64,000 nt of DNA from positions 558,001 through 622,000 of the forward strand of contig CANLXH010000002.1 of the NCBI GenBank assembly GCA_947495075.1, written 5' to 3'. Positions 1 through 64,000 of the stretch are shown in pieces; positions within the stretch are counted from its first letter, which is position 1, and each line of letters starts with the position of its first letter. The translations under genes were made by a program, and so were the position numbers. The notes beneath the pieces were generated by a model. The model was not told the DNA's origin. It saw nothing but the letters and a program-made list of their open reading frames with translations, and ran no database searches. Source of the DNA: an uncultured Croceitalea sp. (GTDB lineage Bacteria > Bacteroidota > Bacteroidia > Flavobacteriales > Flavobacteriaceae).

Positions 1-2429
1 ATAAAGGTAAAACCTGGGAAAATATGGGTTTAAGAGATTCTCATCATATTGGCAGAATTATCATTAATCCAAACAACCCAAATGAAGTTGTTGTTGGTGT
101 AACCGGTCACCTGTATTCAAAGAACCAAGAACGCGGAATTTATAAAACAACAGATGGTGGAAAGTCATGGAACAAAACCTTGTTTGTTAATGATGAAACC
201 GGCATTATCGATGTGGCTAGTTCACCTTATAATTTTAATATACAATATGCTGCAGCTTGGCAAAAAGACCGTAAAGCCTGGAATTTTACTGGTAACGGTT
301 CGGGCTCAGGAATTTATAAGAGTGAAGACGGAGGCTCAACTTGGGAACTTTCAACTACTGCGGAAAGCGGTTTTCCTACTGGTAGTGGCGTAGGCCGAAT
401 AGGTTTGGCTGTTTTTGATGATACTACGGTTTATGCAGTACATGATAGTCAGTTTAGACGCGAGTCTGATGGAAAAAAGAAAAAGTCTTCTGACGAGTTG
501 ACAAAAGACGATTTTAAAACGATGTCCACAAAAACACTTCTGGCATTGGACAACAAAAAGCTGAATACTTATCTTAAAACAAATGGTTTTCAAGAAAAGT
601 ACCGTGCAGAAAACGTAAAAAATATGGTTAAAGATGGTGCCGTAAAACCAGCTGATTTGGCCAAGTATCTCGAGAATGCAAATTCTGCTTTGTTCGATAC
701 GCCAGTTATAGGAGCGGAAGTGTATCGAAGCGATGACACCGGAAAAACCTGGAAAAAAATGAATCAAAACTATATTGATGACCTTTTCTACAGTTATGGG
801 TATTACTTTGCGCAGGTACGTGTAGACCCTTCCAATAAAGACAAAATTTATTTGGCTGGGGTCCCATTAATTATGTCTAACGATGGTGGAAACACCTTTA
901 CTTCAATTGGCAAAGAGAATGTACATGCAGACCATCATGCGCTATGGATTAATCCTAAAAGACCTGGGCACTTGATTAATGGAAACGATGGTGGTGTTAA
1001 TATCACTTACGATGATGGCGGTACTTGGGTGAAGAAGAACTCACCGACCGTTGGTCAATTCTACGCCATAAATGTAGATAACGAAAAACCGTATAATGTT
1101 TATGGAGGTCTCCAAGATAATGGTGTTTGGAAAGGGGCTCACACTTCAGAAGAAAACAACCGTTGGCAGCAATCTGGTAAAAACCCATGGGAAATGATTA
1201 TGGGTGGCGATGGCATGCAGGTACAGATTGATAACCGAAATTCAAATATTGTGTATACAGGTTTTCAATTTGGGAATTACTACCGTTTAGACTTAGCAAA
1301 AAATAAACAAACACGTATTCAGCCTAAGCACGAGTTAGGCGAAGCACCATACCGTTTTAATTGGCAAACCCCAATCTTGTTGTCATCTCACAATCAGGAT
1401 ATTCTGTATTTGGGTGGAAATAAATTACACCGATCGTTGAACCAGGGTGATGAGTGGGAAGCAATTTCAGATGACTTAACTCAAGGTGGAAAAACAGGTA
1501 ATGTTGCCTATGGCACCATAACAACAATCTCAGAATCGCCGTTTAAATTTGGTTTGTTATATACTGGTAGTGATGATGGTTTGGTTCAGGTTTCAAAAAA
1601 TGCTGGAGGTAGTTGGGAGCAAATTTCAACATCGCTGCCAAAAAATTTATGGATAAGTGAAGTAGCCGCTTCAAAACACAAAAAAGAACGTGTTTATGCC
1701 ACATTGAATGGCTACCGTTTTGATGATTTTACTGCTTACGTTTATATGAGTAATGACTACGGAAAGACCTGGAAAAACATTTCAAATAACATTCCCACTT
1801 CACCAGTTAATGCTTTGGTGGAAGACCCAGAAAATGAAAACTTATTGTTTGTTGGTACGGATAACGGACTTTATGTTTCTTTTAATCAAGGTTCATCATG
1901 GGAATTATTTCAAAGCGGAATGCCCAATGTCGCCGTACATGATTTGGTGATTCAGCCCAAAGCCAAGCATCTACTAGTTGGTACGCATGGTCGCAGTATT
2001 TACAAGGCGGATATCTCTAAGCTTCAAAAAATGAATTCTGGAATCATGGCTGAAGATTTGTATGTTTTTGGAGTTGATACTATAAAACATTCTAAACGTT
2101 GGGGAAGTAGTTGGAGCAGTTGGGGCAAACCACAGACGCCAGGATTGGATGTGACTTTCTATTGCTCAAAACCTGGAACGTGTTCGGCAGCGGTTAAAAC
2201 ATTAGATGGAATTGAAGTAAGCACTACGGAAATTGAAGCTACTAAAGGACTGAATATTTTGTCTTATGATGTTGCCTTCACCAAAAAGGGTAAAAGTAAT
2301 TTTCTTAAAAAGAATAAGATGAGATTGACAGAGGCTAAAAATGGGAAAACTTATTTGCCAAAAGGGAAGTATACCATTGAGGTTTCTGGTAATGGCAAAA
2401 AAGAAACAATCGAATTTGAAATAGAGTAA
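1..2429 (+). CDS. VPS10/BNR Asp-box repeat protein (5' end outside window)
   Basis: The reading frame is already open at base 3 (KGKTWENM before the first internal Met at 24), so the true start lies upstream and the visible 801 residues plus a few are the C-terminal part. It is a string of Asp-box repeats of the sialidase/VPS10 sortilin type: DGGKSWNK, DGGSTWEL, DTGKTWKK, DGGNTF, DDGGTW, AGGSWEQ, DYGKTWKN, QGSSWEL. This predicts one or two large beta-propellers. The family in Bacteroidota is usually a secreted protein of about 1000 residues or more, often annotated as a glycosyl hydrolase without proven activity. The last 120 residues form a separate beta-rich tail (YLPKGKYTIEV) and do not look like a typical type IX sorting domain. 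The next gene starts directly at the stop. Fold is confident; substrate unknown. Confidence 0.85.
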   Translation, partial: KGKTWENMGLRDSHHIGRIIINPNNPNEVVVGVTGHLYSKNQERGIYKTTDGGKSWNKTLFVNDETGIIDVASSPYNFNIQYAAAWQKDRKAWNFTGNGSGSGIYKSEDGGSTWELSTTAESGFPTGSGVGRIGLAVFDDTTVYAVHDSQFRRESDGKKKKSSDELTKDDFKTMSTKTLLALDNKKLNTYLKTNGFQEKYRAENVKNMVKDGAVKPADLAKYLENANSALFDTPVIGAEVYRSDDTGKTWKKMNQNYIDDLFYSYGYYFAQVRVDPSNKDKIYLAGVPLIMSNDGGNTFTSIGKENVHADHHALWINPKRPGHLINGNDGGVNITYDDGGTWVKKNSPTVGQFYAINVDNEKPYNVYGGLQDNGVWKGAHTSEENNRWQQSGKNPWEMIMGGDGMQVQIDNRNSNIVYTGFQFGNYYRLDLAKNKQTRIQPKHELGEAPYRFNWQTPILLSSHNQDILYLGGNKLHRSLNQGDEWEAISDDLTQGGKTGNVAYGTITTISESPFKFGLLYTGSDDGLVQVSKNAGGSWEQISTSLPKNLWISEVAASKHKKERVYATLNGYRFDDFTAYVYMSNDYGKTWKNISNNIPTSPVNALVEDPENENLLFVGTDNGLYVSFNQGSSWELFQSGMPNVAVHDLVIQPKAKHLLVGTHGRSIYKADISKLQKMNSGIMAEDLYVFGVDTIKHSKRWGSSWSSWGKPQTPGLDVTFYCSKPGTCSAAVKTLDGIEVSTTEIEATKGLNILSYDVAFTKKGKSNFLKKNKMRLTEAKNGKTYLPKGKYTIEVSGNGKKETIEFEIE

Positions 2430-2819
2430 ATGCAATTGACCCTTAGCATTCCTGCATTACTATTTCCGGCTATTTCTTTAACCATGCTAGCTTACAACGC
2501 TCGGTATTTGGCTATTGCAGCCCTAATTCGAAATCTTCACGGGCAGTATTCAAACGACGCTACTACACCACTAAAAAAACAGATAGAACAACTACGGAAA
2601 AGATTAGATATCATTAAAAATATGCAGGCTACAGCCATCGTAAGTTTTTTGTTGGCAGCGGTTACCATGTTTCTGGTTTATGTGGAGTTAGAAGTATGGG
2701 CAAATATCATCTTTGGAATTAGTCTGGTCTTTTTAATGATATCCCTAATTCTATCTTTGATTGAAGTACAATTATCCACCAAAGCATTGGGTATTCAACT
2801 TAAAAACATGGAGAAATAA
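2430..2819 (+). CDS. DUF2721 family membrane protein
   Basis: A 129-residue protein with an N-terminal hydrophobic helix (LSIPALLFPAISLTMLAY), a charged cytoplasmic-looking stretch with KKQIEQLRKRLDI around residues 49-62, and two more membrane helices (about 68-88 and 92-112). The pattern and the AYNARYLAIAALIRNLH segment match the DUF2721 family, small inner-membrane proteins of unknown function. Its ATG follows the stop codon of the VPS10-like gene with no gap, so the two are co-transcribed and probably translationally coupled. A convergent hairpin terminator follows directly. Function is not known. Confidence 0.8.
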   Translation: MQLTLSIPALLFPAISLTMLAYNARYLAIAALIRNLHGQYSNDATTPLKKQIEQLRKRLDIIKNMQATAIVSFLLAAVTMFLVYVELEVWANIIFGISLVFLMISLILSLIEVQLSTKALGIQLKNMEK

Positions 2820-2851
2820 AAAAGCCCAAGTAAGTTCTTACTTAGACTTTT
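2820..2851. terminator. Bidirectional terminator hairpin between convergent genes
   Basis: AAGTAAG pairs with CTTACTT (stem 2828-2834/2837-2843), with an outer AAAAG/CTTTT helix separated by a 3x3 internal loop. A-run on the left and T-run on the right suit termination of both the DUF2721 operon and the convergent peroxiredoxin-like gene. Confidence 0.6.
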
Positions 2852-2872
2852 ACATTAAAATCTACAATTAAT

Positions 2873-3526
2873 TTAAGCTAATTGTAATTGCTTTACAGCT
2901 TCTAAAATGGCCGTGGTATCAGCTCTTTTAGTATAATCTTCATTAACAAAAGAATACAACACTTCTCTATTTGAATCAACCACCAACGTTGCAGGCATAG
3001 GCAGTTCAAAATTTGAATTTTCATTATGGGCTTCTATATCAATACCAAAAGAATTGTATACTTCTTGTAGGGCCTGTGGCATTTTAAACACTAGACCAAG
3101 CTCTCTTGCATACGAATTATCATAGTCCGTAAGCACATCAAAAGCAATTTCATTTTTCTCTGTAGTAGTAAGTGAATTATCTGGTGTCTCTGGTGTTATC
3201 GCGACCAAATTTGCCCCCAACTCCTTTAGCTCTGGTAAAATCTGTTGTAAAGCTCTGAGCTCAAAATTACAATATGGGCACCATCCACCACGATAAAAAG
3301 AAATAACCAATGGTCCATTATCCAATAGTTTACCAAGGTCTAATTTTTTTCCTTTCGCATTAACAAATTCAGTTACTGGAAGTACATCTCCTTTTTTTAT
3401 ACTATTGCTTATAATATTTTCATTTACCAAGGCTTGGGTAGCCGCATCCATAATAGCCAAATTAGCCGCAGGAATTCTTCCCCTACTCTTTTTGTTATAG
3501 TCCAACAATGTTTGTGTAAGTGACAT
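2873..3526 (-). CDS. Peroxiredoxin-like (AhpC/TSA fold) protein
   Basis: A 217-residue thioredoxin-fold protein. The active-site segment is GGWCPYCNFEL with Cys83 and Cys86 in a CxxC arrangement, preceded by VISFYRG, the usual peroxiredoxin beta strand. This matches the AhpC/TSA-like subgroup with a thioredoxin-style CxxC rather than the PxxxTxxC motif of classic 2-Cys peroxiredoxins. It probably reduces peroxides or disulfides in the cytoplasm, as no signal peptide is visible. The first 45 residues are a helical extension common in this subgroup. It stands alone between the convergent terminator and the aspartoacylase-like gene, with 107 bases before it. Substrate and electron donor cannot be read from sequence. 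Confidence 0.85.
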   Translation of the reverse strand: MSLTQTLLDYNKKSRGRIPAANLAIMDAATQALVNENIISNSIKKGDVLPVTEFVNAKGKKLDLGKLLDNGPLVISFYRGGWCPYCNFELRALQQILPELKELGANLVAITPETPDNSLTTTEKNEIAFDVLTDYDNSYARELGLVFKMPQALQEVYNSFGIDIEAHNENSNFELPMPATLVVDSNREVLYSFVNEDYTKRADTTAILEAVKQLQLA

Positions 3527-3633
3527 AATTATAATATTTACTCACTTAAGTCGTGTAAAATTTTAATCATTATCCTGAAATGGGTTAAAATACTGTTAAG
3601 GCAAATTGGCTTTTGAAAAAGTAATAACTAATA

Positions 3634-4590
3634 TTATCGCCCCACATGAAATAATGCATCTCCTTGATTAATCACTGCTTGGTGATTTATGCAAAACATA
3701 TAACCATCTAAAGGAGCTAGTATCTTTTTGCTTCTTTTTGCAAAAGTATCGGTAATGACTCCTAGCGTCTGTCCTTTTTTTATGGCAACACCGTTCTCAA
3801 CTTCCGGAATAAACATCCCAGCCCTTGACGCCCTCACCCATCGTGTAGTCTGTAAATGAACCATCTCTTTTCGTGTTGATTTGGAGTTGGTCAACATCCC
3901 ATAATCGCAAAGTACATTCTTGATTCCCGCAATGGCGGTTTGTATCGAGAATTCATCAAAGCGCATACTTTCTCCAGCTTCATAAACGACCATAGGTTTT
4001 TGCATATTAAAGGCCGCTTTTCGAAAAGAACCCGAAATCAATTTTGAAGCAAAATAGAGTGGGGCATTAAAAATTTCTGCTATTTTTTTACTTGTTTTAT
4101 CTTCGGCGGTATAACGTACTTGTGGATAATTATGTCGCTGTCCTCCACCTGTATGTAAATCGATTCCAAAATCTACCTGTGGTAAAATCTCATTGGTATA
4201 ATGATAGGCCATTCTGCTGGCTAAAGAGCCAGATTTTGTACCAGGAAAACTTCTGTTCACATCTTTACCATCGGGCACATCTCTAGAAAAGTGGATGAAT
4301 CCAAAAATATTCAAAATTGGAACTACAATAACGGCACCTTTTTCAAGTTTAAAATCATTTTTCTCCAACATTCTTCGCAAGGTTTCTACACCATTAATTT
4401 CATCGCCATGAAGACCCGCCTGAAGTAAAACTGTTGGTCCTGGTTTTTTAGCATTAAAAACATGAACAGGAATATCAATTAGAGTTCCTGTCGGCAAACG
4501 TGAAATTTGAATTCTTACCAGCTTATTTTCCCCTGGTTTTATTTCATCACCATTGATTTTTAATATTTTATTTTCTTCTTCTAAAGGCAT
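3634..4590 (-). CDS. Succinylglutamate desuccinylase/aspartoacylase family zinc hydrolase
   Basis: A 318-residue M14-like zinc amidohydrolase. The zinc and substrate signatures are present in order: GLHGDEING (His61, Glu64), DVNRSFPG (Asn112, Arg113) and DLHTGGG (His146). The family removes acyl groups from amino acids or amino-acid tails, but the substrate here is not given by sequence. The C-terminal 80 residues form a lipoyl/barrel-sandwich-like domain (GVAIKKGQTLGVI, LDGYMFCI). Its start overlaps the end of the RimK-like gene by 23 bases, so the two are translationally coupled and probably act on the same molecule. RimK genes are often paired with such hydrolases, which suggests one adds and the other trims glutamate-like residues; that is inference. 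Confidence 0.85.
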   Translation of the reverse strand: MPLEEENKILKINGDEIKPGENKLVRIQISRLPTGTLIDIPVHVFNAKKPGPTVLLQAGLHGDEINGVETLRRMLEKNDFKLEKGAVIVVPILNIFGFIHFSRDVPDGKDVNRSFPGTKSGSLASRMAYHYTNEILPQVDFGIDLHTGGGQRHNYPQVRYTAEDKTSKKIAEIFNAPLYFASKLISGSFRKAAFNMQKPMVVYEAGESMRFDEFSIQTAIAGIKNVLCDYGMLTNSKSTRKEMVHLQTTRWVRASRAGMFIPEVENGVAIKKGQTLGVITDTFAKRSKKILAPLDGYMFCINHQAVINQGDALFHVGR

Positions 4591-5518
4591 TTTTTTCTAC
4601 AAATTGAATGATGTGTTTTGCAACGTTTACCCCCGTTGCACCTTCTATTCCTTTTAATCCAGGAGAAGCGTTTACTTCCAATAAAACTGGTCCATTCTTA
4701 GAGCGCATTAAATCCACACCGGAAACTCCTAAGCCTAAATATTTTGTTGCATTAAGAGCAATGTATTTTTCTCTTGGTGTAATCTCTACTTCTTCCGTTT
4801 TTCCACCCCGATGCACGTTAGAACGAAACTCTTCTATTTCGCTAGAGCGTTTCATACTTGCTATAACCTTATTGCCCACAACTATAATTCTAATATCTTC
4901 TCCATTGGCTTCTTCAACATAACGCTGCAATAAAATGCTAGTATCCATTTTGTAAAAAGTGTCGATGATAGACTTTGCAGACTTTTTGGTTTCTGCCAAA
5001 ATAACCCCCATCCCCTGCGTACCCTCCTGAATTTTAATGATGACCGGTGCACCACCCAAAATTCGTATCTGTTCGGCGATGTTATCAGGATTTATAGAAA
5101 ACAAGGTTTCGGGAATAGGAATTCCTTTTCGAGCCATAATCTGAAGGGTGCGTACCTTATTTCTTGCTCTGGTAATCCCTAAAGAGCGAGCGGTGCTAAA
5201 TACACCATTCATTTCAAATTGCTTTACAATAGCTGCACCATGCCGAGTTACTTTTGTACCTATTCGGGGGATTATCGCATCAAATTCATTGGTTACATCC
5301 TCCTCTCCCAAAAATATTTTTGGTTTACCATCCCCAAGTTTTACAGAGCATTTAGTATGGTCAATAAGTTCTACATAGTGACCTAAATTTTCAGCTTCTT
5401 CAGCAATTCTTCTGGTAGAATGTACATTTAGACTTACCGACAAGAGGGCGATATCCATACCTATAAAAAGCAAATTATATACCTTGTCAATATCGTTCAA
5501 AATTTTTTGATTTGACAC
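4568..5518 (-). CDS. rimK: RimK-like ATP-grasp ligase
   Basis: A 316-residue ATP-grasp ligase of the RimK family, which attaches L-glutamate residues to the C terminus of ribosomal protein S6 in E. coli. Visible signatures are the pre-ATP-grasp N domain (residues 15-100), the ATP-binding segment IIKIQEGTQGMGV, and the metal-binding end LLEVNASPGLKGIEGATG. Length is close to E. coli RimK (about 300). The coupled downstream aspartoacylase-like gene is the usual partner, but the third common partner, a RimK-associated aspartic-protease-fold protein (RimB-like), is absent: the upstream neighbour is the divergent sdh operon. The target could be S6 or another substrate, so the symbol is family-level. 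Confidence 0.85.
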   Translation of the reverse strand: MSNQKILNDIDKVYNLLFIGMDIALLSVSLNVHSTRRIAEEAENLGHYVELIDHTKCSVKLGDGKPKIFLGEEDVTNEFDAIIPRIGTKVTRHGAAIVKQFEMNGVFSTARSLGITRARNKVRTLQIMARKGIPIPETLFSINPDNIAEQIRILGGAPVIIKIQEGTQGMGVILAETKKSAKSIIDTFYKMDTSILLQRYVEEANGEDIRIIVVGNKVIASMKRSSEIEEFRSNVHRGGKTEEVEITPREKYIALNATKYLGLGVSGVDLMRSKNGPVLLEVNASPGLKGIEGATGVNVAKHIIQFVEKNAFRRRK

Positions 5519-5681
5519 GAAAGTGTTTTTTATTTTTAAAACGACTATACAAAAAATAGTGATTTAAATTTATTTTGTTTAATTTTTTGATGTTATTATG
5601 CGAACAAAAAAGTTATACTTTAAACAATTCATAACCTTCACTTAAACTGATTATAAATAAAATACGAAAACGTTGTAAAAG

Positions 5682-5712
5682 TTGTTAATAACTTGCCCGT
5701 ACCGTAACTTTG
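5682..5712 (+). promoter_or_regulatory. Bacteroidota-type promoter for sdhCAB
   Basis: TTG at 5682-5684, a 20-base spacer and TAACTTTG at 5705-5712, an exact match to the TAnnTTTG -7 element. Predicted start of transcription is near 5717, leaving a leader of about 15 bases before the sdhC ATG. The rest of 5519-5704, shared with the divergent rimK gene, is AT-rich with nothing else I can name. Confidence 0.7.
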
Positions 5713-5732
5713 TAATGTTAAAAAACTAACAA

Positions 5733-6401
5733 ATGAGTGGATTGATTAAATCTTCGCTGGCCAGAAAAGTAGTGATGGCACTTTCAGGTCTTTTTCTAGT
5801 CTTTTTCTTGGCACAACATTTTACCATCAATATTACTTCTGTTATTGACCCAGAAACATTTAATACATGGTCTCATTTTATGGGCTATAATCCTTTGGTG
5901 CAATATCTGCTTCAGCCTATCCTTATCGCTGGGGTAATCATCCATTTTGTGATGGGGTTTATTTTAGAGATACAAAATCGAAATGCCCGAGGAATAAGTT
6001 ACGTTAAATATAAAGGCAGTGCTAATACACCTTGGGTGTCACGGAATATGATATACACTGGTTTAGTAATCCTTGCATTTTTAGGGCTTCATTTCTACGA
6101 TTTTTGGATTCATGAAATGAGCTACAAATATGTAGATATGCTTCCTGAAAACCCAACAAGATATTATGAAGAAACTGTAGAGAAATTTGCTCCTTTCTGG
6201 AGAACCGTTATTTACGTAATCTCATTTGTTTTGCTGAGTCTTCATTTATGGCACGGCTTTGCATCATCATTCCAAAGTATGGGTGTGAACAACAAATACA
6301 CACCAGCTATTAAAACATTTGCTAAAATCTTTGCGGTGGTAATTCCGTTAGGCTTTGCTTTTATTGCATTGTACCACCACCTTAACCCAATAACACATTA
6401 A
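5733..6401 (+). CDS. sdhC: Succinate dehydrogenase cytochrome b subunit
   Basis: A 222-residue membrane anchor with five predicted transmembrane helices and haem-ligand histidines in the helices ([32 protein letters not shown]). This is the single-subunit, di-haem cytochrome b type (type B succinate:quinone oxidoreductase) used by Bacteroidota and epsilonproteobacteria, which explains the lack of a separate sdhD. It passes electrons between the iron-sulfur subunit and menaquinone in the inner membrane. The flavoprotein gene starts 2 bases after the stop, so translation is coupled. The promoter with a TAACTTTG element lies just upstream. Confidence 0.95.
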
Positions 6402-6403
6402 TT

Positions 6404-8407
6404 ATGGGAGTATTGGATTCTAAAGTTCCTGAAGGGCCGTTGGCCGAAAAATGGACTAAACATAAAAATGACATTAATCTAGTTAACCCTGCTAACAAAC
6501 GAAATATAGATATTATCGTTGTTGGTACTGGTTTGGCAGGTGGTTCTGCAGCCGCTACTTTGGCAGAACTTGGTTATAACGTTAAAACTTTCTGCTACCA
6601 AGATTCTCCTAGGCGTGCACATTCTATTGCAGCGCAAGGAGGTATTAACGCAGCAAAAAATTACCAAGGTGATGGGGATAGCCCATACCGATTATTTTAC
6701 GATACCATAAAAGGAGGTGATTACCGCTCTAGAGAGGCAAATGTATATCGTTTAGCACAGGAATCTGTTAATATTATTGACCAATGTGTAGCGCAAGGTG
6801 TTCCTTTTGCTCGTGAATATGGAGGTCTTTTAGACAATCGTTCTTTTGGTGGCGTATTAGTTTCAAGAACTTTTTACGCCAAAGGACAGACTGGACAGCA
6901 ACTATTGTTGGGTGCTTATTCTGCAATGAATCGCCAAATAAATAGAGGGAAAATTAAATCTATGAATCGTCATGAGATGATGGATTTAGTTTTGGTTGAT
7001 GGAAAAGCCCGTGGTATTATAGCACGTGATTTAGTTTCTGGTGAAATTCAAAGGCACTCCGCACACGCTGTAGTCTTAGCAACTGGTGGGTATGGAAATG
7101 TATTCTTCTTGTCTACTAATGCTATGGGAAGTAATGTGATGGCTGCTTGGAGAGCTCATAAAAGAGGAGCTTTTATGGCGAATCCTTGCTTCACACAAAT
7201 TCATCCTACTTGTATTCCAGTTTCAGGCGAGCATCAATCAAAATTAACGTTGATGTCAGAATCTTTGCGTAATGACGGTCGTATTTGGGTTCCCAAAAGA
7301 AAAGAAGATGCCATAGCTATACGAGAAGGAAAATTAAAACCGACGCAACTTGCGGAAGAAGAACGTGATTATTACTTGGAACGTAGGTATCCTGCTTTTG
7401 GAAACTTAGTGCCTCGTGATGTGGCTTCCCGTGCTGCAAAAGAACGCTGTGATGCTGGTTTTGGGGTTAATAAAACAGGTGAGGCAGTTTACCTAGATTT
7501 CTCTGCTGCAATAAAACGTTATGGAAAAGAAAAGGCGCTCACTTCTGGTATGAAAGGTGCTGATGAAGCAACTTTAATAAAATTGGGAGAGGAAATCATC
7601 GAAGCTAAATACGGAAACCTTTTTCAGATGTACGAGAAAATCGTAGACGAAAATCCGTACAAAACGCCAATGATGATTTACCCTGCAGTACACTATACTA
7701 TGGGGGGACTTTGGGTTGATTATAATTTACAGACAACAATCCCTGGATGTTATGCAGCTGGAGAAGCTAACTTTAGTGATCATGGCGCAAATAGATTGGG
7801 AGCTTCTGCTTTAATGCAAGGTTTAGCCGATGGTTATTTTGTACTTCCTTATACTATTGGAGATTATTTATCTGACGATATTAGAACAGGTCCCATTTCT
7901 ACAGATAGTCCTGAGTTTGAAGCTGCAGAAAAAGATGTTCGAGATAGAATGGAAAAATTGATGTCTGGTAAAGGCGAACATTCCGTTGATTATTACCATA
8001 AGCGGTTAGGTAAAATAATGTGGAACAAATGTGGAATGTCTCGTAATGAAAAAGAGTTAAAAGAAGCCATAGCTGAAATCTCTGAACTGCGAAAAGACTT
8101 CTGGGAAAATGTTAAGATTCCTGGAGATAGTAATGCTAAAAACCAAGAATTGGAAAAAGCAGGTCGTGTTGCAGACTTCTTAGAATTGGGTGAGTTATTC
8201 GCAAAAGATGCCTTAACAAGAAACGAATCTTGCGGAGGGCATTTCCGTGAAGAATACCAAACTCCTGAAGGCGAAGCTTTACGTGACGATAAAAATTTCA
8301 AATTTGTTTCTGCATGGGAATATAAGGGAGAACCTAAAGATGCCAAGCTTCATAAAGAGACTTTGAAATACGAAAACATTGAATTAAAAACACGCTCCTA
8401 TAAATAA
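6404..8407 (+). CDS. sdhA: Succinate dehydrogenase/fumarate reductase flavoprotein subunit
   Basis: A 667-residue flavoprotein. The FAD-binding signature GTGLAGGS is at 41-48, and the [12 protein letters not shown] segment contains His73, the expected site of covalent FAD attachment. The capping and catalytic parts are recognisable: [28 protein letters not shown] (catalytic Arg region), [10 protein letters not shown], and [17 protein letters not shown]. It oxidises succinate to fumarate in the citric acid cycle on the cytoplasmic side of the membrane. Length is typical for the type B enzyme. It lies between sdhC and sdhB in one operon, with 10 bases before sdhB. No irregularity is visible. 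Confidence 0.97.
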
Positions 8408-8417
8408 TTGCTATGAT

Positions 8418-9164
8418 ATGAAGTTAAATTTAAAAATTTGGAGACAAAAAGATGCTAACTCAAAAGGTAAAATGGTTGAATACACCCTTGACGGTGTGGA
8501 AGGCGATATGTCTTTTTTAGAAATGCTAGACATTTTAAATGAAGAATTAATTACTAAAGGAGAAGAACCCGTCGAGTTTGATCACGATTGTAGAGAAGGT
8601 ATTTGCGGAACTTGTTCTTTGCAAATAAATGGTGAACCTCATGGTCCAGATAGGCTAGTGACTACCTGTCAATTGCATATGCGTAAATTCAATGATGGAG
8701 ATACTATAGTTATAGAGCCATTTAGAGCGAAAGCTTTTCCAGTGATCAAAGATTTAATTGTTGATAGAAGTTCTTTTGATCGTATACAACAAGCAGGTGG
8801 TTTTATATCTGTAAATACTTCTGGAAATACAGTTGATGCCAATGCCATTCCAATTGATAAACATGATGCTGATGCAGCTATGGATGCAGCTACATGTATT
8901 GGTTGCGGTGCATGTGTGGCAGCATGTAAAAATGCCAGTGCAATGCTCTTTACCTCAGCAAAAGTTTCTCAGTTTGCCTTATTACCACAAGGCCAAGTTG
9001 AGGCTACAGATCGTGTGCAAAATATGGTTCGCCAAATGGATTTAGAAGGTTTTGGTAATTGTACCAATACTGGAGCATGTGAAGTTGAGTGCCCTAAAGG
9101 AATTTCATTAGAGAATATTGCCCGTATGAATAGAGAATATTTAGCAGCAAATATTAAGGGATAA
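8418..9164 (+). CDS. sdhB: Succinate dehydrogenase/fumarate reductase iron-sulfur subunit
   Basis: A 248-residue iron-sulfur protein with three cluster-binding regions. The [2Fe-2S] ferredoxin domain holds CREGICGTC plus a later Cys (VTTC). The C-terminal ferredoxin domain holds [11 protein letters not shown] for [4Fe-4S] and [14 protein letters not shown], which supplies the ligands of the third cluster. It carries electrons from FAD in SdhA to the haems and menaquinone in SdhC. It is the last gene of sdhCAB and is followed 25 bases later by a strong intrinsic terminator, so the operon ends here. Confidence 0.97.
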
Positions 9165-9188
9165 TATATCTTAATTCTTATAACCTTT

Positions 9189-9226
9189 GAAAGCCTATCA
9201 ACAATAAATTGATGGGTTTTTTGTTT
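9189..9226 (+). terminator. Intrinsic terminator of sdhCAB
   Basis: CCTATCAA (9194-9201) pairs with TTGATGGG (9209-9216) with one G-U pair and a 7-base loop. The flanking AAAG/TTTT extends the stem, and a T-rich run follows. Confidence 0.85.
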
Positions 9227-9252
9227 TATATAAATCCCCCAATCCTGATAGA

Positions 9253-9912
9253 ATGCTAAAAAATTATTTTGTTAGAGTACTAATCCTATTATTTATTTCT
9301 ACGTCTAGCTTTAGTCAAATAGATGCCAACTCTGTAATGGGTATTCCAACCGGAACTCTTTCAGAGATTACAGCAATTACTGATGCATTAGAAGGAGCTT
9401 TTGCATATGCAACAGACACAGATAAATTATACACTTTTAATGGTGCAATTTGGAGTGAAGTTACCAATAATATAGGATCGGCTTATATGGGCGTCTTTAT
9501 TATATCAGCAACTGGTAACCAAACTATAACAGGAATACCCTTTCAACCATCACAAATAAGTTTTGTGGCTCATGCAAATGTGGAAACCCTAAATCTAAAT
9601 TCTGATAACGGTACAAATAATAACAACTCTGGTATATCTAACTCTTTTGGTACTTCTAATGGTTTTGCACGCGATGATAGCGGAACTATAATTCAGCAAA
9701 ACATCTATGTAGGTGGTTCAGGTAATTCTATAAATGATATTTCTAGATACGCCTCTAGCGCTCACTGTATTGGTGTCAGGTATGGTAATCAGAACGGTGA
9801 TTCTCTAGGCTTGACAACTGCTTCAGTTATTTCTTTCAATCTAAATGGATTTACCTTAAATGTAGACAACTTAGCAGATAATCTTGTTGTTATTTACCAG
9901 GCATACGACTAA
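9253..9912 (+). CDS. Secreted protein of unknown function
   Basis: A 219-residue protein with a clear signal peptide (NYFVRVLILLFISTSSFSQ, cleavage near residue 22). Residues 35-75 hold a short module ending in DKLYTFNGAIWSEVT, which recurs in flavobacterial surface proteins (a tyrosine/tryptophan pair of the form lYtFnGaxW). The rest is Asn/Ser/Gly-rich and predicted all-beta, ending FTLNVDNLADNLVVIYQAYD. This half resembles small beta-sandwich domains of surface and phage-tail proteins, but I cannot assign a family. There are no conserved catalytic residues. It is monocistronic between the sdh terminator and a hairpin. It has a T9SS-like setting (gliding genes elsewhere in the window) but no recognisable sorting domain. 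Confidence 0.7.
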   Translation: MLKNYFVRVLILLFISTSSFSQIDANSVMGIPTGTLSEITAITDALEGAFAYATDTDKLYTFNGAIWSEVTNNIGSAYMGVFIISATGNQTITGIPFQPSQISFVAHANVETLNLNSDNGTNNNNSGISNSFGTSNGFARDDSGTIIQQNIYVGGSGNSINDISRYASSAHCIGVRYGNQNGDSLGLTTASVISFNLNGFTLNVDNLADNLVVIYQAYD

Positions 9913-9950
9913 GCATAAAATACAACATCCAAGATTATATTCTTACTCTA

Positions 9951-9982
9951 AGAATGCTTAAATTCAGTCTTTAAGCATTTTA
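9951..9982 (+). terminator. Hairpin, probable terminator
   Basis: AATGCTTAAA (9953-9962) is exactly complementary to TTTAAGCATT (9970-9979) with a 7-base loop, followed by TTTT-like sequence. It ends only 9 bases before the aminotransferase ATG, so it could also act as a leader structure for that gene. Confidence 0.55.
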
Positions 9983-9988
9983 AGAATC

Positions 9989-11134
9989 ATGATTCAGCAT
10001 AATTCCAAATTACCAAATGTTGGTACTACAATTTTTACTGTTATGGGGAAATTGGCGAATGAACATAATGCCGTAAACTTATCTCAAGGGTTTCCAAATT
10101 TTGGTGCGGACCCTAAGTTATTGCAGTTGGTTGATGAGGCTATGAAAAATGGTCTTAACCAGTATGCTCCAATGCAAGGCATTTATTCTCTCAGGGAGAT
10201 TATCGCTGAAAAGATTGAAACCCTTTATAACAAAGCTTACCATCCAAAACATGAAATTACCATAACCGCTGGTGCAACACAAGCCATTTTTACAGCTATA
10301 GCAGCTTTTGTAAGAACTGATGATGAAGTAATTGTCCTAAAACCAGCTTATGATTGTTACGAACCGGCTATTGAACTAGTTGGGGGGAAAATAGTACCAC
10401 TACAATTAGGAGGAAAAGGTTTTAAAGTGAATTGGGAGGAGTTTAAATCCAAGCTTACGGATAAAACTAAAATGATTATCATAAATACTCCGCATAACCC
10501 TAGTGGAACTATTTTCTCTTCATCAGATATGCGTGAGCTTTCTAAAATCCTAAAAGACACTAATATCATTTTATTAAGCGATGAAGTCTATGAACATATT
10601 GTCTTTGATAAGCAATCCCATGAAAGTGTAGCAAAATATCCAGACTTGGCAAATCGCAGTTTACTATGCGCTTCTTTTGGAAAGACTTTTCATGTTACTG
10701 GATGGAAGTTAGGCTATATTGCTGGTCCAAAAGCCTTAATGGAAGAGTTTCAAAAAGTGCATCAATACAATGTGTTCTGTATTAACCATCCCATGCAGAA
10801 AGGTATTGCCAACTATTTAAAAAAACCAAACCACTATCTAGAATTAAATAATTTTTATCAGGAAAAGCGGGACTATTTTTTAAAAGCTATAGCGTCTTCT
10901 CGGTTTAAATTTACACCTTCTGCTGGCACTTATTTTCAGGTGGTTGATTATTCTAATATCACAACGGAAAGTGATATAGCATTTTCAAAACGACTAATCA
11001 CAGAGCATAAAATTGCTAGCATTCCGTTATCAGTATTTAATTTAAACAACGCGGACAACCATCAACTGAGATTCTGCTTTGCAAAAACCGTAGAAACTTT
11101 GAATACAGCTGCTGAAGTAATTAACAATATTTAA
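9989..11134 (+). CDS. Methionine aminotransferase (PLP, class I/II)
   Basis: A 381-residue fold-type I PLP aminotransferase closely resembling YbdL-type methionine/kynurenine aminotransferases. Visible signatures are NLSQGFPNFGAD at the N terminus, QYAPMQGIYSLRE, the PLP-phosphate region TITAGATQAIF, NTPHNPSGTIF, DEVYEHIVFD and the Schiff-base lysine in SFGKTFHVTGWKLGY. The C-terminal Arg that binds the substrate carboxylate is in LRFCFAK. It should convert methionine and a 2-oxoacid in the cytoplasm, with a role in methionine salvage or amino-acid balance. Its stop overlaps the stop of the convergent regulator gene by 4 bases. The exact amino acid preference is inferred from family resemblance. 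Confidence 0.85.
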   Translation: MIQHNSKLPNVGTTIFTVMGKLANEHNAVNLSQGFPNFGADPKLLQLVDEAMKNGLNQYAPMQGIYSLREIIAEKIETLYNKAYHPKHEITITAGATQAIFTAIAAFVRTDDEVIVLKPAYDCYEPAIELVGGKIVPLQLGGKGFKVNWEEFKSKLTDKTKMIIINTPHNPSGTIFSSSDMRELSKILKDTNIILLSDEVYEHIVFDKQSHESVAKYPDLANRSLLCASFGKTFHVTGWKLGYIAGPKALMEEFQKVHQYNVFCINHPMQKGIANYLKKPNHYLELNNFYQEKRDYFLKAIASSRFKFTPSAGTYFQVVDYSNITTESDIAFSKRLITEHKIASIPLSVFNLNNADNHQLRFCFAKTVETLNTAAEVINNI

Positions 11135-11832
11135 GCAGTCATCTGTTTTTTAACAACATGATATACTTCAATAATATCAGAAATTTGTACTTCGAAATTA
11201 CTGTATTCAGGAGATTTGTTTAAACTTTCGCAATAGATGGTCTCTTTCCTAGCATTATATCCTGTAATTCGTTTACAGATAATCCTATCCTTACATACTA
11301 CAATAGCTATTTTGTTCAATACAGCATCCATTTCATTTGCATCAACCAATAAACCTAAAACAATCGTTTTATTTGGAATGGCTTCCAAAGTACCATCATT
11401 CATTGAATCACCACTGACTTCAAAGGCTAAATAGGCTCCATCTTCAATAAAGTCTACTATAAAACCTATTTGAAAAGTATCCTTTAAACTATCCTTATCA
11501 GCACCACTACCTACAAATCCTTTTTGTTGTTCAACAGCAAGTAAGGGCGCCATAATTAAGAACTTACCATATTCCAATGGGTAAAAGATATTCCCATAGC
11601 GGGAAAATGCTCTTTTTTTAGAATACATTAATTCTTCCTCATTAACTTCATACAAATACAATTCTGCAATACTTAGATCAAAAAAAGTCGCTATTTTATT
11701 AAGATTCTTGATTGGGATGTTTGCTTCTCTCTTCTCATAAAGCTGTATTGTACGCAAGCTTACCCCGATTTCTTTGGCCAAATCTGTTTGACTAATATTT
11801 TTTTTACGCCTCAGTTGCTTTAATATAAACAT
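11131..11832 (-). CDS. XRE-family regulator with LexA-like S24 domain
   Basis: A 233-residue regulator. Residues 1-60 are an XRE helix-turn-helix (SQTDLAKEIGVSLRTIQLYEK). Residues 95-230 are an S24 peptidase-like domain with the Ser of EVSGDSMNDG and the Lys of CKRITG in the expected places. Related Bacteroidota proteins carry an Ala-Gly dipeptide at the cleavage loop; here the matching place reads QQKGF, that is Lys-Gly, so self-cleavage is doubtful. It is divergent from a small gene across a region with perfect palindromes, suggesting that it represses itself and that gene. No phage genes are nearby, so it is a chromosomal or remnant regulator. The signal it senses is unknown. Confidence 0.85.
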   Translation of the reverse strand: MFILKQLRRKKNISQTDLAKEIGVSLRTIQLYEKREANIPIKNLNKIATFFDLSIAELYLYEVNEEELMYSKKRAFSRYGNIFYPLEYGKFLIMAPLLAVEQQKGFVGSGADKDSLKDTFQIGFIVDFIEDGAYLAFEVSGDSMNDGTLEAIPNKTIVLGLLVDANEMDAVLNKIAIVVCKDRIICKRITGYNARKETIYCESLNKSPEYSNFEVQISDIIEVYHVVKKQMTA

Positions 11833-11848
11833 AATATCGTAAATTGTG

Positions 11849-11911
11849 TAATATTATTGCGCATTAATTTATTTTATGTAATAAATACGTATTTATCTGT
11901 AATTGGATTAC
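11849..11911. promoter_or_regulatory. Cluster of palindromes in the XRE-S24/small-gene intergenic region
   Basis: Three inverted repeats lie in 63 bases: TAATATTA (11849-11856), the perfect 16-mer ATAAATACGTATTTAT (11881-11896) and GTAAT-tgg-ATTAC (11899-11911). They sit between divergent genes, where a dimeric repressor would bind. That the XRE-S24 protein binds them is inference. Confidence 0.55.
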
Positions 11912-12001
11912 AAACAAATATAGAGAAATAGGGATTGATCTGTTGTTTTAATATATAAAGTGTTCTTAATCAATTGTATGGGTCTACTAAAAAACTGTGG
12001 T

Positions 12002-12298
12002 ATGATCATTAAAAGTGAGAATATATTTCTCGAAGAGGATTATGGAAAACCCATTAGTGAAAAGTTATCCATAATCTTGCGACGTTATATCTCAAAAGAT
12101 GATTTTGCTAATGTCGCTATCAGAAGTAATGTTAGCTTTTCAACTATACGCGATGTTATTTATAGGACTAATAGTCTAACAAAGGCAAATTCTAAAGCTA
12201 TCTCACTTTTGATTTACACAGCGTTCGAAAATAGCATTGCAAAAAAATTGCAAGCTGAGGGGGATATTATATTTATGGATAATATATTGAAGTTATAG
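12002..12298 (+). CDS. Small hypothetical protein divergent from XRE-S24 regulator
   Basis: I do not recognise this protein. From the ATG at 12002 it has 98 residues (MIIKSENIFLEED...). In-frame earlier starts exist at 11978 (ATG) and 11960 (GTG), giving up to 112 residues. I prefer 12002 because the segment MFLINCMGLLKNCG reads like untranslated leader. The middle, KLSIILRRYISKDDFANVAI followed by SNVSFSTIRDVIYRTNSLTKANSK, is predicted helical and has the spacing of a short helix-turn-helix (S-x-S-T-I-R-D-V-x-x-R). It may therefore be a small DNA-binding partner. It is transcribed away from the XRE-S24 gene across palindromes and converges on the serine hydrolase gene with 12 bases between stops. 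Confidence 0.6.
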   Translation: MIIKSENIFLEEDYGKPISEKLSIILRRYISKDDFANVAIRSNVSFSTIRDVIYRTNSLTKANSKAISLLIYTAFENSIAKKLQAEGDIIFMDNILKL

Positions 12299-12310
12299 TA
12301 GCAAATTTTA

Positions 12311-13465
12311 CTATTTACCTGCAAGTGCTATTTTCCTCATAAACTCTCCTATTTTATTAGGCTCTAGCCAGCGGGTGACTACGACCAAATCATTCTCCTT
12401 ATCAATCACAATAAAATTGCCTCCAAAGCCAGCAGCATAGTATATGTTTTCTGAAAGACCCTCCCAATGACGACTTCCTTTTTTATTAAGCCACCACATA
12501 TAACCATAGTTTACATTTGGCGCTGAAGGTTCAATGGCTTTTGTAATCCATTCTTTACTAATTAATTGCTCGTCTTTCCATCTGCCATCGTTTAGAAATA
12601 GAAGTCCAAAACGAGCCATATCTTCGGTAGAAATAAACAGTCCTGCTCCAGAATGCCCTCCACCAGTAACGGACTTCATTTTTATCCCATCAATTTCTGT
12701 CCAAGCATGATTATATCCATGCCAGCGCCATGTTGTTGAGACCTCTATTTTATCCATTAAATTTTCTTTTAAAACCTTTGGTACTGGCTGTCTCCATATA
12801 TGAGTTAAAGAATACGCCAAAACATTTACACGAACATCATTATATTCCATAACGGTGCCAGGCTCTTTTGGCTTTTCAAACTTCCAATCGTCTATCCCAC
12901 CCTCTCTTGGTGGTCTATCTGCCCAATCTTTTCCTCCCCAAAGCTCTCCTGACCAAGCAGAATTTTGTTGTAGCAAATGTTCCCAAGTTATTTTTGAATT
13001 ATGGTCACCTTTAAAAGTGCCATCCCAAATATAGGTTCCAACCTTATCCTTAACATCCGCAATTAAATTTTGGTCAACAGCTAAACCTGCAACCGTAGAA
13101 AGAAAACTCTTAGTCACGCTAAAAGTCATATCTACCCTTTTAGTATCACCCCAAGAGCTTACCAAATAGCCCTTCTTTAAAATCATCCCTGCGGGGCCTC
13201 CTCGTTTTTTTGTAGGTCCTAAGATTTCATGAAAAGGCTCTCTTTCAAACCCTTTTAAAATAGCAATACGTAGGTCTTTTGAACCTGAGTATTCGTTTTC
13301 TATTGCAAACTGAACTGCTTCATTAAGTTTTTCTTGATCAATTTTAAACTTATCCGTAGCCTCTTCTTTCCAAACTTCATTTCGTTCTGGAAAATAGTAT
13401 TCTTGTGAAATACTAAAATTAAAAATCAATACTACTAGTATACAACTAAGACTAAATTTATTCAT
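12311..13465 (-). CDS. Secreted serine hydrolase (beta-lactamase/class C PBP-like)
   Basis: A 384-residue protein with a signal peptide (about residues 1-20, ending NFSISQ). It carries the SxxK nucleophile motif in FSVTKSFLST (Ser116 region) and the YxN motif in EYNDVRVN, as in AmpC-type beta-lactamases and esterase EstB. The later motif is GGHSGAGLF rather than KTG, a common variant in this family. It probably acts in the periplasm as an esterase, peptidase or amidase; drug resistance should not be inferred. It starts one base after the stop of the GNAT gene, so the two form an operon. Substrate is unknown. Confidence 0.85.
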   Translation of the reverse strand: MNKFSLSCILVVLIFNFSISQEYYFPERNEVWKEEATDKFKIDQEKLNEAVQFAIENEYSGSKDLRIAILKGFEREPFHEILGPTKKRGGPAGMILKKGYLVSSWGDTKRVDMTFSVTKSFLSTVAGLAVDQNLIADVKDKVGTYIWDGTFKGDHNSKITWEHLLQQNSAWSGELWGGKDWADRPPREGGIDDWKFEKPKEPGTVMEYNDVRVNVLAYSLTHIWRQPVPKVLKENLMDKIEVSTTWRWHGYNHAWTEIDGIKMKSVTGGGHSGAGLFISTEDMARFGLLFLNDGRWKDEQLISKEWITKAIEPSAPNVNYGYMWWLNKKGSRHWEGLSENIYYAAGFGGNFIVIDKENDLVVVTRWLEPNKIGEFMRKIALAGK

Positions 13466-13466
13466 A

Positions 13467-13982
13467 TTATAATTCTTTTCTCATTAACCAATCTGTTTGC
13501 TTATCACTACTAATATAATATGGATGCGTATCAAATTTAATGAAGCCATGCCTTTTGTAAAACCGAATAGCATCCAAATTATGTTCCCATACTCCGAGCC
13601 AAATATATTCCTTATCTTTTTTAATTACCATTTCCAGAATCTTTAAAAGGGCTTCACTCCCAAGGCTTTTTCCTTGATATTCTTTTATGATATAAATGCG
13701 TTCTAACTCTATTCCTTTCTTCTCTTTTAGTTCAGTTTGCGCATCAAACTCATTCAATTTAAAATATCCAATAAGTTTTTTATCTATATAGATAAAGAAA
13801 AAGTGAGAGGCTGTATTACATAGTTCTTTATGTATGGCCTCCAATGAAAATGCTTTACTAATATAATTCTTAAAATCAGTTGGGTCATTTTGTTTTTCAA
13901 AAGCATCGATGAAAGTTTCTCGAGAAATTTTTGAAAGAACCTTTACATCTTTCTCGCAACATTTTTGAAAATTCAGTTTCAT
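13467..13982 (-). CDS. GNAT family N-acetyltransferase
   Basis: A 171-residue acetyltransferase. The acetyl-CoA pyrophosphate-binding loop is visible as EYQGKSLGSEALLKILE, preceded by the beta-4 strand LERIYI, and followed by the typical WLGVWEHNLDAIRFYKRHGF motif B. The fold and length match single-domain GNATs. It has no signal peptide and no close specificity clue; the family acetylates amines on metabolites, antibiotics or proteins. It is the first gene of a two-gene operon with the secreted serine hydrolase. A strong terminator hairpin lies 31 bases before its start, so its promoter must be in the short space between. Confidence 0.85.
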   Translation of the reverse strand: MKLNFQKCCEKDVKVLSKISRETFIDAFEKQNDPTDFKNYISKAFSLEAIHKELCNTASHFFFIYIDKKLIGYFKLNEFDAQTELKEKKGIELERIYIIKEYQGKSLGSEALLKILEMVIKKDKEYIWLGVWEHNLDAIRFYKRHGFIKFDTHPYYISSDKQTDWLMRKEL

Positions 13983-14012
13983 AAAACTAATGTAATGTAA
14001 ATAGGAATAATG

Positions 14013-14045
14013 AAAAAAGGCGGTATCATTGATACCGCCCTTTTC
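14013..14045. terminator. Strong bidirectional intrinsic terminator
   Basis: GGCGGTATC (14019-14027) and GATACCGCC (14031-14039) form a perfect 9-bp stem with a 3-base loop. A6 lies on one side and T4 on the other. It is the second of two terminators downstream of the minus-strand scoB/small-ORF region. Confidence 0.85.
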
Positions 14046-14091
14046 TAATTTTAATATTTTAAACAGACTGCTATTTTAAATTTAGTCCATT

Positions 14092-14119
14092 AAAAAAGCC
14101 TGGCATGCCAGGCTTTTTC
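14092..14119. terminator. Strong bidirectional intrinsic terminator
   Basis: GCCTGGCATGCCAGGC (14098-14113) is a perfect palindrome, flanked by A6 and T5. It lies 19 bases beyond the stop codon of the 35-residue minus-strand ORF and is well placed to end that transcript. Between this and the next hairpin (14046-14091) I see nothing. Confidence 0.85.
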
Positions 14120-14137
14120 TTAACAATTGAATGAGTT

Positions 14138-14245
14138 TTATAACATAAAAAGCTTTTTTACTAAAAGTGCAAAGCCAGCATAAAAATCATTACGATATAC
14201 CTTGATTTCTTCTTCAATAGGCATATGGTTAAATTCTGATGTCAT
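14138..14245 (-). CDS. Small 35-residue protein (too short for usual gene finders)
   Basis: An ATG at 14245 opens a 35-codon frame ending in TAA at 14138. The product begins MTSEFNHMPIEEEIKVYRND and continues FYAGFALLVKKLFML, an acidic N-terminal half followed by an amphipathic or short hydrophobic helix with two lysines. A TAGTTTTG -7 promoter element lies on the same strand about 46 bases upstream and a perfect terminator lies just downstream, so the ORF is framed as its own transcript. Composition looks coding rather than random. I do not recognise the family. It could be a small membrane-associated peptide; homologue conservation would decide. Confidence 0.55.
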   Translation of the reverse strand: MTSEFNHMPIEEEIKVYRNDFYAGFALLVKKLFML

Positions 14246-14290
14246 GGGGTAAATTTTAAGTGGTTAATTTGGGTAAATATTTTCTAAAAT

Positions 14291-14319
14291 CAAAACTAAA
14301 CTATAACTATTAATAGTTA
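14291..14319 (-). promoter_or_regulatory. Promoter -7 element with adjacent perfect palindrome
   Basis: On the minus strand TAGTTTTG (14298-14291) matches TAnnTTTG exactly. Six bases upstream of it lies the perfect 16-base palindrome TAACTATTAATAGTTA (14304-14319), overlapping the spacer toward the -33 region, a natural operator position. No clear TTG is found at -33. It is the only named content of 14246-14392. Confidence 0.5.
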
Positions 14320-14392
14320 AAATTTATGTTGTGAATTTGAATTAGGTTGTTGTCAATAGAACGACTAGTATGTTTTATGGCTTTAATTAGTC

Positions 14393-15052
14393 TTAAATTG
14401 CCATTTCTGGAATGTCACCTTTAACCTCTAATCTACCTTCTGTTGCTCTATTAATTTCTTCTACTGTTACTCCTGGTGCTCTCTCTAATAATTTAAACCC
14501 GTCATCTGTAATCTCCAATACAGCCATATTGGTAACTATCTTCTTAACACAACCAACACCTGTTAGAGGGAGACTACATCTCTTTAGTAGTTTTGAGTCT
14601 CCAGCCTTATTGGTATGCATCATAGCTACAATGATATTTTCAGCAGATGCGACTAAATCCATTGCGCCACCCATACCTTTTACCATCTTCCCAGGGATTT
14701 TCCAATTGGCAATATCACCATTCTCAGCTACTTCCATCGCACCTAAAATAGTAAGGTCTACATGTTTACCTCTAATCATCGAAAAACTCATAGCCGAATC
14801 AAAAAAAGAAGCTCCAGGTAGTGTCGTAATGGTCTGTTTACCTGCATTAATAACATCTGCATCTTCTTCCCCTTCAAAAGGAAAAGGACCCATACCAAGC
14901 ACGCCATTCTCACTCTGAAATTCTACACTAATATCATCTCGCACAAAATTGGCAACTAGGGTTGGAATACCTATGCCGAGGTTGACATAATACCCATCTT
15001 GTACTTCTTGTGCTATTCGCTTGGCGATTCCGTTTTTATCGAGCATAATCAA
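14393..15052 (-). CDS. scoB: 3-oxoacid CoA-transferase subunit B
   Basis: A 219-residue class I CoA-transferase beta subunit. The active-site glutamate is in EFQSENGVLGMGPFP, and the N terminus has the usual GYYVNLGIGIPTLVANF. Further family signatures are INAGKQTITTLPGASFFDS and the C-terminal EIT..GFKLLERAPGVTVEEI. With subunit A it moves CoA from succinyl-CoA to acetoacetate or a similar 3-oxoacid in the cytoplasm. In most genomes the A and B genes are adjacent. Here they are separated by a broken four-helix-bundle gene, but all three are on one strand with short gaps and probably remain one operon. Confidence 0.93.
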   Translation of the reverse strand: MIMLDKNGIAKRIAQEVQDGYYVNLGIGIPTLVANFVRDDISVEFQSENGVLGMGPFPFEGEEDADVINAGKQTITTLPGASFFDSAMSFSMIRGKHVDLTILGAMEVAENGDIANWKIPGKMVKGMGGAMDLVASAENIIVAMMHTNKAGDSKLLKRCSLPLTGVGCVKKIVTNMAVLEITDDGFKLLERAPGVTVEEINRATEGRLEVKGDIPEMAI

Positions 15053-15092
15053 TGTAATAATTTATCAAAATATAATGTAATAATATTGAAAA

Positions 15093-15458
15093 TCACTTCT
15101 GACATCTCATTTGATTTTTCTTGCTTGTACTTACTATCTTATACATTATTAACCCAAGTTCATTAATACTGTTTTTTAAATCTATATTAAAAGGGTAAGT
15201 TTTAGCACTTTCACATAAAGTAAGCTAGTATTTAGTTTCTTCCAATTCTTTTAGGGCAATCTTCATTTTATGTATAAAGTCTGCTCTACTTTCAGCATTT
15301 TGAGACTCATGAACATTTGCTCCAATACTTGTTCCCGATTTTAAAAGCTGATTGGCAACTACAAATTTTCTCTCTTTCTCTAACAACTCACAAAATTCAA
15401 TAACCATAAGTGCAAAGTTGATTGATTTATCAACTACAGGATTATCTTTTTTAACCAT
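15093..15458 (-). pseudogene. Four-helix-bundle protein gene interrupted by one amber codon
   Basis: The frame from 15458 gives 77 residues ending ...KIALKELEETKY and then TAG at 15227-15225. Reading on in the same frame gives 43 more residues (LTLCESAKTYPFNIDLKNS and onward) to TGA at 15095-15093. The total of 121 codons is the normal size of the four-helix-bundle family (the 23S rRNA intervening-sequence protein family, TIGR02436-like). The family has a conserved Trp at this place (EETxYWL), so TGG has become TAG by one base change at 15226. The N-terminal half keeps family hallmarks (SGTSIGANVHESQNAES). It sits between scoA and scoB. It is either a recent nonsense mutant, a sequencing error, or a site of readthrough. 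Confidence 0.8.
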
Positions 15459-15482
15459 TGTTAGATTAGTAAATTAAATAAT

Positions 15483-16187
15483 TTATGCCGTACGAGTACG
15501 CACCGTTCGCTGTTCTATTCGTTTTTCATACTTATCTCCTTGAAAAATTCGTTGCACAAATATTCCAGGAATATGAATTTCGTTTGGGTCTAAACTACCT
15601 GCTGGAACTAACTCTTCTACCTCAGCTACTGTAATAGTCGCGGCACCGCACATAGAGGGGTTAAAATTACGAGCAGTTCCTTTAAAGATTAAGTTCCCTG
15701 CTTCGTCACCTTTCCAAGCTTTAACAAAAGAATAGTCTGCCTTAAATGCAGGCTCAAGCACATACATTTTACCATCGAACTCCCTTGTTTCTTTTCCTTC
15801 TGCTACTTCTGTTCCATAACCTGCTGGCGTATAAAAAGCCGGAAATCCTGCTTGTGCAGCTCTACATTTTTCTGCAAGTGTTCCTTGAGGAGTAAGTTCT
15901 ACTTCGAGTTCTCCACTTAACATTTGACGTTCAAACTCATCGTTTTCTCCAACATAGGAAGAAATCATTTTTTTTATTTGATGTTTTTGGAGTAGTAGGC
16001 CTAGTCCAAAATCATCCACCCCTGCATTATTGGAGATGCAGGTGATATCTTTTATTCCTAACTGTACCAGTTCTGCAATCGCATTCTCAGGAATTCCACA
16101 AAGACCAAAACCGCCCAGCATAAAAGTCATTCCGTCTTGCACTCCATGCAAAGCTTCAGAAACACTAGAAACTACTTTTTTTATCAT
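15483..16187 (-). CDS. scoA: 3-oxoacid CoA-transferase subunit A
   Basis: A 234-residue alpha subunit of a class I CoA-transferase. The CoA-binding motif [10 protein letters not shown] is near residue 26, followed by [19 protein letters not shown] and the typical [15 protein letters not shown] region. The C terminus [11 protein letters not shown] matches the family. It pairs with ScoB encoded downstream. It follows the PBP1A gene by 9 bases, so it is part of the ricT-gldH-PBP1A transcript, with the interrupted four-helix-bundle gene 24 bases after it. No defects are visible. Confidence 0.93.
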
Positions 16188-16196
16188 CTCTTGGTA

Positions 16197-18527
16197 TTAA
16201 AAATCCAAATCATCAAGATCATCCTCGGTATCCAAATCATCTTTCATCTCCTTTATTACCTTAGTACAATCTACATTTATGGATAGATTACTAGGTTTTT
16301 CAAAAGCTTCTTTGGAAACGCCCAATTCTTCATTAGCATAATTAGCTTTCATATAAAGTCCCCATATTGGCAAAGCCATTGCCGCACCTTGACCATATCT
16401 TATCGACTTAAAATGTGTTGCGCGATCTTCGCCACCAACCCATACGCCAGTAACTAAATTGGGTACCATACCCATAAACCAACCGTCACTTTGGTTTTGT
16501 GTTGTACCTGTTTTTCCGGCAATAGGATTTGTTAATTCATAAGGATATCCTGTAATTATTTCATCATATTCTGGTTTCCATTTATTATGCCCAACTGTTC
16601 TAAGTCTGGTACCAGAGCCTCCCTGAGTAACTCCCTCCATTAAATTTACCATCGCATATGAAACGTCTTTGCTTAGTACATCTTTAGTCTCGGGAACATA
16701 TTCATACAAGACGGTACCATATTTATCCTCTATCCTAGTAACAACAACAGGCTTTACATAAACGCCTTGATTAGCAAATGTGCCATAAGCCCCAACCATT
16801 TCAAATACATTCATTTCTGGTACACCTAGGGCGATTGCTGGCACTTCTAATATCTCGCGAGTAATGCCCATACTTTTTGCAATTCTTGCTACAGAACCTG
16901 GTCCAACTTGATCTATTAACCTTGCCGTAATTGTATTTACAGAATTTGCTAATGCATTCTTAAGTGTCCTATTCTTACCAGAATATTTCCCATCTGAATT
17001 TTTTGGGCACCATGATTCCATATTTCCATGCTTTCCAGCCTCTATACAATACTGTGTGTCTGGCAAAGAATCACAAGGTGAATATCTTAGTTGATCTATT
17101 GCTGCTGCATATACAAAAGGTTTAAAAGTAGATCCCGCTTGCCTTGCTCCTTGAATTACATTATCATACTGGAAGTGCTTGTAATCTGAACCACCCACCC
17201 ATGCTTTTACATGACCTGTTTGTGGTTCCATAGACATCATGGCTGTACGTAAAAAAGTTTTATAGTAACGAATAGAATCCATTGGTGTCATCACGGTATC
17301 TTTCTCATAAGAATCACTATTCCAATCAAAAACCGTCATATTGATTTTCTTCTTAAAAGAAGCCCTTATCTCATTTTCTGATTTTCCTTCTGCTTTTAAT
17401 GCTTTCCAACGTAGGGATGTCTTAATAGCACGCTCCATTATATTATCTATCTCATACTTCTCTAAATCTAAAAATGGAGTTGTAGGGTTACGTTCCTTTG
17501 TGTTTTGAACAAAAAATTCGGCTTGCAATTTTTTCATGTGTGCAACAACAGCATCTTCTGCATTTTTCTGCATTCTAGAATCTATGGTAGTATAGATTTT
17601 TAGCCCATCTAAATACATATTATAAGCCTCACCATCTGGCTTTTTGTTTTCTTTAATCCATTTCTTAAGCCAACTCTGTTGCAGGTACATCCTTAAATAA
17701 GTAGCCAATCCTTCTTTGTGGGACTCTGGACTAAAATTCAAGTCCATTTTTAGCTTTTGTAAAGAATCTTTTTCCTGTTCTGTTATGTAATCGTATTTGG
17801 CCATTTGTCCTAAAACCGTATTTCTACGATTAAAGACAAGTTCTTCTCTTCTTAAGGGATTAAACAACGAAGAATTTTTAAGCATCCCTACTAACATTGC
17901 AGATTCTTCTATCCTTAATTCATTTGGTTCTTTCCCAAAATAAATTCTAGCAGCGGAACGAATACCATCTGCAGCATATCCAAAATCATAAATGTTAAGA
18001 TACATTGCAATAATCTCCTCTTTGGTATAATTACGTTCTAAACGAGTGGCAATCACCCATTCTTTTATTTTTTGGGTATATTTTGTCCAGTCTTTTGCTC
18101 TTATTCCAACAAACAACTGTCTAGCTAACTGTTGAGAAATAGTACTTGCGCCTCCTTTTTTTCCTAAATACGCAAAAGCTCTTAATGTCCCTCTAGCATC
18201 AATCCCTGCATGGTCATAATATCTTGCATCTTCTGTAGCTACTAAGGCATCTACCAAATTTTTAGGAAGTTGATTAAAAGACACTGGTGTTCTATTATCA
18301 TCTAAATAGAGCTTGCCCAGCGTTTGCCCATCTGAAGAAATGAACTCTGTAGCTAAGTTTGTTTGTGGGTTTTCTAAGGTTTCAAAAGTTGGCATTTCTC
18401 CGAAAGCTTCCCAGGAAGCCAATAAAAAAACTAGTCCAACTAGCACTACTCCGGTACCAAATAAAATCCAAAACCATTTAATAAATTTAAAGAAACCTAT
18501 ACTTTTCTTTTTTGTAGCTTTTGCCAT
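16197..18527 (-). CDS. Penicillin-binding protein 1A (bifunctional transglycosylase/transpeptidase)
   Basis: A 776-residue inner-membrane enzyme that polymerises and cross-links peptidoglycan. Layout: a short cytoplasmic N terminus, one membrane helix (about 17-40), a GT51 glycosyltransferase domain with the EDARYYDHAGID catalytic segment and GASTISQQLARQL, then a penicillin-binding domain. The latter has the SxxK serine in GSTFKPFVYA, SVN in ALANSVNT and KTGTT near the C terminus. The last 30 residues are acidic (DDLDTEDDLDDLDF). Length fits family PBP1A of Bacteroidota. It lies 2 bases after gldH and 9 before scoA, so it is co-transcribed with gliding and metabolic genes. Confidence 0.95.
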   Translation of the reverse strand: MAKATKKKSIGFFKFIKWFWILFGTGVVLVGLVFLLASWEAFGEMPTFETLENPQTNLATEFISSDGQTLGKLYLDDNRTPVSFNQLPKNLVDALVATEDARYYDHAGIDARGTLRAFAYLGKKGGASTISQQLARQLFVGIRAKDWTKYTQKIKEWVIATRLERNYTKEEIIAMYLNIYDFGYAADGIRSAARIYFGKEPNELRIEESAMLVGMLKNSSLFNPLRREELVFNRRNTVLGQMAKYDYITEQEKDSLQKLKMDLNFSPESHKEGLATYLRMYLQQSWLKKWIKENKKPDGEAYNMYLDGLKIYTTIDSRMQKNAEDAVVAHMKKLQAEFFVQNTKERNPTTPFLDLEKYEIDNIMERAIKTSLRWKALKAEGKSENEIRASFKKKINMTVFDWNSDSYEKDTVMTPMDSIRYYKTFLRTAMMSMEPQTGHVKAWVGGSDYKHFQYDNVIQGARQAGSTFKPFVYAAAIDQLRYSPCDSLPDTQYCIEAGKHGNMESWCPKNSDGKYSGKNRTLKNALANSVNTITARLIDQVGPGSVARIAKSMGITREILEVPAIALGVPEMNVFEMVGAYGTFANQGVYVKPVVVTRIEDKYGTVLYEYVPETKDVLSKDVSYAMVNLMEGVTQGGSGTRLRTVGHNKWKPEYDEIITGYPYELTNPIAGKTGTTQNQSDGWFMGMVPNLVTGVWVGGEDRATHFKSIRYGQGAAMALPIWGLYMKANYANEELGVSKEAFEKPSNLSINVDCTKVIKEMKDDLDTEDDLDDLDF

Positions 18528-18529
18528 AG

Positions 18530-19027
18530 CTATTCTGTGCTTTTAGTAATTTCTACTCCAATGTCTGTTAAACCGTTTAGGTTTGAGATACCTTCAACGT
18601 TTCCATTCTGCCGCATTGCATGTGTGACCTTAAGTTTATATACGCCTGAATCTGGAAAAACGATGTTTTCCCGATACCAAAGTTTACTTTCTTTTATGCT
18701 TCCAATACCCTTTCCTAGCCAAGTCCCGTCTGGCATCGCCATTCGATACTCCAAAGTATCAGAGACTACTTCTCCATTTGGGTATCCAAATTCTGTAATT
18801 AAAAACAAATTGCTGTATGCAAAATCATTGTCATTTCTGATGTTGATAAACATATTATATTTTTCTAGAGTATCAACCTCAGAAAATTTAAATTGTATCG
18901 TGTCACCAACTTTCCAAACACCGTTGTCTAATTGATAATATTCTGAATAAACGGTTTGTGTTTCACATGAAAGTGCAAAAACAAAGACACAGCAAAATAG
19001 GAGGTTTTTAAGAGTTCTTTGGTGCAT
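18530..19027 (-). CDS. gldH: Gliding motility lipoprotein GldH
   Basis: I place the start at the ATG at 19027, giving 165 residues, because the sequence then begins with a proper lipoprotein signal (MHQRTLKNLLFCCVFVFALS-C, Cys21). A longer frame upstream would bury it inside the end of ricT. The mature part (QTVYSEYYQLDNGVWKVGD, FRNDNDFAYSNLFLI-like, and KGIGSIKESKLWY) matches GldH, a lipoprotein required for gliding and type IX secretion in Flavobacterium. It overlaps ricT by 20 bases and precedes PBP1A by 2. This order (ricT-gldH-PBP1A) is one I associate with Flavobacteriaceae. Its presence suggests the organism glides or at least carries type IX secretion. Confidence 0.88.
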   Translation of the reverse strand: MHQRTLKNLLFCCVFVFALSCETQTVYSEYYQLDNGVWKVGDTIQFKFSEVDTLEKYNMFINIRNDNDFAYSNLFLITEFGYPNGEVVSDTLEYRMAMPDGTWLGKGIGSIKESKLWYRENIVFPDSGVYKLKVTHAMRQNGNVEGISNLNGLTDIGVEITKSTE

Positions 19028-20174
19028 TTTGTTTATTTCTTCTTCGCTTTTTATTTGGTCTTTTCTTCTTTGTATTCCCCTTAGGTCTATCAAAACGATT
19101 AAGACTGTCTTGTCCAACAACATTCTCAAAGACTAGTTTTTCTTCTGAAATAGTTTCTACAACATACTGCTCTAGACTAGCTACAGACTCTTTCTTCTTG
19201 TTCTTTTCAAGTATTTCTTGAACCCTTTCTTTACTTAGCACATACCAATTAGATGAATCATTTTTATAGGAGAACCATAGTGTTTCTTTAAAAATATCTG
19301 ATTTCTGGCAAAAAGCCACTCCTTTTTCGGTATGTAATTTAGTGTCTGAAGGCGGAAAATCTTTTAACGCATCCAAATACATATCCAACTCATAATTTAA
19401 ACAACATTTTAGCTTTCCACATTGCCCTGCTAATTTCTGCGGATTTAAAGCTAACTGTTGGTATCTAGCGGAAGAAGTACTCACAGATCTAAAATCATGT
19501 AACCAAGTTGAACAACATAGTTCTCTTCCGCAAGAACCTATTCCACCCAAACGCTGGGCTTCTTGTCGATAACCAATTTGGCGCATTTCAATACGTATAG
19601 AAAATGCCTTTGCCATATCTTTTATCAACTGCCTAAAATCTACACGGTCTTCTGCTGTATAGTAAAATGTTGCTTTAGAACCATCTCCCTGAAACTCTAC
19701 ATCACTAAGTTTCATCTGTAACTTTAAAGAAATAGCAATCTCCCTAGAACGCTTTTGTATCTCAGATTCTTTGTCTCTACATTTTTGCCAAATGTCTATA
19801 TCTCGCTGAGAAGCTTTTCTATAAATTTTAGGTAAATCTTGGTCAGTAGCATCTACTTTTTTGCGTTTCATTTGAACCTTTACAAGTTCTCCTGTCAAGG
19901 TTACCATTCCAACATCATGACCAGATTTAGCTTGTGTCGCAACTACATCGCCAATTGCCAATGAAATCCCATCTGGATTTCTAAAAAATTCTTTTCTGCT
20001 ATTTTTAAAACGGACTTCTACACAGTCAAAAGGTTTTTGCCCATTTGGCAAAGACATGTTAGAAAGCCAATCGAATACCGTGAGTTTATTACAACCATCA
20101 GTGCCACAAGTACCATTATTCTTGCATCCCCGCGGTTGCCCATCCTTGCCGGTTGAACAACTGCTACATCCCAT
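19008..20174 (-). CDS. ricT: RicT/PSP1-domain regulatory iron-sulfur protein
   Basis: A 388-residue PSP1-domain protein of the RicT (YaaT) family. In Bacillus, RicT works with RicA and RicF as an iron-sulfur complex that governs RNase Y processing. Cysteine-rich signatures are the N-terminal GCSSC...GCKNNGTCGTDGC cluster, GSCGRELCCSTWL and GQCGKLKCCLNYE. The N-terminal cluster is an extra feature of Bacteroidota homologues. The last 25 residues are Lys/Arg-rich and likely bind RNA. It is the first gene of the ricT-gldH-PBP1A-sco operon. An inverted repeat lies 15 bases before the start. Its exact role in Bacteroidota is not established. Confidence 0.85.
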   Translation of the reverse strand: MGCSSCSTGKDGQPRGCKNNGTCGTDGCNKLTVFDWLSNMSLPNGQKPFDCVEVRFKNSRKEFFRNPDGISLAIGDVVATQAKSGHDVGMVTLTGELVKVQMKRKKVDATDQDLPKIYRKASQRDIDIWQKCRDKESEIQKRSREIAISLKLQMKLSDVEFQGDGSKATFYYTAEDRVDFRQLIKDMAKAFSIRIEMRQIGYRQEAQRLGGIGSCGRELCCSTWLHDFRSVSTSSARYQQLALNPQKLAGQCGKLKCCLNYELDMYLDALKDFPPSDTKLHTEKGVAFCQKSDIFKETLWFSYKNDSSNWYVLSKERVQEILEKNKKKESVASLEQYVVETISEEKLVFENVVGQDSLNRFDRPKGNTKKKRPNKKRRRNKQNAPKNS

Positions 20175-20189
20175 ATTTTATATATTGAA

Positions 20190-20218
20190 TTAAGAAAAAA
20201 CCTTGGTTACTTTCTTAA
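20190..20218 (-). promoter_or_regulatory. Inverted repeat in the ricT leader
   Basis: TTAAGAAA (20190-20197) pairs with TTTCTTAA (20211-20218), and AACC/GGTT inside (20199-20202/20205-20208) continues the helix with small bulges. It ends about 15 bases upstream of the ricT ATG, so it may be an operator or a translation-control hairpin. The rest of 20175-20375 shows nothing definite. Confidence 0.4.
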
Positions 20219-20375
20219 TAAGGGTTCATAAATTTATTAGAAGTAAATATACTATAAATGTATTAATATAACTTGTTGAATTTTGGTGGAATAACTTTTC
20301 AATAGTAATGTGCCAGTTTAATAAATATGTTTATACTTTAAGCCTTTGTTTAAATTTTAATCTCTAATTGGTACC

Positions 20376-21440
20376 ATGCTTATAGAAAGATTAAACAATT
20401 GGTTTAACCTATCGAAACAATATTTTTTTACGTATAAAGATGGTTTTTTTAACCTCTCATATTTATCGAATTCTCCCGAAGTAATGGTTAAGAGCTTTGC
20501 CAAAATGCCTTTTATGAAGAATGATGAGGAAAGGCAATTGCTCCACTCAGACACTCCTTTCGTTAAAGGTGATTTTCACTATGCAGAATTAGAAAAAGGA
20601 TTATGGATTATGAGCTCCGAAATGTTTTACAAAAACAATGTATCCTTTAAACCTATTTATGATAATTTCTTGCCTGTCAATTATTATTTTGTGTCCATTA
20701 ATCTAGTCGAAAACAGCTATAATAAAGGTTCTTATGAATTTAATAATTTTAAAATTCAAAACAACTCTATCTCATTTTCAAAACCGCGAATAGATTATAT
20801 AAATTATCATTTTAAAAATTCTAAAGAAATCATGTACATCGCTTATTTTGATGAGGCATGGTTAAAAAAGAATATAATGGAATCCCTTGTTATACCCGTA
20901 AGTTTTAATGAATTCTTACTAAATAAAGACAAAGGTTTTTTCAACTATAGCCTTACTAATAAAAGTTTTGAGCCTCTAATACAAAAGTTTTCAAATCTGT
21001 TTAAAAATTCTACAAAGCCCAACTTATTTGAATTAAAAAAATTGACATATGAGTTTTTTACCCTATTTCTTTTATCGCTTAAAAAAAACGAAACCCTAAA
21101 CTCAAATAACTTAAAACCTCGAGACCGTTTTAAAATAGAAAAAATTGAACATTATTTGTTGGGTAAATTGCATGATAAATTCCCTGGTATAGAACATATT
21201 GCTATGAAATATAAAATTTCACCTACAAAACTAAAACAGGATTTTAAAACTTTGTATGATTGTTCTATTTTCAATTTTTTCCAGCAAAAAAAAATGGACT
21301 TGGCCTATACTGTTATTAAGGACTCAAATTTGAAAATCAAGGAAGTCTCTTCAAAGTTTAGTTATGAAAACGTGAGTAAATTTTCAAAAGCATTTTATAA
21401 ACATCATAACATATTGCCTTCAGACATAAGAAAACAATGA
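20376..21440 (+). CDS. AraC-family transcriptional regulator
   Basis: A 354-residue regulator. The C-terminal 95 residues are an AraC-type double helix-turn-helix: GIEHIAMKYKISPTKLKQDFK then IKEVSSKFSYENVSKFSKAFYK with the closing HNILPSDIRK. The first 240 residues form a beta-rich effector domain of unknown ligand (no cupin signature that I can see), including LWIMSSEMFYKNNVSF and several Tyr/Phe-rich strands. Related genes in flavobacteria often control the next gene. Here that is the NmrA-like gene 112 bases downstream on the same strand, which may be its target. Base composition is more AT-rich than the neighbours, which may point to transfer; that is a weak hint. Confidence 0.8.
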   Translation: MLIERLNNWFNLSKQYFFTYKDGFFNLSYLSNSPEVMVKSFAKMPFMKNDEERQLLHSDTPFVKGDFHYAELEKGLWIMSSEMFYKNNVSFKPIYDNFLPVNYYFVSINLVENSYNKGSYEFNNFKIQNNSISFSKPRIDYINYHFKNSKEIMYIAYFDEAWLKKNIMESLVIPVSFNEFLLNKDKGFFNYSLTNKSFEPLIQKFSNLFKNSTKPNLFELKKLTYEFFTLFLLSLKKNETLNSNNLKPRDRFKIEKIEHYLLGKLHDKFPGIEHIAMKYKISPTKLKQDFKTLYDCSIFNFFQQKKMDLAYTVIKDSNLKIKEVSSKFSYENVSKFSKAFYKHHNILPSDIRKQ

Positions 21441-21552
21441 ATGTCTTATCGGGTCATTTAAGCCTGATTGGAGTTTTTCTCTGCATATTTAGATTGTAGT
21501 TTTAACATTGGAATAAACTAGCCCTTATCAACCTAAGGGTAATTAACAACCA

Positions 21553-22449
21553 GTGAAAATCAACAAATCAAAACAAGCTCTCCTTTTGGTAGGAGCAGAG
21601 CATTTATTTGGCAATTATATAACAGAGGAACTAATTAATCGAAATATTCCGATTAAGGCTCTTAATACCAATCTGTATCCAAAAAGAAATGATGAATTGT
21701 TATTTTCCATATCTGATAAAAATTCAACAGATAGTACTAATTCCTTAAAATCTTATTTATGTGATGTGAAAACCGTTATTTCTTGTATAGAAGGTGCAAC
21801 CATTTATGATTTATGCACTTGCTATAGGAACAACACTCGCCTAATACAAGAAACCAATAAAATAAAGGTCGAAAAAATTGTTTTTGTATTTTCTACGGTT
21901 TGTAGCTTACAGAAAAACGCACATGTTCTAGCAGAAAGAAAACGTTTCTTAGTTGAATTAAAGAAATCTGGAATTAATTATACAATTATTAAAACTCATG
22001 GTCTTTTTGTAAATTTTGTTGACTTTTTAAGTATGGCGAGCAAAGGCAAAGTATACCTTTTTGGGAATGGCAAACAACAATTTAATCCAATACATTTAAA
22101 AGATTTGGCGATTGCCTGCATAGACGCTATAGAAATTAATGTGAATGAAATTTGTTTAGGAGGTCCTGAGATTTTGACCTCTAACTACATAGCCGAAATG
22201 GCTTTCAGCGCTCTTGGAAAACCGGCTACAATTATACATCTCCCAAAATATATTGAGAAGTTAATAACCTGGAAAACAAGGTTGTTTAAGCCTTCTCCTT
22301 ATTTAACTCCAATTAATCTTTGTACCGTATCACTAAAAGAGAATTGTATTTCATTAAAATATGGGACTCAATCTCTGGCTACATTTTTTAAAGATGAAGT
22401 AAACGCCTTAAAAAAATATTCAAAAAGAGAAAATTTATTCAACTCTTAG
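21553..22449 (+). CDS. NmrA-like NAD(P)-binding epimerase/dehydrogenase
   Basis: A 298-residue Rossmann-fold protein. The start is a GTG at 21553; no in-frame ATG precedes it. The dinucleotide-binding region reads LLLVGAEHLFGNYITEELI, a variant of GxxGxxG in which the first glycines are partly replaced, so cofactor affinity may be altered. Further signs are VVFSTV-like IVFVFSTVCS, YTIIKTHGLF and NPIHLKDLAIACIDAI, all typical of atypical SDR/NmrA proteins. Function could be a redox sensor or a dehydrogenase. It follows the AraC regulator and converges on trhO with 11 bases between stops. Substrate unknown. Confidence 0.7.
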   Translation: MKINKSKQALLLVGAEHLFGNYITEELINRNIPIKALNTNLYPKRNDELLFSISDKNSTDSTNSLKSYLCDVKTVISCIEGATIYDLCTCYRNNTRLIQETNKIKVEKIVFVFSTVCSLQKNAHVLAERKRFLVELKKSGINYTIIKTHGLFVNFVDFLSMASKGKVYLFGNGKQQFNPIHLKDLAIACIDAIEINVNEICLGGPEILTSNYIAEMAFSALGKPATIIHLPKYIEKLITWKTRLFKPSPYLTPINLCTVSLKENCISLKYGTQSLATFFKDEVNALKKYSKRENLFNS

Positions 22450-22460
22450 ATGAATAAACT

Positions 22461-23492
22461 TTACTTTTTAAACTTTAAAACATCTGAGCGACCTTTTTTA
22501 AAGATTTTATTACTCGCATGTTTCCCTTTTCTAAGCTTTTTTTGTTCTTCGTAAGGAAGCTCATGAACTTCTTTGCAAGCATCTGAACAGCAGTTATTCA
22601 TTAAAGTTGCACACTCCTTACATTGAATAAATAACAAATGGCAAGCTTCATTGGCACAATTTACATGCTCATCACATGGATTACCACATTGGTGGCAACT
22701 AGCAATCACATCATCAGAAATTCGTTCTCCACGTCTGTAGTCAAAAACAAAATTTTTTCCTAAAAATTTATTCTCTAAATTTTTCTCATTTACCTGTCTT
22801 GTATATTCTATTATACCACCTTCTAATTGAAAAACATTCCTAAAACCTTTATGCTTGTAATATGCACTTGCTTTTTCGCATCGTATTCCACCAGTGCAAT
22901 ACATGACCAGTTTTTTATCTTCTTTATGATCTGCTAAATCTTCTTCTATTATATCTAGAGAATCTCTAAATGTATCCACATCTGGAGTAATGGCATTTTT
23001 AAAATGTCCTATTTCACTTTCATAATGATTTCGCATATCAACTAATACCGTATCAGGGTCTTCAATCAATTCATTAAATCTTTCGGCATCAACATGAATT
23101 CCTTTATCAGTAACATCAAAAGTGTCATCATTAAGACCATCTGCCACAATTTTATGACGCACTTTTACTTTCAATTTTAAAAAGGATTTATTGTCTTGTT
23201 CTATAGCAATATTAATTCGCACATTTTGCAAAAAAGAAATACTGTCTAAATGTGCCTTAAAGTTTTCAAAATTTTCTGCAGGTACTGAAAGCTGAGCATT
23301 TATTCCTTCATTGGCAACATAAATGCGCCCTAAAACATCTAAGGCTTCCCAATTAATAAAAAGATGATTTCTAAAAATCTCTGTGTTCTTGATGTGTGCA
23401 TATCTATAGAAAGAGATAGTAAGCCGTTCTTTCCCGGCTTCCTCTATTAGTTTCTCCCTTTCTTTTGCACTTAAGGTATTGTACAGTTGCAT
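22461..23492 (-). CDS. trhO: tRNA uridine(34) hydroxylase TrhO (rhodanese-like)
   Basis: A 343-residue YceA/TrhO family protein. It has an N-terminal acylphosphatase-like domain (VANEGINAQLSVP), a rhodanese domain with the active-site Cys in VMYCTGGIRCEKA, and a C-terminal Cys-rich segment (CHQCGNPC, CANEAC, CKECATLMNNCC) that probably binds zinc. TrhO hydroxylates wobble uridine 34 in certain tRNAs, the first oxygen-dependent step to 5-methoxy- or 5-oxyacetyl-uridine. The gene is preceded by an unusual leader with a 13-codon ORF and a terminator hairpin (see those entries). It diverges from recA. Confidence 0.93.
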   Translation of the reverse strand: MQLYNTLSAKEREKLIEEAGKERLTISFYRYAHIKNTEIFRNHLFINWEALDVLGRIYVANEGINAQLSVPAENFENFKAHLDSISFLQNVRINIAIEQDNKSFLKLKVKVRHKIVADGLNDDTFDVTDKGIHVDAERFNELIEDPDTVLVDMRNHYESEIGHFKNAITPDVDTFRDSLDIIEEDLADHKEDKKLVMYCTGGIRCEKASAYYKHKGFRNVFQLEGGIIEYTRQVNEKNLENKFLGKNFVFDYRRGERISDDVIASCHQCGNPCDEHVNCANEACHLLFIQCKECATLMNNCCSDACKEVHELPYEEQKKLRKGKHASNKIFKKGRSDVLKFKK

Positions 23493-23545
23493 GCTATACT
23501 AATATTTTAAGTTTATAAAGTGATGCAAAAATAAGAATTAAATAA

Positions 23546-23576
23546 AAAGGCGCACCTCACTTTCGGGTGCGCCTTT
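23546..23576 (-). terminator. Intrinsic terminator or attenuator in the trhO leader
   Basis: GGCGCACC (23549-23556) pairs perfectly with GGTGCGCC (23566-23573), 9-base loop. On the minus strand it is followed by TTTTTATTT and precedes the trhO ATG by about 55 bases. As it lies between divergent genes, it must end a minus-strand transcript that begins upstream of trhO, so it is an attenuator or the end of a small RNA. Confidence 0.75.
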
Positions 23577-23598
23577 GACCACTAATATTCTTTTTCAT
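23557..23598 (-). CDS. Candidate 13-residue leader peptide
   Basis: ATG at 23598 opens the frame MKKNISGQRRTRK, and TGA (23559-23557) lies within the loop of the terminator hairpin. The 5' arm of the hairpin is read as the codons around Arg-Arg-Thr (AGG CGC ACC), so a translating or stalled ribosome would prevent the terminator from forming. It is too short to be judged by composition, and existence rests only on this arrangement. Confidence 0.4.
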   Translation of the reverse strand: MKKNISGQRRTRK

Positions 23599-23753
23599 AG
23601 ATAAAAATACGATACTGTGGTCTCAAAAATTTAGAGAAACTTATTGATAAATATTTGAATTAGTCATACTTAAGATGTAAACCGTTTAAAAAGGTTGCGT
23701 AGTCATTTTTAAATGCAAAAGAAATGGTATTTTAGTCATCTAATTTTTGAAAC

Positions 23754-24761
23754 ATGGCTAACGAGAACGAGGCAAAATTAAAAGCGTTAAAACTAACACT
23801 AGATAAACTTGATAAAACTTACGGAAAAGGAGCTGTAATGAAACTCGGAGATAGTGTAATTGAGGATGTAGAAGTTATATCTTCTGGCTCTCTAGGTTTA
23901 GATTTAGCATTGGGTGTTGGTGGGTATCCAAGAGGAAGGGTGATTGAAATTTATGGTCCAGAATCTTCAGGAAAAACAACCCTTACTTTACATGCGATTG
24001 CTGAAGCTCAAAAAAATGGAGGTATTGCAGCTTTCATTGATGCAGAACATGCTTTTGATCGTTTTTATGCCAAAAATTTAGGGGTTGATATTGATAATCT
24101 TATTATCTCCCAACCAGACCACGGTGAGCAAGCCTTAGAGATAACTGAAAACCTTATTCGCTCTGGCGCTATTGATATTGTTATAATTGATTCTGTTGCT
24201 GCACTAACACCAAAGAGTGAGATTGAAGGTGAGATGGGAGATTCAAAAATGGGACTTCATGCCAGACTAATGTCTCAGGCGTTAAGAAAACTTACTTCTA
24301 CCATTAGTAAAACACATTGTACCGTTATATTCATTAACCAATTACGAGAAAAGATTGGAGTTATGTTTGGTAATCCAGAAACTACGACTGGAGGAAATGC
24401 TTTAAAATTCTATGCTTCTGTAAGACTAGATATTAGACGTTCTACTCAAATTAAAAGTACAGATGGTGATGTTTTAGGGAATAAAACTCGTGTAAAAGTG
24501 GTAAAGAACAAAGTTGCACCTCCATTCAAAACAGTAGAATTCGATATTATGTATGGCGAGGGTATTTCTAAGGTCGGAGAAATTCTTGATTTAGGGGTAG
24601 CCTATGAAATAGTTAAGAAGAGTGGTTCTTGGTTTAGCTATGGTGACACTAAATTAGGTCAAGGGCGTGACGCTGTAAAAGCACTTTTAGAAGATAATCC
24701 AGAATTGTCTGAAGAACTTGAAGAAAAAATCAGGGAAGCTATTAAAACATTAAAAGAATAG
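23754..24761 (+). CDS. recA: Recombinase RecA
   Basis: A 335-residue RecA. The Walker A motif GPESSGKTT is near residue 69, the Walker B segment is [11 protein letters not shown], and loop 2 is in [31 protein letters not shown]. It forms filaments on single-stranded DNA and drives homologous recombination and the DNA-damage response. The length and the lack of an intein are normal. No LexA gene is visible nearby; Bacteroidota often lack a classical LexA. It is transcribed alone, divergent from trhO. Confidence 0.98.
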
Positions 24762-24834
24762 TTATTACTATAAAAGTCTTTTAGGACGCAACCTTTCTAG
24801 GCAAAACGCATCTTTAATTTTGAAATTGAAGCCT

Positions 24835-25254
24835 ATGAAAAAAGCATTTTTGATTTTTTATTGCGTTTCGTTATTATTTAGTTTTAATGGTTGTTCGCTA
24901 GATACTACCGAGGAAAACTTTCAATTTACCACTTTAGAGGTAGTAAGTGCAGACTTTCCAGAAGCATTTGATCACAATCAAATCTATGAGATTAATGTAG
25001 TTGTGCTAAGACCAGATACCTGTACTTTTTTTGAAGGTTTTGAGGTAACCGCGTCAAATATAACAACAAGAGAGATATCAGCCGTTGGGACTGTACTCAC
25101 TAACGAAACCTGCGCTCAAGCTATTGAAGAGGTTACTGCTACATTTAACTTTAGGGTGGATTATACTGATACCTATGTTTTTAGATTTTATACTGGAAAC
25201 GATGAGACTGGGAATGCGGTATTTCTTGAATATGAAGTTCCTGTAAACCAATAA
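24835..25254 (+). CDS. Small lipoprotein upstream of ECF sigma gene
   Basis: From the ATG at 24835 this is a 139-residue lipoprotein with a clear signal (MKKAFLIFYCVSLLFSFNG-C, Cys20). I reject the in-frame TTG at 24820. The mature part has two pairs of cysteines (PDTCTFFEG and NETCAQA) and is predicted beta-rich, possibly an Ig-like domain (YIEINVVVLRP-like strands, NFRVDYTDTYVFRFYTG). A TAATTTTG element at 24815-24822 fits the -7 consensus but lies only 12 bases before the ATG. It is followed by the ECF sigma gene after 40 bases and may belong to its module. I do not recognise the family. Confidence 0.75.
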   Translation: MKKAFLIFYCVSLLFSFNGCSLDTTEENFQFTTLEVVSADFPEAFDHNQIYEINVVVLRPDTCTFFEGFEVTASNITTREISAVGTVLTNETCAQAIEEVTATFNFRVDYTDTYVFRFYTGNDETGNAVFLEYEVPVNQ

Positions 25255-25294
25255 CAACCAACAATTTAATTTTTAAACCTAACCAACAAATAAG

Positions 25295-25828
25295 TTGAGT
25301 CTTGAAAAACTCATAGATAACTGCAAACAGGGCAATCGAAGGGCCCAAGAAGAACTCTACAGAAAATACTCGGGAGTGCTTTTTGGAATGTGCTTAAAGT
25401 ATTCGCGCAATAAAACTGAAGCAGAAGATAGTCTTCATGACAGTTTTATGACCATATATGACAAGATTGGCCAGTTTACAGGAAAAGGTTCTTTTGAGGG
25501 GTGGATGAAACGGATTACTGTAAATACAGTGTTGCAAAAATATCGTAAAGAGCAACATCTAAATGTAGTGTCTGAAAATATGGGTGATGAGATAGATATT
25601 GAAAGTGACAATACTAACAATATTAAACTCTCTACATTATTGGAGTATATTCAACAATTGCCGAATAAATATCGCCTCACATTTAACCTCTACGTACTTG
25701 ATGGCTATACTCATAAAGAAATTAGTGAGCTTTTGGGTACCTCAACAGGAACATCCAAATCAAACTTGGCTAGAGCTAAAATGATTTTAAAAGAAAAAAT
25801 TGAAAAAGAAAATATAAACATTGCTTAA
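25295..25828 (+). CDS. ECF RNA polymerase sigma factor
   Basis: A 177-residue ECF sigma factor with region 2 (EAEDSLHDSFMTIYDKIGQF, then FEGWMKRITVN) and region 4 (LPNKYRLTFNLYVLDGYTHKEISE followed by GTSTGTSKSNLARAK). The start appears to be TTG at 25295 (MSLEKLIDNCKQ), as the usual ECF N terminus begins right there and the nearest ATG would delete part of region 2. It precedes, by 11 bases, a protein whose layout suits a membrane-spanning anti-sigma factor, which probably keeps this sigma factor inactive until an envelope signal. Its regulon cannot be read from this window. Confidence 0.92.
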   Translation: MSLEKLIDNCKQGNRRAQEELYRKYSGVLFGMCLKYSRNKTEAEDSLHDSFMTIYDKIGQFTGKGSFEGWMKRITVNTVLQKYRKEQHLNVVSENMGDEIDIESDNTNNIKLSTLLEYIQQLPNKYRLTFNLYVLDGYTHKEISELLGTSTGTSKSNLARAKMILKEKIEKENINIA

Positions 25829-25839
25829 GCATTTTAAGA

Positions 25840-27369
25840 ATGGAAAAAAATAATTTAGAAAAACTATTTCATGAGAAGTTGAAAGACTTTCGTGAAATTC
25901 CAGGCGAGCATGTTTGGGAATCAATTTCGACCTCTTTGGATAAGAAGAAAAAGAAAAGAGTAATTCCTATATGGTGGAAACTAGGCGGCGTTGCGGCTTT
26001 ATTGGCTTTACTGTTTTATGTGGTAAATCCTTTTGAATCAACTATTCCTGTTAATCAAACCACAGATATAGAGAAAAATACTCCCCAGAAATCTAATGAA
26101 ACGATTGATATTCAAAAGCTTTCTAATGATTCTATTAACAAAATAGACAATAGTAATTCCATAGAGTTAGCTGATACGGAAAGTAATAAACAGGATAAGG
26201 AAAAAACTAAAGAAGTAGAACTGGTTAAAACTAAAAAAAATGTGCAAAGCCGAGTTGCTGTAGCTGATTCCAACACCAAAGGTTCTACGAATAATAAACT
26301 TAAAAATGATAAACAGAAAAATGCTATAAAAAATAAAGGAAGAGTTGCTGTAACAGAAAAAGGAAATCTGGAAGAAGAAAAGCTTAAAAAGAATACAGAT
26401 AAAATTGATTTTAATAAGACTATTGGAAAATCAGAAACCGGTGAAGTTGTATCTTCCAAAATAAATAAAGAAAAAGTCAGCGATAGTCAAAAACAGAACT
26501 TAGAAAAAGAGCTTTCTAACAAAGAAGATGCTGTAACAGTCGCAATCACAGAAAAAGAAGATGACAAAAAATCAGTTTTCGATGTAATTAAGGAAAAGAA
26601 AGAAGATGAAGAGAAGCTTGAAATAGCAGAAAATAGTAAAAATAAATGGTCAGTGGGACCATCTATTGCACCTGTCTATTTTGATGCTGTAGGGCAAGGC
26701 TCTCCTATACACTCAAATTTCGTAGAAAATTCTAAGTCTGGAAATATAAATTTAAGTTACGGTTTAACTGTTGCTTACGATTTAGGAAAACGTTTAAAAG
26801 TACGTTCTGGAATACATAAAGTAGATTACGGATACGATACTAATGAAATAGTGTTTTCTTCATCTATTGCAGCAAATAGTACTGGAACAATAGATAATAT
26901 TAATTTTTCTCAAACATCGAGAACAATCGTTGTTCAAAGTAAGAAAGCTAATACTAATGAATTAGCTAGTCCAAGCTCCAGTGATTTTTCTGCTCTAAGT
27001 CCACAAAGAGATGGTCGTATGTCTCAGCAAATTGGTTATTTGGAGATTCCGTTAGAATTAAATTATGCTTTGGTTGACAATAAACTTGGCGTAAATGTAA
27101 TTGGTGGTTTTAGTTCTTTATTTTTAGTTGAGAATTCCGTTTCTCTAGAATCTGAAGGGTTTGTAACAGAAGTTGGTGAGGCAAACAATATTAACTCCGT
27201 TAATTTTAGTGGTAATTTAGGTTTTGGTATTAATTACCAATTCTCTCCAAAAGTCCAAATTAATCTTGAACCAGTTTTTAAGTATCAATTAAATACTTTT
27301 TCACAAACAGCCGGAAATTTTAATCCTTATTCTATTGGTGTATACAGTGGGGTTCGATTTAATTTTTAA
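25840..27369 (+). CDS. Candidate dual-membrane-spanning anti-sigma factor with outer-membrane beta-barrel
   Basis: A 509-residue protein with four regions. Residues 1-40 are cytoplasmic and charged (FHEKLKDFREIPGEHVWESI), a plausible sigma-binding helix. Residues 42-62 are one inner-membrane helix (IPIWWKLGGVAALLALLFYV). Residues 63-268 are a Lys/Glu/Asn/Ser-rich, probably disordered periplasmic linker of about 200 residues that includes two RVAV segments. Residues 270-509 are amphipathic beta strands typical of a small outer-membrane barrel, ending in GVYSGVRFNF with a C-terminal Phe, the usual barrel-assembly signal. It follows an ECF sigma gene by 11 bases. This layout matches the Dma-type anti-sigma factors described in Bacteroides. 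The alternative is an ordinary barrel protein with an N-terminal anchor. Confidence 0.75.
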   Translation: MEKNNLEKLFHEKLKDFREIPGEHVWESISTSLDKKKKKRVIPIWWKLGGVAALLALLFYVVNPFESTIPVNQTTDIEKNTPQKSNETIDIQKLSNDSINKIDNSNSIELADTESNKQDKEKTKEVELVKTKKNVQSRVAVADSNTKGSTNNKLKNDKQKNAIKNKGRVAVTEKGNLEEEKLKKNTDKIDFNKTIGKSETGEVVSSKINKEKVSDSQKQNLEKELSNKEDAVTVAITEKEDDKKSVFDVIKEKKEDEEKLEIAENSKNKWSVGPSIAPVYFDAVGQGSPIHSNFVENSKSGNINLSYGLTVAYDLGKRLKVRSGIHKVDYGYDTNEIVFSSSIAANSTGTIDNINFSQTSRTIVVQSKKANTNELASPSSSDFSALSPQRDGRMSQQIGYLEIPLELNYALVDNKLGVNVIGGFSSLFLVENSVSLESEGFVTEVGEANNINSVNFSGNLGFGINYQFSPKVQINLEPVFKYQLNTFSQTAGNFNPYSIGVYSGVRFNF

Positions 27370-27430
27370 AAAATAAGACCAGAATTGGTCAACAAAGTTG
27401 GTTAGGTTGTGTCGCACTATGCGGCATCTA

Positions 27431-27465
27431 AAAAAACACCTCATAGCAGTTATGAGGTGTTTTTA
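27431..27465. terminator. Bidirectional intrinsic terminator
   Basis: AACACCTCATA (27435-27445) pairs with TATGAGGTGTT (27451-27461), 5-base loop, A-run before and T-run after. It serves the ECF/barrel operon on the plus strand and plsC on the minus strand. Confidence 0.85.
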
Positions 27466-27491
27466 TTAAAATCAGTTTTCTAAAACAACTA

Positions 27492-28232
27492 TTAATAATT
27501 TTTAGACAACTCTTTAAGTATTGTTTCACGGACCTCTTCCCTTAAGGTAGAGGTGTCTTCTACTCCTAATAGTTGTGTATCTACAAATTCATGGACTTTA
27601 ACTCGTAATATACCTGGGCCACCGCTAAAAAAAGTCCACGGAAAACGTTTTTTACAATCCAAAAACGTTATTGGAACAATTGGTATATTATGTCTAATTG
27701 CCATTCTAAATGCACCATCTTTAAAGGAGTCCAAAATCACTTTTTCATCGGGAACACCTCCTTCAGGGAAAATACAGATACTTAAGCCTTGGTTTAATCT
27801 GTGTTGCACACGCCGGTATACGGCAGTTCTACTTTTGGGGTCGTTCCTATTTACTAAAATACATACTCGCTTATAGAAAAAACCAAACAAAGGTATTTTG
27901 GCCAGCTCTTCTTTACCAACAAAAACAAAGGGATTCTTACTTACATATAGCATCAACATTATATCTAGCATACTTGTATGATTAGCTACCTGCATGTAAC
28001 TTTCTCCTTTGCTAATTTTTTGCTCTGTGCTTATCTTAGGAAAACAAAACATACCGAAAAGTATAGTTTTAGCCCAAAGATTGCGTGCTAGCCAAAAGAA
28101 TTGTGGGTAGGTCTTTTCAGAAAGCGTCGTCACCAATAAAAAAGGGAAGAAAACTACTATTGGCAGCGCTACCATTACATAAAACCAAACTCTATAAATA
28201 GCTTGACCAAAATTTTTCAATAGTTTGAGCAT
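27492..28232 (-). CDS. plsC: 1-acyl-sn-glycerol-3-phosphate acyltransferase (PlsC family)
   Basis: A 246-residue membrane-bound acyltransferase. The HX4D catalytic motif is NHTSMLD (His85, Asp90). The acceptor-binding FPEGG motif is near 154, and the N-terminal 40 residues hold one or two hydrophobic helices (VWFYVMVALPIVVFFPFLLV). It transfers an acyl chain to lysophosphatidic acid, the second acylation in phospholipid synthesis. Bacteroidota usually carry several paralogues, some for lyso-ornithine lipids, so the acceptor is not certain. It diverges from trpS and shares a terminator with the convergent ECF operon. Confidence 0.88.
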   Translation of the reverse strand: MLKLLKNFGQAIYRVWFYVMVALPIVVFFPFLLVTTLSEKTYPQFFWLARNLWAKTILFGMFCFPKISTEQKISKGESYMQVANHTSMLDIMLMLYVSKNPFVFVGKEELAKIPLFGFFYKRVCILVNRNDPKSRTAVYRRVQHRLNQGLSICIFPEGGVPDEKVILDSFKDGAFRMAIRHNIPIVPITFLDCKKRFPWTFFSGGPGILRVKVHEFVDTQLLGVEDTSTLREEVRETILKELSKNY

Positions 28233-28249
28233 AAATCAAATGTACCAAA

Positions 28250-28282
28250 TTGTGTAAGTTTTTTGGTATTACATTACCTTTA
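28250..28282 (+). promoter_or_regulatory. Probable promoter of trpS
   Basis: TTG at 28250-28252, a 22-base spacer and TACCTTTA at 28275-28282, one base off TAnnTTTG. It gives a leader of about 15 bases before the trpS ATG. Confidence 0.45.
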
Positions 28283-28302
28283 TGCCTTATCAAAATTGAA
28301 AA

Positions 28303-29271
28303 ATGGCACGAATTTTAACAGGAATTCAAAGTACAGGAGTACCACATTTAGGAAATATTTTGGGTGCAATTATACCTGCCATAGAAATGGCAAAAGACCC
28401 AAAAAATGAGTCTTTTCTATTTATTGCAGATATGCATTCCCTAACTCAAATAAAAAATGGAGATGAATTACGTAATAATACGTATGCTACGGCTGCCACT
28501 TGGCTTGCCTTTGGTTTAGATATAGAAAAAACTGTTTTTTACCGTCAAAGCGATGTTCCACAAGTAACGGAACTTGCTTGGTATTTAAGTTGTTTCTTCC
28601 CTTATCAACGTTTAACACTTGCACATTCTTTTAAAGATAAAGCAAATCGATTAGAAGATGTAAACTCAGGTTTATTTAGTTACCCTATGCTTATGGCTGC
28701 GGATATTCTATTGTATGATGCTCATATGGTGCCTGTTGGAAAAGACCAGTCCCAGCATTTAGAAATGACAAGAGATGTGGCTTCTCGATTTCATGCTCAA
28801 TTTGGAGAAACCTTTGTACTCCCGGAAACCAAACTTCAAGAAAGCACCATGTATGTGCCTGGTACAGATGGTGAAAAAATGAGTAAGAGTAAAGGGAATA
28901 CCATAAATATATTTCAGCCAGACAAAAAATTACGCAAGCAGTTAATGGGTATCCAAACAGATAGTACTCCCATGGAAGAGCCTAAAGACCCTACAAACGA
29001 CAATGTTTTTGCGTTGTATAAACTGTTAGCTTCACAAGAACAAATTGAAGATATGAGTGCTAATTACTTAGCGGGCAATTATGGATATGGTCATGCTAAA
29101 CAAGCATTATATGAGGTGATTCTCCAAAAATTTGAAGAGCCTAGAGAGAAGTTTGACTATTACATTAATAATCTAAAGGAAGTAGATGAAGCCCTTACCA
29201 TAGGTGCGGAAAAAGCTAAAAAAGTAGCTGATAAGGTATTGGAGAGAGTTCGTGAGAAGATTGGGTATTAG
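28303..29271 (+). CDS. trpS: Tryptophan--tRNA ligase
   Basis: A 322-residue class I aminoacyl-tRNA synthetase. The HIGH-like motif appears as TGVPHLGNILGA near residue 11 and KMSKSKGN is in the C-terminal half (GTDGEKMSKSKGNTI). Further family marks are GKDQSQHLEMTRD and DILLYDAHMVPVG. It charges tRNA-Trp. It is a short, single-copy-looking gene transcribed alone with a promoter nearby and no leader features typical of T-box control. No irregularity is visible. Confidence 0.96.
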   Translation: MARILTGIQSTGVPHLGNILGAIIPAIEMAKDPKNESFLFIADMHSLTQIKNGDELRNNTYATAATWLAFGLDIEKTVFYRQSDVPQVTELAWYLSCFFPYQRLTLAHSFKDKANRLEDVNSGLFSYPMLMAADILLYDAHMVPVGKDQSQHLEMTRDVASRFHAQFGETFVLPETKLQESTMYVPGTDGEKMSKSKGNTINIFQPDKKLRKQLMGIQTDSTPMEEPKDPTNDNVFALYKLLASQEQIEDMSANYLAGNYGYGHAKQALYEVILQKFEEPREKFDYYINNLKEVDEALTIGAEKAKKVADKVLERVREKIGY

Positions 29272-29373
29272 TCTATTCCTTTTTTGATGTTTAAGTTTCT
29301 TAATCCTAAGTTAAATTAATCTTAAAACTCTATGTAATACCTTATATTAATGTCTTTTGTAATTCTATTTCAT

Positions 29374-31875
29374 ATGAAAAGACATTTAGCTTCTATTCTT
29401 TTTACTTGTTTCTGTTTTACTTACAATCTTACTTTAGCTCAAAACAATCAAGTTTTTAATGATATAGTTGGTAAAATTACCACCTATAAAGAACTTAAGA
29501 ATCCAGAAAAAACATATATAACAACAGATAAGGATTTTTACATCAATGGAGAAACCATTTGGTATAAAGTATTTCTCTTAAACGGATCTAATCATACAGC
29601 GACTGATAAAAGTAATGTAGTTTATATAGAACTAATTAATGATAAAGACAGTATTGTAGCCCAGCAGAAACTAATTAATCAAGGGTTTGGTGTACACGGG
29701 AGTATGGATATTGCCGAACCGCTAGAGAAAGGACATTATATATTGCGTGCATACACAAAATATATGTTGAATGAAAAACAACCTATACTCCACCATAAAA
29801 AAATTACTGTTCAAGCTCCAAGACCTGATAGTTCCACATTAAATCTAGCAGAAAAAAATACTCCTCAAATAAATCAAAGTAATTCTAATTTAGAAAGGCT
29901 CAATGTTTCTTTTTTCCCAGAAGGAGGAAGTCTTATTTCAGGAATATCAAGTATTCTTGGAATAAAAATAACTGATAATGAAGGAACTGGTATTGCTTTA
30001 AAAGGGAAAATATTTGATGATACCAACAATCTAATTTCTGTTTTTAAAAGTCATGAATTTGGTCTTGGAAAAGCAGTTTTCACTCCAAAATTTAATAAAA
30101 AATACTTTGCGCAAATTGTTGTAAACGATAAAACAGAAAGATATCCTTTACCAAATGCATCACAAACTGGATATGCATTAAGGATAAGAAATTTAGGCAA
30201 GTCCATAGAGCTTGATGTTGCGACTAATTTAATAGAAGGACTTAAAGAAACCATGTTGGTAGGTCATATAAGAGGGCGCACATTTTTTAAACATATAGAA
30301 AAAACCTCAGATTCGATTTTCTCTGTAAAATTACTTACCAAAGAATTAGAAGATGGTGTCGCTCATTTCACACTATTTACAAGAAATGGGGAGCCTGTAT
30401 GCGAAAGGCTAATTTTTATAGAAAATACAGAAAATGTTGTTGTTTTAACTGCCAAATTAGATTCTACTGTATATGACCAAAGAGAGAAAGTTTCAATAAA
30501 ATTAGATTTAAAAAACAAAAAGGGTTTCCCATTAAAAGGAAACTTAACAACTAGTATAATTGTTAATACCAACTCATCCAATAACTCTGGTAGCGAAATA
30601 AAAAGCTGGCTGTTACTTAACTCTGACGTAGGCGGAACCGTTCCTAATGCCAATTATTTCTTTGAAAAAAATAACTCAAAAAGAAAGTATCTCTTGGATG
30701 CGTTGATGCTTACCCATGGATGGAGAAGGTTTGTCTGGAAAGACCTATTAAATAAAAAAGTAAATAAAACCTTAGAGTTTGAGCCTGAAAAAGGAATAAT
30801 GATAGAAGGTAAAACTACTAGTTTTAAAAATGAATATATGTCAAAACAGTCTTTAGTTAATCTAAGTTTTTTAGGAGAGAGTTTATTTCAAGAAGAGAAA
30901 GTAACCAATGCTCAGGGAGTTTTTAGTTTTGGTCCTTTTAACTTTAATGATACTATAAACATCCTATTACAAGCTAAGCCATTAAAAAAGATTGATAAAA
31001 ATGAGTTTTCAATCTATACTGAAGATTCTTTTCCAAAGCCTTTATTAGATAATAAAAGAATATCTGAGTATCCTACTAAAAAAATTAATTTTCCGGAAAA
31101 ATACTTAAAACAAGCCTATAAGAGTAAAGTAGAAAAGTTTAGATATGACCCCAAAATTATAGCATTAGAAAGTGTTAGCGTTGAGGCTAAAAAAAAGAAG
31201 ACGCATAAAGAATTAGTTAATGAAGAGATTCAAGAATTTACGAGATATAGAGCTCCTGATTCTAGAATCTTTACAGATTCTTTGTACGCAGGTCCAGCCT
31301 TAAGTGCTCTTGATTTATTATTATTTGTCCCAGGGGTTCAAGTTACTGGGTATTATCCTAATCAAAAGCTTGTAATACCGAGAGCTATAGCATCCAGTTT
31401 TACAGGTTCCACTGGACCTCTTATACTATTGGATGGCATTCCAGTAGACATTTCTTTTATAGCCAATATGAGAGCAAATGAGATTATGTTTGTAGATCTT
31501 CTTGTCGAAGCATCGACTACCCTTTATGGTCTAAGAGGTGCATCTGGTGTAATAGCATTCTATTCCAATAAACAATTAAGAGTTAATCTTTATGCAGAGC
31601 AAGAGTATCCTAACATACTCAATTTTAAAATAGGTGGATTTGCAAAAGTTAGGGAATTTTACAGTCCAAATTACGCTGTTCCTTCACCTAAACATATACG
31701 AGCGGATTACAGAACAACATTGCACTGGGAGCCAAATATTACTATTACAGATTCCGATAGTGCAAGTATTGATTTTTTCACAGGAGACCTTTCGGGAACA
31801 TATTCAGTAAAGGTGGAAGGTATTACAATGGATGGCAGACCTGTAAGCGCTATTGAAACCTTCATGGTAAATTGA
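29374..31875 (+). CDS. Secreted MG2-like protein with TonB-receptor plug domain but no barrel
   Basis: From the ATG at 29374 it has 833 residues with a signal peptide (MKRHLASILFTCFCFTYNLTLAQ); I reject an in-frame ATG 24 bases earlier. Residues about 30-130 resemble the macroglobulin MG2 domain (TYITTDKDFYINGETIWYKV). The middle is a run of Ig-like domains, and residues about 640-730 are a TonB-receptor plug-like domain (LSALDLLLFVPGVQVTGYYP, LILLDGIPVD, LRGASGVIAFYSN). Only about 100 residues follow the plug, far too few for the 22-strand barrel. It is therefore probably a periplasmic or surface accessory protein and not a receptor. The family is common in Bacteroidota but its role is unknown. 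Confidence 0.7.
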   Translation: MKRHLASILFTCFCFTYNLTLAQNNQVFNDIVGKITTYKELKNPEKTYITTDKDFYINGETIWYKVFLLNGSNHTATDKSNVVYIELINDKDSIVAQQKLINQGFGVHGSMDIAEPLEKGHYILRAYTKYMLNEKQPILHHKKITVQAPRPDSSTLNLAEKNTPQINQSNSNLERLNVSFFPEGGSLISGISSILGIKITDNEGTGIALKGKIFDDTNNLISVFKSHEFGLGKAVFTPKFNKKYFAQIVVNDKTERYPLPNASQTGYALRIRNLGKSIELDVATNLIEGLKETMLVGHIRGRTFFKHIEKTSDSIFSVKLLTKELEDGVAHFTLFTRNGEPVCERLIFIENTENVVVLTAKLDSTVYDQREKVSIKLDLKNKKGFPLKGNLTTSIIVNTNSSNNSGSEIKSWLLLNSDVGGTVPNANYFFEKNNSKRKYLLDALMLTHGWRRFVWKDLLNKKVNKTLEFEPEKGIMIEGKTTSFKNEYMSKQSLVNLSFLGESLFQEEKVTNAQGVFSFGPFNFNDTINILLQAKPLKKIDKNEFSIYTEDSFPKPLLDNKRISEYPTKKINFPEKYLKQAYKSKVEKFRYDPKIIALESVSVEAKKKKTHKELVNEEIQEFTRYRAPDSRIFTDSLYAGPALSALDLLLFVPGVQVTGYYPNQKLVIPRAIASSFTGSTGPLILLDGIPVDISFIANMRANEIMFVDLLVEASTTLYGLRGASGVIAFYSNKQLRVNLYAEQEYPNILNFKIGGFAKVREFYSPNYAVPSPKHIRADYRTTLHWEPNITITDSDSASIDFFTGDLSGTYSVKVEGITMDGRPVSAIETFMVN

Positions 31876-32223
31876 AATAGTTATAATAGCAATTTTTATC
31901 AATTAAATAAAATACTCTGTAAAATTTGAGAACGGTATATTTATTACAATTCGACTATATAATATAGCGGTTCATAGAATTCATTACACTAAATGATTTC
32001 CTACCTGAATTTTATAGATTTAAGTGATTAAGCCTTTTTGGTAGTTTATTGAAATAGCCTTATTTCCTCTACTACAAAAACATTCAAAATTTTAATTAAA
32101 ACCAATATTTTATGCATAATAACTGCTTATTGGTCTTTTAATTAAATTTAAATGGCTTTAGGAATAGAACACCCTTTCTGTCTTTAAAAAATCGATAAAG
32201 TGAAAAATTGATGCTATCTAGTT
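31876..32223. other. 348-base intergenic region without genes
   Basis: AT-rich, between convergent stop codons. I find no coding frame. Its only clear structure is the inverted repeat listed at 32090-32146; no strong G/C hairpin terminator is present for either neighbour. Confidence 0.6.
32090..32146. repeat. Long imperfect inverted repeat
   Basis: TTTTAATTAAAACCAATA (32090-32107) faces TATTGGTCTTTTAATTAAA (32128-32146): 17-18 paired positions with one bulged C and a 20-base loop. It lies between convergent genes and may act as a terminator for either strand or be a remnant of a small inverted-repeat element. Confidence 0.45.
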
Positions 32224-33327
32224 CTATACCGCTTCAAACAATTTACCAGGTAACGGACGAACCACCCCTTTCATCTCCATATTCAATAGGGTTGCTGAAA
32301 CCTTAAAAATTGGCAAATTACACTCCAAAGCAACGGTATCTAGTAGTTGTTTCCCGTTATGTTGCAGATAGGAGTAGATTGACTGTTCTGTTTCATCGAG
32401 CTCCACAAATAGTTGTTTTTGAACAGGCTCTTTTTGCTGCTCATCGAGCTCCCAACCTAGTAAATAAACCAATTCAGCAGCTGAAGTGAGCAATTGCGCC
32501 TTTTGTTGTTTAATTAAATTATTACAGCCTTTACTATATTTATCGCTTGTTCTCCCTGGAACGGCAAATACATCTCTATTATAACTATGTGCAATGTCCG
32601 CAGTTACCAAACTACCTCCTTTTTCTGCAGATTCTACCACAATAGTAGCTTCTCCCATACCAGCAATAACACGGTTTCGTTTTAAAAAATTCTCTCGGTC
32701 CGGATTGCTACTACTCCAGAATTCAGTTAAAAACCCGCCATTCTTTTCTATCTGTGAGACATGCTTTTTATGAGCTTTTGGATATACTTGGTTTAAGCCA
32801 TGAGCTAAACAGCCTATGGTTTGCAAACCATGTTCTGCTGCAGCACGCTGAATGGTAATATCAACACCATAAGCAAAACCACTTACAATTATGGGATTTA
32901 AAAGGGCAATTTCAGCTATAAACTCTTCACAAAAAGCTTGACCATAACTGGTAATTTTTCGAGTTCCTACAATACTTATGATTCTCCGTTCTTTTAAATC
33001 AATATTTCCAGATTTAAAAAGTAAAATAGGACTGTCTATGCAATGTTTTAAATGCCTTGGATAGTCTTCGTCTAAAAAGTAAGAATATGCTATCTTGTTT
33101 TTACTAATAAAATTAAACTCATCATATGCAGCATCTAGATATTCTGAATCATTAAGGTTCTGTAATGCGTAAGTGCCAATTCCATCAATTTTAAGCAAGT
33201 TTTGCTTTTTTTCCTCAAAAATTGCTATGGCACTACCACACCTATCTAATAACTTTTTCGCGTTAATATCACCTATATTAGGTATTCGCTGTAGCCTAAG
33301 TAAAGCAATTAACTCATTTTCAGACAT
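32224..33327 (-). CDS. dprA: DNA-processing protein DprA
   Basis: A 367-residue DprA. Layout: an N-terminal SAM-like domain (residues 1-70, NIGDINAKKLLDRCG), a Rossmann core (IVGTRKITSYGQ, SGFAYGVDITIQRAAAEHG, LAHGLNQVYPKAHKKH, FLKRNRVIAGMGEATIVVESAEKGGSLVTA) and a C-terminal winged-helix (TEQSIYSYLQHNGKQLLDTVA). DprA protects incoming single-stranded DNA and loads RecA in natural transformation. In Bacteroidota it is widespread, also in strains not known to be competent. It diverges from the HU/SPOR gene. Confidence 0.95.
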   Translation of the reverse strand: MSENELIALLRLQRIPNIGDINAKKLLDRCGSAIAIFEEKKQNLLKIDGIGTYALQNLNDSEYLDAAYDEFNFISKNKIAYSYFLDEDYPRHLKHCIDSPILLFKSGNIDLKERRIISIVGTRKITSYGQAFCEEFIAEIALLNPIIVSGFAYGVDITIQRAAAEHGLQTIGCLAHGLNQVYPKAHKKHVSQIEKNGGFLTEFWSSSNPDRENFLKRNRVIAGMGEATIVVESAEKGGSLVTADIAHSYNRDVFAVPGRTSDKYSKGCNNLIKQQKAQLLTSAAELVYLLGWELDEQQKEPVQKQLFVELDETEQSIYSYLQHNGKQLLDTVALECNLPIFKVSATLLNMEMKGVVRPLPGKLFEAV

Positions 33328-33432
33328 GAATTTCAGGTAATCGAGTTTTCAACAAAGTTCAACAAATAGAATGTTAATAAAAAGTTATCTAGCCTATTTT
33401 GCAGGTGTACAAATTTTGTAATATTTGTCTCT

Positions 33433-34386
33433 ATGCGAACCGAACACTATATAGAAGAATTATTATACAGATATAACTGTGTGGTTGTCCCAGAATTTGG
33501 TGCTTTTTTAGCACATACAGCTTCTGCTCGTATAGATTCGGTTTCCAATACTTTACACCCGCCAACTAAGATTATTTCTTTCAATCAACAGCTTTCTAAA
33601 AATGATGGTTTATTAGTTTCTCATATTTCTAAAGCTAAGAAATTATCCTATGAGGATTTACTAGAAGAAGTTACAACTACCTCTAAGGAATGGATAGAGC
33701 GTTTACAAAATGATGAAACCATAGATTTGCATGGTATTGGGCAACTATCTATGAATACTGAACAAAAAATTCAGTTTGAGCCAGAGGAAAAAATTAACTA
33801 TTTAGCTTCTTCGTTTGGTCTTTCTGCATTTTCTGCTCCTCCTATTCTTAGGGAAGAGTTAAAAGAAGAAGTGGAAGAATTAGAAGAACGTATTCCTTTT
33901 ATTATTACTCCTGAAAAACGTAAAGAATCTTCTTTTAGACCTATATTAAAATACGCCGCAGTTTTTCTTCTTTTTTGCGCTACTGGAATTTCTGGATATC
34001 AATTTTACAATCAAAATCTAGAGAAACAACAGCTGGTACAACAAGATGCACAAGAGCAAGTTTCTAAATACATACAAGAAGCTACTTTTTTTGATACTAC
34101 CCCCTTAGAATTACCAGCTCTAAGTCTTAAAGTGAGTAAAAAAGAGCCTATTTCTGGACCACAGCATCATATTATCGCTGGTGCTTTTCGAATAAAGGAA
34201 AATGCCTCTAAAAAAGTGAAACAGCTTGAGAAACTGGGTTACAAAGCAAAATACATTGGGGCAAATAAGTTTGGTTTACATCAAGTCTCCTACTCTAGTT
34301 TTTGCGATTCTCGTGAAGCACTTCGTTTTTTGAGAAAAATAAAACGTACCGTATCCAAAGATGCGTGGATGCTTTCTGAGAAATAG
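33433..34386 (+). CDS. HU-CCDC81 and SPOR domain cell-division-associated membrane protein
   Basis: A 317-residue protein. The N-terminal 110 residues contain the HU-like CCDC81 domains found in Bacteroidota (YIEELLYRYNCVVVPEFGAFLAH, then DLHGIGQLSMN). One membrane helix lies around residues 176-194 (YAAVFLLFCATGISGYQF). The last 75 residues are a SPOR domain (HHIIAGAFRIKENASKKV ... SYSSFCDSREALRFLRKI) that binds denuded peptidoglycan at the division septum. It therefore links a cytoplasmic domain with a septal cell-wall domain. It is followed by a thioesterase gene with its own promoter. The function of the CCDC81-like part is unknown. Confidence 0.85.
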   Translation: MRTEHYIEELLYRYNCVVVPEFGAFLAHTASARIDSVSNTLHPPTKIISFNQQLSKNDGLLVSHISKAKKLSYEDLLEEVTTTSKEWIERLQNDETIDLHGIGQLSMNTEQKIQFEPEEKINYLASSFGLSAFSAPPILREELKEEVEELEERIPFIITPEKRKESSFRPILKYAAVFLLFCATGISGYQFYNQNLEKQQLVQQDAQEQVSKYIQEATFFDTTPLELPALSLKVSKKEPISGPQHHIIAGAFRIKENASKKVKQLEKLGYKAKYIGANKFGLHQVSYSSFCDSREALRFLRKIKRTVSKDAWMLSEK

Positions 34387-34419
34387 CAATTCTTTCTTCA
34401 TTACCGAAGTGCACTTCAA

Positions 34420-34427
34420 TATCTTTG
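34420..34427 (+). promoter_or_regulatory. -7 promoter element before the thioesterase
   Basis: TATCTTTG is an exact TAnnTTTG match 16 bases before the ATG. No TTG is visible at the -33 position, so strength is uncertain. Confidence 0.45.
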
Positions 34428-34443
34428 TTCAAAATTTACTCTC

Positions 34444-34956
34444 ATGCGTCCTAAAAACCCTAGTGAATCGCGAACAATAATGACAGATATGGTTTTACCC
34501 AGTGAAACCAACCCTTTAAACAATCTTTTTGGAGGAGAATTATTGGCAAGAATGGATAGAGCTGCCAGTATTGCTGCAAGACGCCATAGTCGAAGGATTA
34601 CCGTTACTGCGTCTGTAAATCACGTAGCTTTTAATCGTTCTGTACCGTTAGGGAGCGTAGTTACCGTAGAAGCAGCTGTTTCAAGAGCTTTTAAGACCTC
34701 CATGGAGATTTATATTGATGTTTGGATGGAAGATCGTTTTACAGGTGAAAAAACCAAGGCAAATGAAGCCATTTATACTTTTGTTGCTGTTGATGATACG
34801 GGTATTCCGACCGAAGTTCCACCTCTAAAACCTGTTACGGATGAAGAAAAAGAACGTTTTGATGCTGCCCTTAGAAGAAAACAGCTGAGTTTGGTATTAG
34901 CAGGAAAAATGAAGCCCAATGAGGCCACAGAATTACGTGCACTTTTTATAAATTAA
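34444..34956 (+). CDS. Acyl-CoA thioesterase (hotdog fold)
   Basis: A 170-residue hotdog-fold thioesterase. The key segment is SETNPLNNLFGGELLARMDRAASIAARR, holding the conserved Asn and Asp of the YciA/ACOT family, followed by TVTASVNHVAFNRSVPLGSVVTVEA and the final helix. It hydrolyses acyl-CoA in the cytoplasm and may control fatty acyl pools. Its stop overlaps the convergent EnvC stop by 4 bases. Chain-length preference is unknown. Confidence 0.88.
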   Translation: MRPKNPSESRTIMTDMVLPSETNPLNNLFGGELLARMDRAASIAARRHSRRITVTASVNHVAFNRSVPLGSVVTVEAAVSRAFKTSMEIYIDVWMEDRFTGEKTKANEAIYTFVAVDDTGIPTEVPPLKPVTDEEKERFDAALRRKQLSLVLAGKMKPNEATELRALFIN

Positions 34957-36176
34957 AGCCGATAGATCCAGTTCTCAGGATTTAGTCTTTTAGTGTCTTG
35001 ATACAAATAGAACTTTAAATTTGTCGCACCGCTAAACCGATTGGTATAAATCTCTCCCAAAGCTTCTTTAACAGCAACTTTATCTCCTTTTTGTACATAA
35101 ATTTTAGACAAATTGTAATACATGCTAATGTAATTACCGTGTCTTAGATATACTCCTTTTACCCCCATTTTATTAGTGAAAATGGTAATTACTTCGCCTT
35201 CAAAAATTGCTCTTGCTTGACCTCCCTTATCTGTTGAAATGGTAACGCCATTATTTTGATGCTTTATCCCAGGATATATCTTATCTGCATATACCCCAAA
35301 ACCTTGACTTTTTACTCCTTTCTCTACTGGCCATATTAATTTTCCTTTGTTGGAAGAAAAGTTATTCGCTATTAGTTTTGCTTCGGGAGTAAGCGCAAAA
35401 GAAGTGGTATTCCTACTTCCAGATTTTTTATTAGAGCTCGCAATAGCAGAACGAATTAGTTTTTCTATCTCCCTATCTATTCTTCGAGATTCTTTTTTCT
35501 TTTTATCTATTGCTTGAGTATACTTGGATTCGTTTTGTTTGATGGTTTTAAGCAAGCTTTGTTGCGAACCTATTTCTTTAGACAAAGCATTTTTAGCACT
35601 CCTATTTTCTGCTAACAATTGGTCTTTTATTTTTCTTTGCTCAACTAAATCTTTATTTAAGGCTGATAGTTCTTGAGTTTTTACTTCTATGTTTTCTCCT
35701 TGTTGTTTGCGATGCTTTGTGTATTGTTTCATGTATTGCAATCGCTTAAAAGCCTGAAAAAAATCATTTGAAGACAGTAGAAACATTAAACGATTATTCT
35801 GAGTTTTATTCTGATATGATTTTCGAATCAATTTCGCATAATCATCCTTAAGCAGCACTAAGTCTTCTCTAAGCTTTCCTATACTTCTAACATTGGCATT
35901 AATTTGCCTGTTTAAAAGGTTAGATTGTTGGTTGGTAACCCTTATTAACTCTTGTCTTACGTTTATTTTTTGATCCAAAGCTTCCATTTGCTCTAAGACG
36001 TTACCTTTTTCTTGCTTTTCAGCAGAAAGTAACCGATTCATTTCCCGAATCTCTTTTTGGAGTTTAGTACGTTTTGCTTCTAAAGCTTTTTGTTGGCTTG
36101 TTTGCGCGGAGAGGTTTGTTGAAAAAACTAATGCAACTATAAAAAATCCAATATGATAGCTAAATATACGCTTCAT
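34953..36176 (-). CDS. EnvC-like murein hydrolase activator
   Basis: A 407-residue secreted protein with a signal peptide (about 1-25, ending NLSAQ). A long coiled coil spans about residues 26-245 and is rich in K/E/Q, and the C-terminal 115 residues are a LytM/M23-like domain. The zinc ligands are lost: HQNNGVTI replaces HxxGxD, MYYNLS replaces the HxH region and LKFYLYQ replaces HFE. So it is not an enzyme but probably an activator of amidases at the division site, like E. coli EnvC. It is the last gene of the flippase-dut-NTase-TPR-DUF4292 operon, with its start 1 base from the end of the previous gene. Confidence 0.85.
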   Translation of the reverse strand: MKRIFSYHIGFFIVALVFSTNLSAQTSQQKALEAKRTKLQKEIREMNRLLSAEKQEKGNVLEQMEALDQKINVRQELIRVTNQQSNLLNRQINANVRSIGKLREDLVLLKDDYAKLIRKSYQNKTQNNRLMFLLSSNDFFQAFKRLQYMKQYTKHRKQQGENIEVKTQELSALNKDLVEQRKIKDQLLAENRSAKNALSKEIGSQQSLLKTIKQNESKYTQAIDKKKKESRRIDREIEKLIRSAIASSNKKSGSRNTTSFALTPEAKLIANNFSSNKGKLIWPVEKGVKSQGFGVYADKIYPGIKHQNNGVTISTDKGGQARAIFEGEVITIFTNKMGVKGVYLRHGNYISMYYNLSKIYVQKGDKVAVKEALGEIYTNRFSGATNLKFYLYQDTKRLNPENWIYRL

Positions 36177-36955
36177 TATTCTAAAACAATCTCTTTAAAA
36201 CCTTTTGGTATTTTATATGGGAAGTTTAGTTGCTTGCCAAACTCCATTCCTTTATATTCTAGTTCAATTATAGTTTTATCCTCCTTATTTAAAGCTTCAA
36301 TACCTATTTTACTTGGTAATACTTTTGTATCTAAATCTTGATATTGATAGTTCATCTTGAGAAATCTATTTTCCCATGGCTGTGATAATTCTTGCGAAGA
36401 AACTTTAAAATTCTTTGGCTCAATAAAAAATAATATCTTAAAAAGATCATTTACCTTTTTAGGTTCAAGCCCATAATTACCATCTTTAATACTAGAAGAA
36501 TACTTTTCTTCTCTTAAATCTAGGACAGCGTTGCCTAACAGCAGGTTTTGTACCTTATCGAAATCGAGTTCTGTTCCTAATAGGTTACTTAGATAAGAGA
36601 AATCACCATCAAAATATTCGTTCTGTAATTTGTTATAGAACGAAACTTTATCAGGAGTAATCTTTGCTTTTACTACTCCAAAAGGAGCACTTATCCAAAC
36701 AGTTTCATCTTTTTTCATTCTAAGACTAACACTTACGGTCTGAGAATTTTCACCATCATTATAGTCAATCTTTAATCTACCACTAAGGGTTTCAAAATTA
36801 AGTTGATTTTGATAGTGATTTTGAATTATCTTTTTCGTGGATAAAGAAGCGTCTACTTCACCTGCTGCAATTGTTTTAGTCGATTTACAAGATGTAATAA
36901 AACCCAAGAGCAATACCAGCCCTATTCTTTGTGCTTGTTTCAAGGTAATGCTCAT
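36176..36955 (-). CDS. DUF4292 lipoprotein (LolB-like)
   Basis: A 259-residue lipoprotein with lipobox LLLGFITS-C (Cys23). The mature part matches DUF4292: LSGRLKIDYNDGE, LRMKKDETVWISAPFGVVKAKI and a series of antiparallel strands, a LolB/LolA-like half-barrel that could bind lipid. In E. coli, LolB receives lipoproteins at the outer membrane, but LolB is not recognised in Bacteroidota, so this family is a candidate for that kind of role (inference). It lies between the TPR gene (1-base gap) and the EnvC-like gene. Confidence 0.8.
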   Translation of the reverse strand: MSITLKQAQRIGLVLLLGFITSCKSTKTIAAGEVDASLSTKKIIQNHYQNQLNFETLSGRLKIDYNDGENSQTVSVSLRMKKDETVWISAPFGVVKAKITPDKVSFYNKLQNEYFDGDFSYLSNLLGTELDFDKVQNLLLGNAVLDLREEKYSSSIKDGNYGLEPKKVNDLFKILFFIEPKNFKVSSQELSQPWENRFLKMNYQYQDLDTKVLPSKIGIEALNKEDKTIIELEYKGMEFGKQLNFPYKIPKGFKEIVLE

Positions 36956-36956
36956 A

Positions 36957-37895
36957 TTAAAAACCTGGTTTTATCTTACTAAGATACAGATTAGCCTTTG
37001 AAAAATTGTTTATTTTAGTGTAGGCATCCGCTAAGGTTTGATATATTTTATTTGCTAGTGAGATATCATCAAACAAATAATCTAAAGAACTCTCCAAGAT
37101 TTCTATGGCCTGACTATTCTTATTATTCTTATGGAGCGCAAGACCATAGGCATAGTAAAAATAAGGCTGTAATGGATATGCTTCAACAGCGTCTTTTGCA
37201 GTCTTTTCTACTATACGATACTGCTCTAATCTTATCTGATTCTTTATATTCATCTCCATCCCTTCAGTAGTAGATTCATTGTTTTCAACTGTAAAGGTTG
37301 CTGACTTAACTGTAGGTTGCTCTAGAGGTTTATTTAATGAATCATTGATTTTTAAGGTAAGCTCATCTTTAAAATCGGAATTTGATATACCATTAAGTAT
37401 TTTTAATGCTTCTTGATACTTCCTTTTCTTATAATAAATAAGTGCAAGATTTTCCTTTAGCTTATTTTCATTAAAAGGTATGTTAGATTTTACAGCTTCA
37501 ATCGAGTTTGATTGTTTGTCAAGTATTGAAATTAAAGTGTCTAAATACCAGTAGTTTTTTGGTGCAGCAATAAGTGCTTCAATTGCATATTGCTGTGCAG
37601 AAATATACTTTTTATCTAAGTAGTAGGCTTTTGCTAGCTCATGGTCAATAACAACACTATTCGCATCCAGTCTTTTACATTCTAGCAGTAAGTTAATTGC
37701 ACGGTCGTAATTTTGTATTCCCTTCTGTTTTAAGGCTTCGAAGAATTTTTCTTGAAAGTCATCGGTATATTCCTCTAGAAAAACCTCAGCACTTTCCTCT
37801 TCTTCAATAGTTTTAGAAGGCTCTTCTTGGGCGTAGCTTGGGCTTAAAATCAATAAAGACAGCACGCTAATCCCAATAAAAAAGCAACTTCTCAT
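36957..37895 (-). CDS. Tetratricopeptide-repeat secreted protein
   Basis: A 312-residue protein with a signal peptide (about 1-22, ending SPSYAQ) and several TPR motifs (NYDRAINLLLECKRLDANS, YISAQQYAIEALIAAPKN, KYQEALKILNGISN, NSQAIEILESSLDYL). A Glu-rich stretch follows the signal. It is a scaffold, probably periplasmic. The gene is in the conserved order NTase-TPR-DUF4292-EnvC, suggesting a joint role in envelope assembly. No catalytic domain is present. Confidence 0.85.
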   Translation of the reverse strand: MRSCFFIGISVLSLLILSPSYAQEEPSKTIEEEESAEVFLEEYTDDFQEKFFEALKQKGIQNYDRAINLLLECKRLDANSVVIDHELAKAYYLDKKYISAQQYAIEALIAAPKNYWYLDTLISILDKQSNSIEAVKSNIPFNENKLKENLALIYYKKRKYQEALKILNGISNSDFKDELTLKINDSLNKPLEQPTVKSATFTVENNESTTEGMEMNIKNQIRLEQYRIVEKTAKDAVEAYPLQPYFYYAYGLALHKNNKNSQAIEILESSLDYLFDDISLANKIYQTLADAYTKINNFSKANLYLSKIKPGF

Positions 37896-37925
37896 GTTAC
37901 AATTGAAAAGGTTTATATCTTAACT

Positions 37926-38942
37926 CTACTCTAATACTGAATAATCACCAATACTGATAGTTTCAAAATTACCATTGTATTTTACGTGATTCCCAATCAT
38001 AGCATTATCCAAATTAGCATTTTTGATGCTGGTATGGCTTTGGATTATGCTATTTTTAACGGTTGAGTCTTCAATAACCGTATCTGCTCCTATTGATACA
38101 AAAGGGCCAACTGTCGTGTTTTTTAGCACCACATTTTCTCCTATAAAACAAGGCTCAATAATATTAGCATTCTCCTTTTTAACGGAAGCCGCAATCATGT
38201 TTTCCCCATCTTTCTCTAAAAAGCCGAGCATTCGCTGGTTGGTTTCTACAGTTACTTTTTTATTGCCGCAATCCATCCATTCATCTACTTGGCCCGTAAC
38301 AAATTTTTTGCCATCTGCCATCATACGCTTAATACCATCATTAATTTGGTATTCTCCTCCGTTAATTACGTTGTTATCTAAAACATACTGTAGCTCTTTT
38401 TTTAACGCTCCAACATTTTTAAAGTAATAAATACCTATTACCGCTAAATCAGAAACAAACTCTTCCGGTTTTTCAACTAATTCCACAATCTCATTAGTTT
38501 CATTTAATTTAACTACACCAAAAGCTTCTGGTTCATCAACTTGTTTTACCCAAATTACACTATCGGCATCTTTATCTAAATTAAACTCAGCTCGTATTAA
38601 AGTATCGGCATATGCAATCACCGCCGGACCGCTTAATGAGGGTTTTGCACTCATAATAGCATGCCCAGTGCCTAATGGTTCATCTTGTCTATAAATAGAA
38701 GCTTTTGCTCCTAAACCTTCAGCTAGGTCTTTTAAACTAGCTACAACATCTTCGCCAAAAAAAGCAGGATCTCCCAGAATAAAAGCAACTTCTTCTATGG
38801 GTTCGCTTAAAACTTTCGCAATATCGCTTACCAGACGGTGAACAATAGGTTTACCTGCGACAGGAATTAACGGTTTTGGTACTGTTAAACTATGTGGACG
38901 TAATCTTGAGCCTCTACCGGCCATTGGTACTATTATTTTCAT
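37926..38942 (-). CDS. Sugar-1-phosphate nucleotidyltransferase
   Basis: From the ATG at 38942 it has 338 residues; a TTG three codons earlier is rejected. The N-terminal nucleotidyltransferase domain shows VPMAGRGSRLRPHS with VPKPLIPVAGKPI, and the Mg-binding AYADTLIRAEF. A left-handed beta-helix follows in the C-terminal third (IEPCFIGENVVLKNTTVGP with hexapeptide repeats). The family activates glucose-1-phosphate, mannose-1-phosphate or GlcNAc-1-phosphate for polysaccharide or lipid-linked sugar synthesis. The sugar is not known. It follows dut by 75 bases. Confidence 0.85.
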   Translation of the reverse strand: MKIIVPMAGRGSRLRPHSLTVPKPLIPVAGKPIVHRLVSDIAKVLSEPIEEVAFILGDPAFFGEDVVASLKDLAEGLGAKASIYRQDEPLGTGHAIMSAKPSLSGPAVIAYADTLIRAEFNLDKDADSVIWVKQVDEPEAFGVVKLNETNEIVELVEKPEEFVSDLAVIGIYYFKNVGALKKELQYVLDNNVINGGEYQINDGIKRMMADGKKFVTGQVDEWMDCGNKKVTVETNQRMLGFLEKDGENMIAASVKKENANIIEPCFIGENVVLKNTTVGPFVSIGADTVIEDSTVKNSIIQSHTSIKNANLDNAMIGNHVKYNGNFETISIGDYSVLE

Positions 38943-39017
38943 GTTATGCAAATTCTAAGCTTTCAGCTCTATGTTTTAAGTTCTTTTTATTTGATAAAAT
39001 TCCTGCGAAAGCAGAAA

Positions 39018-39452
39018 TTATTTTGTTCCTGTGCTTCCAAATCCACCAGCTCCTCTTGCTGTATCTGATAACACATCCACCTCATTCCAATCTGCACGTT
39101 CATGTTTAGCGATAACCAATTGCGCAACACGCTCACCATCTTCAACAGTAAAATCTTCATTGGAAAGGTTTACTAATATCACCCCTATCTCTCCTCGATA
39201 ATCAGCATCAACAGTACCTGGTGCATTTAAGACGGTTATTCCTTTTTTTGCGGCCAAACCGCTTCTAGGTCTAACCTGTGCCTCAAAACCAACAGGGAGT
39301 TCTATAAAAAGACCCGTTTTTACAATAGTCCTTTCTAATGGTTGTAACGTTATGGATTCTGAAATATTGGCTCTTAAGTCCATCCCCGCAGAAGCATTGG
39401 TTTCATAATGCGGTAAAGGGTGTTTTGATTTGTTTATGATGTTAATTTGCAC
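39018..39452 (-). CDS. dut: dUTP diphosphatase
   Basis: A 144-residue trimeric dUTPase. The five motifs are visible: AGMDLRANI (motif 1), [11 protein letters not shown] (2), [14 protein letters not shown] (3), GERVAQLVI (4) and the C-terminal [10 protein letters not shown] (5). It breaks down dUTP to dUMP, keeping uracil out of DNA and supplying dTMP synthesis. Its start is a GTG at 39452 that overlaps the end of the flippase gene by 11 bases, so translation is coupled. Confidence 0.96.
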
Positions 39453-40899
39453 GCTTAAAGAATATGGTTTTTAATTTGTCTCCTTCTAGTTTATAAATCA
39501 GCCCCAAAAATACTAAAAGCAAGATGCTTCCAACAATTAAGTTTCGGTTAAAAACATAGAAAGAAAGGGCAGAAAATACTATGGATAAACCTCCGTAAAA
39601 CAAGATTTTACGCATATTATAAGGAATAGGATAATGTTTTCTCCCAAAATAATATGATAGGCTCATCATTGTTCCGTATGCTACCAAAGTTGCTGTTGCA
39701 GAAGCCATATATCCAATTTTAGGAATAAAGATAAAATTGATTAACAAGGTTAAAATAGCGCCTGTAGAAGAAATGTAAGCACCGTATTTAGTCCTGTCTG
39801 TTATTTTATACCAAACAGACAGATTATGATAAATTCCTAAACAAAAACTTGCCAACAGTATTATTGGTACAATTTGAATTGCCTCTCTTAAGGATTCATT
39901 TCTAATTAAAATTGGGGAAAGTACATCTATAAAAACAACAACTGATAACAAAATACAGCTTCCTAAAATCACAAAATAGTTAGTGATTTGCGCGTAAGTT
40001 TTTTGCGGGTTCTCTGTGTTAGAATGGCTAAAGAAAAATGGCTCTACTCCCATTCTAAATGCTGTGCCAAATAGCGTCATAAATAGTGCTAGTTTATAAC
40101 AAGCTCCATATTTACCAGCCTCACTATCGGAAACCAACTCCGTCAATAATATTTTATCTACAACTTCATTAATAGTAAAGGCAATACCAGCTATCATAAC
40201 AGGCCCTGCATATTTTAGCATTTGCTTTAACACCCCAAAATCAAAAGAATAATTCCTTTTTAAATAAGTTGGAAGCAGTATTAAAAGGGTAACGGCGCTT
40301 GCAACAACGTTGGAGATAAATATGTAATTAATTTCATTCCCCTTCTTATAAATAGCGCTAAATATATTTTCCGCGTCTTCACTAACTAGCTTAGGTAATA
40401 CTATTAAAAAGAAAATGTTTAGCCCTAAGTTTATTGCTACATTGACTGTCTTTAGTACTGCATACTTCATTGGTTTCTCATTCGCGCGTAAAAGTGCAAA
40501 TGGAATAATTACCAGCGCATCTAACACTAAAATATAGGAAGTGAATTTGATATATGCTACATTGATATTTGTTACCTCAGCTAACACATTCTTAAAAACT
40601 AGTGCGATTAATAAGAATAGAATAGAAGTACACACTAATGAAATTAACGAGGTAGAAACCACTCTGTTTTTATCATCTGTCTTATGATAAAATCTAAAAA
40701 AAGCTGTTTCCATCCCATAGGCCAGAAAAACATTAAAAATGGCTATCCATGCATATATATTAATGTATTCTCCATATCCTGAAGCTTGCTCAAAAACAGA
40801 GGTATAGAGTGGAAGCAAGAATACAGAAAGCATTCTAGGGAACACCGTGGCCAAGCCATAAATTGCCGTTTGCTTAAAAAGCTTTTTGAGCGGATTCAA
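39442..40899 (-). CDS. Polysaccharide/oligosaccharide flippase (MOP superfamily)
   Basis: A 485-residue protein with about 14 hydrophobic segments and the Wzx/MurJ-like N terminus ([33 protein letters not shown]). The family flips lipid-linked sugars across the inner membrane. Members with this arrangement in Bacteroidota are annotated as lipopolysaccharide or polysaccharide biosynthesis proteins. It is first in the operon with dut and a nucleotidyltransferase. The substrate could be peptidoglycan lipid II or a surface glycan; sequence alone does not decide. Confidence 0.85.
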
Positions 40900-40910
40900 T
40901 AAAAAGTGCT

Positions 40911-40944
40911 TTTAAAAGAAACCCCGAAGCTGAACTTCAGGGCT
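40911..40944 (-). terminator. Intrinsic terminator of the 41 kb lipoprotein gene
   Basis: On the minus strand CCCTGAAG pairs with CTTCGGGG (one U-G pair, loop TTCAG), followed by TTTCTTTT. It lies downstream of the 41000-41485 gene and just upstream of the flippase start. Confidence 0.6.
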
Positions 40945-40999
40945 TATGTTGTTATAAAAGTAGTCATAAACAACCTTTGTTCAAAGGTTTGGCGATTTA

Positions 41000-41485
41000 C
41001 TATTTATATATCAAAGGTTTCTTCTCCTTAATATTTTCTATCTTGAAGTACTTGACCTTATCACCATCTAAATAACTTACTACACATTCGTCCTGTGAAA
41101 TTTCAAAAGGAAATTTCTCTTCTAGTTTAGGAGGTTGATTCCCGACTTCTTGTTTTGCGTCCTCATGCATTATAATATCTGGTTTTTCTAAACTCTTATT
41201 CAAAAAATTGGCAGTAGCAACCAATTTTCCATCTTTAGACCTAACCTTTATATTTGCCATCTTACCTCTAAAATAGGCTTGCTGCATTTTCATATTATCC
41301 GTATTCTCCAAAAGTATAGGTATTTCTAGTTTAATTCCAGAACCGCTTTCTGGTCTGCCCCCAACCCAAGATTGACAAGTTGCTTGTCCCATTTCAAATG
41401 GTGGGTTTTCAACTAGTTTTTTCTGTGAAGAACAACCTGATAAGGAAAACGTCATTACTAAAATAGTTCCTATTAAGATTTTCAT
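41000..41485 (-). CDS. Lipoprotein of unknown function
   Basis: A 161-residue lipoprotein with lipobox FSLSG-C (Cys18). The mature part has a Cys-containing segment ATCQSWVGGRPESGSG, a region of strands (IKLEIPILLENTD, IKVRSKDGKLVATANF) and a second conserved-looking Cys (DECVVSYLDGDKVKYFKIE). I do not recognise a named family, though similar small lipoproteins occur in flavobacteria. It is divergent from the sulfatase gene across 131 bases and ends with its own terminator. Confidence 0.75.
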   Translation of the reverse strand: MKILIGTILVMTFSLSGCSSQKKLVENPPFEMGQATCQSWVGGRPESGSGIKLEIPILLENTDNMKMQQAYFRGKMANIKVRSKDGKLVATANFLNKSLEKPDIIMHEDAKQEVGNQPPKLEEKFPFEISQDECVVSYLDGDKVKYFKIENIKEKKPLIYK

Positions 41486-41616
41486 AGCTTCAAAATTTGA
41501 ATGTTATAAAGATATAAAACCAAAAGTAGTGCCAAAATTCGGTTTTACTCTTTTCCGTCACGATTTATATATTTCATATCTTGTTGTTCTCATATGAACT
41601 CCCTTTCTCTATTAAT

Positions 41617-43263
41617 ATGAAAATATTCATTATAAAAGTAATTTTTTTAGGCATTATTACTTGTCTGTTTTCCTGTAAGGAAAAAGTAAAGGAGGTTGTC
41701 GTAAAGCCTCGCCCCAATATCATTTTCATCATGTCAGATGATCATGCCTACCAAGCCATTAGTGCATATAGCAATCATTTAATTCAAACCCCTAACATTG
41801 ATAGAATCGCAGAAGGAGGCATCACCTTTACAAATGCCAGTGTTACGAATTCTATCTGCGCTCCTTCTCGAGCAACTATTCTCACCGGCAAGCATACCCA
41901 TATTAATGGGAAGACAGATAATCGACGGCCTTTTGATACAACCCAAGTTACTTTTCCAGAGATTTTTCAAAAAGCGGGTTACCAAACTGCTATGTACGGA
42001 AAATTACATTTTGGCAATAATCCAAAAGGAGTTGATGATTTTATGATTCTACCTGGACAAGGGAGCTATATAAATCCGGATTTCATTTCAAAGACTGGTG
42101 ATACTATTAGAAAAGAAGGCTATGTGACCGATATTATTACTGATTTAACTCTAGAATGGCTAGAAAAGAAACGAGATACTGCAAAGCCATTTATGTTGAT
42201 GTATCTACATAAAGCACCTCATAGACCGTGGTGGCCAAGACCAGATAAATTTGAAGAATTTTTAAACAAAGAGTTCCCCGAGCCAGCCTCTCTTTTTGAT
42301 GACTACGAAAACCGAGGTACAGCGGCAAGAACAGCAGAAATGAACTTGCTTACGGACATGATGTATAACCATGACAGTAAAATTCGACCAGAATTGACCA
42401 AACGTATGAATCCAAAACCAGAGGTTCCTGAATATGAAGGGGGTTTTGATAACCCTTATACCAACAGAATCAATGCAGAGCAAAAAGCAGCATACGAACC
42501 TATTTTGGATAAAATCAATAAAGACTTCGAAGAAAACTGGGGCAAAATGACCAAAAAAGAGAAAATGCTATGGAAATACCAACGCTATATGCAAGATTAT
42601 TTAGCTTGTGTTTCTTCCGTTGATGATAATGTTGGAAGAGTTCTGGATTATTTAGATCAGAACAAACTGACTGACAATACTATGGTAATTTATACCTCAG
42701 ATCAAGGGTTTTACTTAGGGGAACATGGTTGGTTTGACAAAAGGTTTATTTATAATGAATCATTTAAAACCCCTCTTTTAGTTCGTTGGCCAAATGAAAT
42801 TAAAGCAGGTATAACCAATGAAGAAATGGTGCAAAACTTGGATTTTGCTCAAACAATGCTAGAAGCTGCACAAATACAAGCTCCAGATGATATGCAAGGG
42901 GAAAGCCTAATACCTTTATTGACATCTAATAATGCAGATTGGACCCGTAATGCGGTCTATTATCATTATTACGAATACCCGGCGGTACATCAAGTAAAAC
43001 GCCATTATGGTATTGTGACTATTGATTATAAGTTGGCTCATTTTTATCATGATATTAATGAATGGGAACTCTATGACCGTAAAAATGACCCCAATGAAAT
43101 GAACAATGTTTATAATAATCCAGATTATACCGAAATAGTTACAGAACTTAAATTAAAACTGGATAATTTAAGAAAAGAATATGGCGATTCTGATGAGTTG
43201 AACCAAAAATATATAGATATTCATAATGCAAGTAATATTGATTCTCCCTTGAATAAGAAATAG
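41617..43263 (+). CDS. Sulfatase (formylglycine-dependent, S1 family) lipoprotein
   Basis: From the ATG at 41617 it has 548 residues; an in-frame TTG at 41581 is rejected because the lipoprotein signal MKIFIIKVIFLGIITCLFS-C (Cys20) then comes first. The type I sulfatase signature C-A-P-S-R is at 81-85, with Cys81 converted to formylglycine, and the metal-binding Asp pair is MSDDHAYQ. Further sites are GKLHFGN, KAPHRPWWP, SDQGFYLGEHGWFDKR. It removes sulfate from a carbohydrate, probably an algal or animal glycan. Maturation needs an anaerobic sulfatase-maturating enzyme or FGE, not seen here. No SusC/SusD pair lies nearby. Substrate is unknown. Confidence 0.9.
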   Translation: MKIFIIKVIFLGIITCLFSCKEKVKEVVVKPRPNIIFIMSDDHAYQAISAYSNHLIQTPNIDRIAEGGITFTNASVTNSICAPSRATILTGKHTHINGKTDNRRPFDTTQVTFPEIFQKAGYQTAMYGKLHFGNNPKGVDDFMILPGQGSYINPDFISKTGDTIRKEGYVTDIITDLTLEWLEKKRDTAKPFMLMYLHKAPHRPWWPRPDKFEEFLNKEFPEPASLFDDYENRGTAARTAEMNLLTDMMYNHDSKIRPELTKRMNPKPEVPEYEGGFDNPYTNRINAEQKAAYEPILDKINKDFEENWGKMTKKEKMLWKYQRYMQDYLACVSSVDDNVGRVLDYLDQNKLTDNTMVIYTSDQGFYLGEHGWFDKRFIYNESFKTPLLVRWPNEIKAGITNEEMVQNLDFAQTMLEAAQIQAPDDMQGESLIPLLTSNNADWTRNAVYYHYYEYPAVHQVKRHYGIVTIDYKLAHFYHDINEWELYDRKNDPNEMNNVYNNPDYTEIVTELKLKLDNLRKEYGDSDELNQKYIDIHNASNIDSPLNKK

Positions 43264-43284
43264 CACTAAATGTATTTTATAGTA

Positions 43285-43845
43285 TTATTGAGAATCTTTT
43301 AATATCCTTAAATCTTCCAGTTCCTTCTTAATTTGTTTGGCTATAAATAGACCCAAAATCAATAATGTTAAAACCGAGGATGCGAGAATATAAGTGTAAA
43401 AACTAGCACTAAGGTTGACTTTAAACAGAGGCAAGAGAATAACAAAGCCAATTGCATAAAACAATACAATTAATGGGGTTATTACGATATGTATTATCCT
43501 TCTTTTGTTGTAATATTTAGTGAGTTCTTGTTTAAACAAGGTATTGTCCATACTCCTGTTTATTCTTTGAAGCTTTTTAATACTTAGGAGTTCAATAACA
43601 ACTCGAATAATTAAACTTCCAATCATTAGCAATAACCCCAAAATGACTTGGTGGTTGTTATACCCTGAGATATAAAAGAAAAAGCCCCCTAAAACTAGAA
43701 CTGTAGCAAGCAGCACACCGTTAGTTATTTTTTGCTTGTTCTTAATTTCTTCTATTCTCTTCATTAATGATTTAAATCCGTCTTTTGGGGCTTTTATTTT
43801 ATCCTGATCGTTCCATTTGGATTGTATTTCTTCAAAACTATTCAT
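43285..43845 (-). CDS. Membrane protein downstream of ECF sigma gene
   Basis: A 186-residue protein with a cytoplasmic N terminus (FEEIQSKWNDQDKIKAPKDGFKSLMKRIEEIK) and four hydrophobic helices (about 43-60, 66-86, 117-138, 145-168). A short N-terminal helix with W and several acidic residues is common in anti-sigma-like proteins. It overlaps the ECF sigma gene by 8 bases, and an anti-sigma role is inferred only from position. It converges on the sulfatase gene. Confidence 0.65.
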   Translation of the reverse strand: MNSFEEIQSKWNDQDKIKAPKDGFKSLMKRIEEIKNKQKITNGVLLATVLVLGGFFFYISGYNNHQVILGLLLMIGSLIIRVVIELLSIKKLQRINRSMDNTLFKQELTKYYNKRRIIHIVITPLIVLFYAIGFVILLPLFKVNLSASFYTYILASSVLTLLILGLFIAKQIKKELEDLRILKDSQ

Positions 43846-44332
43846 TGTTTACACATTTAATAAGTTCATTTTTTATGCGATGTATTCTTGTTCTTATTGC
43901 TTCATGTTTTATCCCTATAACTTCAGCAATTTCTTTTTGTGGCAATCCTTCCAATTCCAATAAGATAATTGCCCTATTTGTTTCTGAAAGTTTATTTATA
44001 CAGTTATATAAACCTTCGTACATAATCTCTTTATCAATTGTTTCATTTTCTTGAGGTACATCAATTACAGATTCTACATCGTAATTTTTTACTTTCTTTT
44101 TTAATTTTCTAAGTCTCGTTAAACAGGTGTTCACGGTAATTCTATAAATCCAGGTAGCCATCTTACTCTCATTTCTAAACTCATTAAGACTACTCCAAAC
44201 TTTTATAAAGACCTCTTGGGTCAGGTCACCTGCTTCGTCATTATTCCCCGCAGTATAGCCTAAGCAAATACGCATTACTTTATCATAATTAGAATGATAA
44301 ATATTTTCAAATATTTCTTCTTTTTCCTTCAT
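43838..44332 (-). CDS. ECF RNA polymerase sigma factor
   Basis: A 164-residue ECF sigma factor. I place the start at the ATG at 44332 because it overlaps the upstream stop as TAATG, a classical coupling site; the frame also extends 13 codons upstream within the hydrolase gene. Region 2 is LTQEVFIKVWSSLNEFRNES with WIYRITVNTCL, and region 4 is LSETNRAIILLELEGLPQKEIAEVIG with RTRIHRIK. It is encoded between a secreted hydrolase and a four-helix membrane protein, with overlaps on both sides, so all three products are made together. Confidence 0.9.
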   Translation of the reverse strand: MKEKEEIFENIYHSNYDKVMRICLGYTAGNNDEAGDLTQEVFIKVWSSLNEFRNESKMATWIYRITVNTCLTRLRKLKKKVKNYDVESVIDVPQENETIDKEIMYEGLYNCINKLSETNRAIILLELEGLPQKEIAEVIGIKHEAIRTRIHRIKNELIKCVNNE

Positions 44333-45177
44333 TAGTTTTTTAATGCTGCAACTATCTTTTCTAAAAACCATTCTGGCTTGTCATACATAATAAAATGGGC
44401 AGAACCTTCTGCAAATTCTATCTCGTATCCTTTTAGGTTTTTATATTGTTTTTCATAAGTTGCCTTAGCCATTTCAAGACCATATGGGTGCGTTGCGCCA
44501 AGCACTTTTACAGGAATTTCTATTTTAGCAATATCCTCTCTTAAATCCAGTTTTAGCAAATCTGTATACCCATAAACATAGGTTTCTCTATCTGCCTGTA
44601 TTATCCAATCTGTTATTTGTTGTTGTTTTTTGGTATTTAAAGTCATCCCAGCTGCCATTTGGGAAGCCATTTTTTCAAAAGAAACCTCATTCATCCCTAA
44701 CAATTGGTTATTCCAAGGACTCTCATAAGCTATGTTTTCGCTGTTGAAATTTGGCATCATTAATGCTCCTGTTGAAGGTAAAGCATCTACCACAATTAAT
44801 TTAGAATAAGGATGGTTTTCATCTGTAGCCAGCCACAATCCTAAAGCACCTCCTAAACTGTGGCCTATAATAATTGGGTTGTTTAGATTTTGCTGTTCAA
44901 CATAATCTATAATTGCTTCTTTAATTTTAGGAAGCCACGGTTTTTCAATAGCTGCAACATCACCAAAACCTGCAAAGGTAAATACATGGCATTCATTTGT
45001 TTTGGAAATTTCAGTAACCAAGTCCTTCCAAACTTCTCCAGTACACGTAAAACCTGGAAATAATAGAATCGGGTTGCCTTTACCTATAACATTTACCTCA
45101 AATACTTTATTTTGAGAATTTACAGAAATACTTAAAAATAGAATCGATAAAATAATTGTTCTTTGAATTGGTATCAT
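44332..45177 (-). CDS. Secreted alpha/beta-hydrolase
   Basis: A 281-residue hydrolase with a signal peptide (about 1-20, ending ISVNSQ). The nucleophile elbow GHSLGG, oxyanion-hole segment LLFPGFTCTGEVW and a C-terminal catalytic His in EGSAHFIMYDKP are visible, so it should be an active esterase-type enzyme in the periplasm. Its stop overlaps the start of the ECF sigma gene. It is the first gene of the operon, divergent from nothing, with a 114-base gap to the atpG terminator side. Substrate unknown. Confidence 0.85.
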   Translation of the reverse strand: MIPIQRTIILSILFLSISVNSQNKVFEVNVIGKGNPILLFPGFTCTGEVWKDLVTEISKTNECHVFTFAGFGDVAAIEKPWLPKIKEAIIDYVEQQNLNNPIIIGHSLGGALGLWLATDENHPYSKLIVVDALPSTGALMMPNFNSENIAYESPWNNQLLGMNEVSFEKMASQMAAGMTLNTKKQQQITDWIIQADRETYVYGYTDLLKLDLREDIAKIEIPVKVLGATHPYGLEMAKATYEKQYKNLKGYEIEFAEGSAHFIMYDKPEWFLEKIVAALKN

Positions 45178-45236
45178 TCTTTGAGTTTAAATTGATTTTT
45201 CCTTTAGATTCAATTTTCAAAAAATGTTACATGCTA

Positions 45237-45268
45237 AAACAAAAAAACCTCACATTACTGTGAGGTTC
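45237..45268. terminator. Terminator of the ATP synthase operon
   Basis: AACCTCACA (45246-45254) pairs with TGTGAGGTT (45259-45267), 4-base loop. On the minus strand it is followed by a run of seven T and more T-rich sequence, 25 bases after atpG. Confidence 0.85.
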
Positions 45269-45291
45269 AATTATTTTATTTCAAAAAATAC

Positions 45292-46149
45292 TTAGTTATT
45301 CAAAGCTTCAGCTCCGCCTACTATCTCTAGTATCTCGTTAGTAATAGCAGCTTGACGCGCTTTGTTATACGTTAACTTTAATTGGTCACGTAATTCGGTA
45401 GCATTATCCGTTGCTTTATGCATTGCTGTCATACGAGCACCGTGCTCACTAGCAAAAGAATCTCGAATTGCCTTGTACAATTGCGTCTTTAATGATTTTG
45501 GAATCAATTGTTCTACAATCTCTGGCTTGGACGGTTCAAAAATGTAATCCGCAGCACCAGAAGCATCTCCTTCTACCGGAACAATTGGTAAAAACTGCTC
45601 AGACATTATAATCTGAGTAGCGGCATTTTTGAATTTGTTATACACCAATTCAATCTTATCATACTCTCCTTCAGTAAAACGTTGCATTAAGCTTTCTGCT
45701 ATTTCTGCAACATTATCAAAAGTCAAATCATCATACACATTACTGTGGTTAGAAAGTATGGCATTACTCTTTCCAAGGGCATCGTTTGCTTTCTTACCAA
45801 CAGTAATAAAATCTACCTGCTTTCCGGAATAGGTATCTAACAATACAGAACATTGTTTAATAATGTTCGTGTTAAACGCGCCACATAGTCCACGATTAGA
45901 TGTAATTGCAACTACTAGAACTTTATTTACCGTTCTGTTATCTGCATATTTGCTTCCTGCATCTCCATCTAAACTAGCACTTAAACTTTGTAAAAGTTCT
46001 GTTAGCTTATCTGAATATGGGCGCATTGCAGTAATAGCATCTTGAGCTTTCTTCAATTTTGCAGCAGACACCATTTTCATGGCACTAGTAATCTGCATCG
46101 TTGAAGAGACGGACGCTATTCTATTTCGTATTTCCTTAAGATTGGCCAT
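45292..46149 (-). CDS. atpG: ATP synthase F1 subunit gamma
   Basis: A 285-residue gamma subunit, the central stalk that turns within alpha3beta3. It begins MANLKEIRNRIASVSSTMQIT and ends with the conserved LTYNKARQAAITNEILEIVGGAEALNN, both signatures of the family. The Cys-containing CGAFNTNIIKQC region is ordinary. It is the last gene of the minus-strand operon, and a terminator follows. The beta and epsilon genes (atpD, atpC) are not in this window; Bacteroidota keep them at another locus. Confidence 0.96.
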   Translation of the reverse strand: MANLKEIRNRIASVSSTMQITSAMKMVSAAKLKKAQDAITAMRPYSDKLTELLQSLSASLDGDAGSKYADNRTVNKVLVVAITSNRGLCGAFNTNIIKQCSVLLDTYSGKQVDFITVGKKANDALGKSNAILSNHSNVYDDLTFDNVAEIAESLMQRFTEGEYDKIELVYNKFKNAATQIIMSEQFLPIVPVEGDASGAADYIFEPSKPEIVEQLIPKSLKTQLYKAIRDSFASEHGARMTAMHKATDNATELRDQLKLTYNKARQAAITNEILEIVGGAEALNN

Positions 46150-46168
46150 AGATCAATTTAAAGAATGA

Positions 46169-47749
46169 TTATGCTCTATATTTACCTGAAAGGTCTTTAC
46201 AAACCGCCGTTAATGTATCGGTAACCTCATCAGTTAATTTTCCAGCTTTTAATGTATCTAGAACTCCTCTATGCTTCGCATTTAAGAATTCTATAAAATC
46301 TCTTTCAAACTCTTTTACTTTATCAACTGGTACATCACGCAACAAGTTTTTAGAACCTGCAAAAATGATAGCTACCTGATCTTCTACAGTAAAAGGGTCA
46401 TTTTGAGCTTGCTTTAATATCTCTACGTTTCTACGTCCTTTTTCAATTACGTTCAATGTAGCTGCATCCAAATCAGAACCGAACTTAGCAAATGCTTCCA
46501 ATTCACGGAACTGTGCCTGATCCAGTTTTAATGTACCTGCAACTTTCTTCATTGATTTAATCTGAGCCGAACCACCAACACGAGATACCGAGATACCTAC
46601 GTTAATCGCTGGACGAACACCTTGGTTAAATAAATCTTGTTCTAAAAAAATCTGACCATCCGTAATAGAAATTACGTTAGTTGGAATATAGGCAGAAACG
46701 TCACCTGCTTGTGTTTCAATAATTGGTAATGCTGTTAAAGAACCACCACCTTTTACTACTGGCTTTAATGAATCTGGAAGGTCATTCATGTTCTTCGCAA
46801 TTTCATCATCAGCAATTACTTTAGCAGAACGCTCCAATAATCTTGAGTGCAAGTAGAAAACGTCACCAGGGTATGCTTCACGTCCTGGAGGTCTTCTTAA
46901 TAATAAAGATACCTCACGATAAGCTACCGCTTGCTTAGATAAATCATCATAAATAATTAATGCTGGTCTACCTGTATCTCTAAAATACTCTCCAACTGCA
47001 GCCCCTGCAAAAGGAGCATATACTTGCATTGGAGCAGGATCAGATGCATTTGCGGCAACAATAGTTGTATATGCTAGTGCACCTTTATCTTCTAATGTTT
47101 TAGCAATGGCAGCAACAGTAGACGCTTTTTGTCCTATTGCTACATATATACAATATACCGGCTCACCAGCATCGTAAAATTCTTTTTGGTTTAGAATAGT
47201 ATCGATACAAACTGTAGTCTTACCAGTCTGACGGTCACCAATTACCAACTCACGCTGACCTCTACCTACAGGAATCATAGCATCAATTGCTTTGATACCG
47301 GTTTGCAATGGTTCGTTTACTGGTTGACGATAAATTACACCGGGAGCTTTACGCTCTAATGGCATTTCATAAGTCTTACCAGCAATTGGTCCTTTACCAT
47401 CTATTGGCGTACCTAAGGTATTAACAACACGACCAACAATTCCTTCACCTACATTGATTGAGGCAATTCGCTGTGTACGTTTAACTGTAGCGCCTTCGGC
47501 AATTTCTCTTGATGGGCCTAATAGTACCACACCAACATTGTCTTCTTCTAAGTTCAAAACGATACCTTGCATACCGCCATCGAACTCAACAAGCTCACCA
47601 TATTGAACATTAGCCAAACCATATACACGTGCAATACCATCTCCTACTTGAAGCACTGTTCCTACTTCGTCTAGAGAAGCCGTAGCTTCAAAACCTGATA
47701 ATTGCTGCTTTAATATTGCTGAAACCTCAGCTGCTTTTACTCCTGCCAT
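46169..47749 (-). CDS. atpA: ATP synthase F1 subunit alpha
   Basis: A 526-residue alpha subunit. The P-loop GDRQTGKTT is near residue 173, the nucleotide-binding signature [14 protein letters not shown] and [17 protein letters not shown] follow. It builds the non-catalytic half of the F1 hexamer. It starts after atpH with a 2-base gap and precedes atpG by 19. Sequence is complete with no unusual gaps. Confidence 0.98.
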
Positions 47750-47751
47750 TT

Positions 47752-48291
47752 TTATAGACTATTTGTAAATTCTCGTTTTAATCCGTTTAGTTTGTTTGCC
47801 ACACTGGCATCATATTGTAAATCTCCAACTCTTAAAATGAATCCCCCTACAATACTTTCATCAACCTTATTCTCTATTGTAACCTTGTTGCCTGTTAGTT
47901 TGGTTACTTGAGCTAAAATCTTTTTTTCTAACGCTGCCGTTAATGGAACGGCTGAAGTTACATATGCAACATCTTCACCTTTCATTTTCTCGAAAAGGAT
48001 AATGTATTTGTATGCTACTTCTTGAAGCATTTCTATTCTTTTATTAGAAGTTAATGTTTCAAAAAGACCTAAAGTAATTTCATTACTTCCTTTAAATATG
48101 GCATTCAAAGAATTCTTTTTAACATCACTCTTTACAACCGGACTAGCCAGTACATTTTGCAATTCTGTATTCTCAGAAATTACAGAAGCAATAGTACGCA
48201 TGTCCTTTTCAACTTTGTCTGCTGATTTTTTCTCAACAGCAAAGTCTAAAGTTGCTTTTGCATATCGTAAGGCTGCTCTAGCTTCGTTCAT
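47752..48291 (-). CDS. atpH: ATP synthase F1 subunit delta
   Basis: A 179-residue delta (OSCP) subunit. Signatures are the N-terminal [14 protein letters not shown] and the C-terminal [32 protein letters not shown]. It attaches the peripheral stalk to F1. It lies between atpF (3-base gap) and atpA (2-base gap) in the operon. Confidence 0.95.
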
Positions 48292-48294
48292 TGC

Positions 48295-48795
48295 TTAGTT
48301 CAATTTGATGTCGCCCAACATATCATCAACTAATTTCAGTTGCTTCTTTTTATCAGACAATTCTTCTTTGATTACTTTTTCAGCGATATCTACTGAAAGG
48401 TTAGCCACTTGTGCTTTAATATCCGCAACAGCTGCTTTCTTTTCACTTTCTATAGCTGCTTGAGCTTGCTTCATCATTTTATTTCCTTCAACCTGAGCTT
48501 GCTCTTTTGCATCGGCAATCATTTTTTCCTTGATTTCACGCGCTTCTTTAAGCATCGTTTCACGTTCTCCGCGAGCTTCTTTTAAAAGTTTCTCACTATC
48601 CGCAGTAACATTCTGCATTTCTTTTTTAGCATCCTCGGCAGCTGCAAGTGCATCTTTAATTCCGTCTTCACGATCACTTACCGCTTTTAAAATTGGTTTC
48701 CAAGCAAATCTCCACAATAGGAAAAACAACAATAGGAATAAGAGTGTTTGCCAAAAAAACAGTCCCAGTGAAAATTCTTCTAATAACTTTTCCAT
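48295..48795 (-). CDS. atpF: ATP synthase Fo subunit b
   Basis: A 166-residue b subunit: one N-terminal membrane helix (LFFWQTLLFLLLFFLLWRFAW) and a long charged coiled coil (AEDAKKEMQNVTADSEKLLKE ...) that forms the outer stalk. It is separated from atpE by 77 bases holding a strong hairpin, in contrast to the tight spacing of the other genes. Length is normal for this phylum. Confidence 0.95.
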   Translation of the reverse strand: MEKLLEEFSLGLFFWQTLLFLLLFFLLWRFAWKPILKAVSDREDGIKDALAAAEDAKKEMQNVTADSEKLLKEARGERETMLKEAREIKEKMIADAKEQAQVEGNKMMKQAQAAIESEKKAAVADIKAQVANLSVDIAEKVIKEELSDKKKQLKLVDDMLGDIKLN

Positions 48796-48824
48796 AATTA
48801 TCTTATCGTTATATTTTTAAACAA

Positions 48825-48860
48825 AGCAAGGGCTGTAACCAACCGTTACAGCCATTTGCT
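48825..48860 (-). promoter_or_regulatory. Stable hairpin between atpE and atpF
   Basis: GGCTGTAAC (48831-48839) pairs perfectly with GTTACAGCC (48845-48853), 5-base loop; AGCAA/TTGCT adds an outer helix. No clean T-run follows on the minus strand, so it is more likely a processing or mRNA-stability element or weak attenuator that favours the upstream atpB-atpE part. Confidence 0.65.
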
Positions 48861-48872
48861 TAGATTTTTTGA

Positions 48873-49064
48873 TTATACAGCAAATAACGCTGCGAAACCA
48901 ATACCTTCAATCAACGCCGCTGCAATTAACATCGCTGTTTGAATCTTTCCATAAGCCTCAGGCTGACGTGCGATGGCCTCCATAGCAGAACCACCGATTC
49001 TACCAATACCCATACCTACACCAATAACTACTAAACCTGCACCTACCATTACTGGAATTTCCAT
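48873..49064 (-). CDS. atpE: ATP synthase Fo subunit c
   Basis: A 63-residue proteolipid of two membrane helices joined by the polar loop ARQPEAYGK. Glycine-rich helix 1 (GAGLVVIGVGMGIGRIGG) and the ion-carrying Glu in AALIEGIGF are clear. The lack of a Gln/Ser/Thr sodium ligand pattern suggests protons. It is needed in many copies per enzyme, which agrees with the downstream hairpin that could raise its relative mRNA level. Confidence 0.96.
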   Translation of the reverse strand: MEIPVMVGAGLVVIGVGMGIGRIGGSAMEAIARQPEAYGKIQTAMLIAAALIEGIGFAALFAV

Positions 49065-49095
49065 ATCTATCTAGTTTAAAAATTAAAAATTCAAT

Positions 49096-50226
49096 TTAGT
49101 GAGACAATTCTGCCTCATGTTCATGTTCGTGCTCATGTTCTTCAGACGCAAATCCAAAATACAGTGCACTTAACATGGTAAATATATATGCTTGTAGCAA
49201 TGCTACTAATACTTCAATTAATGATATAGCGAAAGCTAATCCAAATGAAAGTGGACTACCTAACCAACTTTTAAAAATGAACATTAGTCCTATTAAGCTC
49301 ATTAATACAATGTGCCCAGCTTGCATATTTGCATACAGACGGATTAATAATGAGAATGGCTTAATTATTAAGCCCAATAATTCAATTGGTACTAAGATGA
49401 TATACAATAATATCTTTCCGTACCACGGTAATGAATCCCCTAGAGGATCAAACTGGTGTTTCCAGTAATCTTTTGTTCCAGTAAAATTGGTAATCAAAAA
49501 CGTAATTAATGCTAATGAAACTGTAACTGCTATGTTACCAGTTACGTTAACCCCTAGTGGAGTTAATCCGAAAATATTTAAAAACCATATAAAGAAAAAC
49601 ACAGTTAATAAAAACGGCATGTATTTATTATAGCGTTTTTCACCAATATTTGGTCTTGCAATATCGTCTCTTATATATAGTATAATTGGCTCAAAGAAGC
49701 GTCCAGCTCCAGTAGGGATGCTTCCATTCTTAGCATATGATTTTGCTAAGCTTGTAAACAGCCACAACATTAATAAACCTGTAATAATAATCATCACTAC
49801 ATTTTTAGTGATTGAAAAATCTATTGGTTTAATATTTGTTGCATGATGTTCTTCATCATAATTAATTGTTCCCTCAGCATCAGTTTTATAAATTTTACTG
49901 TGGTATAACTTGTAGTAATTACCATCAACCTCAGCTAAAGTTTCACCATGATGAAATTTAGAAGAGGAAAAAACTTTTAAACCTTCATCCCATAAAATAA
50001 CTGGCAAAGGAAAACCAATATATTTATGTTCTCCATTTTCATCTGTGTAAGAAAAAAGTGAAAAATCGTGTGAATCTTGAAGGTGATGGGTGATGTATTC
50101 CTTAATTTCTGTCTTAAGGTCTTTGCCATGTTCTTCTGTTTTTTCATCAGAGTCACTTGCAAAAGTGAATTGCCCTACAAAGAGTGCTAAAACAAGAAGA
50201 AATTTAGTTGTAAAAGTATTTCGCAT
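49096..50226 (-). CDS. atpB: ATP synthase Fo subunit a
   Basis: I place the start at the ATG at 50226 (376 residues); a TTG three codons earlier is less likely. It is longer than the E. coli a subunit (271): residues 1-23 look like a signal peptide (FLLVLALFVGQFTFA), and about 110 residues of soluble, acidic, His-containing sequence precede the membrane part, a known feature of Bacteroidota a subunits. The essential Arg is in IRLYANMQAGHI. The C terminus ends in a His/Glu repeat (EEHEHEHEHEAELSH) encoded by CATGTT-like tandem hexamers. A TACATTTG promoter element lies 34 bases upstream. Confidence 0.95.
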   Translation of the reverse strand: MRNTFTTKFLLVLALFVGQFTFASDSDEKTEEHGKDLKTEIKEYITHHLQDSHDFSLFSYTDENGEHKYIGFPLPVILWDEGLKVFSSSKFHHGETLAEVDGNYYKLYHSKIYKTDAEGTINYDEEHHATNIKPIDFSITKNVVMIIITGLLMLWLFTSLAKSYAKNGSIPTGAGRFFEPIILYIRDDIARPNIGEKRYNKYMPFLLTVFFFIWFLNIFGLTPLGVNVTGNIAVTVSLALITFLITNFTGTKDYWKHQFDPLGDSLPWYGKILLYIILVPIELLGLIIKPFSLLIRLYANMQAGHIVLMSLIGLMFIFKSWLGSPLSFGLAFAISLIEVLVALLQAYIFTMLSALYFGFASEEHEHEHEHEAELSH

Positions 50227-50259
50227 TTCGCTCAAAATATCGGTCTCTCAAAATCGGTG

Positions 50260-50267
50260 CAAATGTA
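50260..50267 (-). promoter_or_regulatory. -7 promoter element for the atpB operon
   Basis: The minus strand reads TACATTTG, an exact TAnnTTTG match, giving a leader of roughly 27 bases to the atpB ATG. No TTG is seen at the expected -33 distance. Confidence 0.55.
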
Positions 50268-50331
50268 AGCCTTTCCTTTAAAAAGAAAAAAGCTTTAGGA
50301 CGTTTATTTTTAGCGGATTGTAATACGTCGG

Positions 50332-50733
50332 TTATTTAGATTCCGACCCCGATTTATTAAGCATTTTTGAAGTGAAATAAGTCTCTAAAATCAAAGCAAT
50401 TGCATAGGGCGCAAAAAAGGTTGCAAATTCTATCTTCTGCATTTCCCCATCACTCTTATAAACTGGATAGAAAAGCAAGAAGAAAACAATAAACTTTAAA
50501 AAACTACCTCCCATAAAAAGAAAACCAATAGCATTTTTAAGCTTTTCTTTAAAATGAAAAAGAGTGTAGAAAATTGCAGCTGCCAGGATAAAATTAATGA
50601 CATAAGCGAGTATTATTCTGTTTTCAAACAGTGGCAATTCTAAAAAGTTTAATAGTAAAAGATGAAGAAGAAATGAAGTACTAAGCGCTACAAAAAGTAA
50701 TGTAATTACTTTAATTGGAAGTTGATATTGCAT
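50332..50733 (-). CDS. Small membrane protein in the AtpI position (DUF6168-like)
   Basis: A 133-residue protein with four predicted membrane helices (VITLLFVALSTSFLLHLLLL, ILAYVINFILAAAIFYTLFHF, FLKFIVFFLLFYPVY, FFAPYAIALILETYF). Its place between the AtpZ-like gene and atpB, and its size, match the AtpI/DUF6168 genes of flavobacterial ATP synthase loci, where AtpI-type proteins help assemble the c-ring. It overlaps the AtpZ gene by one base. The sequence itself is poorly conserved. Confidence 0.7.
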   Translation of the reverse strand: MQYQLPIKVITLLFVALSTSFLLHLLLLNFLELPLFENRIILAYVINFILAAAIFYTLFHFKEKLKNAIGFLFMGGSFLKFIVFFLLFYPVYKSDGEMQKIEFATFFAPYAIALILETYFTSKMLNKSGSESK

Positions 50734-50960
50734 TAATATTTAATTCTTTTTAATTGCTGCAAAACTACCCAAATAGAAATTGCCACTCCTAATAGAGTGG
50801 CAATTACCGTGAAAATTTTTTTTTCGGTTCCGTAATGCGCATCCAACCAGTTTCCACCTTTGACAGCTAAAAATATGATTGCGCCCATTTCAAAAGCAAT
50901 GCCCGAAAGCATAGCAGCGTTCTTTAAATTATTCTTCTTAGGAGACTTTTGCTGGCTCAT
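50733..50960 (-). CDS. AtpZ/AtpI family protein
   Basis: A 75-residue protein with two membrane helices (AMLSGIAFEMGAIIFLAV and IFTVIATLLGVAISIWVVL) around a GGNWLDAHYGT loop, the AtpZ signature. AtpZ and AtpI assist c-ring assembly and may form a Mg/Ca channel. It overlaps the bactofilin gene by 23 bases and the next gene by one, showing a tight operon with sprE and bactofilin. Confidence 0.85.
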   Translation of the reverse strand: MSQQKSPKKNNLKNAAMLSGIAFEMGAIIFLAVKGGNWLDAHYGTEKKIFTVIATLLGVAISIWVVLQQLKRIKY

Positions 50961-51372
50961 TAGATTTTGTTGACCCTATCTTATGTGTAGTGCCAGAGTT
51001 AGATGTTGGAGCAGATACACCTTTGCCCATGCTACATGATGCATTAAAGGTAGCGCCTGGCTCTACGGACAACTTAGATACGTTTACAGTTCCTTCAATC
51101 TTAGCAGATGACTTTAAGGATAGTAATTCAGAAACAAAAAGCTCTCCATCAAAATTGCCTTCTATATCAGCATTTACACATTCTACTTTTCCTTTTATCA
51201 ATCCGTCTTTACCAATTACTACTTTACCAGAGGTTTTTACATTACCATCTAGTTTACCATCTATCCTAAAATCTGCTTGGGATGTAATGTTACCTTTAAT
51301 TACGGTATTCTTTTCAATTCTGTTTGGCTGTCCGCCAAAGCTCTCCATAGGTTTTTTGTTGTCTGAAAACAT
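50938..51372 (-). CDS. Bactofilin (polymer-forming cytoskeletal protein)
   Basis: A 144-residue bactofilin from the ATG at 51372 (MFSDNKKPMESFGG). A GTG at 51381 overlapping the sprE stop (GTGA) would add three residues. The core is a right-handed beta-helix repeat (NTVIKGNITSQADFRIDGKLDGN, SGKVVIGKDGLIKGKVEC, SELLSLKSSAKIEGTVNV) that forms nucleotide-free filaments. Bactofilins position envelope enzymes. It is encoded between sprE and the ATP synthase assembly genes, an arrangement I associate with Flavobacteriaceae. Confidence 0.9.
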   Translation of the reverse strand: MFSDNKKPMESFGGQPNRIEKNTVIKGNITSQADFRIDGKLDGNVKTSGKVVIGKDGLIKGKVECVNADIEGNFDGELFVSELLSLKSSAKIEGTVNVSKLSVEPGATFNASCSMGKGVSAPTSNSGTTHKIGSTKSNEPAKVS

Positions 51373-51377
51373 TTTGC

Positions 51378-53930
51378 TCACGGTTTTGGGGTTAAAATTT
51401 GTGATTTATACTCGTCTATATTCTTATGTACTTGTATGATTTTATAGTTGGATGATAAAATTACAAAATTCTCATCCTTAATGCGGTAATCCTTATTATT
51501 TTTTAATAGTTCCGCATAACCTAGTGCAAAGTCTTTAGACTTAAAGCCATGCACTACTATAAATTGATCTTCCAAAGTATAAATATCTTTGGATACTATA
51601 TTTTTATATTTTAAATCCTTAATGGATTCTTCTAAACGCTTTTTAAGCTTTAAGGCCGCCTCATTATTATGTATCTTAAATGGGAAAATTACCTTCCAAT
51701 TTCCTGTTCCTTTTGCACCAGTTTCTGAAGAAAATTCTTTTACAGCTAATTTTGGTAATTGCTCTGCAACCATTTTTTCAGCCTTTTTCCCCTCAGGGTT
51801 GTTTGGATAAGTTAAGGCGACATAGTTTAGTGCTTCTTTAAAAGATTCAAAACCACGCAATCTACCAATCGCATTTGCTTTCAGCATTTCAAATTTTGGA
51901 ACAATTGGATCTCCGGTAAATTTGTTAATATACTCCTCTGATTTTGTGATGACATTTAAAAAATCCTGAGCTTGAAACAATTTATAAAGTTCAGTGTATT
52001 TTTTATCTGGACTATCGGAATCATCAGCCAATACTGCCTGTGGATTTAAAAGAATCTCTGCATAGCGAGAATCTGAATGATTCTTAATGATCTCCTGCTT
52101 TACAGTAGTCGCCAATGGACTTCCAGATTCTTCATAAATTTTATACAAATTGTATTTTGAAGGAAGGATTAAACGTTCTTCGGGGTAAGAGGCTAAAACG
52201 GATTCTAATTTGTCTGCTGCCAGCATGTTTTCCTTGAACTTCTCCTTGTAAATAAGTCCTAATTGATAATTTGCAAAATTTCTTTCTGTTCTTAAACTAT
52301 CTATTATAGTAATATCTGTTGGAATAGCATCAAGATAAAAATCTAAAGAATATTTTTCTTCTGTAGTTGGCTCCGCAGTTGTAGTTCCATCAGTAATTAT
52401 TTCACCTGTAGCTTCAGAAGGTAATGTCTTGGCTTTACTACTCCAACGCCAATCGTCCTCTAACTGGCGGTCTCCCCAACGAGTTTTAAAATCGTTTTTT
52501 CCATAGCCTAAGCTAGTCACATTATAAAAATAAAATTTACCCTTATTTTTCTTGCCAGATTTGGTTTCACCAAAAGCAGCAAAGCCTTTTGTGGTTCTTT
52601 CTTCTTCTTTTTTAGCAGCAACTTCTGCTTTCTGCTTTAGGTCAGCAATATAATTTTCAAAATAAGTTACGCGTTCATCCGGAGACATTGCATGTAACAG
52701 TAGCACACTATCCGCTCTAAAGACAATATCTTCGTATTTAATTACATCTTCTAGGTTATCAAACTTTTTCTTTACAGACCTATACTTTTTAGTATTAACA
52801 ACTAAGTTCGTAAGTACACTATCGTAATAAGCACCTGAAGCTTTGTATTCGTTTTTGTCAAAATTATACTCGGCTAAATTTTCATAGTTTCTGGCATTCA
52901 ACTTTTTATCTGCTTCAGTAGCTCTTAACGACTTGTTGTAATACACTAAGGCCAAACTGTCTGAACCTAGTGCCAGATGATATTGAGCTATCTCATGATA
53001 TATTTTATCTAAAAATGGACGGTTTTCTCGGTCTTCCTCTAAATCTGTTAAATAGTCAAATAGATCTTCCTTGTTGCTATCTTTAATTACAGTATTTCGG
53101 ATTTTCTTTAAGTGCGCATTTATCATATAAACACGTGGAGATTTTCTGTTTAATGCAATAACCTTATCGAAAGCATAGTTCGCACTATCCTTATAATTAA
53201 GTTGATTGTAAAGTTGCCCTATTATAAATAAGTACCTTCCTTTTTCAGAATTGTTTTTAGTATAGCCTTGTGCGATTTTTAATTTTTGGATAGCTGTGTC
53301 TACAACTCCCATATTTAAATATGCTTGAGCTATAACCGCATTTGCATCTGCATATTCTTGGTCCTTTAAAGCATCGTATTTAAAAAGCTGTTTTAAATTT
53401 TTAATAGCTAACTCCGGATTGTCTAATCGCATATTGGTTTTTTCTCTCCAAATGCGGGCTTCATTAAACTTATCGCTCTTTGTATATTTTCTTAAAACAT
53501 AATTAAAGGATTCCAATGCTGGGATATAGCGTTGGTCAAAGTAACGTGCTTTGCCTAATAGTAAAAAAGCTTCATCTGTCTGTGGATTACGCTCCTCATC
53601 CTTAATAACCATACTGTGCTTTTGTATAGCTTTAGTTGCCTTTTCTTCGGCGATTATAAAATTGGGGTTATTATTCTCTGAGTCTAGTTTTATTTCTTCC
53701 GTGACCTCTAAACGTTCTACTGGAAGCACCTCCCAGAAATCATCACGATAGCTATTGTTTAATTCTTCTCGCCCTTTTTCAAAGGCGACATTACCATTAT
53801 ACAATGTATTGTACTTGGTATTTAACGAATGCCAATTACGGTTTATAAAGGCATCTTTTTTTGTTGAACATGCTGTAATTAGCATGAACAATAGCATCCC
53901 CGAAATGATACGATTAAAATAAAACTTCAA
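51378..53930 (-). CDS. sprE: Type IX secretion/gliding lipoprotein SprE (PorW)
   Basis: An 850-residue TPR lipoprotein starting at TTG 53930; upstream in-frame codons run to a stop without ATG, and the later ATG codons would cut the signal peptide. The lipobox is FMLITA-C (Cys21). The N terminus NRNWHSLNTKYNTLYNGN is the conserved PorW/SprE opening. Many TPR units follow, and the C-terminal third is less repetitive with a final ferredoxin-like beta domain (YTLEDQFIVVHGFKSKDFALG). In Flavobacterium SprE is needed for gliding and secretion. It is the first gene of the sprE-bactofilin-atp cluster. Confidence 0.85.
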   Translation of the reverse strand: MKFYFNRIISGMLLFMLITACSTKKDAFINRNWHSLNTKYNTLYNGNVAFEKGREELNNSYRDDFWEVLPVERLEVTEEIKLDSENNNPNFIIAEEKATKAIQKHSMVIKDEERNPQTDEAFLLLGKARYFDQRYIPALESFNYVLRKYTKSDKFNEARIWREKTNMRLDNPELAIKNLKQLFKYDALKDQEYADANAVIAQAYLNMGVVDTAIQKLKIAQGYTKNNSEKGRYLFIIGQLYNQLNYKDSANYAFDKVIALNRKSPRVYMINAHLKKIRNTVIKDSNKEDLFDYLTDLEEDRENRPFLDKIYHEIAQYHLALGSDSLALVYYNKSLRATEADKKLNARNYENLAEYNFDKNEYKASGAYYDSVLTNLVVNTKKYRSVKKKFDNLEDVIKYEDIVFRADSVLLLHAMSPDERVTYFENYIADLKQKAEVAAKKEEERTTKGFAAFGETKSGKKNKGKFYFYNVTSLGYGKNDFKTRWGDRQLEDDWRWSSKAKTLPSEATGEIITDGTTTAEPTTEEKYSLDFYLDAIPTDITIIDSLRTERNFANYQLGLIYKEKFKENMLAADKLESVLASYPEERLILPSKYNLYKIYEESGSPLATTVKQEIIKNHSDSRYAEILLNPQAVLADDSDSPDKKYTELYKLFQAQDFLNVITKSEEYINKFTGDPIVPKFEMLKANAIGRLRGFESFKEALNYVALTYPNNPEGKKAEKMVAEQLPKLAVKEFSSETGAKGTGNWKVIFPFKIHNNEAALKLKKRLEESIKDLKYKNIVSKDIYTLEDQFIVVHGFKSKDFALGYAELLKNNKDYRIKDENFVILSSNYKIIQVHKNIDEYKSQILTPKP

Positions 53931-53957
53931 TGTAAAAATCTTTCCTACGTATCATAA

Positions 53958-53987
53958 CTAAAAAAAGCCTTATTTAGTATAGGGTTT
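53958..53987 (-). terminator. Weak candidate terminator after the ABC exporter genes
   Basis: On the minus strand AAACCCTAT and ATAAGGCTT can pair with two mismatches around ACTAA, followed by seven T. It is the only structure between the ABC ATPase stop and sprE. Confidence 0.4.
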
Positions 53988-54014
53988 ATCGATAAAGTGT
54001 ATGTATTTTTTAGT

Positions 54015-54710
54015 TTAGCCCCCAAAGAAGGTTTCAAGCTCTTTAAGCGTTTCTGTTGAAGTCTCAATATCTTTTACAATTTCACCTTTGTTGAGTACCA
54101 CAATTCGCTCGCAAACTTCTGTAACATGGATTAAGTCGTGACTTGAAACCAGTACCGTTACTTCTTCTTTTTCTGCCAGTTCTTTTATGATTCCTTTTAA
54201 GCGAATCTGTGTAGTAGGATCTAAATTTGCAAAGGGCTCATCAAGAATTACCACTTCAGGGTTACCAATAAAACTAGCAACAATACCTGCCTTTTTCTGG
54301 TTTCCTTTAGATAAATCACGCAAGTACTTTTTCTGACCTAAAATTTCCCCATGGAAAAAATCTTCAAACTCTGACAACAAAGCATCCACATCAGCCTTAT
54401 TTCTACCTCGTAATTCTCCAATAAAATAGAAATATTCTTCTGGAGTCAAATAACCAATTAAGAAGGTTTCATCAATAAAAGCCGAAGTAAAAGGTTTCCA
54501 AGCTTCGCTTTGGTCTACCTGCACATCATTACTTATAATATGACCGGTGCTAGGTTGAATTAAGTCTAACAACAAACTAAACAAAGTAGTTTTACCAGCT
54601 CCGTTATTACCTACCAAACCAAAACTTTGCCCTTTAGGTATTTCTAAAGATTTAATATTTAAAACGGTATTAGCTCCGTATGTTTTTGACAAATTATTGA
54701 CTGTTATCAT
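54015..54710 (-). CDS. ABC transporter ATP-binding protein
   Basis: A 231-residue ABC ATPase with Walker A GNNGAGKTT, signature LSKGNQKKAGI, Walker B VVILDEP and the switch His in SSHDLIHV. It lies 6 bases after its membrane partner (DUF5687), so they form an exporter. The signature motif is LSKGN rather than LSGGQ, common in exporters of this kind. Cargo is unknown. Confidence 0.93.
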   Translation of the reverse strand: MITVNNLSKTYGANTVLNIKSLEIPKGQSFGLVGNNGAGKTTLFSLLLDLIQPSTGHIISNDVQVDQSEAWKPFTSAFIDETFLIGYLTPEEYFYFIGELRGRNKADVDALLSEFEDFFHGEILGQKKYLRDLSKGNQKKAGIVASFIGNPEVVILDEPFANLDPTTQIRLKGIIKELAEKEEVTVLVSSHDLIHVTEVCERIVVLNKGEIVKDIETSTETLKELETFFGG

Positions 54711-54716
54711 AATTGG

Positions 54717-56189
54717 TTATGCTTTTTGTTTGTACGCCAATAGCGTTTTATATTTTTCTTTTTTATAGATTCTTTCAATAATGGCAAACATTTTATTCTT
54801 GAAAACAAAGCCTAGAAGACCAAATACTGCTACGAAAATATAACCCGCTGCTGGGCCTAGCGTAAAATGACCTATCGTATAAATTATAATTGGTAATAAT
54901 AGTTTTGGTAATGTTATTAAAAGAGTCTTTGCATTAAAAGCTTGCTTATCACCAAAGGCTTTTTTATTTGAGGTTAAATCTATAGGGGTTTTTACATAAG
55001 CCCCACCCCATAAAACTAAATAAGAGTTTATGCCAACATTATAAACGGCACCCGCCAAAACAGCTGCATAAGCTTCCCAACCAAAGTATAAGTAGAACGA
55101 TGCTAAAACTGTTGAAATCACCGTTGCAATGATGACCAAATACCATTTTGAAGTTAAATATTCTCGGTACTGAATGTTCTGACTCATCATTAATGGGTAA
55201 TAACTACTGTCCCAACTAGGCACATATTGCCCAAAACTGAAGAGAAACCCACCAGTAACAAAAATGCCTGCAAAAATTTTCATAAACGGATTATCATAGG
55301 AGTCTACCGCTCCGGTAAAAAACAAGAGTCCATAAAAAATAAAAAAGAATCCCGCTATTACGGCTGAGCGTGCACGTTTATTTCTTTTAATTAGCTTAAT
55401 ATCATTCTTTAAAAACGTACCCAAGTTTCCAAAACGGTTTAGCCAATCTAAATTCTCGGTTTTAGCCTCAGTTACTTTAGTTGCCAGACCACCATCTAAA
55501 AACATGTTCTTTTTGAAATAATTGAAAGAAGTTACAAATAGTGCTATTAAAATTGCCCAAGGAATAATCGCCGTTATTGGAATATCATAAAGTTTATCAA
55601 ATAATGGTCCTGTATACGCTGTAATATCAAACCAGCCATAATACTGAGACACACCAAGTAAAATAAAAACCCCCGCAATAAGATAGAAGACATTGTCTTT
55701 GTTATTGACCAATACATTTATGAAGTTATTACAGTAAATGAGCGCCATAAAACCCAAATGCCAACCTATCACATTTATGACCTCGTAGCCTTGAGTCAAT
55801 AATATTATACTGAATGGTACAAAGAAAAATGCATGTGACCAATTGAAAAAAGAAACAATAGTCTTACCAAGTGAATAGTGCACTACCTGACTCTTTTTAA
55901 ACGGCAGATACAAGAGTGGTTTAATATTGGTGACTGGCATTTTCTGTAACATATATCGAAAAACCAAATCGAATACGAGATAATAAATCAAGAACTTATT
56001 TACCACACGCAATGGGTCACCTAGTTCCGCTTTTTCAATAATAAAGTAAGTACCAAAACCCAGACTTAAAAACACCGCAATAAAATATAAAGCTCCAAGA
56101 GCCATTAGTATTTTAAACCAGATTTCGGTTCTAAAAGAAGCTGACCTAAAAAAGGATTTCCACTGAAGGTTGATAAAATGTTTGAACAT
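54717..56189 (-). CDS. DUF5687 family ABC exporter membrane protein
   Basis: A 490-residue protein with about 12 hydrophobic segments. It begins MFKHFINLQWKSFFRSASF and includes NIKPLLYLPFKKSQVVHYSLGK, features of DUF5687 membrane proteins. They are encoded with ABC ATPases and probably form the transport channel. Nothing indicates what is moved. The start is 127 bases from the divergent PaaE-like gene. Confidence 0.85.
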   Translation of the reverse strand: MFKHFINLQWKSFFRSASFRTEIWFKILMALGALYFIAVFLSLGFGTYFIIEKAELGDPLRVVNKFLIYYLVFDLVFRYMLQKMPVTNIKPLLYLPFKKSQVVHYSLGKTIVSFFNWSHAFFFVPFSIILLTQGYEVINVIGWHLGFMALIYCNNFINVLVNNKDNVFYLIAGVFILLGVSQYYGWFDITAYTGPLFDKLYDIPITAIIPWAILIALFVTSFNYFKKNMFLDGGLATKVTEAKTENLDWLNRFGNLGTFLKNDIKLIKRNKRARSAVIAGFFFIFYGLLFFTGAVDSYDNPFMKIFAGIFVTGGFLFSFGQYVPSWDSSYYPLMMSQNIQYREYLTSKWYLVIIATVISTVLASFYLYFGWEAYAAVLAGAVYNVGINSYLVLWGGAYVKTPIDLTSNKKAFGDKQAFNAKTLLITLPKLLLPIIIYTIGHFTLGPAAGYIFVAVFGLLGFVFKNKMFAIIERIYKKEKYKTLLAYKQKA

Positions 56190-56291
56190 TGTCGTTGGTA
56201 GTTTTGTTCGGAAGATTAGTGGCTAAAATAGATTATTTGTTACAAATCAAAAGCATTTTAAAATAATGAACCTTAAAATAGTATGAATCCT

Positions 56292-56299
56292 TAAATTTG
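56292..56299 (+). promoter_or_regulatory. -7 promoter element before the PaaE-like gene
   Basis: TAAATTTG matches TAnnTTTG and lies 17 bases before the ATG. No TTG at -33. Confidence 0.45.
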
Positions 56300-56316
56300 C
56301 AGCCAAAATTGATTTC

Positions 56317-57366
56317 ATGAGTGATTTTCATAAATTAACTGTTGCAGCAGTTGATACCTTAACACCAAATTCCGTTGCTATAACTTTTGATATTGCGGCA
56401 AATCTAAAAAACACTTTTTCGTATTCGCCTGGTCAATATATTACCATAAAACATACTATAAATAATGATGAAGTTCGCCGAGCATACTCTATTTCTTCTG
56501 CTCCTTCTTCAGGAAAGTTAACCGTTGGCATAAAGAAAGTAGAAGGCGGTACCTTTTCTGTCTACGCAAATAGCAAAATTAAAGTAGGAGACGTTTTAGA
56601 GGTAATGCTTCCTGAAGGTCGTTTCACTTTTGAACCTAATCAAAAAATACAAAACATAGCTGCTTTTGCTGCGGGTAGTGGCATTACTCCTATTATAAGC
56701 ATTGCTCAAACGGTATTGGAAAGTAATGCCTCAAATACTTTTGTTTTGGTCTATGGTAATCAAAATCCCGTTGAGACCATGTACCACTCCCAAATATTGG
56801 AGCTACAAGAAAAATTTGGAGAGCGCTTTTTTGTGCAATTTGTTTATAGTAAAGTTTCTGAACCCGATTGTCTTTTTGGACGAATTGAAACCTCGACGGT
56901 TAACTTAATCCTTAAAAATAAGTTTAAAGAAATATCTTTTGAAGCCTTTTACTTATGTGGACCAGAAGCAATGATTAACTCTGTTTCTGATACCTTAAAA
57001 AGTAATGGTGTTTCTGAAGATAAAATTTATTTTGAACTTTTTACAACTTCTGACACAGAAGATACCCTTGCTGAAAACTTAGATGGGAAAACCAAAATTG
57101 AAGTATTGGTCGATGATGAAACCTTCTCTTTTGAAATGGATCAAAAAATATTGATTTTAGATGCAGTCCTAAAAGAAAATATTGATGCCCCATACTCATG
57201 TCAAGGTGGAGTTTGCAGTAGTTGTATTGCTCGAGTTACCGAAGGAAAAGCAGCGATGGTAAATAACCAGATTCTAACAGACGGGGAAGTTGCCGAAGGT
57301 TTAATTCTTACTTGTCAAGCACACCCGACCACTGCTACTATAAAGGTGGATTATGATGATGTTTAA
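56317..57366 (+). CDS. PaaE-like ferredoxin/FAD oxidoreductase
   Basis: A 349-residue protein made of a ferredoxin-NADP reductase module followed by a plant-type [2Fe-2S] ferredoxin. The FAD site is RRAYSISSAPSSGK near residue 51, the NAD(P) site is FAAGSGITPIISI, and the cluster ligands are CQGGVCSSC plus a later Cys (LTCQAH). It resembles PaaE, the reductase of phenylacetyl-CoA epoxidase, and Hcr-type reductases. No other paa genes are nearby, so it may serve another oxygenase or desaturase. Electron transfer function is confident; the partner is not known. Confidence 0.88.
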   Translation: MSDFHKLTVAAVDTLTPNSVAITFDIAANLKNTFSYSPGQYITIKHTINNDEVRRAYSISSAPSSGKLTVGIKKVEGGTFSVYANSKIKVGDVLEVMLPEGRFTFEPNQKIQNIAAFAAGSGITPIISIAQTVLESNASNTFVLVYGNQNPVETMYHSQILELQEKFGERFFVQFVYSKVSEPDCLFGRIETSTVNLILKNKFKEISFEAFYLCGPEAMINSVSDTLKSNGVSEDKIYFELFTTSDTEDTLAENLDGKTKIEVLVDDETFSFEMDQKILILDAVLKENIDAPYSCQGGVCSSCIARVTEGKAAMVNNQILTDGEVAEGLILTCQAHPTTATIKVDYDDV

Positions 57367-57400
57367 GGCCCCTTCTAGCTCCCCCAAAAGAGGAGAACTC
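57367..57400. repeat. Candidate dispersed intergenic repeat
   Basis: GGCCCCTTCTAGCTCCCCC followed by AAAAGAGGAGAAC directly after the stop codon. The CTCC...GGAG arms can pair. The GC content stands out from its surroundings and the motif resembles repeats spread between genes in Flavobacteriia. Only one copy is in this window. Confidence 0.4.
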
Positions 57401-57473
57401 TTACTAAGACGTATGATGTAGTGCTTATAAAGATAAATAGTTAAGAGACAAGCAGATGTGACCCGTTTTCGTT

Positions 57474-58241
57474 TTAAGTTACTACTTTATCTAAGGCCCA
57501 ACAAGCACGGTCATAGCCGATAGTATAAGCTTTATCAATGTCTTTTTTATCCAGTATGCCAATATGTTCCAATTCTTGTGGTTCTATGAGCACATCACAT
57601 TCCCCAATTTTCTCTCTACACGAGGCATAAATCATGAGCCCTGTAATTCTTCCTGTCAATTGAAAGGAATTACGGAGGTGTTTCTTATCTAGCTTACCAT
57701 TAATAGATACATTACTACCTATAATAAGCTCACAATTTTTTTCCAGATATTCTTTAGGAAAATTGTTCATTATTCCACCATCCGCATAAAGCGTTTCGTC
57801 CACTTCCACAGGGCTAAAAACAGGCGATAAAGCCGCAGAGGCAAGCAATGGCAAAATAAGCTCTCCGTTAGTAAAAACCTTCTCTTTGCCATTCATTAAA
57901 TCGGTAGCAACTACATACAAGGGTTTAGCCAAAGACTCGAACGTATTAGCAGAAAAATGTTTTTGAAAAACGCTGGCAAACTTAGTAGTATCGATTAGCC
58001 CCGGTTTTCCGATAGCGAAATAATTGTATTGAAACAGTGGTGTACCTTTAAAGAACTGAAGCATTTCATCAGTGCTATTTCCATTAGCATAAAGAGCTCC
58101 TATCAAAGCTCCTACGCTAGCACCAGCAATTTCGTGCACATCAATATGTCTTTCTTGCATCGCTTTTAACAGACCAATATGGGCCATACCGCGAATGCCG
58201 CCTCCTGATAAAACAAGTCCGATTTTCTTTTCTGAATTCAT
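57474..58241 (-). CDS. Patatin-like phospholipase
   Basis: From the ATG at 58241 it has 255 residues; a TTG four codons earlier is less likely. It has the patatin marks: oxyanion loop GGGIRG, the nucleophile in GASVG (Ser near 43) and the catalytic Asp in DGG (ADGGIMNNFP). It is the RssA/NTE-like bacterial type, with no signal peptide, acting on phospholipids or lysophospholipids in the cytoplasm. It is divergent from the arsenosugar operon. Confidence 0.9.
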   Translation of the reverse strand: MNSEKKIGLVLSGGGIRGMAHIGLLKAMQERHIDVHEIAGASVGALIGALYANGNSTDEMLQFFKGTPLFQYNYFAIGKPGLIDTTKFASVFQKHFSANTFESLAKPLYVVATDLMNGKEKVFTNGELILPLLASAALSPVFSPVEVDETLYADGGIMNNFPKEYLEKNCELIIGSNVSINGKLDKKHLRNSFQLTGRITGLMIYASCREKIGECDVLIEPQELEHIGILDKKDIDKAYTIGYDRACWALDKVVT

Positions 58242-58309
58242 TAAATTATTCAACAGCTTGCAATTCCTGTTAAAGTTAATAGTTTAACGTAATCTTTTCT
58301 ATCTCTAAT

Positions 58310-58346
58310 CGACAAAAACCACTCTTAAGTTTTTGTCGTAAGTTTA
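58310..58346 (+). promoter_or_regulatory. Perfect inverted repeat beside a -7 element, upstream of the arsenosugar operon
   Basis: CGACAAAAAC (58310-58319) is exactly complementary to GTTTTTGTCG (58329-58338) over a 9-base loop. It is followed immediately by TAAGTTTA (58339-58346), one base off the -7 consensus, and by the operon's TTG start at 58365. A protein bound to the repeat would cover the -33 to -7 spacer. Confidence 0.5.
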
Positions 58347-58364
58347 CACCACAATTGCTATGCT

Positions 58365-59051
58365 TTGCTAAAAGCCGTCCAACATAACACTGCAATACTA
58401 ATTTTTGCTCATTCTGCTGCACAAGAATTTGAGCAAAAACCTTTTGCTAAAAACACAGTATTATTTGAGGCACTTAATAAAGAGACCCTAACCAAGGTCA
58501 AAAAAACTGGACTACCTTATTTTCATTTTACAGAAAAAGAGCAATTTGGAGATACTTTTGGGGAGCGCTTTGTTAATGCCATTCAAGAAGTATATGAAAA
58601 AGGGTATAAAAATGTCATTACCATAGGTAACGATAGCCCACAACTAAAAACATCTCATCTACTCGAAGCTAACAAGCAACTTGAATTAGGGAAAACAGTT
58701 CTAGGACCTACATTCGATGGTGGATTTTATCTAATGGGGCTTCAAAAATCAACCTTTGATGCTTCGCTATTTGAAAGACTCCCATGGCAACGCTTCGGTT
58801 TATTCAATAGAATTTCGCAACTGTTTGAAAACAGCAATTCAAATCTGTTTAGATTGCCAGTTTTTGAGGATATCGATACCGAAAGAGATGTTGCTATTAT
58901 ACTTAACTTTACAAAAACACTTTCTTCGTTTATTTTATTGCTGTTGAATAAAATTAGCAGCTATTTAGATACTATTTTCCCTAAACAAGAAAATATTTCT
59001 CATACTAATTTTTCACTGTCCTTTTACAATAAAGGATCTCCTCTTCTTTAG
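58365..59051 (+). CDS. DUF2064/TIGR04282-type arsenosugar-associated transferase
   Basis: A 228-residue glycosyltransferase-like (CofC-type nucleotidyltransferase fold) protein. Start is TTG at 58365; there is no in-frame ATG before it and an out-of-frame ATG at 58360 stops after three codons. Signatures are TAILIFAHSA near the start, VITIGNDSPQLKTSHL, GPTFDGGFYLMGL and EDIDTERDV. It is the protein type found with ArsS and ArsM in arsenosugar clusters, probably moving a sugar or nucleotide group. Residues after about 185 are hydrophobic and less conserved. Exact reaction not proven. Confidence 0.75.
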   Translation: MLKAVQHNTAILIFAHSAAQEFEQKPFAKNTVLFEALNKETLTKVKKTGLPYFHFTEKEQFGDTFGERFVNAIQEVYEKGYKNVITIGNDSPQLKTSHLLEANKQLELGKTVLGPTFDGGFYLMGLQKSTFDASLFERLPWQRFGLFNRISQLFENSNSNLFRLPVFEDIDTERDVAIILNFTKTLSSFILLLLNKISSYLDTIFPKQENISHTNFSLSFYNKGSPLL

Positions 59052-59178
59052 ATTTTCTAGCTACTACCATTTTAGGTGGTTAACTAATCTTTTTTAATGA
59101 ATTTTATCGCTACTAAATTCCTTAGTGATATCATTCAACAATATCAATATCTCTTTTAAAACATTTTAAATACAGACA

Positions 59179-59514
59179 ATGGCAAATTCATATTATGACC
59201 CAGCAGATTTAAGAAAATTTGGTAAAATCACAGAGTGGAGCGAAGAGCTTGGAACAAAATTCTTTGATTATTATGGTAAGGTTTTCGAAGAAGGTGCACT
59301 AAGTGCTAGAGAAAAATCTCTAATAGCCTTAGCTGTGGCACATGTAGTAAAATGTCCCTACTGCATTGATGCCTATACGAAAGATGGATTGCAAAAAGGA
59401 ATTACTAAAGAAGAAATGATGGAAGCAGTGCATGCGGGAGCAGCAATTGAAAGTGGAGCTACATTGGTGCATGGTGTGCAAATGATGAATAAGTATAACA
59501 AACTATCTATGTAG
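59179..59514 (+). CDS. AhpD/carboxymuconolactone-decarboxylase-like protein of the arsenosugar cluster
   Basis: A 111-residue helical protein with a redox CxxC in VKCPYCIDAYTKDGL and the AhpD-type helix following, including HAGAAIESGATLVHG. Such peroxidase-like proteins occur next to ArsS and ArsM in arsenosugar loci. It probably protects or supplies thiols in arsenic chemistry, but its reaction is not known. It starts 127 bases after the DUF2064 gene and ends 31 before arsS. Confidence 0.85.
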   Translation: MANSYYDPADLRKFGKITEWSEELGTKFFDYYGKVFEEGALSAREKSLIALAVAHVVKCPYCIDAYTKDGLQKGITKEEMMEAVHAGAAIESGATLVHGVQMMNKYNKLSM

Positions 59515-59545
59515 TTAGTCAAGTCCATGGTATAAAAAAGATTAA

Positions 59546-60631
59546 ATGGAAAAAAGTATTCTACCAAAGAAAAAACCAATGCAAAAGTCCCTTAAAGCAA
59601 GGGATAATGAATTGGCAGTTACAAATAAGCAACTACAGATATTGGATGGCGGCCTTTTTGCAGATGGAGAGCTTCCTTATTTTAAGGATAAAATAGGAGA
59701 GATAGGACATTTTCCACTTCGCCCAAAGAAATTAGAAATTCTTCAAATAAATGTTGGGTACATGTGCAATCAGGTTTGTGAACACTGTCATGTAGATGCT
59801 GGTCCAGACCGAAAAGAGATAATGACGAGGGAAACCATGCAACTTTGTTTGGAAGTGATAAAAAATACCGGAGCACATACCTTAGATTTAACGGGTGGAG
59901 CTCCAGAAATGAATCCTGATTTTAGATGGTTTGTAGAAGAAGCTGCCAAAGCGGGCATCAAAGATTTTATCGTTCGTTCTAACCTTACTATTATAAGAGC
60001 AAACAAAAAGTATTATGATTTACCTGACTTCTTTAAAAAACACAATGTCCATGTAATTTCTTCCATGCCACATTACACTCGTGGTAAAACAGATAAACAA
60101 CGAGGTGATGGCGTTTTTGATAAGTCTATAAAAGCATTACAAGAACTTAATGAAAGAGGCTATGGAATGCCTGGAAGTTCATTGCGATTAGATTTAGTCT
60201 ACAACCCATCTGGAGCCTACTTGCCTGGAGACCAAATGGCTATGGAAAAGGACTTTAAAAAAGCGTTGGATGAAGATTTTGGAATTCAATTCCATAATCT
60301 ATTTGCTATTACCAATTTGCCCATTGCTCGCTTCTTAGATTATTTAATTGCATCAGAAAACTATGAAGACTATATGTATGCTTTGGTGGAGGCTTATAAT
60401 CCTGCTGCCGTAGCAAATGTAATGTGTACCAATACTATTTCTATTAGTTGGGATGGTTGGTTATATGACTGCGATTTTAATCAGATGCTCGATTTAAAAG
60501 TAGCAAGCAAAGTAAAGCACATTAAAGATTATAACGAAGATTTATTAAACGACAGAAATATTATCATTTCCCAACATTGCTATGGTTGTACCGCTGGTGC
60601 AGGTAGTAGTTGTCAAGGAACCGTAGCCTGA
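59546..60631 (+). CDS. arsS: Arsenosugar biosynthesis radical SAM protein ArsS
   Basis: A 361-residue radical SAM enzyme. The cluster motif CNQVCEHCHVDAG (CxxxCxxC) is near residue 74, followed by LTGGAPEMNPDF, the SAM-binding GGxP-like motif. The C-terminal domain ends in CYGCTAGAGSSCQG, a Cys-rich cluster site of the DUF3641 type. ArsS is thought to join the 5'-deoxyadenosyl group of SAM to a methylated arsenical, building the sugar of arsenosugars. It lies between the AhpD-like gene and ArsM. Confidence 0.9.
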   Translation: MEKSILPKKKPMQKSLKARDNELAVTNKQLQILDGGLFADGELPYFKDKIGEIGHFPLRPKKLEILQINVGYMCNQVCEHCHVDAGPDRKEIMTRETMQLCLEVIKNTGAHTLDLTGGAPEMNPDFRWFVEEAAKAGIKDFIVRSNLTIIRANKKYYDLPDFFKKHNVHVISSMPHYTRGKTDKQRGDGVFDKSIKALQELNERGYGMPGSSLRLDLVYNPSGAYLPGDQMAMEKDFKKALDEDFGIQFHNLFAITNLPIARFLDYLIASENYEDYMYALVEAYNPAAVANVMCTNTISISWDGWLYDCDFNQMLDLKVASKVKHIKDYNEDLLNDRNIIISQHCYGCTAGAGSSCQGTVA

Positions 60632-60656
60632 AAATAATATAAAAACCAATGTCTCC

Positions 60657-60718
60657 TCGAGCGCAGTCGAGAGGTCATAAAAGAACATTAATTTTAATTA
60701 GGTCTCGACTGCGCTCGA
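60657..60718. repeat. REP-like inverted doublet between arsS and arsM
   Basis: TCGAGCGCAGTCGAGA (60657-60672) and its exact reverse complement TCTCGACTGCGCTCGA (60703-60718) face each other across 30 AT-rich bases. Each arm also contains TCGA...TCGA and can fold alone. The GC-rich arms differ sharply from the surroundings and resemble the dispersed REP-type elements of flavobacterial genomes. Confidence 0.75.
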
Positions 60719-60738
60719 CCTGACAAAAGTTTTACAAA

Positions 60739-61707
60739 ATGAGTTATTTAGAAGCAACAAACGATTTATATAGAGAAGCAGCTTTAACCCCAGATGTTGG
60801 TTTATGTTGCACCACAAACCCAATTTGGGAATTACCTGGATTAAAGATTCCGAAAATCATGCAAGAGATGAACTATGGGTGTGGTAGTACTGTTCATGCT
60901 CGCGATTTATCAAACAACCCAAAAATGCTTTATGTAGGCGTTGGTGGCGGAATGGAACTATTGCAATTCTCTTATTTCAATCGCCAAATAGGCGGTGTTG
61001 TTGGTGTAGATGTTGTTGATGAGATGTTGGAAGCCAGTAGAAAAAACTTCGCAATAGCCGAAGAAGAAAATGATTGGTTTAAATCAGAATTTGTTGATCT
61101 TAAGAAAGGAGATGCATTAAATCTTCCGGTAGAAGATAATAGTATAGATGTTGCGGCTCAGAACTGCTTGTTCAATATTTTTAAAGAGGAAGATTTAAAA
61201 CGTGCTATTGAAGAAATGTATCGTGTTTTAAAGCCGCACGGCAAACTGGTAATGAGTGATCCAACTTGTGAGCAAGAAATGAATACTACGCTTAGAAACG
61301 ATGACCGTTTACGTGCACTTTGTCTTAGCGGAAGTTTACCTATAAAACAATATGTAAAGGCTTTAACCGATGTTGGTTTTGGGACTATAGAAATCCGCGC
61401 TAGAAAGCCTTACCGTATTCTAGCTCCTGGTGCTTACCCAACAGACGAACTCATCTATATCGAATCTATTGAGGTAGCAGCTATTAAAGATCCCATGCCA
61501 GAAGATGGCCCATGTGTTTTTACAGGTAAAGCTGCAATCTACTATGGAGATGAAGATTATTTTGATGATAAAAAAGGGCATGTCCTTCTAAAAAATCAGC
61601 CTTTAGCTGTTTGCGATAAAACCGCTGGTGCTTTAGCAAGTATTGGCAGAGATGATATTTTTATAAGTGAATCTACTTTTCATTATGATGGAGGTGGTTG
61701 TTGCTAA
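60739..61707 (+). CDS. arsM: Arsenosugar-type arsenite methyltransferase ArsM
   Basis: A 322-residue SAM methyltransferase. The SAM motif YVGVGGGMELLQF is near residue 76, with VVGVDVVDEML and EDNSIDVAAQNCLFNIF, in which a Cys lies at a conserved ArsM-like position. Other cysteines are paired at the N terminus (GLCCTTNP), in LRALCLSG and at the very end (HYDGGGCC), giving soft ligands for As(III). It differs from the classic ArsM and fits the form found with ArsS. It methylates arsenite so that ArsS can act. A REP-like doublet lies between it and arsS, and a TonB receptor gene starts 45 bases later. Confidence 0.88.
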   Translation: MSYLEATNDLYREAALTPDVGLCCTTNPIWELPGLKIPKIMQEMNYGCGSTVHARDLSNNPKMLYVGVGGGMELLQFSYFNRQIGGVVGVDVVDEMLEASRKNFAIAEEENDWFKSEFVDLKKGDALNLPVEDNSIDVAAQNCLFNIFKEEDLKRAIEEMYRVLKPHGKLVMSDPTCEQEMNTTLRNDDRLRALCLSGSLPIKQYVKALTDVGFGTIEIRARKPYRILAPGAYPTDELIYIESIEVAAIKDPMPEDGPCVFTGKAAIYYGDEDYFDDKKGHVLLKNQPLAVCDKTAGALASIGRDDIFISESTFHYDGGGCC

Positions 61708-61752
61708 AACGCGACCATAATCATTTATTTATTTTCAAAAATTAATCCCTAG

Positions 61753-64000
61753 ATGAAAAGAATTTTCATGCTGGTTGTTCTTCTTTGGACAACAATGAAC
61801 TACGCTCAAGAAACAACAGGCAAGTTAGAAGGAAAGATTACCTCTATAGAAGGAAGCCCCATAGAACTTGCAACAATAGTGGTAGTAGATACCCAGACCA
61901 ATTTTAAGTTTGGTGCCATATCACAAGAATCTGGTTATTATTCGGTAACAAACTTACCTCCTGGAAATGCCTACGCCATTACCGTTAGTTTTATTGGGTA
62001 CCAATCGGTATCAATGGAAAATGTAAGCATAAATCTAAGTGAAACTTCATACCAAGACTTTGTTTTAGAGGAAATGAGCGAAGCCTTAGAGGAGATTGTT
62101 GTGGTAGGAGAAAAGAAGAAGAATACTAGTATTGAACAGACAATTAATTCAAAGTCAATTCAAAACACACCAACAATTACAAGAAGCATTCAAGATTTAA
62201 CCCGGAACCTTCCAGAAGCTAATTTAAACTCTTTTGCTGGGGCCAGTAATCGTTTTAATAATTTAAATATTGATGGTGTTGCCAATAATGATGTTATTGG
62301 TTTTCAGGAGCCTTCCAGTGGGGCTTCAGGCTCTTCAGCGAATGGAAGTCCTGGTAGTTTGGCGAGAACACAGCCCATAGGTTTTGGAGCCATTAAACAA
62401 CTTTCTATTAAAACAGCTCCATTTGATGTGAGCATTGGTAATTTTTCAGGAGCTAATATTGATGTTGTTACAAAAAATGGAACCAATAAAAGACAAACTG
62501 AAGCCTATGCTTTTGGTAACAATCAATTACTAGTTGGTCGTTTTTCTGATGGTATTGAGCAAAATGTACAGTCCTTCTCAGATTTTCAATTAGGTTTCTC
62601 TACCGGAGGTGCCCTTAAAAAAGATAAGCTCTTCTATTTTGTAAATTTTGAACAAGCGAATTCTAATAATCCTGTTTTAAATGCTCCTGGAAGTAGTAGT
62701 TCCAATATTTCCTCAGAAACAATTGACTTAATTGTAAACAAACTCCGAGACGATTATAATTATGACCCAGGAACTTCTACGAATGCTAGCCTAAAAACCA
62801 ATAGCACCAAGTTATTTTTACGTTTTGACTTTAATATCTCAGACAATACCAAACTTACTTTACGCAACAACTACGTGAATAGTTTTGCTGACAATTTAGA
62901 GTGGAACGAGTCAATCTTCAACTTTGGAAATCAAGGGTTTCGCCATAATAGCGTAGCAAATAGTTTTACTGCAGAACTTAACTCAAATTTTAAGAATAAC
63001 AGCTCCAATGTGCTTAGTATAGGCTATAATATTGGGCGGGAAAATCGTGATTTTGATGGCGAATTGTTTCCCCATATACAAATCTCTGACGCATCTAACA
63101 GAATCTTTGCAGGAACGTATAGAGAAGCATCTGTGTACAATACAGACTTAAATACCTTGCAAATTTCTGATAAATACACCTTATTTAGAGACAAACACAC
63201 GTTTACATTTGGTGGTTTAGCACAGTACAACGATATTGATTACGGGTTTTTATCCGCCTGGAACGGTCGCTGGGAATACAGTTCTCTAGACAATTTTTTA
63301 AACGATAGTCCTTCCCGTATACGTGGGGTTTACCGTTTGGAAAATAACACGTTTGATTTTGTACAGGACAACCCTTCAGCTACTGTAGATATTCTTGTGG
63401 CGGGACTTTATGCCCAGGATAGATATAGGTATTCAGATAAACTATCCTTAAGTCTGGGTCTACGATTGGATTCGCAATTTCTACTAAACGAAATTCCGTT
63501 AAGTGAAGAAGTAGGTCGTACTCTAGAGTTTAGCCAATTCAGTAATAAAATCAGAACATCACCGCATATTAACCCAAGGTTTGGTTTTGAGTATACATTT
63601 GATGACTCTAGGAATATTAAACTACATGGTGGCACTGGTCTTTTTACAGGTAGGTTACCTTATCTGTGGTTTGCTTATGCAGAATATATTTCTGGAACGC
63701 AATATTTTAATATCGATACCAGACCAAACGGAGTGCAGACCATTGTGAATGATGTTTCAGAATTAGCAGGAGATTCTCCTATCGCAGAAATTAACCTTGT
63801 AGACAATGATTTTGAATTACCACGAGAATGGAAAAGTAATTTAGGACTTAACGTTGCCTTACCAAATAATTACGATTTAACATTTGATGCGTCCTATACT
63901 AGAGTTTTAAAAGGAATTTTCTTTCAGTCTATAAACCGGCAAGACAACAAAAGTAATTTTGATGGTGCAGATAATAGGTCTTACTTTTTGGAGACTGGTG
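61753..64000 (+). CDS. TonB-dependent outer-membrane receptor (3' end outside window)
   Basis: An ATG at 61753 opens a frame that stays open to the window end: 749 residues visible. A signal peptide (MKRIFMLVVLLWTTMNYAQ) is followed by a carboxypeptidase-like beta-sandwich (GKLEGKITSIEGSPIELATI), a plug domain (LEEIVVVGEKKKN, LNIDGVANND) and the beginning of a large beta-barrel. The plug contains a Ser/Gly-rich insert (EPSSGASGSSANGSPGSL). Overall form is close to the Oar-like TonB receptors. It follows arsM by 45 bases on the same strand, so it may import or export an arsenical or sugar; that link is inferred from position. Confidence 0.9.
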   Translation, partial: MKRIFMLVVLLWTTMNYAQETTGKLEGKITSIEGSPIELATIVVVDTQTNFKFGAISQESGYYSVTNLPPGNAYAITVSFIGYQSVSMENVSINLSETSYQDFVLEEMSEALEEIVVVGEKKKNTSIEQTINSKSIQNTPTITRSIQDLTRNLPEANLNSFAGASNRFNNLNIDGVANNDVIGFQEPSSGASGSSANGSPGSLARTQPIGFGAIKQLSIKTAPFDVSIGNFSGANIDVVTKNGTNKRQTEAYAFGNNQLLVGRFSDGIEQNVQSFSDFQLGFSTGGALKKDKLFYFVNFEQANSNNPVLNAPGSSSSNISSETIDLIVNKLRDDYNYDPGTSTNASLKTNSTKLFLRFDFNISDNTKLTLRNNYVNSFADNLEWNESIFNFGNQGFRHNSVANSFTAELNSNFKNNSSNVLSIGYNIGRENRDFDGELFPHIQISDASNRIFAGTYREASVYNTDLNTLQISDKYTLFRDKHTFTFGGLAQYNDIDYGFLSAWNGRWEYSSLDNFLNDSPSRIRGVYRLENNTFDFVQDNPSATVDILVAGLYAQDRYRYSDKLSLSLGLRLDSQFLLNEIPLSEEVGRTLEFSQFSNKIRTSPHINPRFGFEYTFDDSRNIKLHGGTGLFTGRLPYLWFAYAEYISGTQYFNIDTRPNGVQTIVNDVSELAGDSPIAEINLVDNDFELPREWKSNLGLNVALPNNYDLTFDASYTRVLKGIFFQSINRQDNKSNFDGADNRSYFLETG

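Follow-up and report, generated by a model that had tools for sequence, protein, structure and literature searches.

The closest described relatives of the locus analysed here are the Dma anti-sigma factors, chains that are reported to consist of four parts, namely an anti-sigma domain, one helix, a disordered tether and a C-terminal barrel (PMC13088901). The class is a recent idea, known from a few gut Bacteroides, and the design that we describe is present in most of the sampled genomes of a large environmental family. Mutants of Dma1, of Dma2 and of a similar protein of P. vulgatus indicate that these proteins restrain a sigma factor (PMC13088901, PMC9308784). The dma2 operon is described in the order sigma-Dma-DUF4943-DUF4858-nitronate monooxygenase (NMO), its sigma factor Das2 is called a putative ECF21 sigma, and das2 and its neighbours are strongly induced in the dma2 mutant (PMC13088901). 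The effect of Dma1 is said in the same report to act via NigD1, which is needed for the extra vesicles of the dma1 mutant. Loss of the P. vulgatus anti-sigma factor leaves sigma active and the O-antigen longer, and the toxin treatment that induces this pair also raises three NigD orthologues (PMC9308784). In the open-licence full-text literature we found no report of a flavobacterial Dma or of the GCAACC-YATCT promoter presented below.

The window, a stretch of 64,000 nucleotides from an uncultured Croceitalea sp. of the Flavobacteriaceae, carries the features listed in Table 1. The initial annotation had placed an ECF sigma factor gene and a gene of 509 codons at 25295..27369; both are in the ORF list at these positions, 11 nt apart, and the existence of the pair and its architecture are confirmed. 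On the 3' side of the second gene we find a convergent acyltransferase-like ORF and a tryptophanyl-tRNA-synthetase-like ORF, both named by eye. In each of 30 family loci the Dma gene directly follows a sigma-type ORF (gaps of -4 to 76 nt), and the neighbour genes of many of these loci are the same as in the window.

Table 1. Features of the lipoprotein-sigma-Dma locus and of the adjacent divergent unit (positions in the window).
Feature	Position	Strand	Basis
trhO/yceA rhodanese-type gene	22461..23492	-	name presumed; about 180 nt past the divergent promoter
Predicted short transcript, about 125 nt, small-RNA-like	23544..23668	-	ends placed by script
Second promoter copy, divergent, on the other side of recA	23673..23698	-	pattern match
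recA	23754..24761	+	named by eye
ECF-type promoter GCAACCTTT...GCATCT of the lipoprotein-sigma-Dma operon	24788..24813	+	exact pattern match, directly past recA
Small lipoprotein, operon gene 1	24835..25254	+	ORF and relatives
ECF sigma factor (Das-like), TTG start, 177 aa	25295..25828	+	PF04542 and PF08281, tree
Dma-type anti-sigma factor candidate, ATG start, 509 aa	25840..27369	+	ORF, PF13568, orthologues
Candidate cytoplasmic anti-sigma domain, residues 1-40	25840..25959	+	conservation, homology to Dma2 N-terminus
Predicted inner-membrane helix, residues 41-59, N-in by charge	25960..26016	+	hydropathy, charge bias
Low-complexity predicted periplasmic tether of conserved length, residues 60-263	26017..26628	+	composition, length
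Best-conserved stretch of the tether, K-K-S-I-x-D-x-I, residues 243-250	26566..26589	+	alignment
Predicted outer-membrane beta-barrel with C-terminal beta-signal, residues 264-509	26629..27366	+	PF13568, pattern

The 509-residue product had been read as a chain with one transmembrane helix near its N-terminus (residues 42-62), a disordered linker of about 200 residues and a C-terminal barrel ending in Phe, and all three parts are recovered. Hydropathy places the helix at residues 41-59 and finds such a helix in all 49 orthologues. The predicted linker is a low-complexity stretch of 204 residues, 75% of them disorder-promoting letters, as judged by composition and length. The barrel region matches PF13568 (OMP_b-brl_2) at residues 293-482 with 31.7 bits, above the cut-off of 27, and a crude, uncontrolled scan counted 14 amphipathic 9-mers in it. 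All 49 orthologues have Phe as their final residue, and a beta-signal pattern of our own wording fits every one of them, while cysteine occurs in none. These 49 distinct full-length orthologues are the 63 best-scoring loci minus duplicates, a set biased to good matches in which divergent members are under-represented. Among 29 orthologues (E<=0.001), PF13568 was matched in 22 and PF13505 in 13, counted separately. The protein had no match in PHROGs, and a sequence search of solved structures with the Dma-type protein gave six rows and nothing useful, the best (E 0.081) being a transmembrane peptide. With the window protein as query, a match was obtained in 49 of 60 family genomes and one such protein in the window's own genome (both at E<=0.001). 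A 29-row profile finds the Dma-type protein in 253 of 299 family genomes (E<=1e-30), which puts the architecture beyond chance.

Most barrel proteins are synthesized with a signal that is then cleaved off, and the barrel domain belongs to a common Pfam family, two points in favour of an ordinary barrel protein whose helix is a cleaved export signal, followed by a long N-terminal extension without any anti-sigma role. This alternative, already named in the initial annotation, is disfavoured to the point of being very improbable. Conservation of residues 1-40 equals or exceeds that of the barrel (median identity 0.525 and 0.468, respectively, over 150 random pairs of the 49 orthologues), F10, W26 and L33 are invariant in 29 rows and an invariant W45-W46 comes next. 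Moreover, the net charge before the helix exceeds that after it in 49/49 orthologues, the bias of an N-in helix, the N-terminus is homologous to that of Dma2, and a sigma-profile match lies just upstream of the match to this domain in all 36 wider loci kept (see below).

The tether, whose length is conserved among the 49 orthologues (171-232 residues, median 204, sd 13.5), has a sequence barely above shuffled (median identity 0.234 versus 0.21, 150 random pairs). Residues 243-250 stand out from it, with a top-residue fraction of 0.61 against 0.26 for the whole tether, and lie 13 residues ahead of the barrel. In the RseA pathway, sequential periplasmic and then intramembrane cleavage releases sigma. 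A chain that spans both membranes could likewise be cut in its tether by a periplasmic protease on disturbance of the outer membrane, after which an intramembrane protease would free sigma; long unstructured tethers lend themselves to proteolysis, and the conserved stretch at 243-250 within an otherwise little-conserved tether would fit as well. We regard this as a serious contender, although the less probable one, since no protease gene was noticed by eye beside the pair and the conserved stretch is near the barrel and far from the inner membrane. The anatomy in any case would connect the outer membrane directly with sigma, by a route on which mechanical release and release by cleavage look the same by sequence.

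The sigma ORF matches PF04542 and PF08281 above their cut-offs. Fifty of the 72 sigma factors placed in a tree fall in one clade with support 100/99, in a bootstrap that had not settled. This clade takes all 35 wider partners (L088 was left out), the 10 flavobacterial Dma partners sampled (10 of 30 were used), both Das2 proteins and three of 25 further ECF factors from the window's genome, a set that leaves out L036 (the window's own sigma), L055, L057, L058 and L060; the remaining 22 sigma factors are outside. The wider loci come from a profile run against 247 genomes of the phylum, 58 of which had matches, many confined to the N-terminus. Thirty-six of 40 wider loci were kept, L106 being dropped as a stretch of 101 bases and L087, L090 and L094 because their matched proteins were unlike the anti-sigma type. 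A simple release model does not account for 13 of 147 pairs, whose sigma factor carries a hydrophobic tail of its own.

Dma2 was reached through its published operon, by a search for DUF4943 that was positive in 3 of 119 genomes of the class. Two dma2-type loci, in Bacteroides ihuae and B. pyogenes, have in series, as published for dma2, a sigma factor, a barrel protein of 351-356 aa, DUF4943, DUF4858 and nitronate monooxygenase, all five genes having been checked by Pfam in one of the two. A comparison with Dma proteins by HMM had been proposed for the locus, and a broad profile of 62 N-termini, with Dma2 excluded and L080, L088, L092 and L102 omitted for their extended or doubled N-termini, does find both Dma2 N-termini with 35.3 and 30.6 bits, the best of 1000 shuffles scoring 7.8. 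With a narrow flavobacterial profile the scores drop to 13.8 and 11.3 bits, the best of 600 shuffles reaching 8.5. The N-terminal domains of the flavobacterial protein and of Dma2 are thus homologous, by a match that needs the broad profile to become clear. One tryptophan is the sole invariant column in an alignment of 21 rows that includes both Dma2 proteins. The homology of the anti-sigma domain, the sigma clade shared with Das2, the four-part topology and the lipoprotein that shares operon and promoter together support the assignment of the 509-aa protein to the Dma class, as a new and widespread lineage of a known class and not as a new class. The suggestion that the gene is a flavobacterial Dma counterpart thus holds at the sequence level.

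The adjacent lipoprotein gene had been put forward as a possible third member of the system, and it is indeed a real ORF with a common operon and promoter. A lipoprotein-like ORF was identified upstream of the sigma gene in at least 42 of the 49 distinct pairs, by a rule that missed at least one (L123). Two Cys besides the lipidated one are invariant. At least two acidic residues occupy positions +3 to +6 in 23 of 24 lipoprotein rows; the window copy, with CSLDTTE, is the one that deviates. No Pfam domain was found in the window lipoprotein and its relatives matched only LPAM_1, a lipid-attachment model (5/24); a sequence search of the PDB with the lipoprotein returned 0 rows.

All 49 distinct pairs have, at most 720 nt ahead of the sigma gene, the motif GCAACC-YATCT with a spacer of 15 or 14. 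The spacer is 15 in 47 pairs and 14 in two, and the spacer-15 form was found in none of 980 shuffled upstream regions; the consensus of the 49 pairs is ACGCAACCTTT-N11-GCATCTA. The promoter precedes the lipoprotein gene; loci without that gene, such as L015, L023, L024, L029 and L030, retain the promoter ahead of the sigma gene. The same layout, in the form GCA(A/G)C-x-15-C(A/G)TCT, precedes dma2 at 31 of 34 loci named as Bacteroides or Mediterranea, compared with 5 of 680 shuffles. A published recognition sequence also exists for EcfO, according to PMC7366714.

A stricter form of the pattern, CGCAACC-N-T-N13-YATCT, was scanned in 60 family genomes and gave 167 sites versus 4 for the reversed pattern. 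Strict sites are present in 48 of the 49 genomes with Dma, the exception being G022, and in none of the 11 without (Fisher 3.5e-11). Leaving aside the operon's own and the divergent copies, the sites listed occur in 34 of 49 genomes with Dma versus 0 of 11 without (p 2e-5). Nine of the 11 Dma-less genomes measure 2.6 Mb or less, so lineage or genome size may account for part of this co-occurrence. The window's genome itself has four exact matches against two in the control. With up to 3 mismatches allowed it has seven sites against three for the reversed pattern, and we therefore trust only the two sites of the window there (1 and 2 mismatches). A search of the window with one mismatch allowed gave two matches, both exact, a number reached by 28 of 100 shuffles and not significant. 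As the pattern alone is hardly above control in this genome, the case for the promoter stands on its conservation and on its phyletic co-occurrence with Dma.

Some of the sites may belong to other sigma factors, since a paralogous sigma gene of the same genome (L031) has GCAACC-16-CGTCT upstream and an ECF gene outside the clade (L049) has GTAACC-CGTC. Related motifs also accompany 16 of the 36 sigma genes in the wider set; 2 of 1800 shuffles contain such a motif. The anti-sigma pair could accordingly be real and its GCAACC-YATCT promoters nevertheless be read mainly by another ECF sigma of the same clade. We consider this unlikely, given that every one of the distinct pairs carries the operon's own site, with a spacer unlike that of the paralogue, and that none of the 11 Dma-less genomes among the 60 has a site.

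A divergent copy of the promoter, beyond recA, is present in at least 27 genomes among the 150 sites listed of the 167. The gene that it faces in the window is one that we take to be trhO, and a trhO-like gene is next in 9 of 10 fetched divergent loci, with one exception, its start being 208-464 nt away. A hairpin with a T-run precedes trhO in 12/12 distinct units, according to a lenient script run without a shuffled control. The putative short transcript of the window ends in such a hairpin and T-run and contains no long ORF. A 30-residue peptide ending in DGG, six times as CKADGG, is encoded in 7 of the 12 units and is missing from the window and four others. Rfam gave three matches on 23400-24900, all far below the gathering scores. 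In F. psychrophilum the motif SM6 is reported to precede a gene under the name YceA, a putative regulatory RNA and one sigma/anti-sigma pair (PMC9723704). We considered equating SM6 with the GCAACC-YATCT promoter and did not retain this, as SM6 has a CGT box and so is only a lead.

The 150 sites listed comprise 38 of the operon itself, 27 divergent ones and 85 others, and 70 of the latter were surveyed for possible targets. At 53 of these 70 sites, the start of an ORF of 80 aa or more lies no farther than 70 nt away. By a simple rule 33 of the 53 targets are lipoprotein-like, compared with 9 of 156 background ORFs (p 1e-16); the background was drawn from the window and other loci of its genome, was judged more leniently and counted the window lipoprotein twice. 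By eye, about 6 of the 20 rejected targets look like lipoproteins and about 4 of the 33 accepted ones do not. At least two acidic residues at +2 to +6 were found in 25 of the 33 target lipoproteins and in none of the nine background ones; acidic residues there are described as the mark of the Bacteroidota lipoprotein export signal (PMC5080379). The remaining targets include genes that look rmlD-like by eye, after five sites, and of ten others scanned five had a Pfam match (E<=0.01), several of them to domains of unknown function. The target set thus appears skewed to lipoproteins, which mostly look like carriers of acidic, export-signal-like N-termini.

Taken together, these observations suggest, with a probability that we put at about 0.82, that the locus is a Dma-type envelope switch, in which a tethered anti-sigma factor would hold a Das-like sigma and free it to GCAACC-15-YATCT promoters. 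The helix would anchor the 509-aa protein in the inner membrane and the barrel would anchor it in the outer one, with a tether of conserved length joining both anchors, and the protein's cytoplasmic domain of 40 residues would bind the co-encoded sigma and keep it inactive. Disturbance, unfolding or ligand binding of the barrel, or its separation from the inner-membrane part, would free sigma, which would then transcribe first its own lipoprotein-sigma-Dma operon and next the divergent short transcript ahead of trhO; across the family, small surface-type lipoproteins and some sugar-nucleotide genes would be under its direct control. The promoter of the operon strongly suggests that the first of these steps is a positive feedback loop, and this matches the induction of das2 in the dma2 mutant (PMC13088901).

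What is new here is the promoter together with a lipoprotein-rich predicted target set, both immediately testable: so sharp a promoter turns the question of what a Dma controls into a reporter assay. We tentatively propose, at slightly less than even odds, that the Flavobacteriaceae pair serves a family-wide response for the homeostasis of surface lipoproteins and of the outer membrane. The barrel would sense the outer membrane, possibly via the lipoprotein, and sigma would direct the synthesis of lineage-varying lipoproteins with an export signal and of a small RNA or 30-residue peptide encoded between recA and trhO. Such targets could account for the induction of lipoproteins in damaged flavobacterial outer membranes. 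By analogy, the pair could be the unnamed stress response of F. johnsoniae on loss of TamL, for which 13 of 16 affected surface lipoproteins are reported to become more abundant in the outer membrane (PMC12045153). An argument against this idea comes from the same report, in which 37 of 39 surface lipoproteins decreased in the vesicles that TamL-depleted cells shed.

When the flavobacterial pair is compared with Dma2/Das2, the order of the parts, the adjacent ECF sigma of one clade and the homology of the anti-sigma domain are common to both. So is the promoter layout GCA(A/G)C-x-15-C(A/G)TCT, the Dma2 side of this comparison being other Bacteroides, as B. thetaiotaomicron was absent from the loci found; the letters differ, with GCAACC/YATCT in the flavobacterial promoter and GCAGCA/CGTCT at dma2. 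The flavobacterial protein is larger (509 aa with a tether of about 204 aa, versus 351-356 aa), and its operon starts with a lipoprotein gene beside recA, whereas that of dma2 ends with DUF4943-DUF4858-NMO. Moreover, the flavobacterial pair is family-wide, in contrast to the dma2 operon, which is described as limited to B. theta and close relatives (PMC13088901). Dma1/Das1 (Pardue et al. 2024, PNAS) share the class by description alone, through PMC13088901. The P. vulgatus pair M0N98_03761/03760 is likened to ours by description as well, its anti-sigma factor being predicted to span the periplasm and to end in a C-terminal barrel (PMC9308784). The lipoprotein skew of the predicted targets fits the place of NigD1 in the Dma1 pathway and the induction of NigD in P. 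vulgatus (PMC13088901, PMC9308784), and the acidic N-termini of these targets suggest a purpose in common with the NigD of the Dma1 effect.

The ECF sigma factor of the window has a paralogue in its own genome (locus L031, listed in the table), whose anti-sigma factor carries the N-terminal domain of the window protein and lacks the barrel. Its promoter reads GCAACC-16-CGTCT. Several relatives outside Flavobacteriaceae (L069, L070, L071, L075, L078, L079, L093 and others) have anti-sigma proteins only ~245-265 aa long. Since these proteins keep the N-terminal domain and the helix and no match to the barrel profile was found in them, the domain seems to be common to one-membrane and two-membrane anti-sigma factors.

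Features of the compared loci
Feature	Locus	Position	Strand	Remarks
Own-genome paralogue	L031	G000:C3:115696-115851	-	sigma of window sigma's clade and 251-aa anti-sigma
Anti-sigma fusion, 771 aa	L073	2391-4703	+	Pfam; directly 3' of ECF sigma gene
Anti-sigma chain	L097	436-3123	-	CarboxypepD-Plug-vWF_A-VWA-YfbK_C
Sigma ORFs with tail	L003, L004, L007, L009, L151, L159, L161, L164, L165, L169, L172, L173, L184			
30-residue peptide	L355, L356, L359, L360, L361, L265, L290	recA-trhO gap		

The same type of N-terminus and helix is joined in L073 to two domains, TonB-plug and VWA, and to a sorting tail for type IX secretion, according to Pfam, which in this group was applied to L073 alone. Full-length matches occur in 4 of 60 genomes of its family, its own genome included. 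Each of three relatives (L236-L238) is preceded by an ORF the size of a sigma gene, and its C-terminus, judged by eye, resembles that of L073. A secretion tail closing an anti-sigma chain would be an alternative path to the cell surface. L097, the one chain of its group scanned for domains, shares its N-terminus with L239 and L240, which are 788-802 aa long and have no sorting-type ending; upstream of each of the three lies a sigma-type ORF.

On the sigma side, the ORF ends in a hydrophobic tail of ~15-17 residues in 13 of the 147 distinct sigma/anti-sigma pairs, with variation greatest at third codon positions and smallest at second, as if these factors were tail-anchored in the membrane; the tail is absent from the window's sigma.

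In the recA-trhO gap of other loci, the promoter type of the window's operon (GCAACC-15-YATCT) precedes a 30-residue peptide, M(K/R)FF...N(S/A)(N/S)CK(A/S)DGG, followed by a predicted terminator. Its codon differences (122 synonymous, 211 not) are only mildly coding-like. The window's own recA-trhO unit, from which the peptide is missing, looks like a small RNA.
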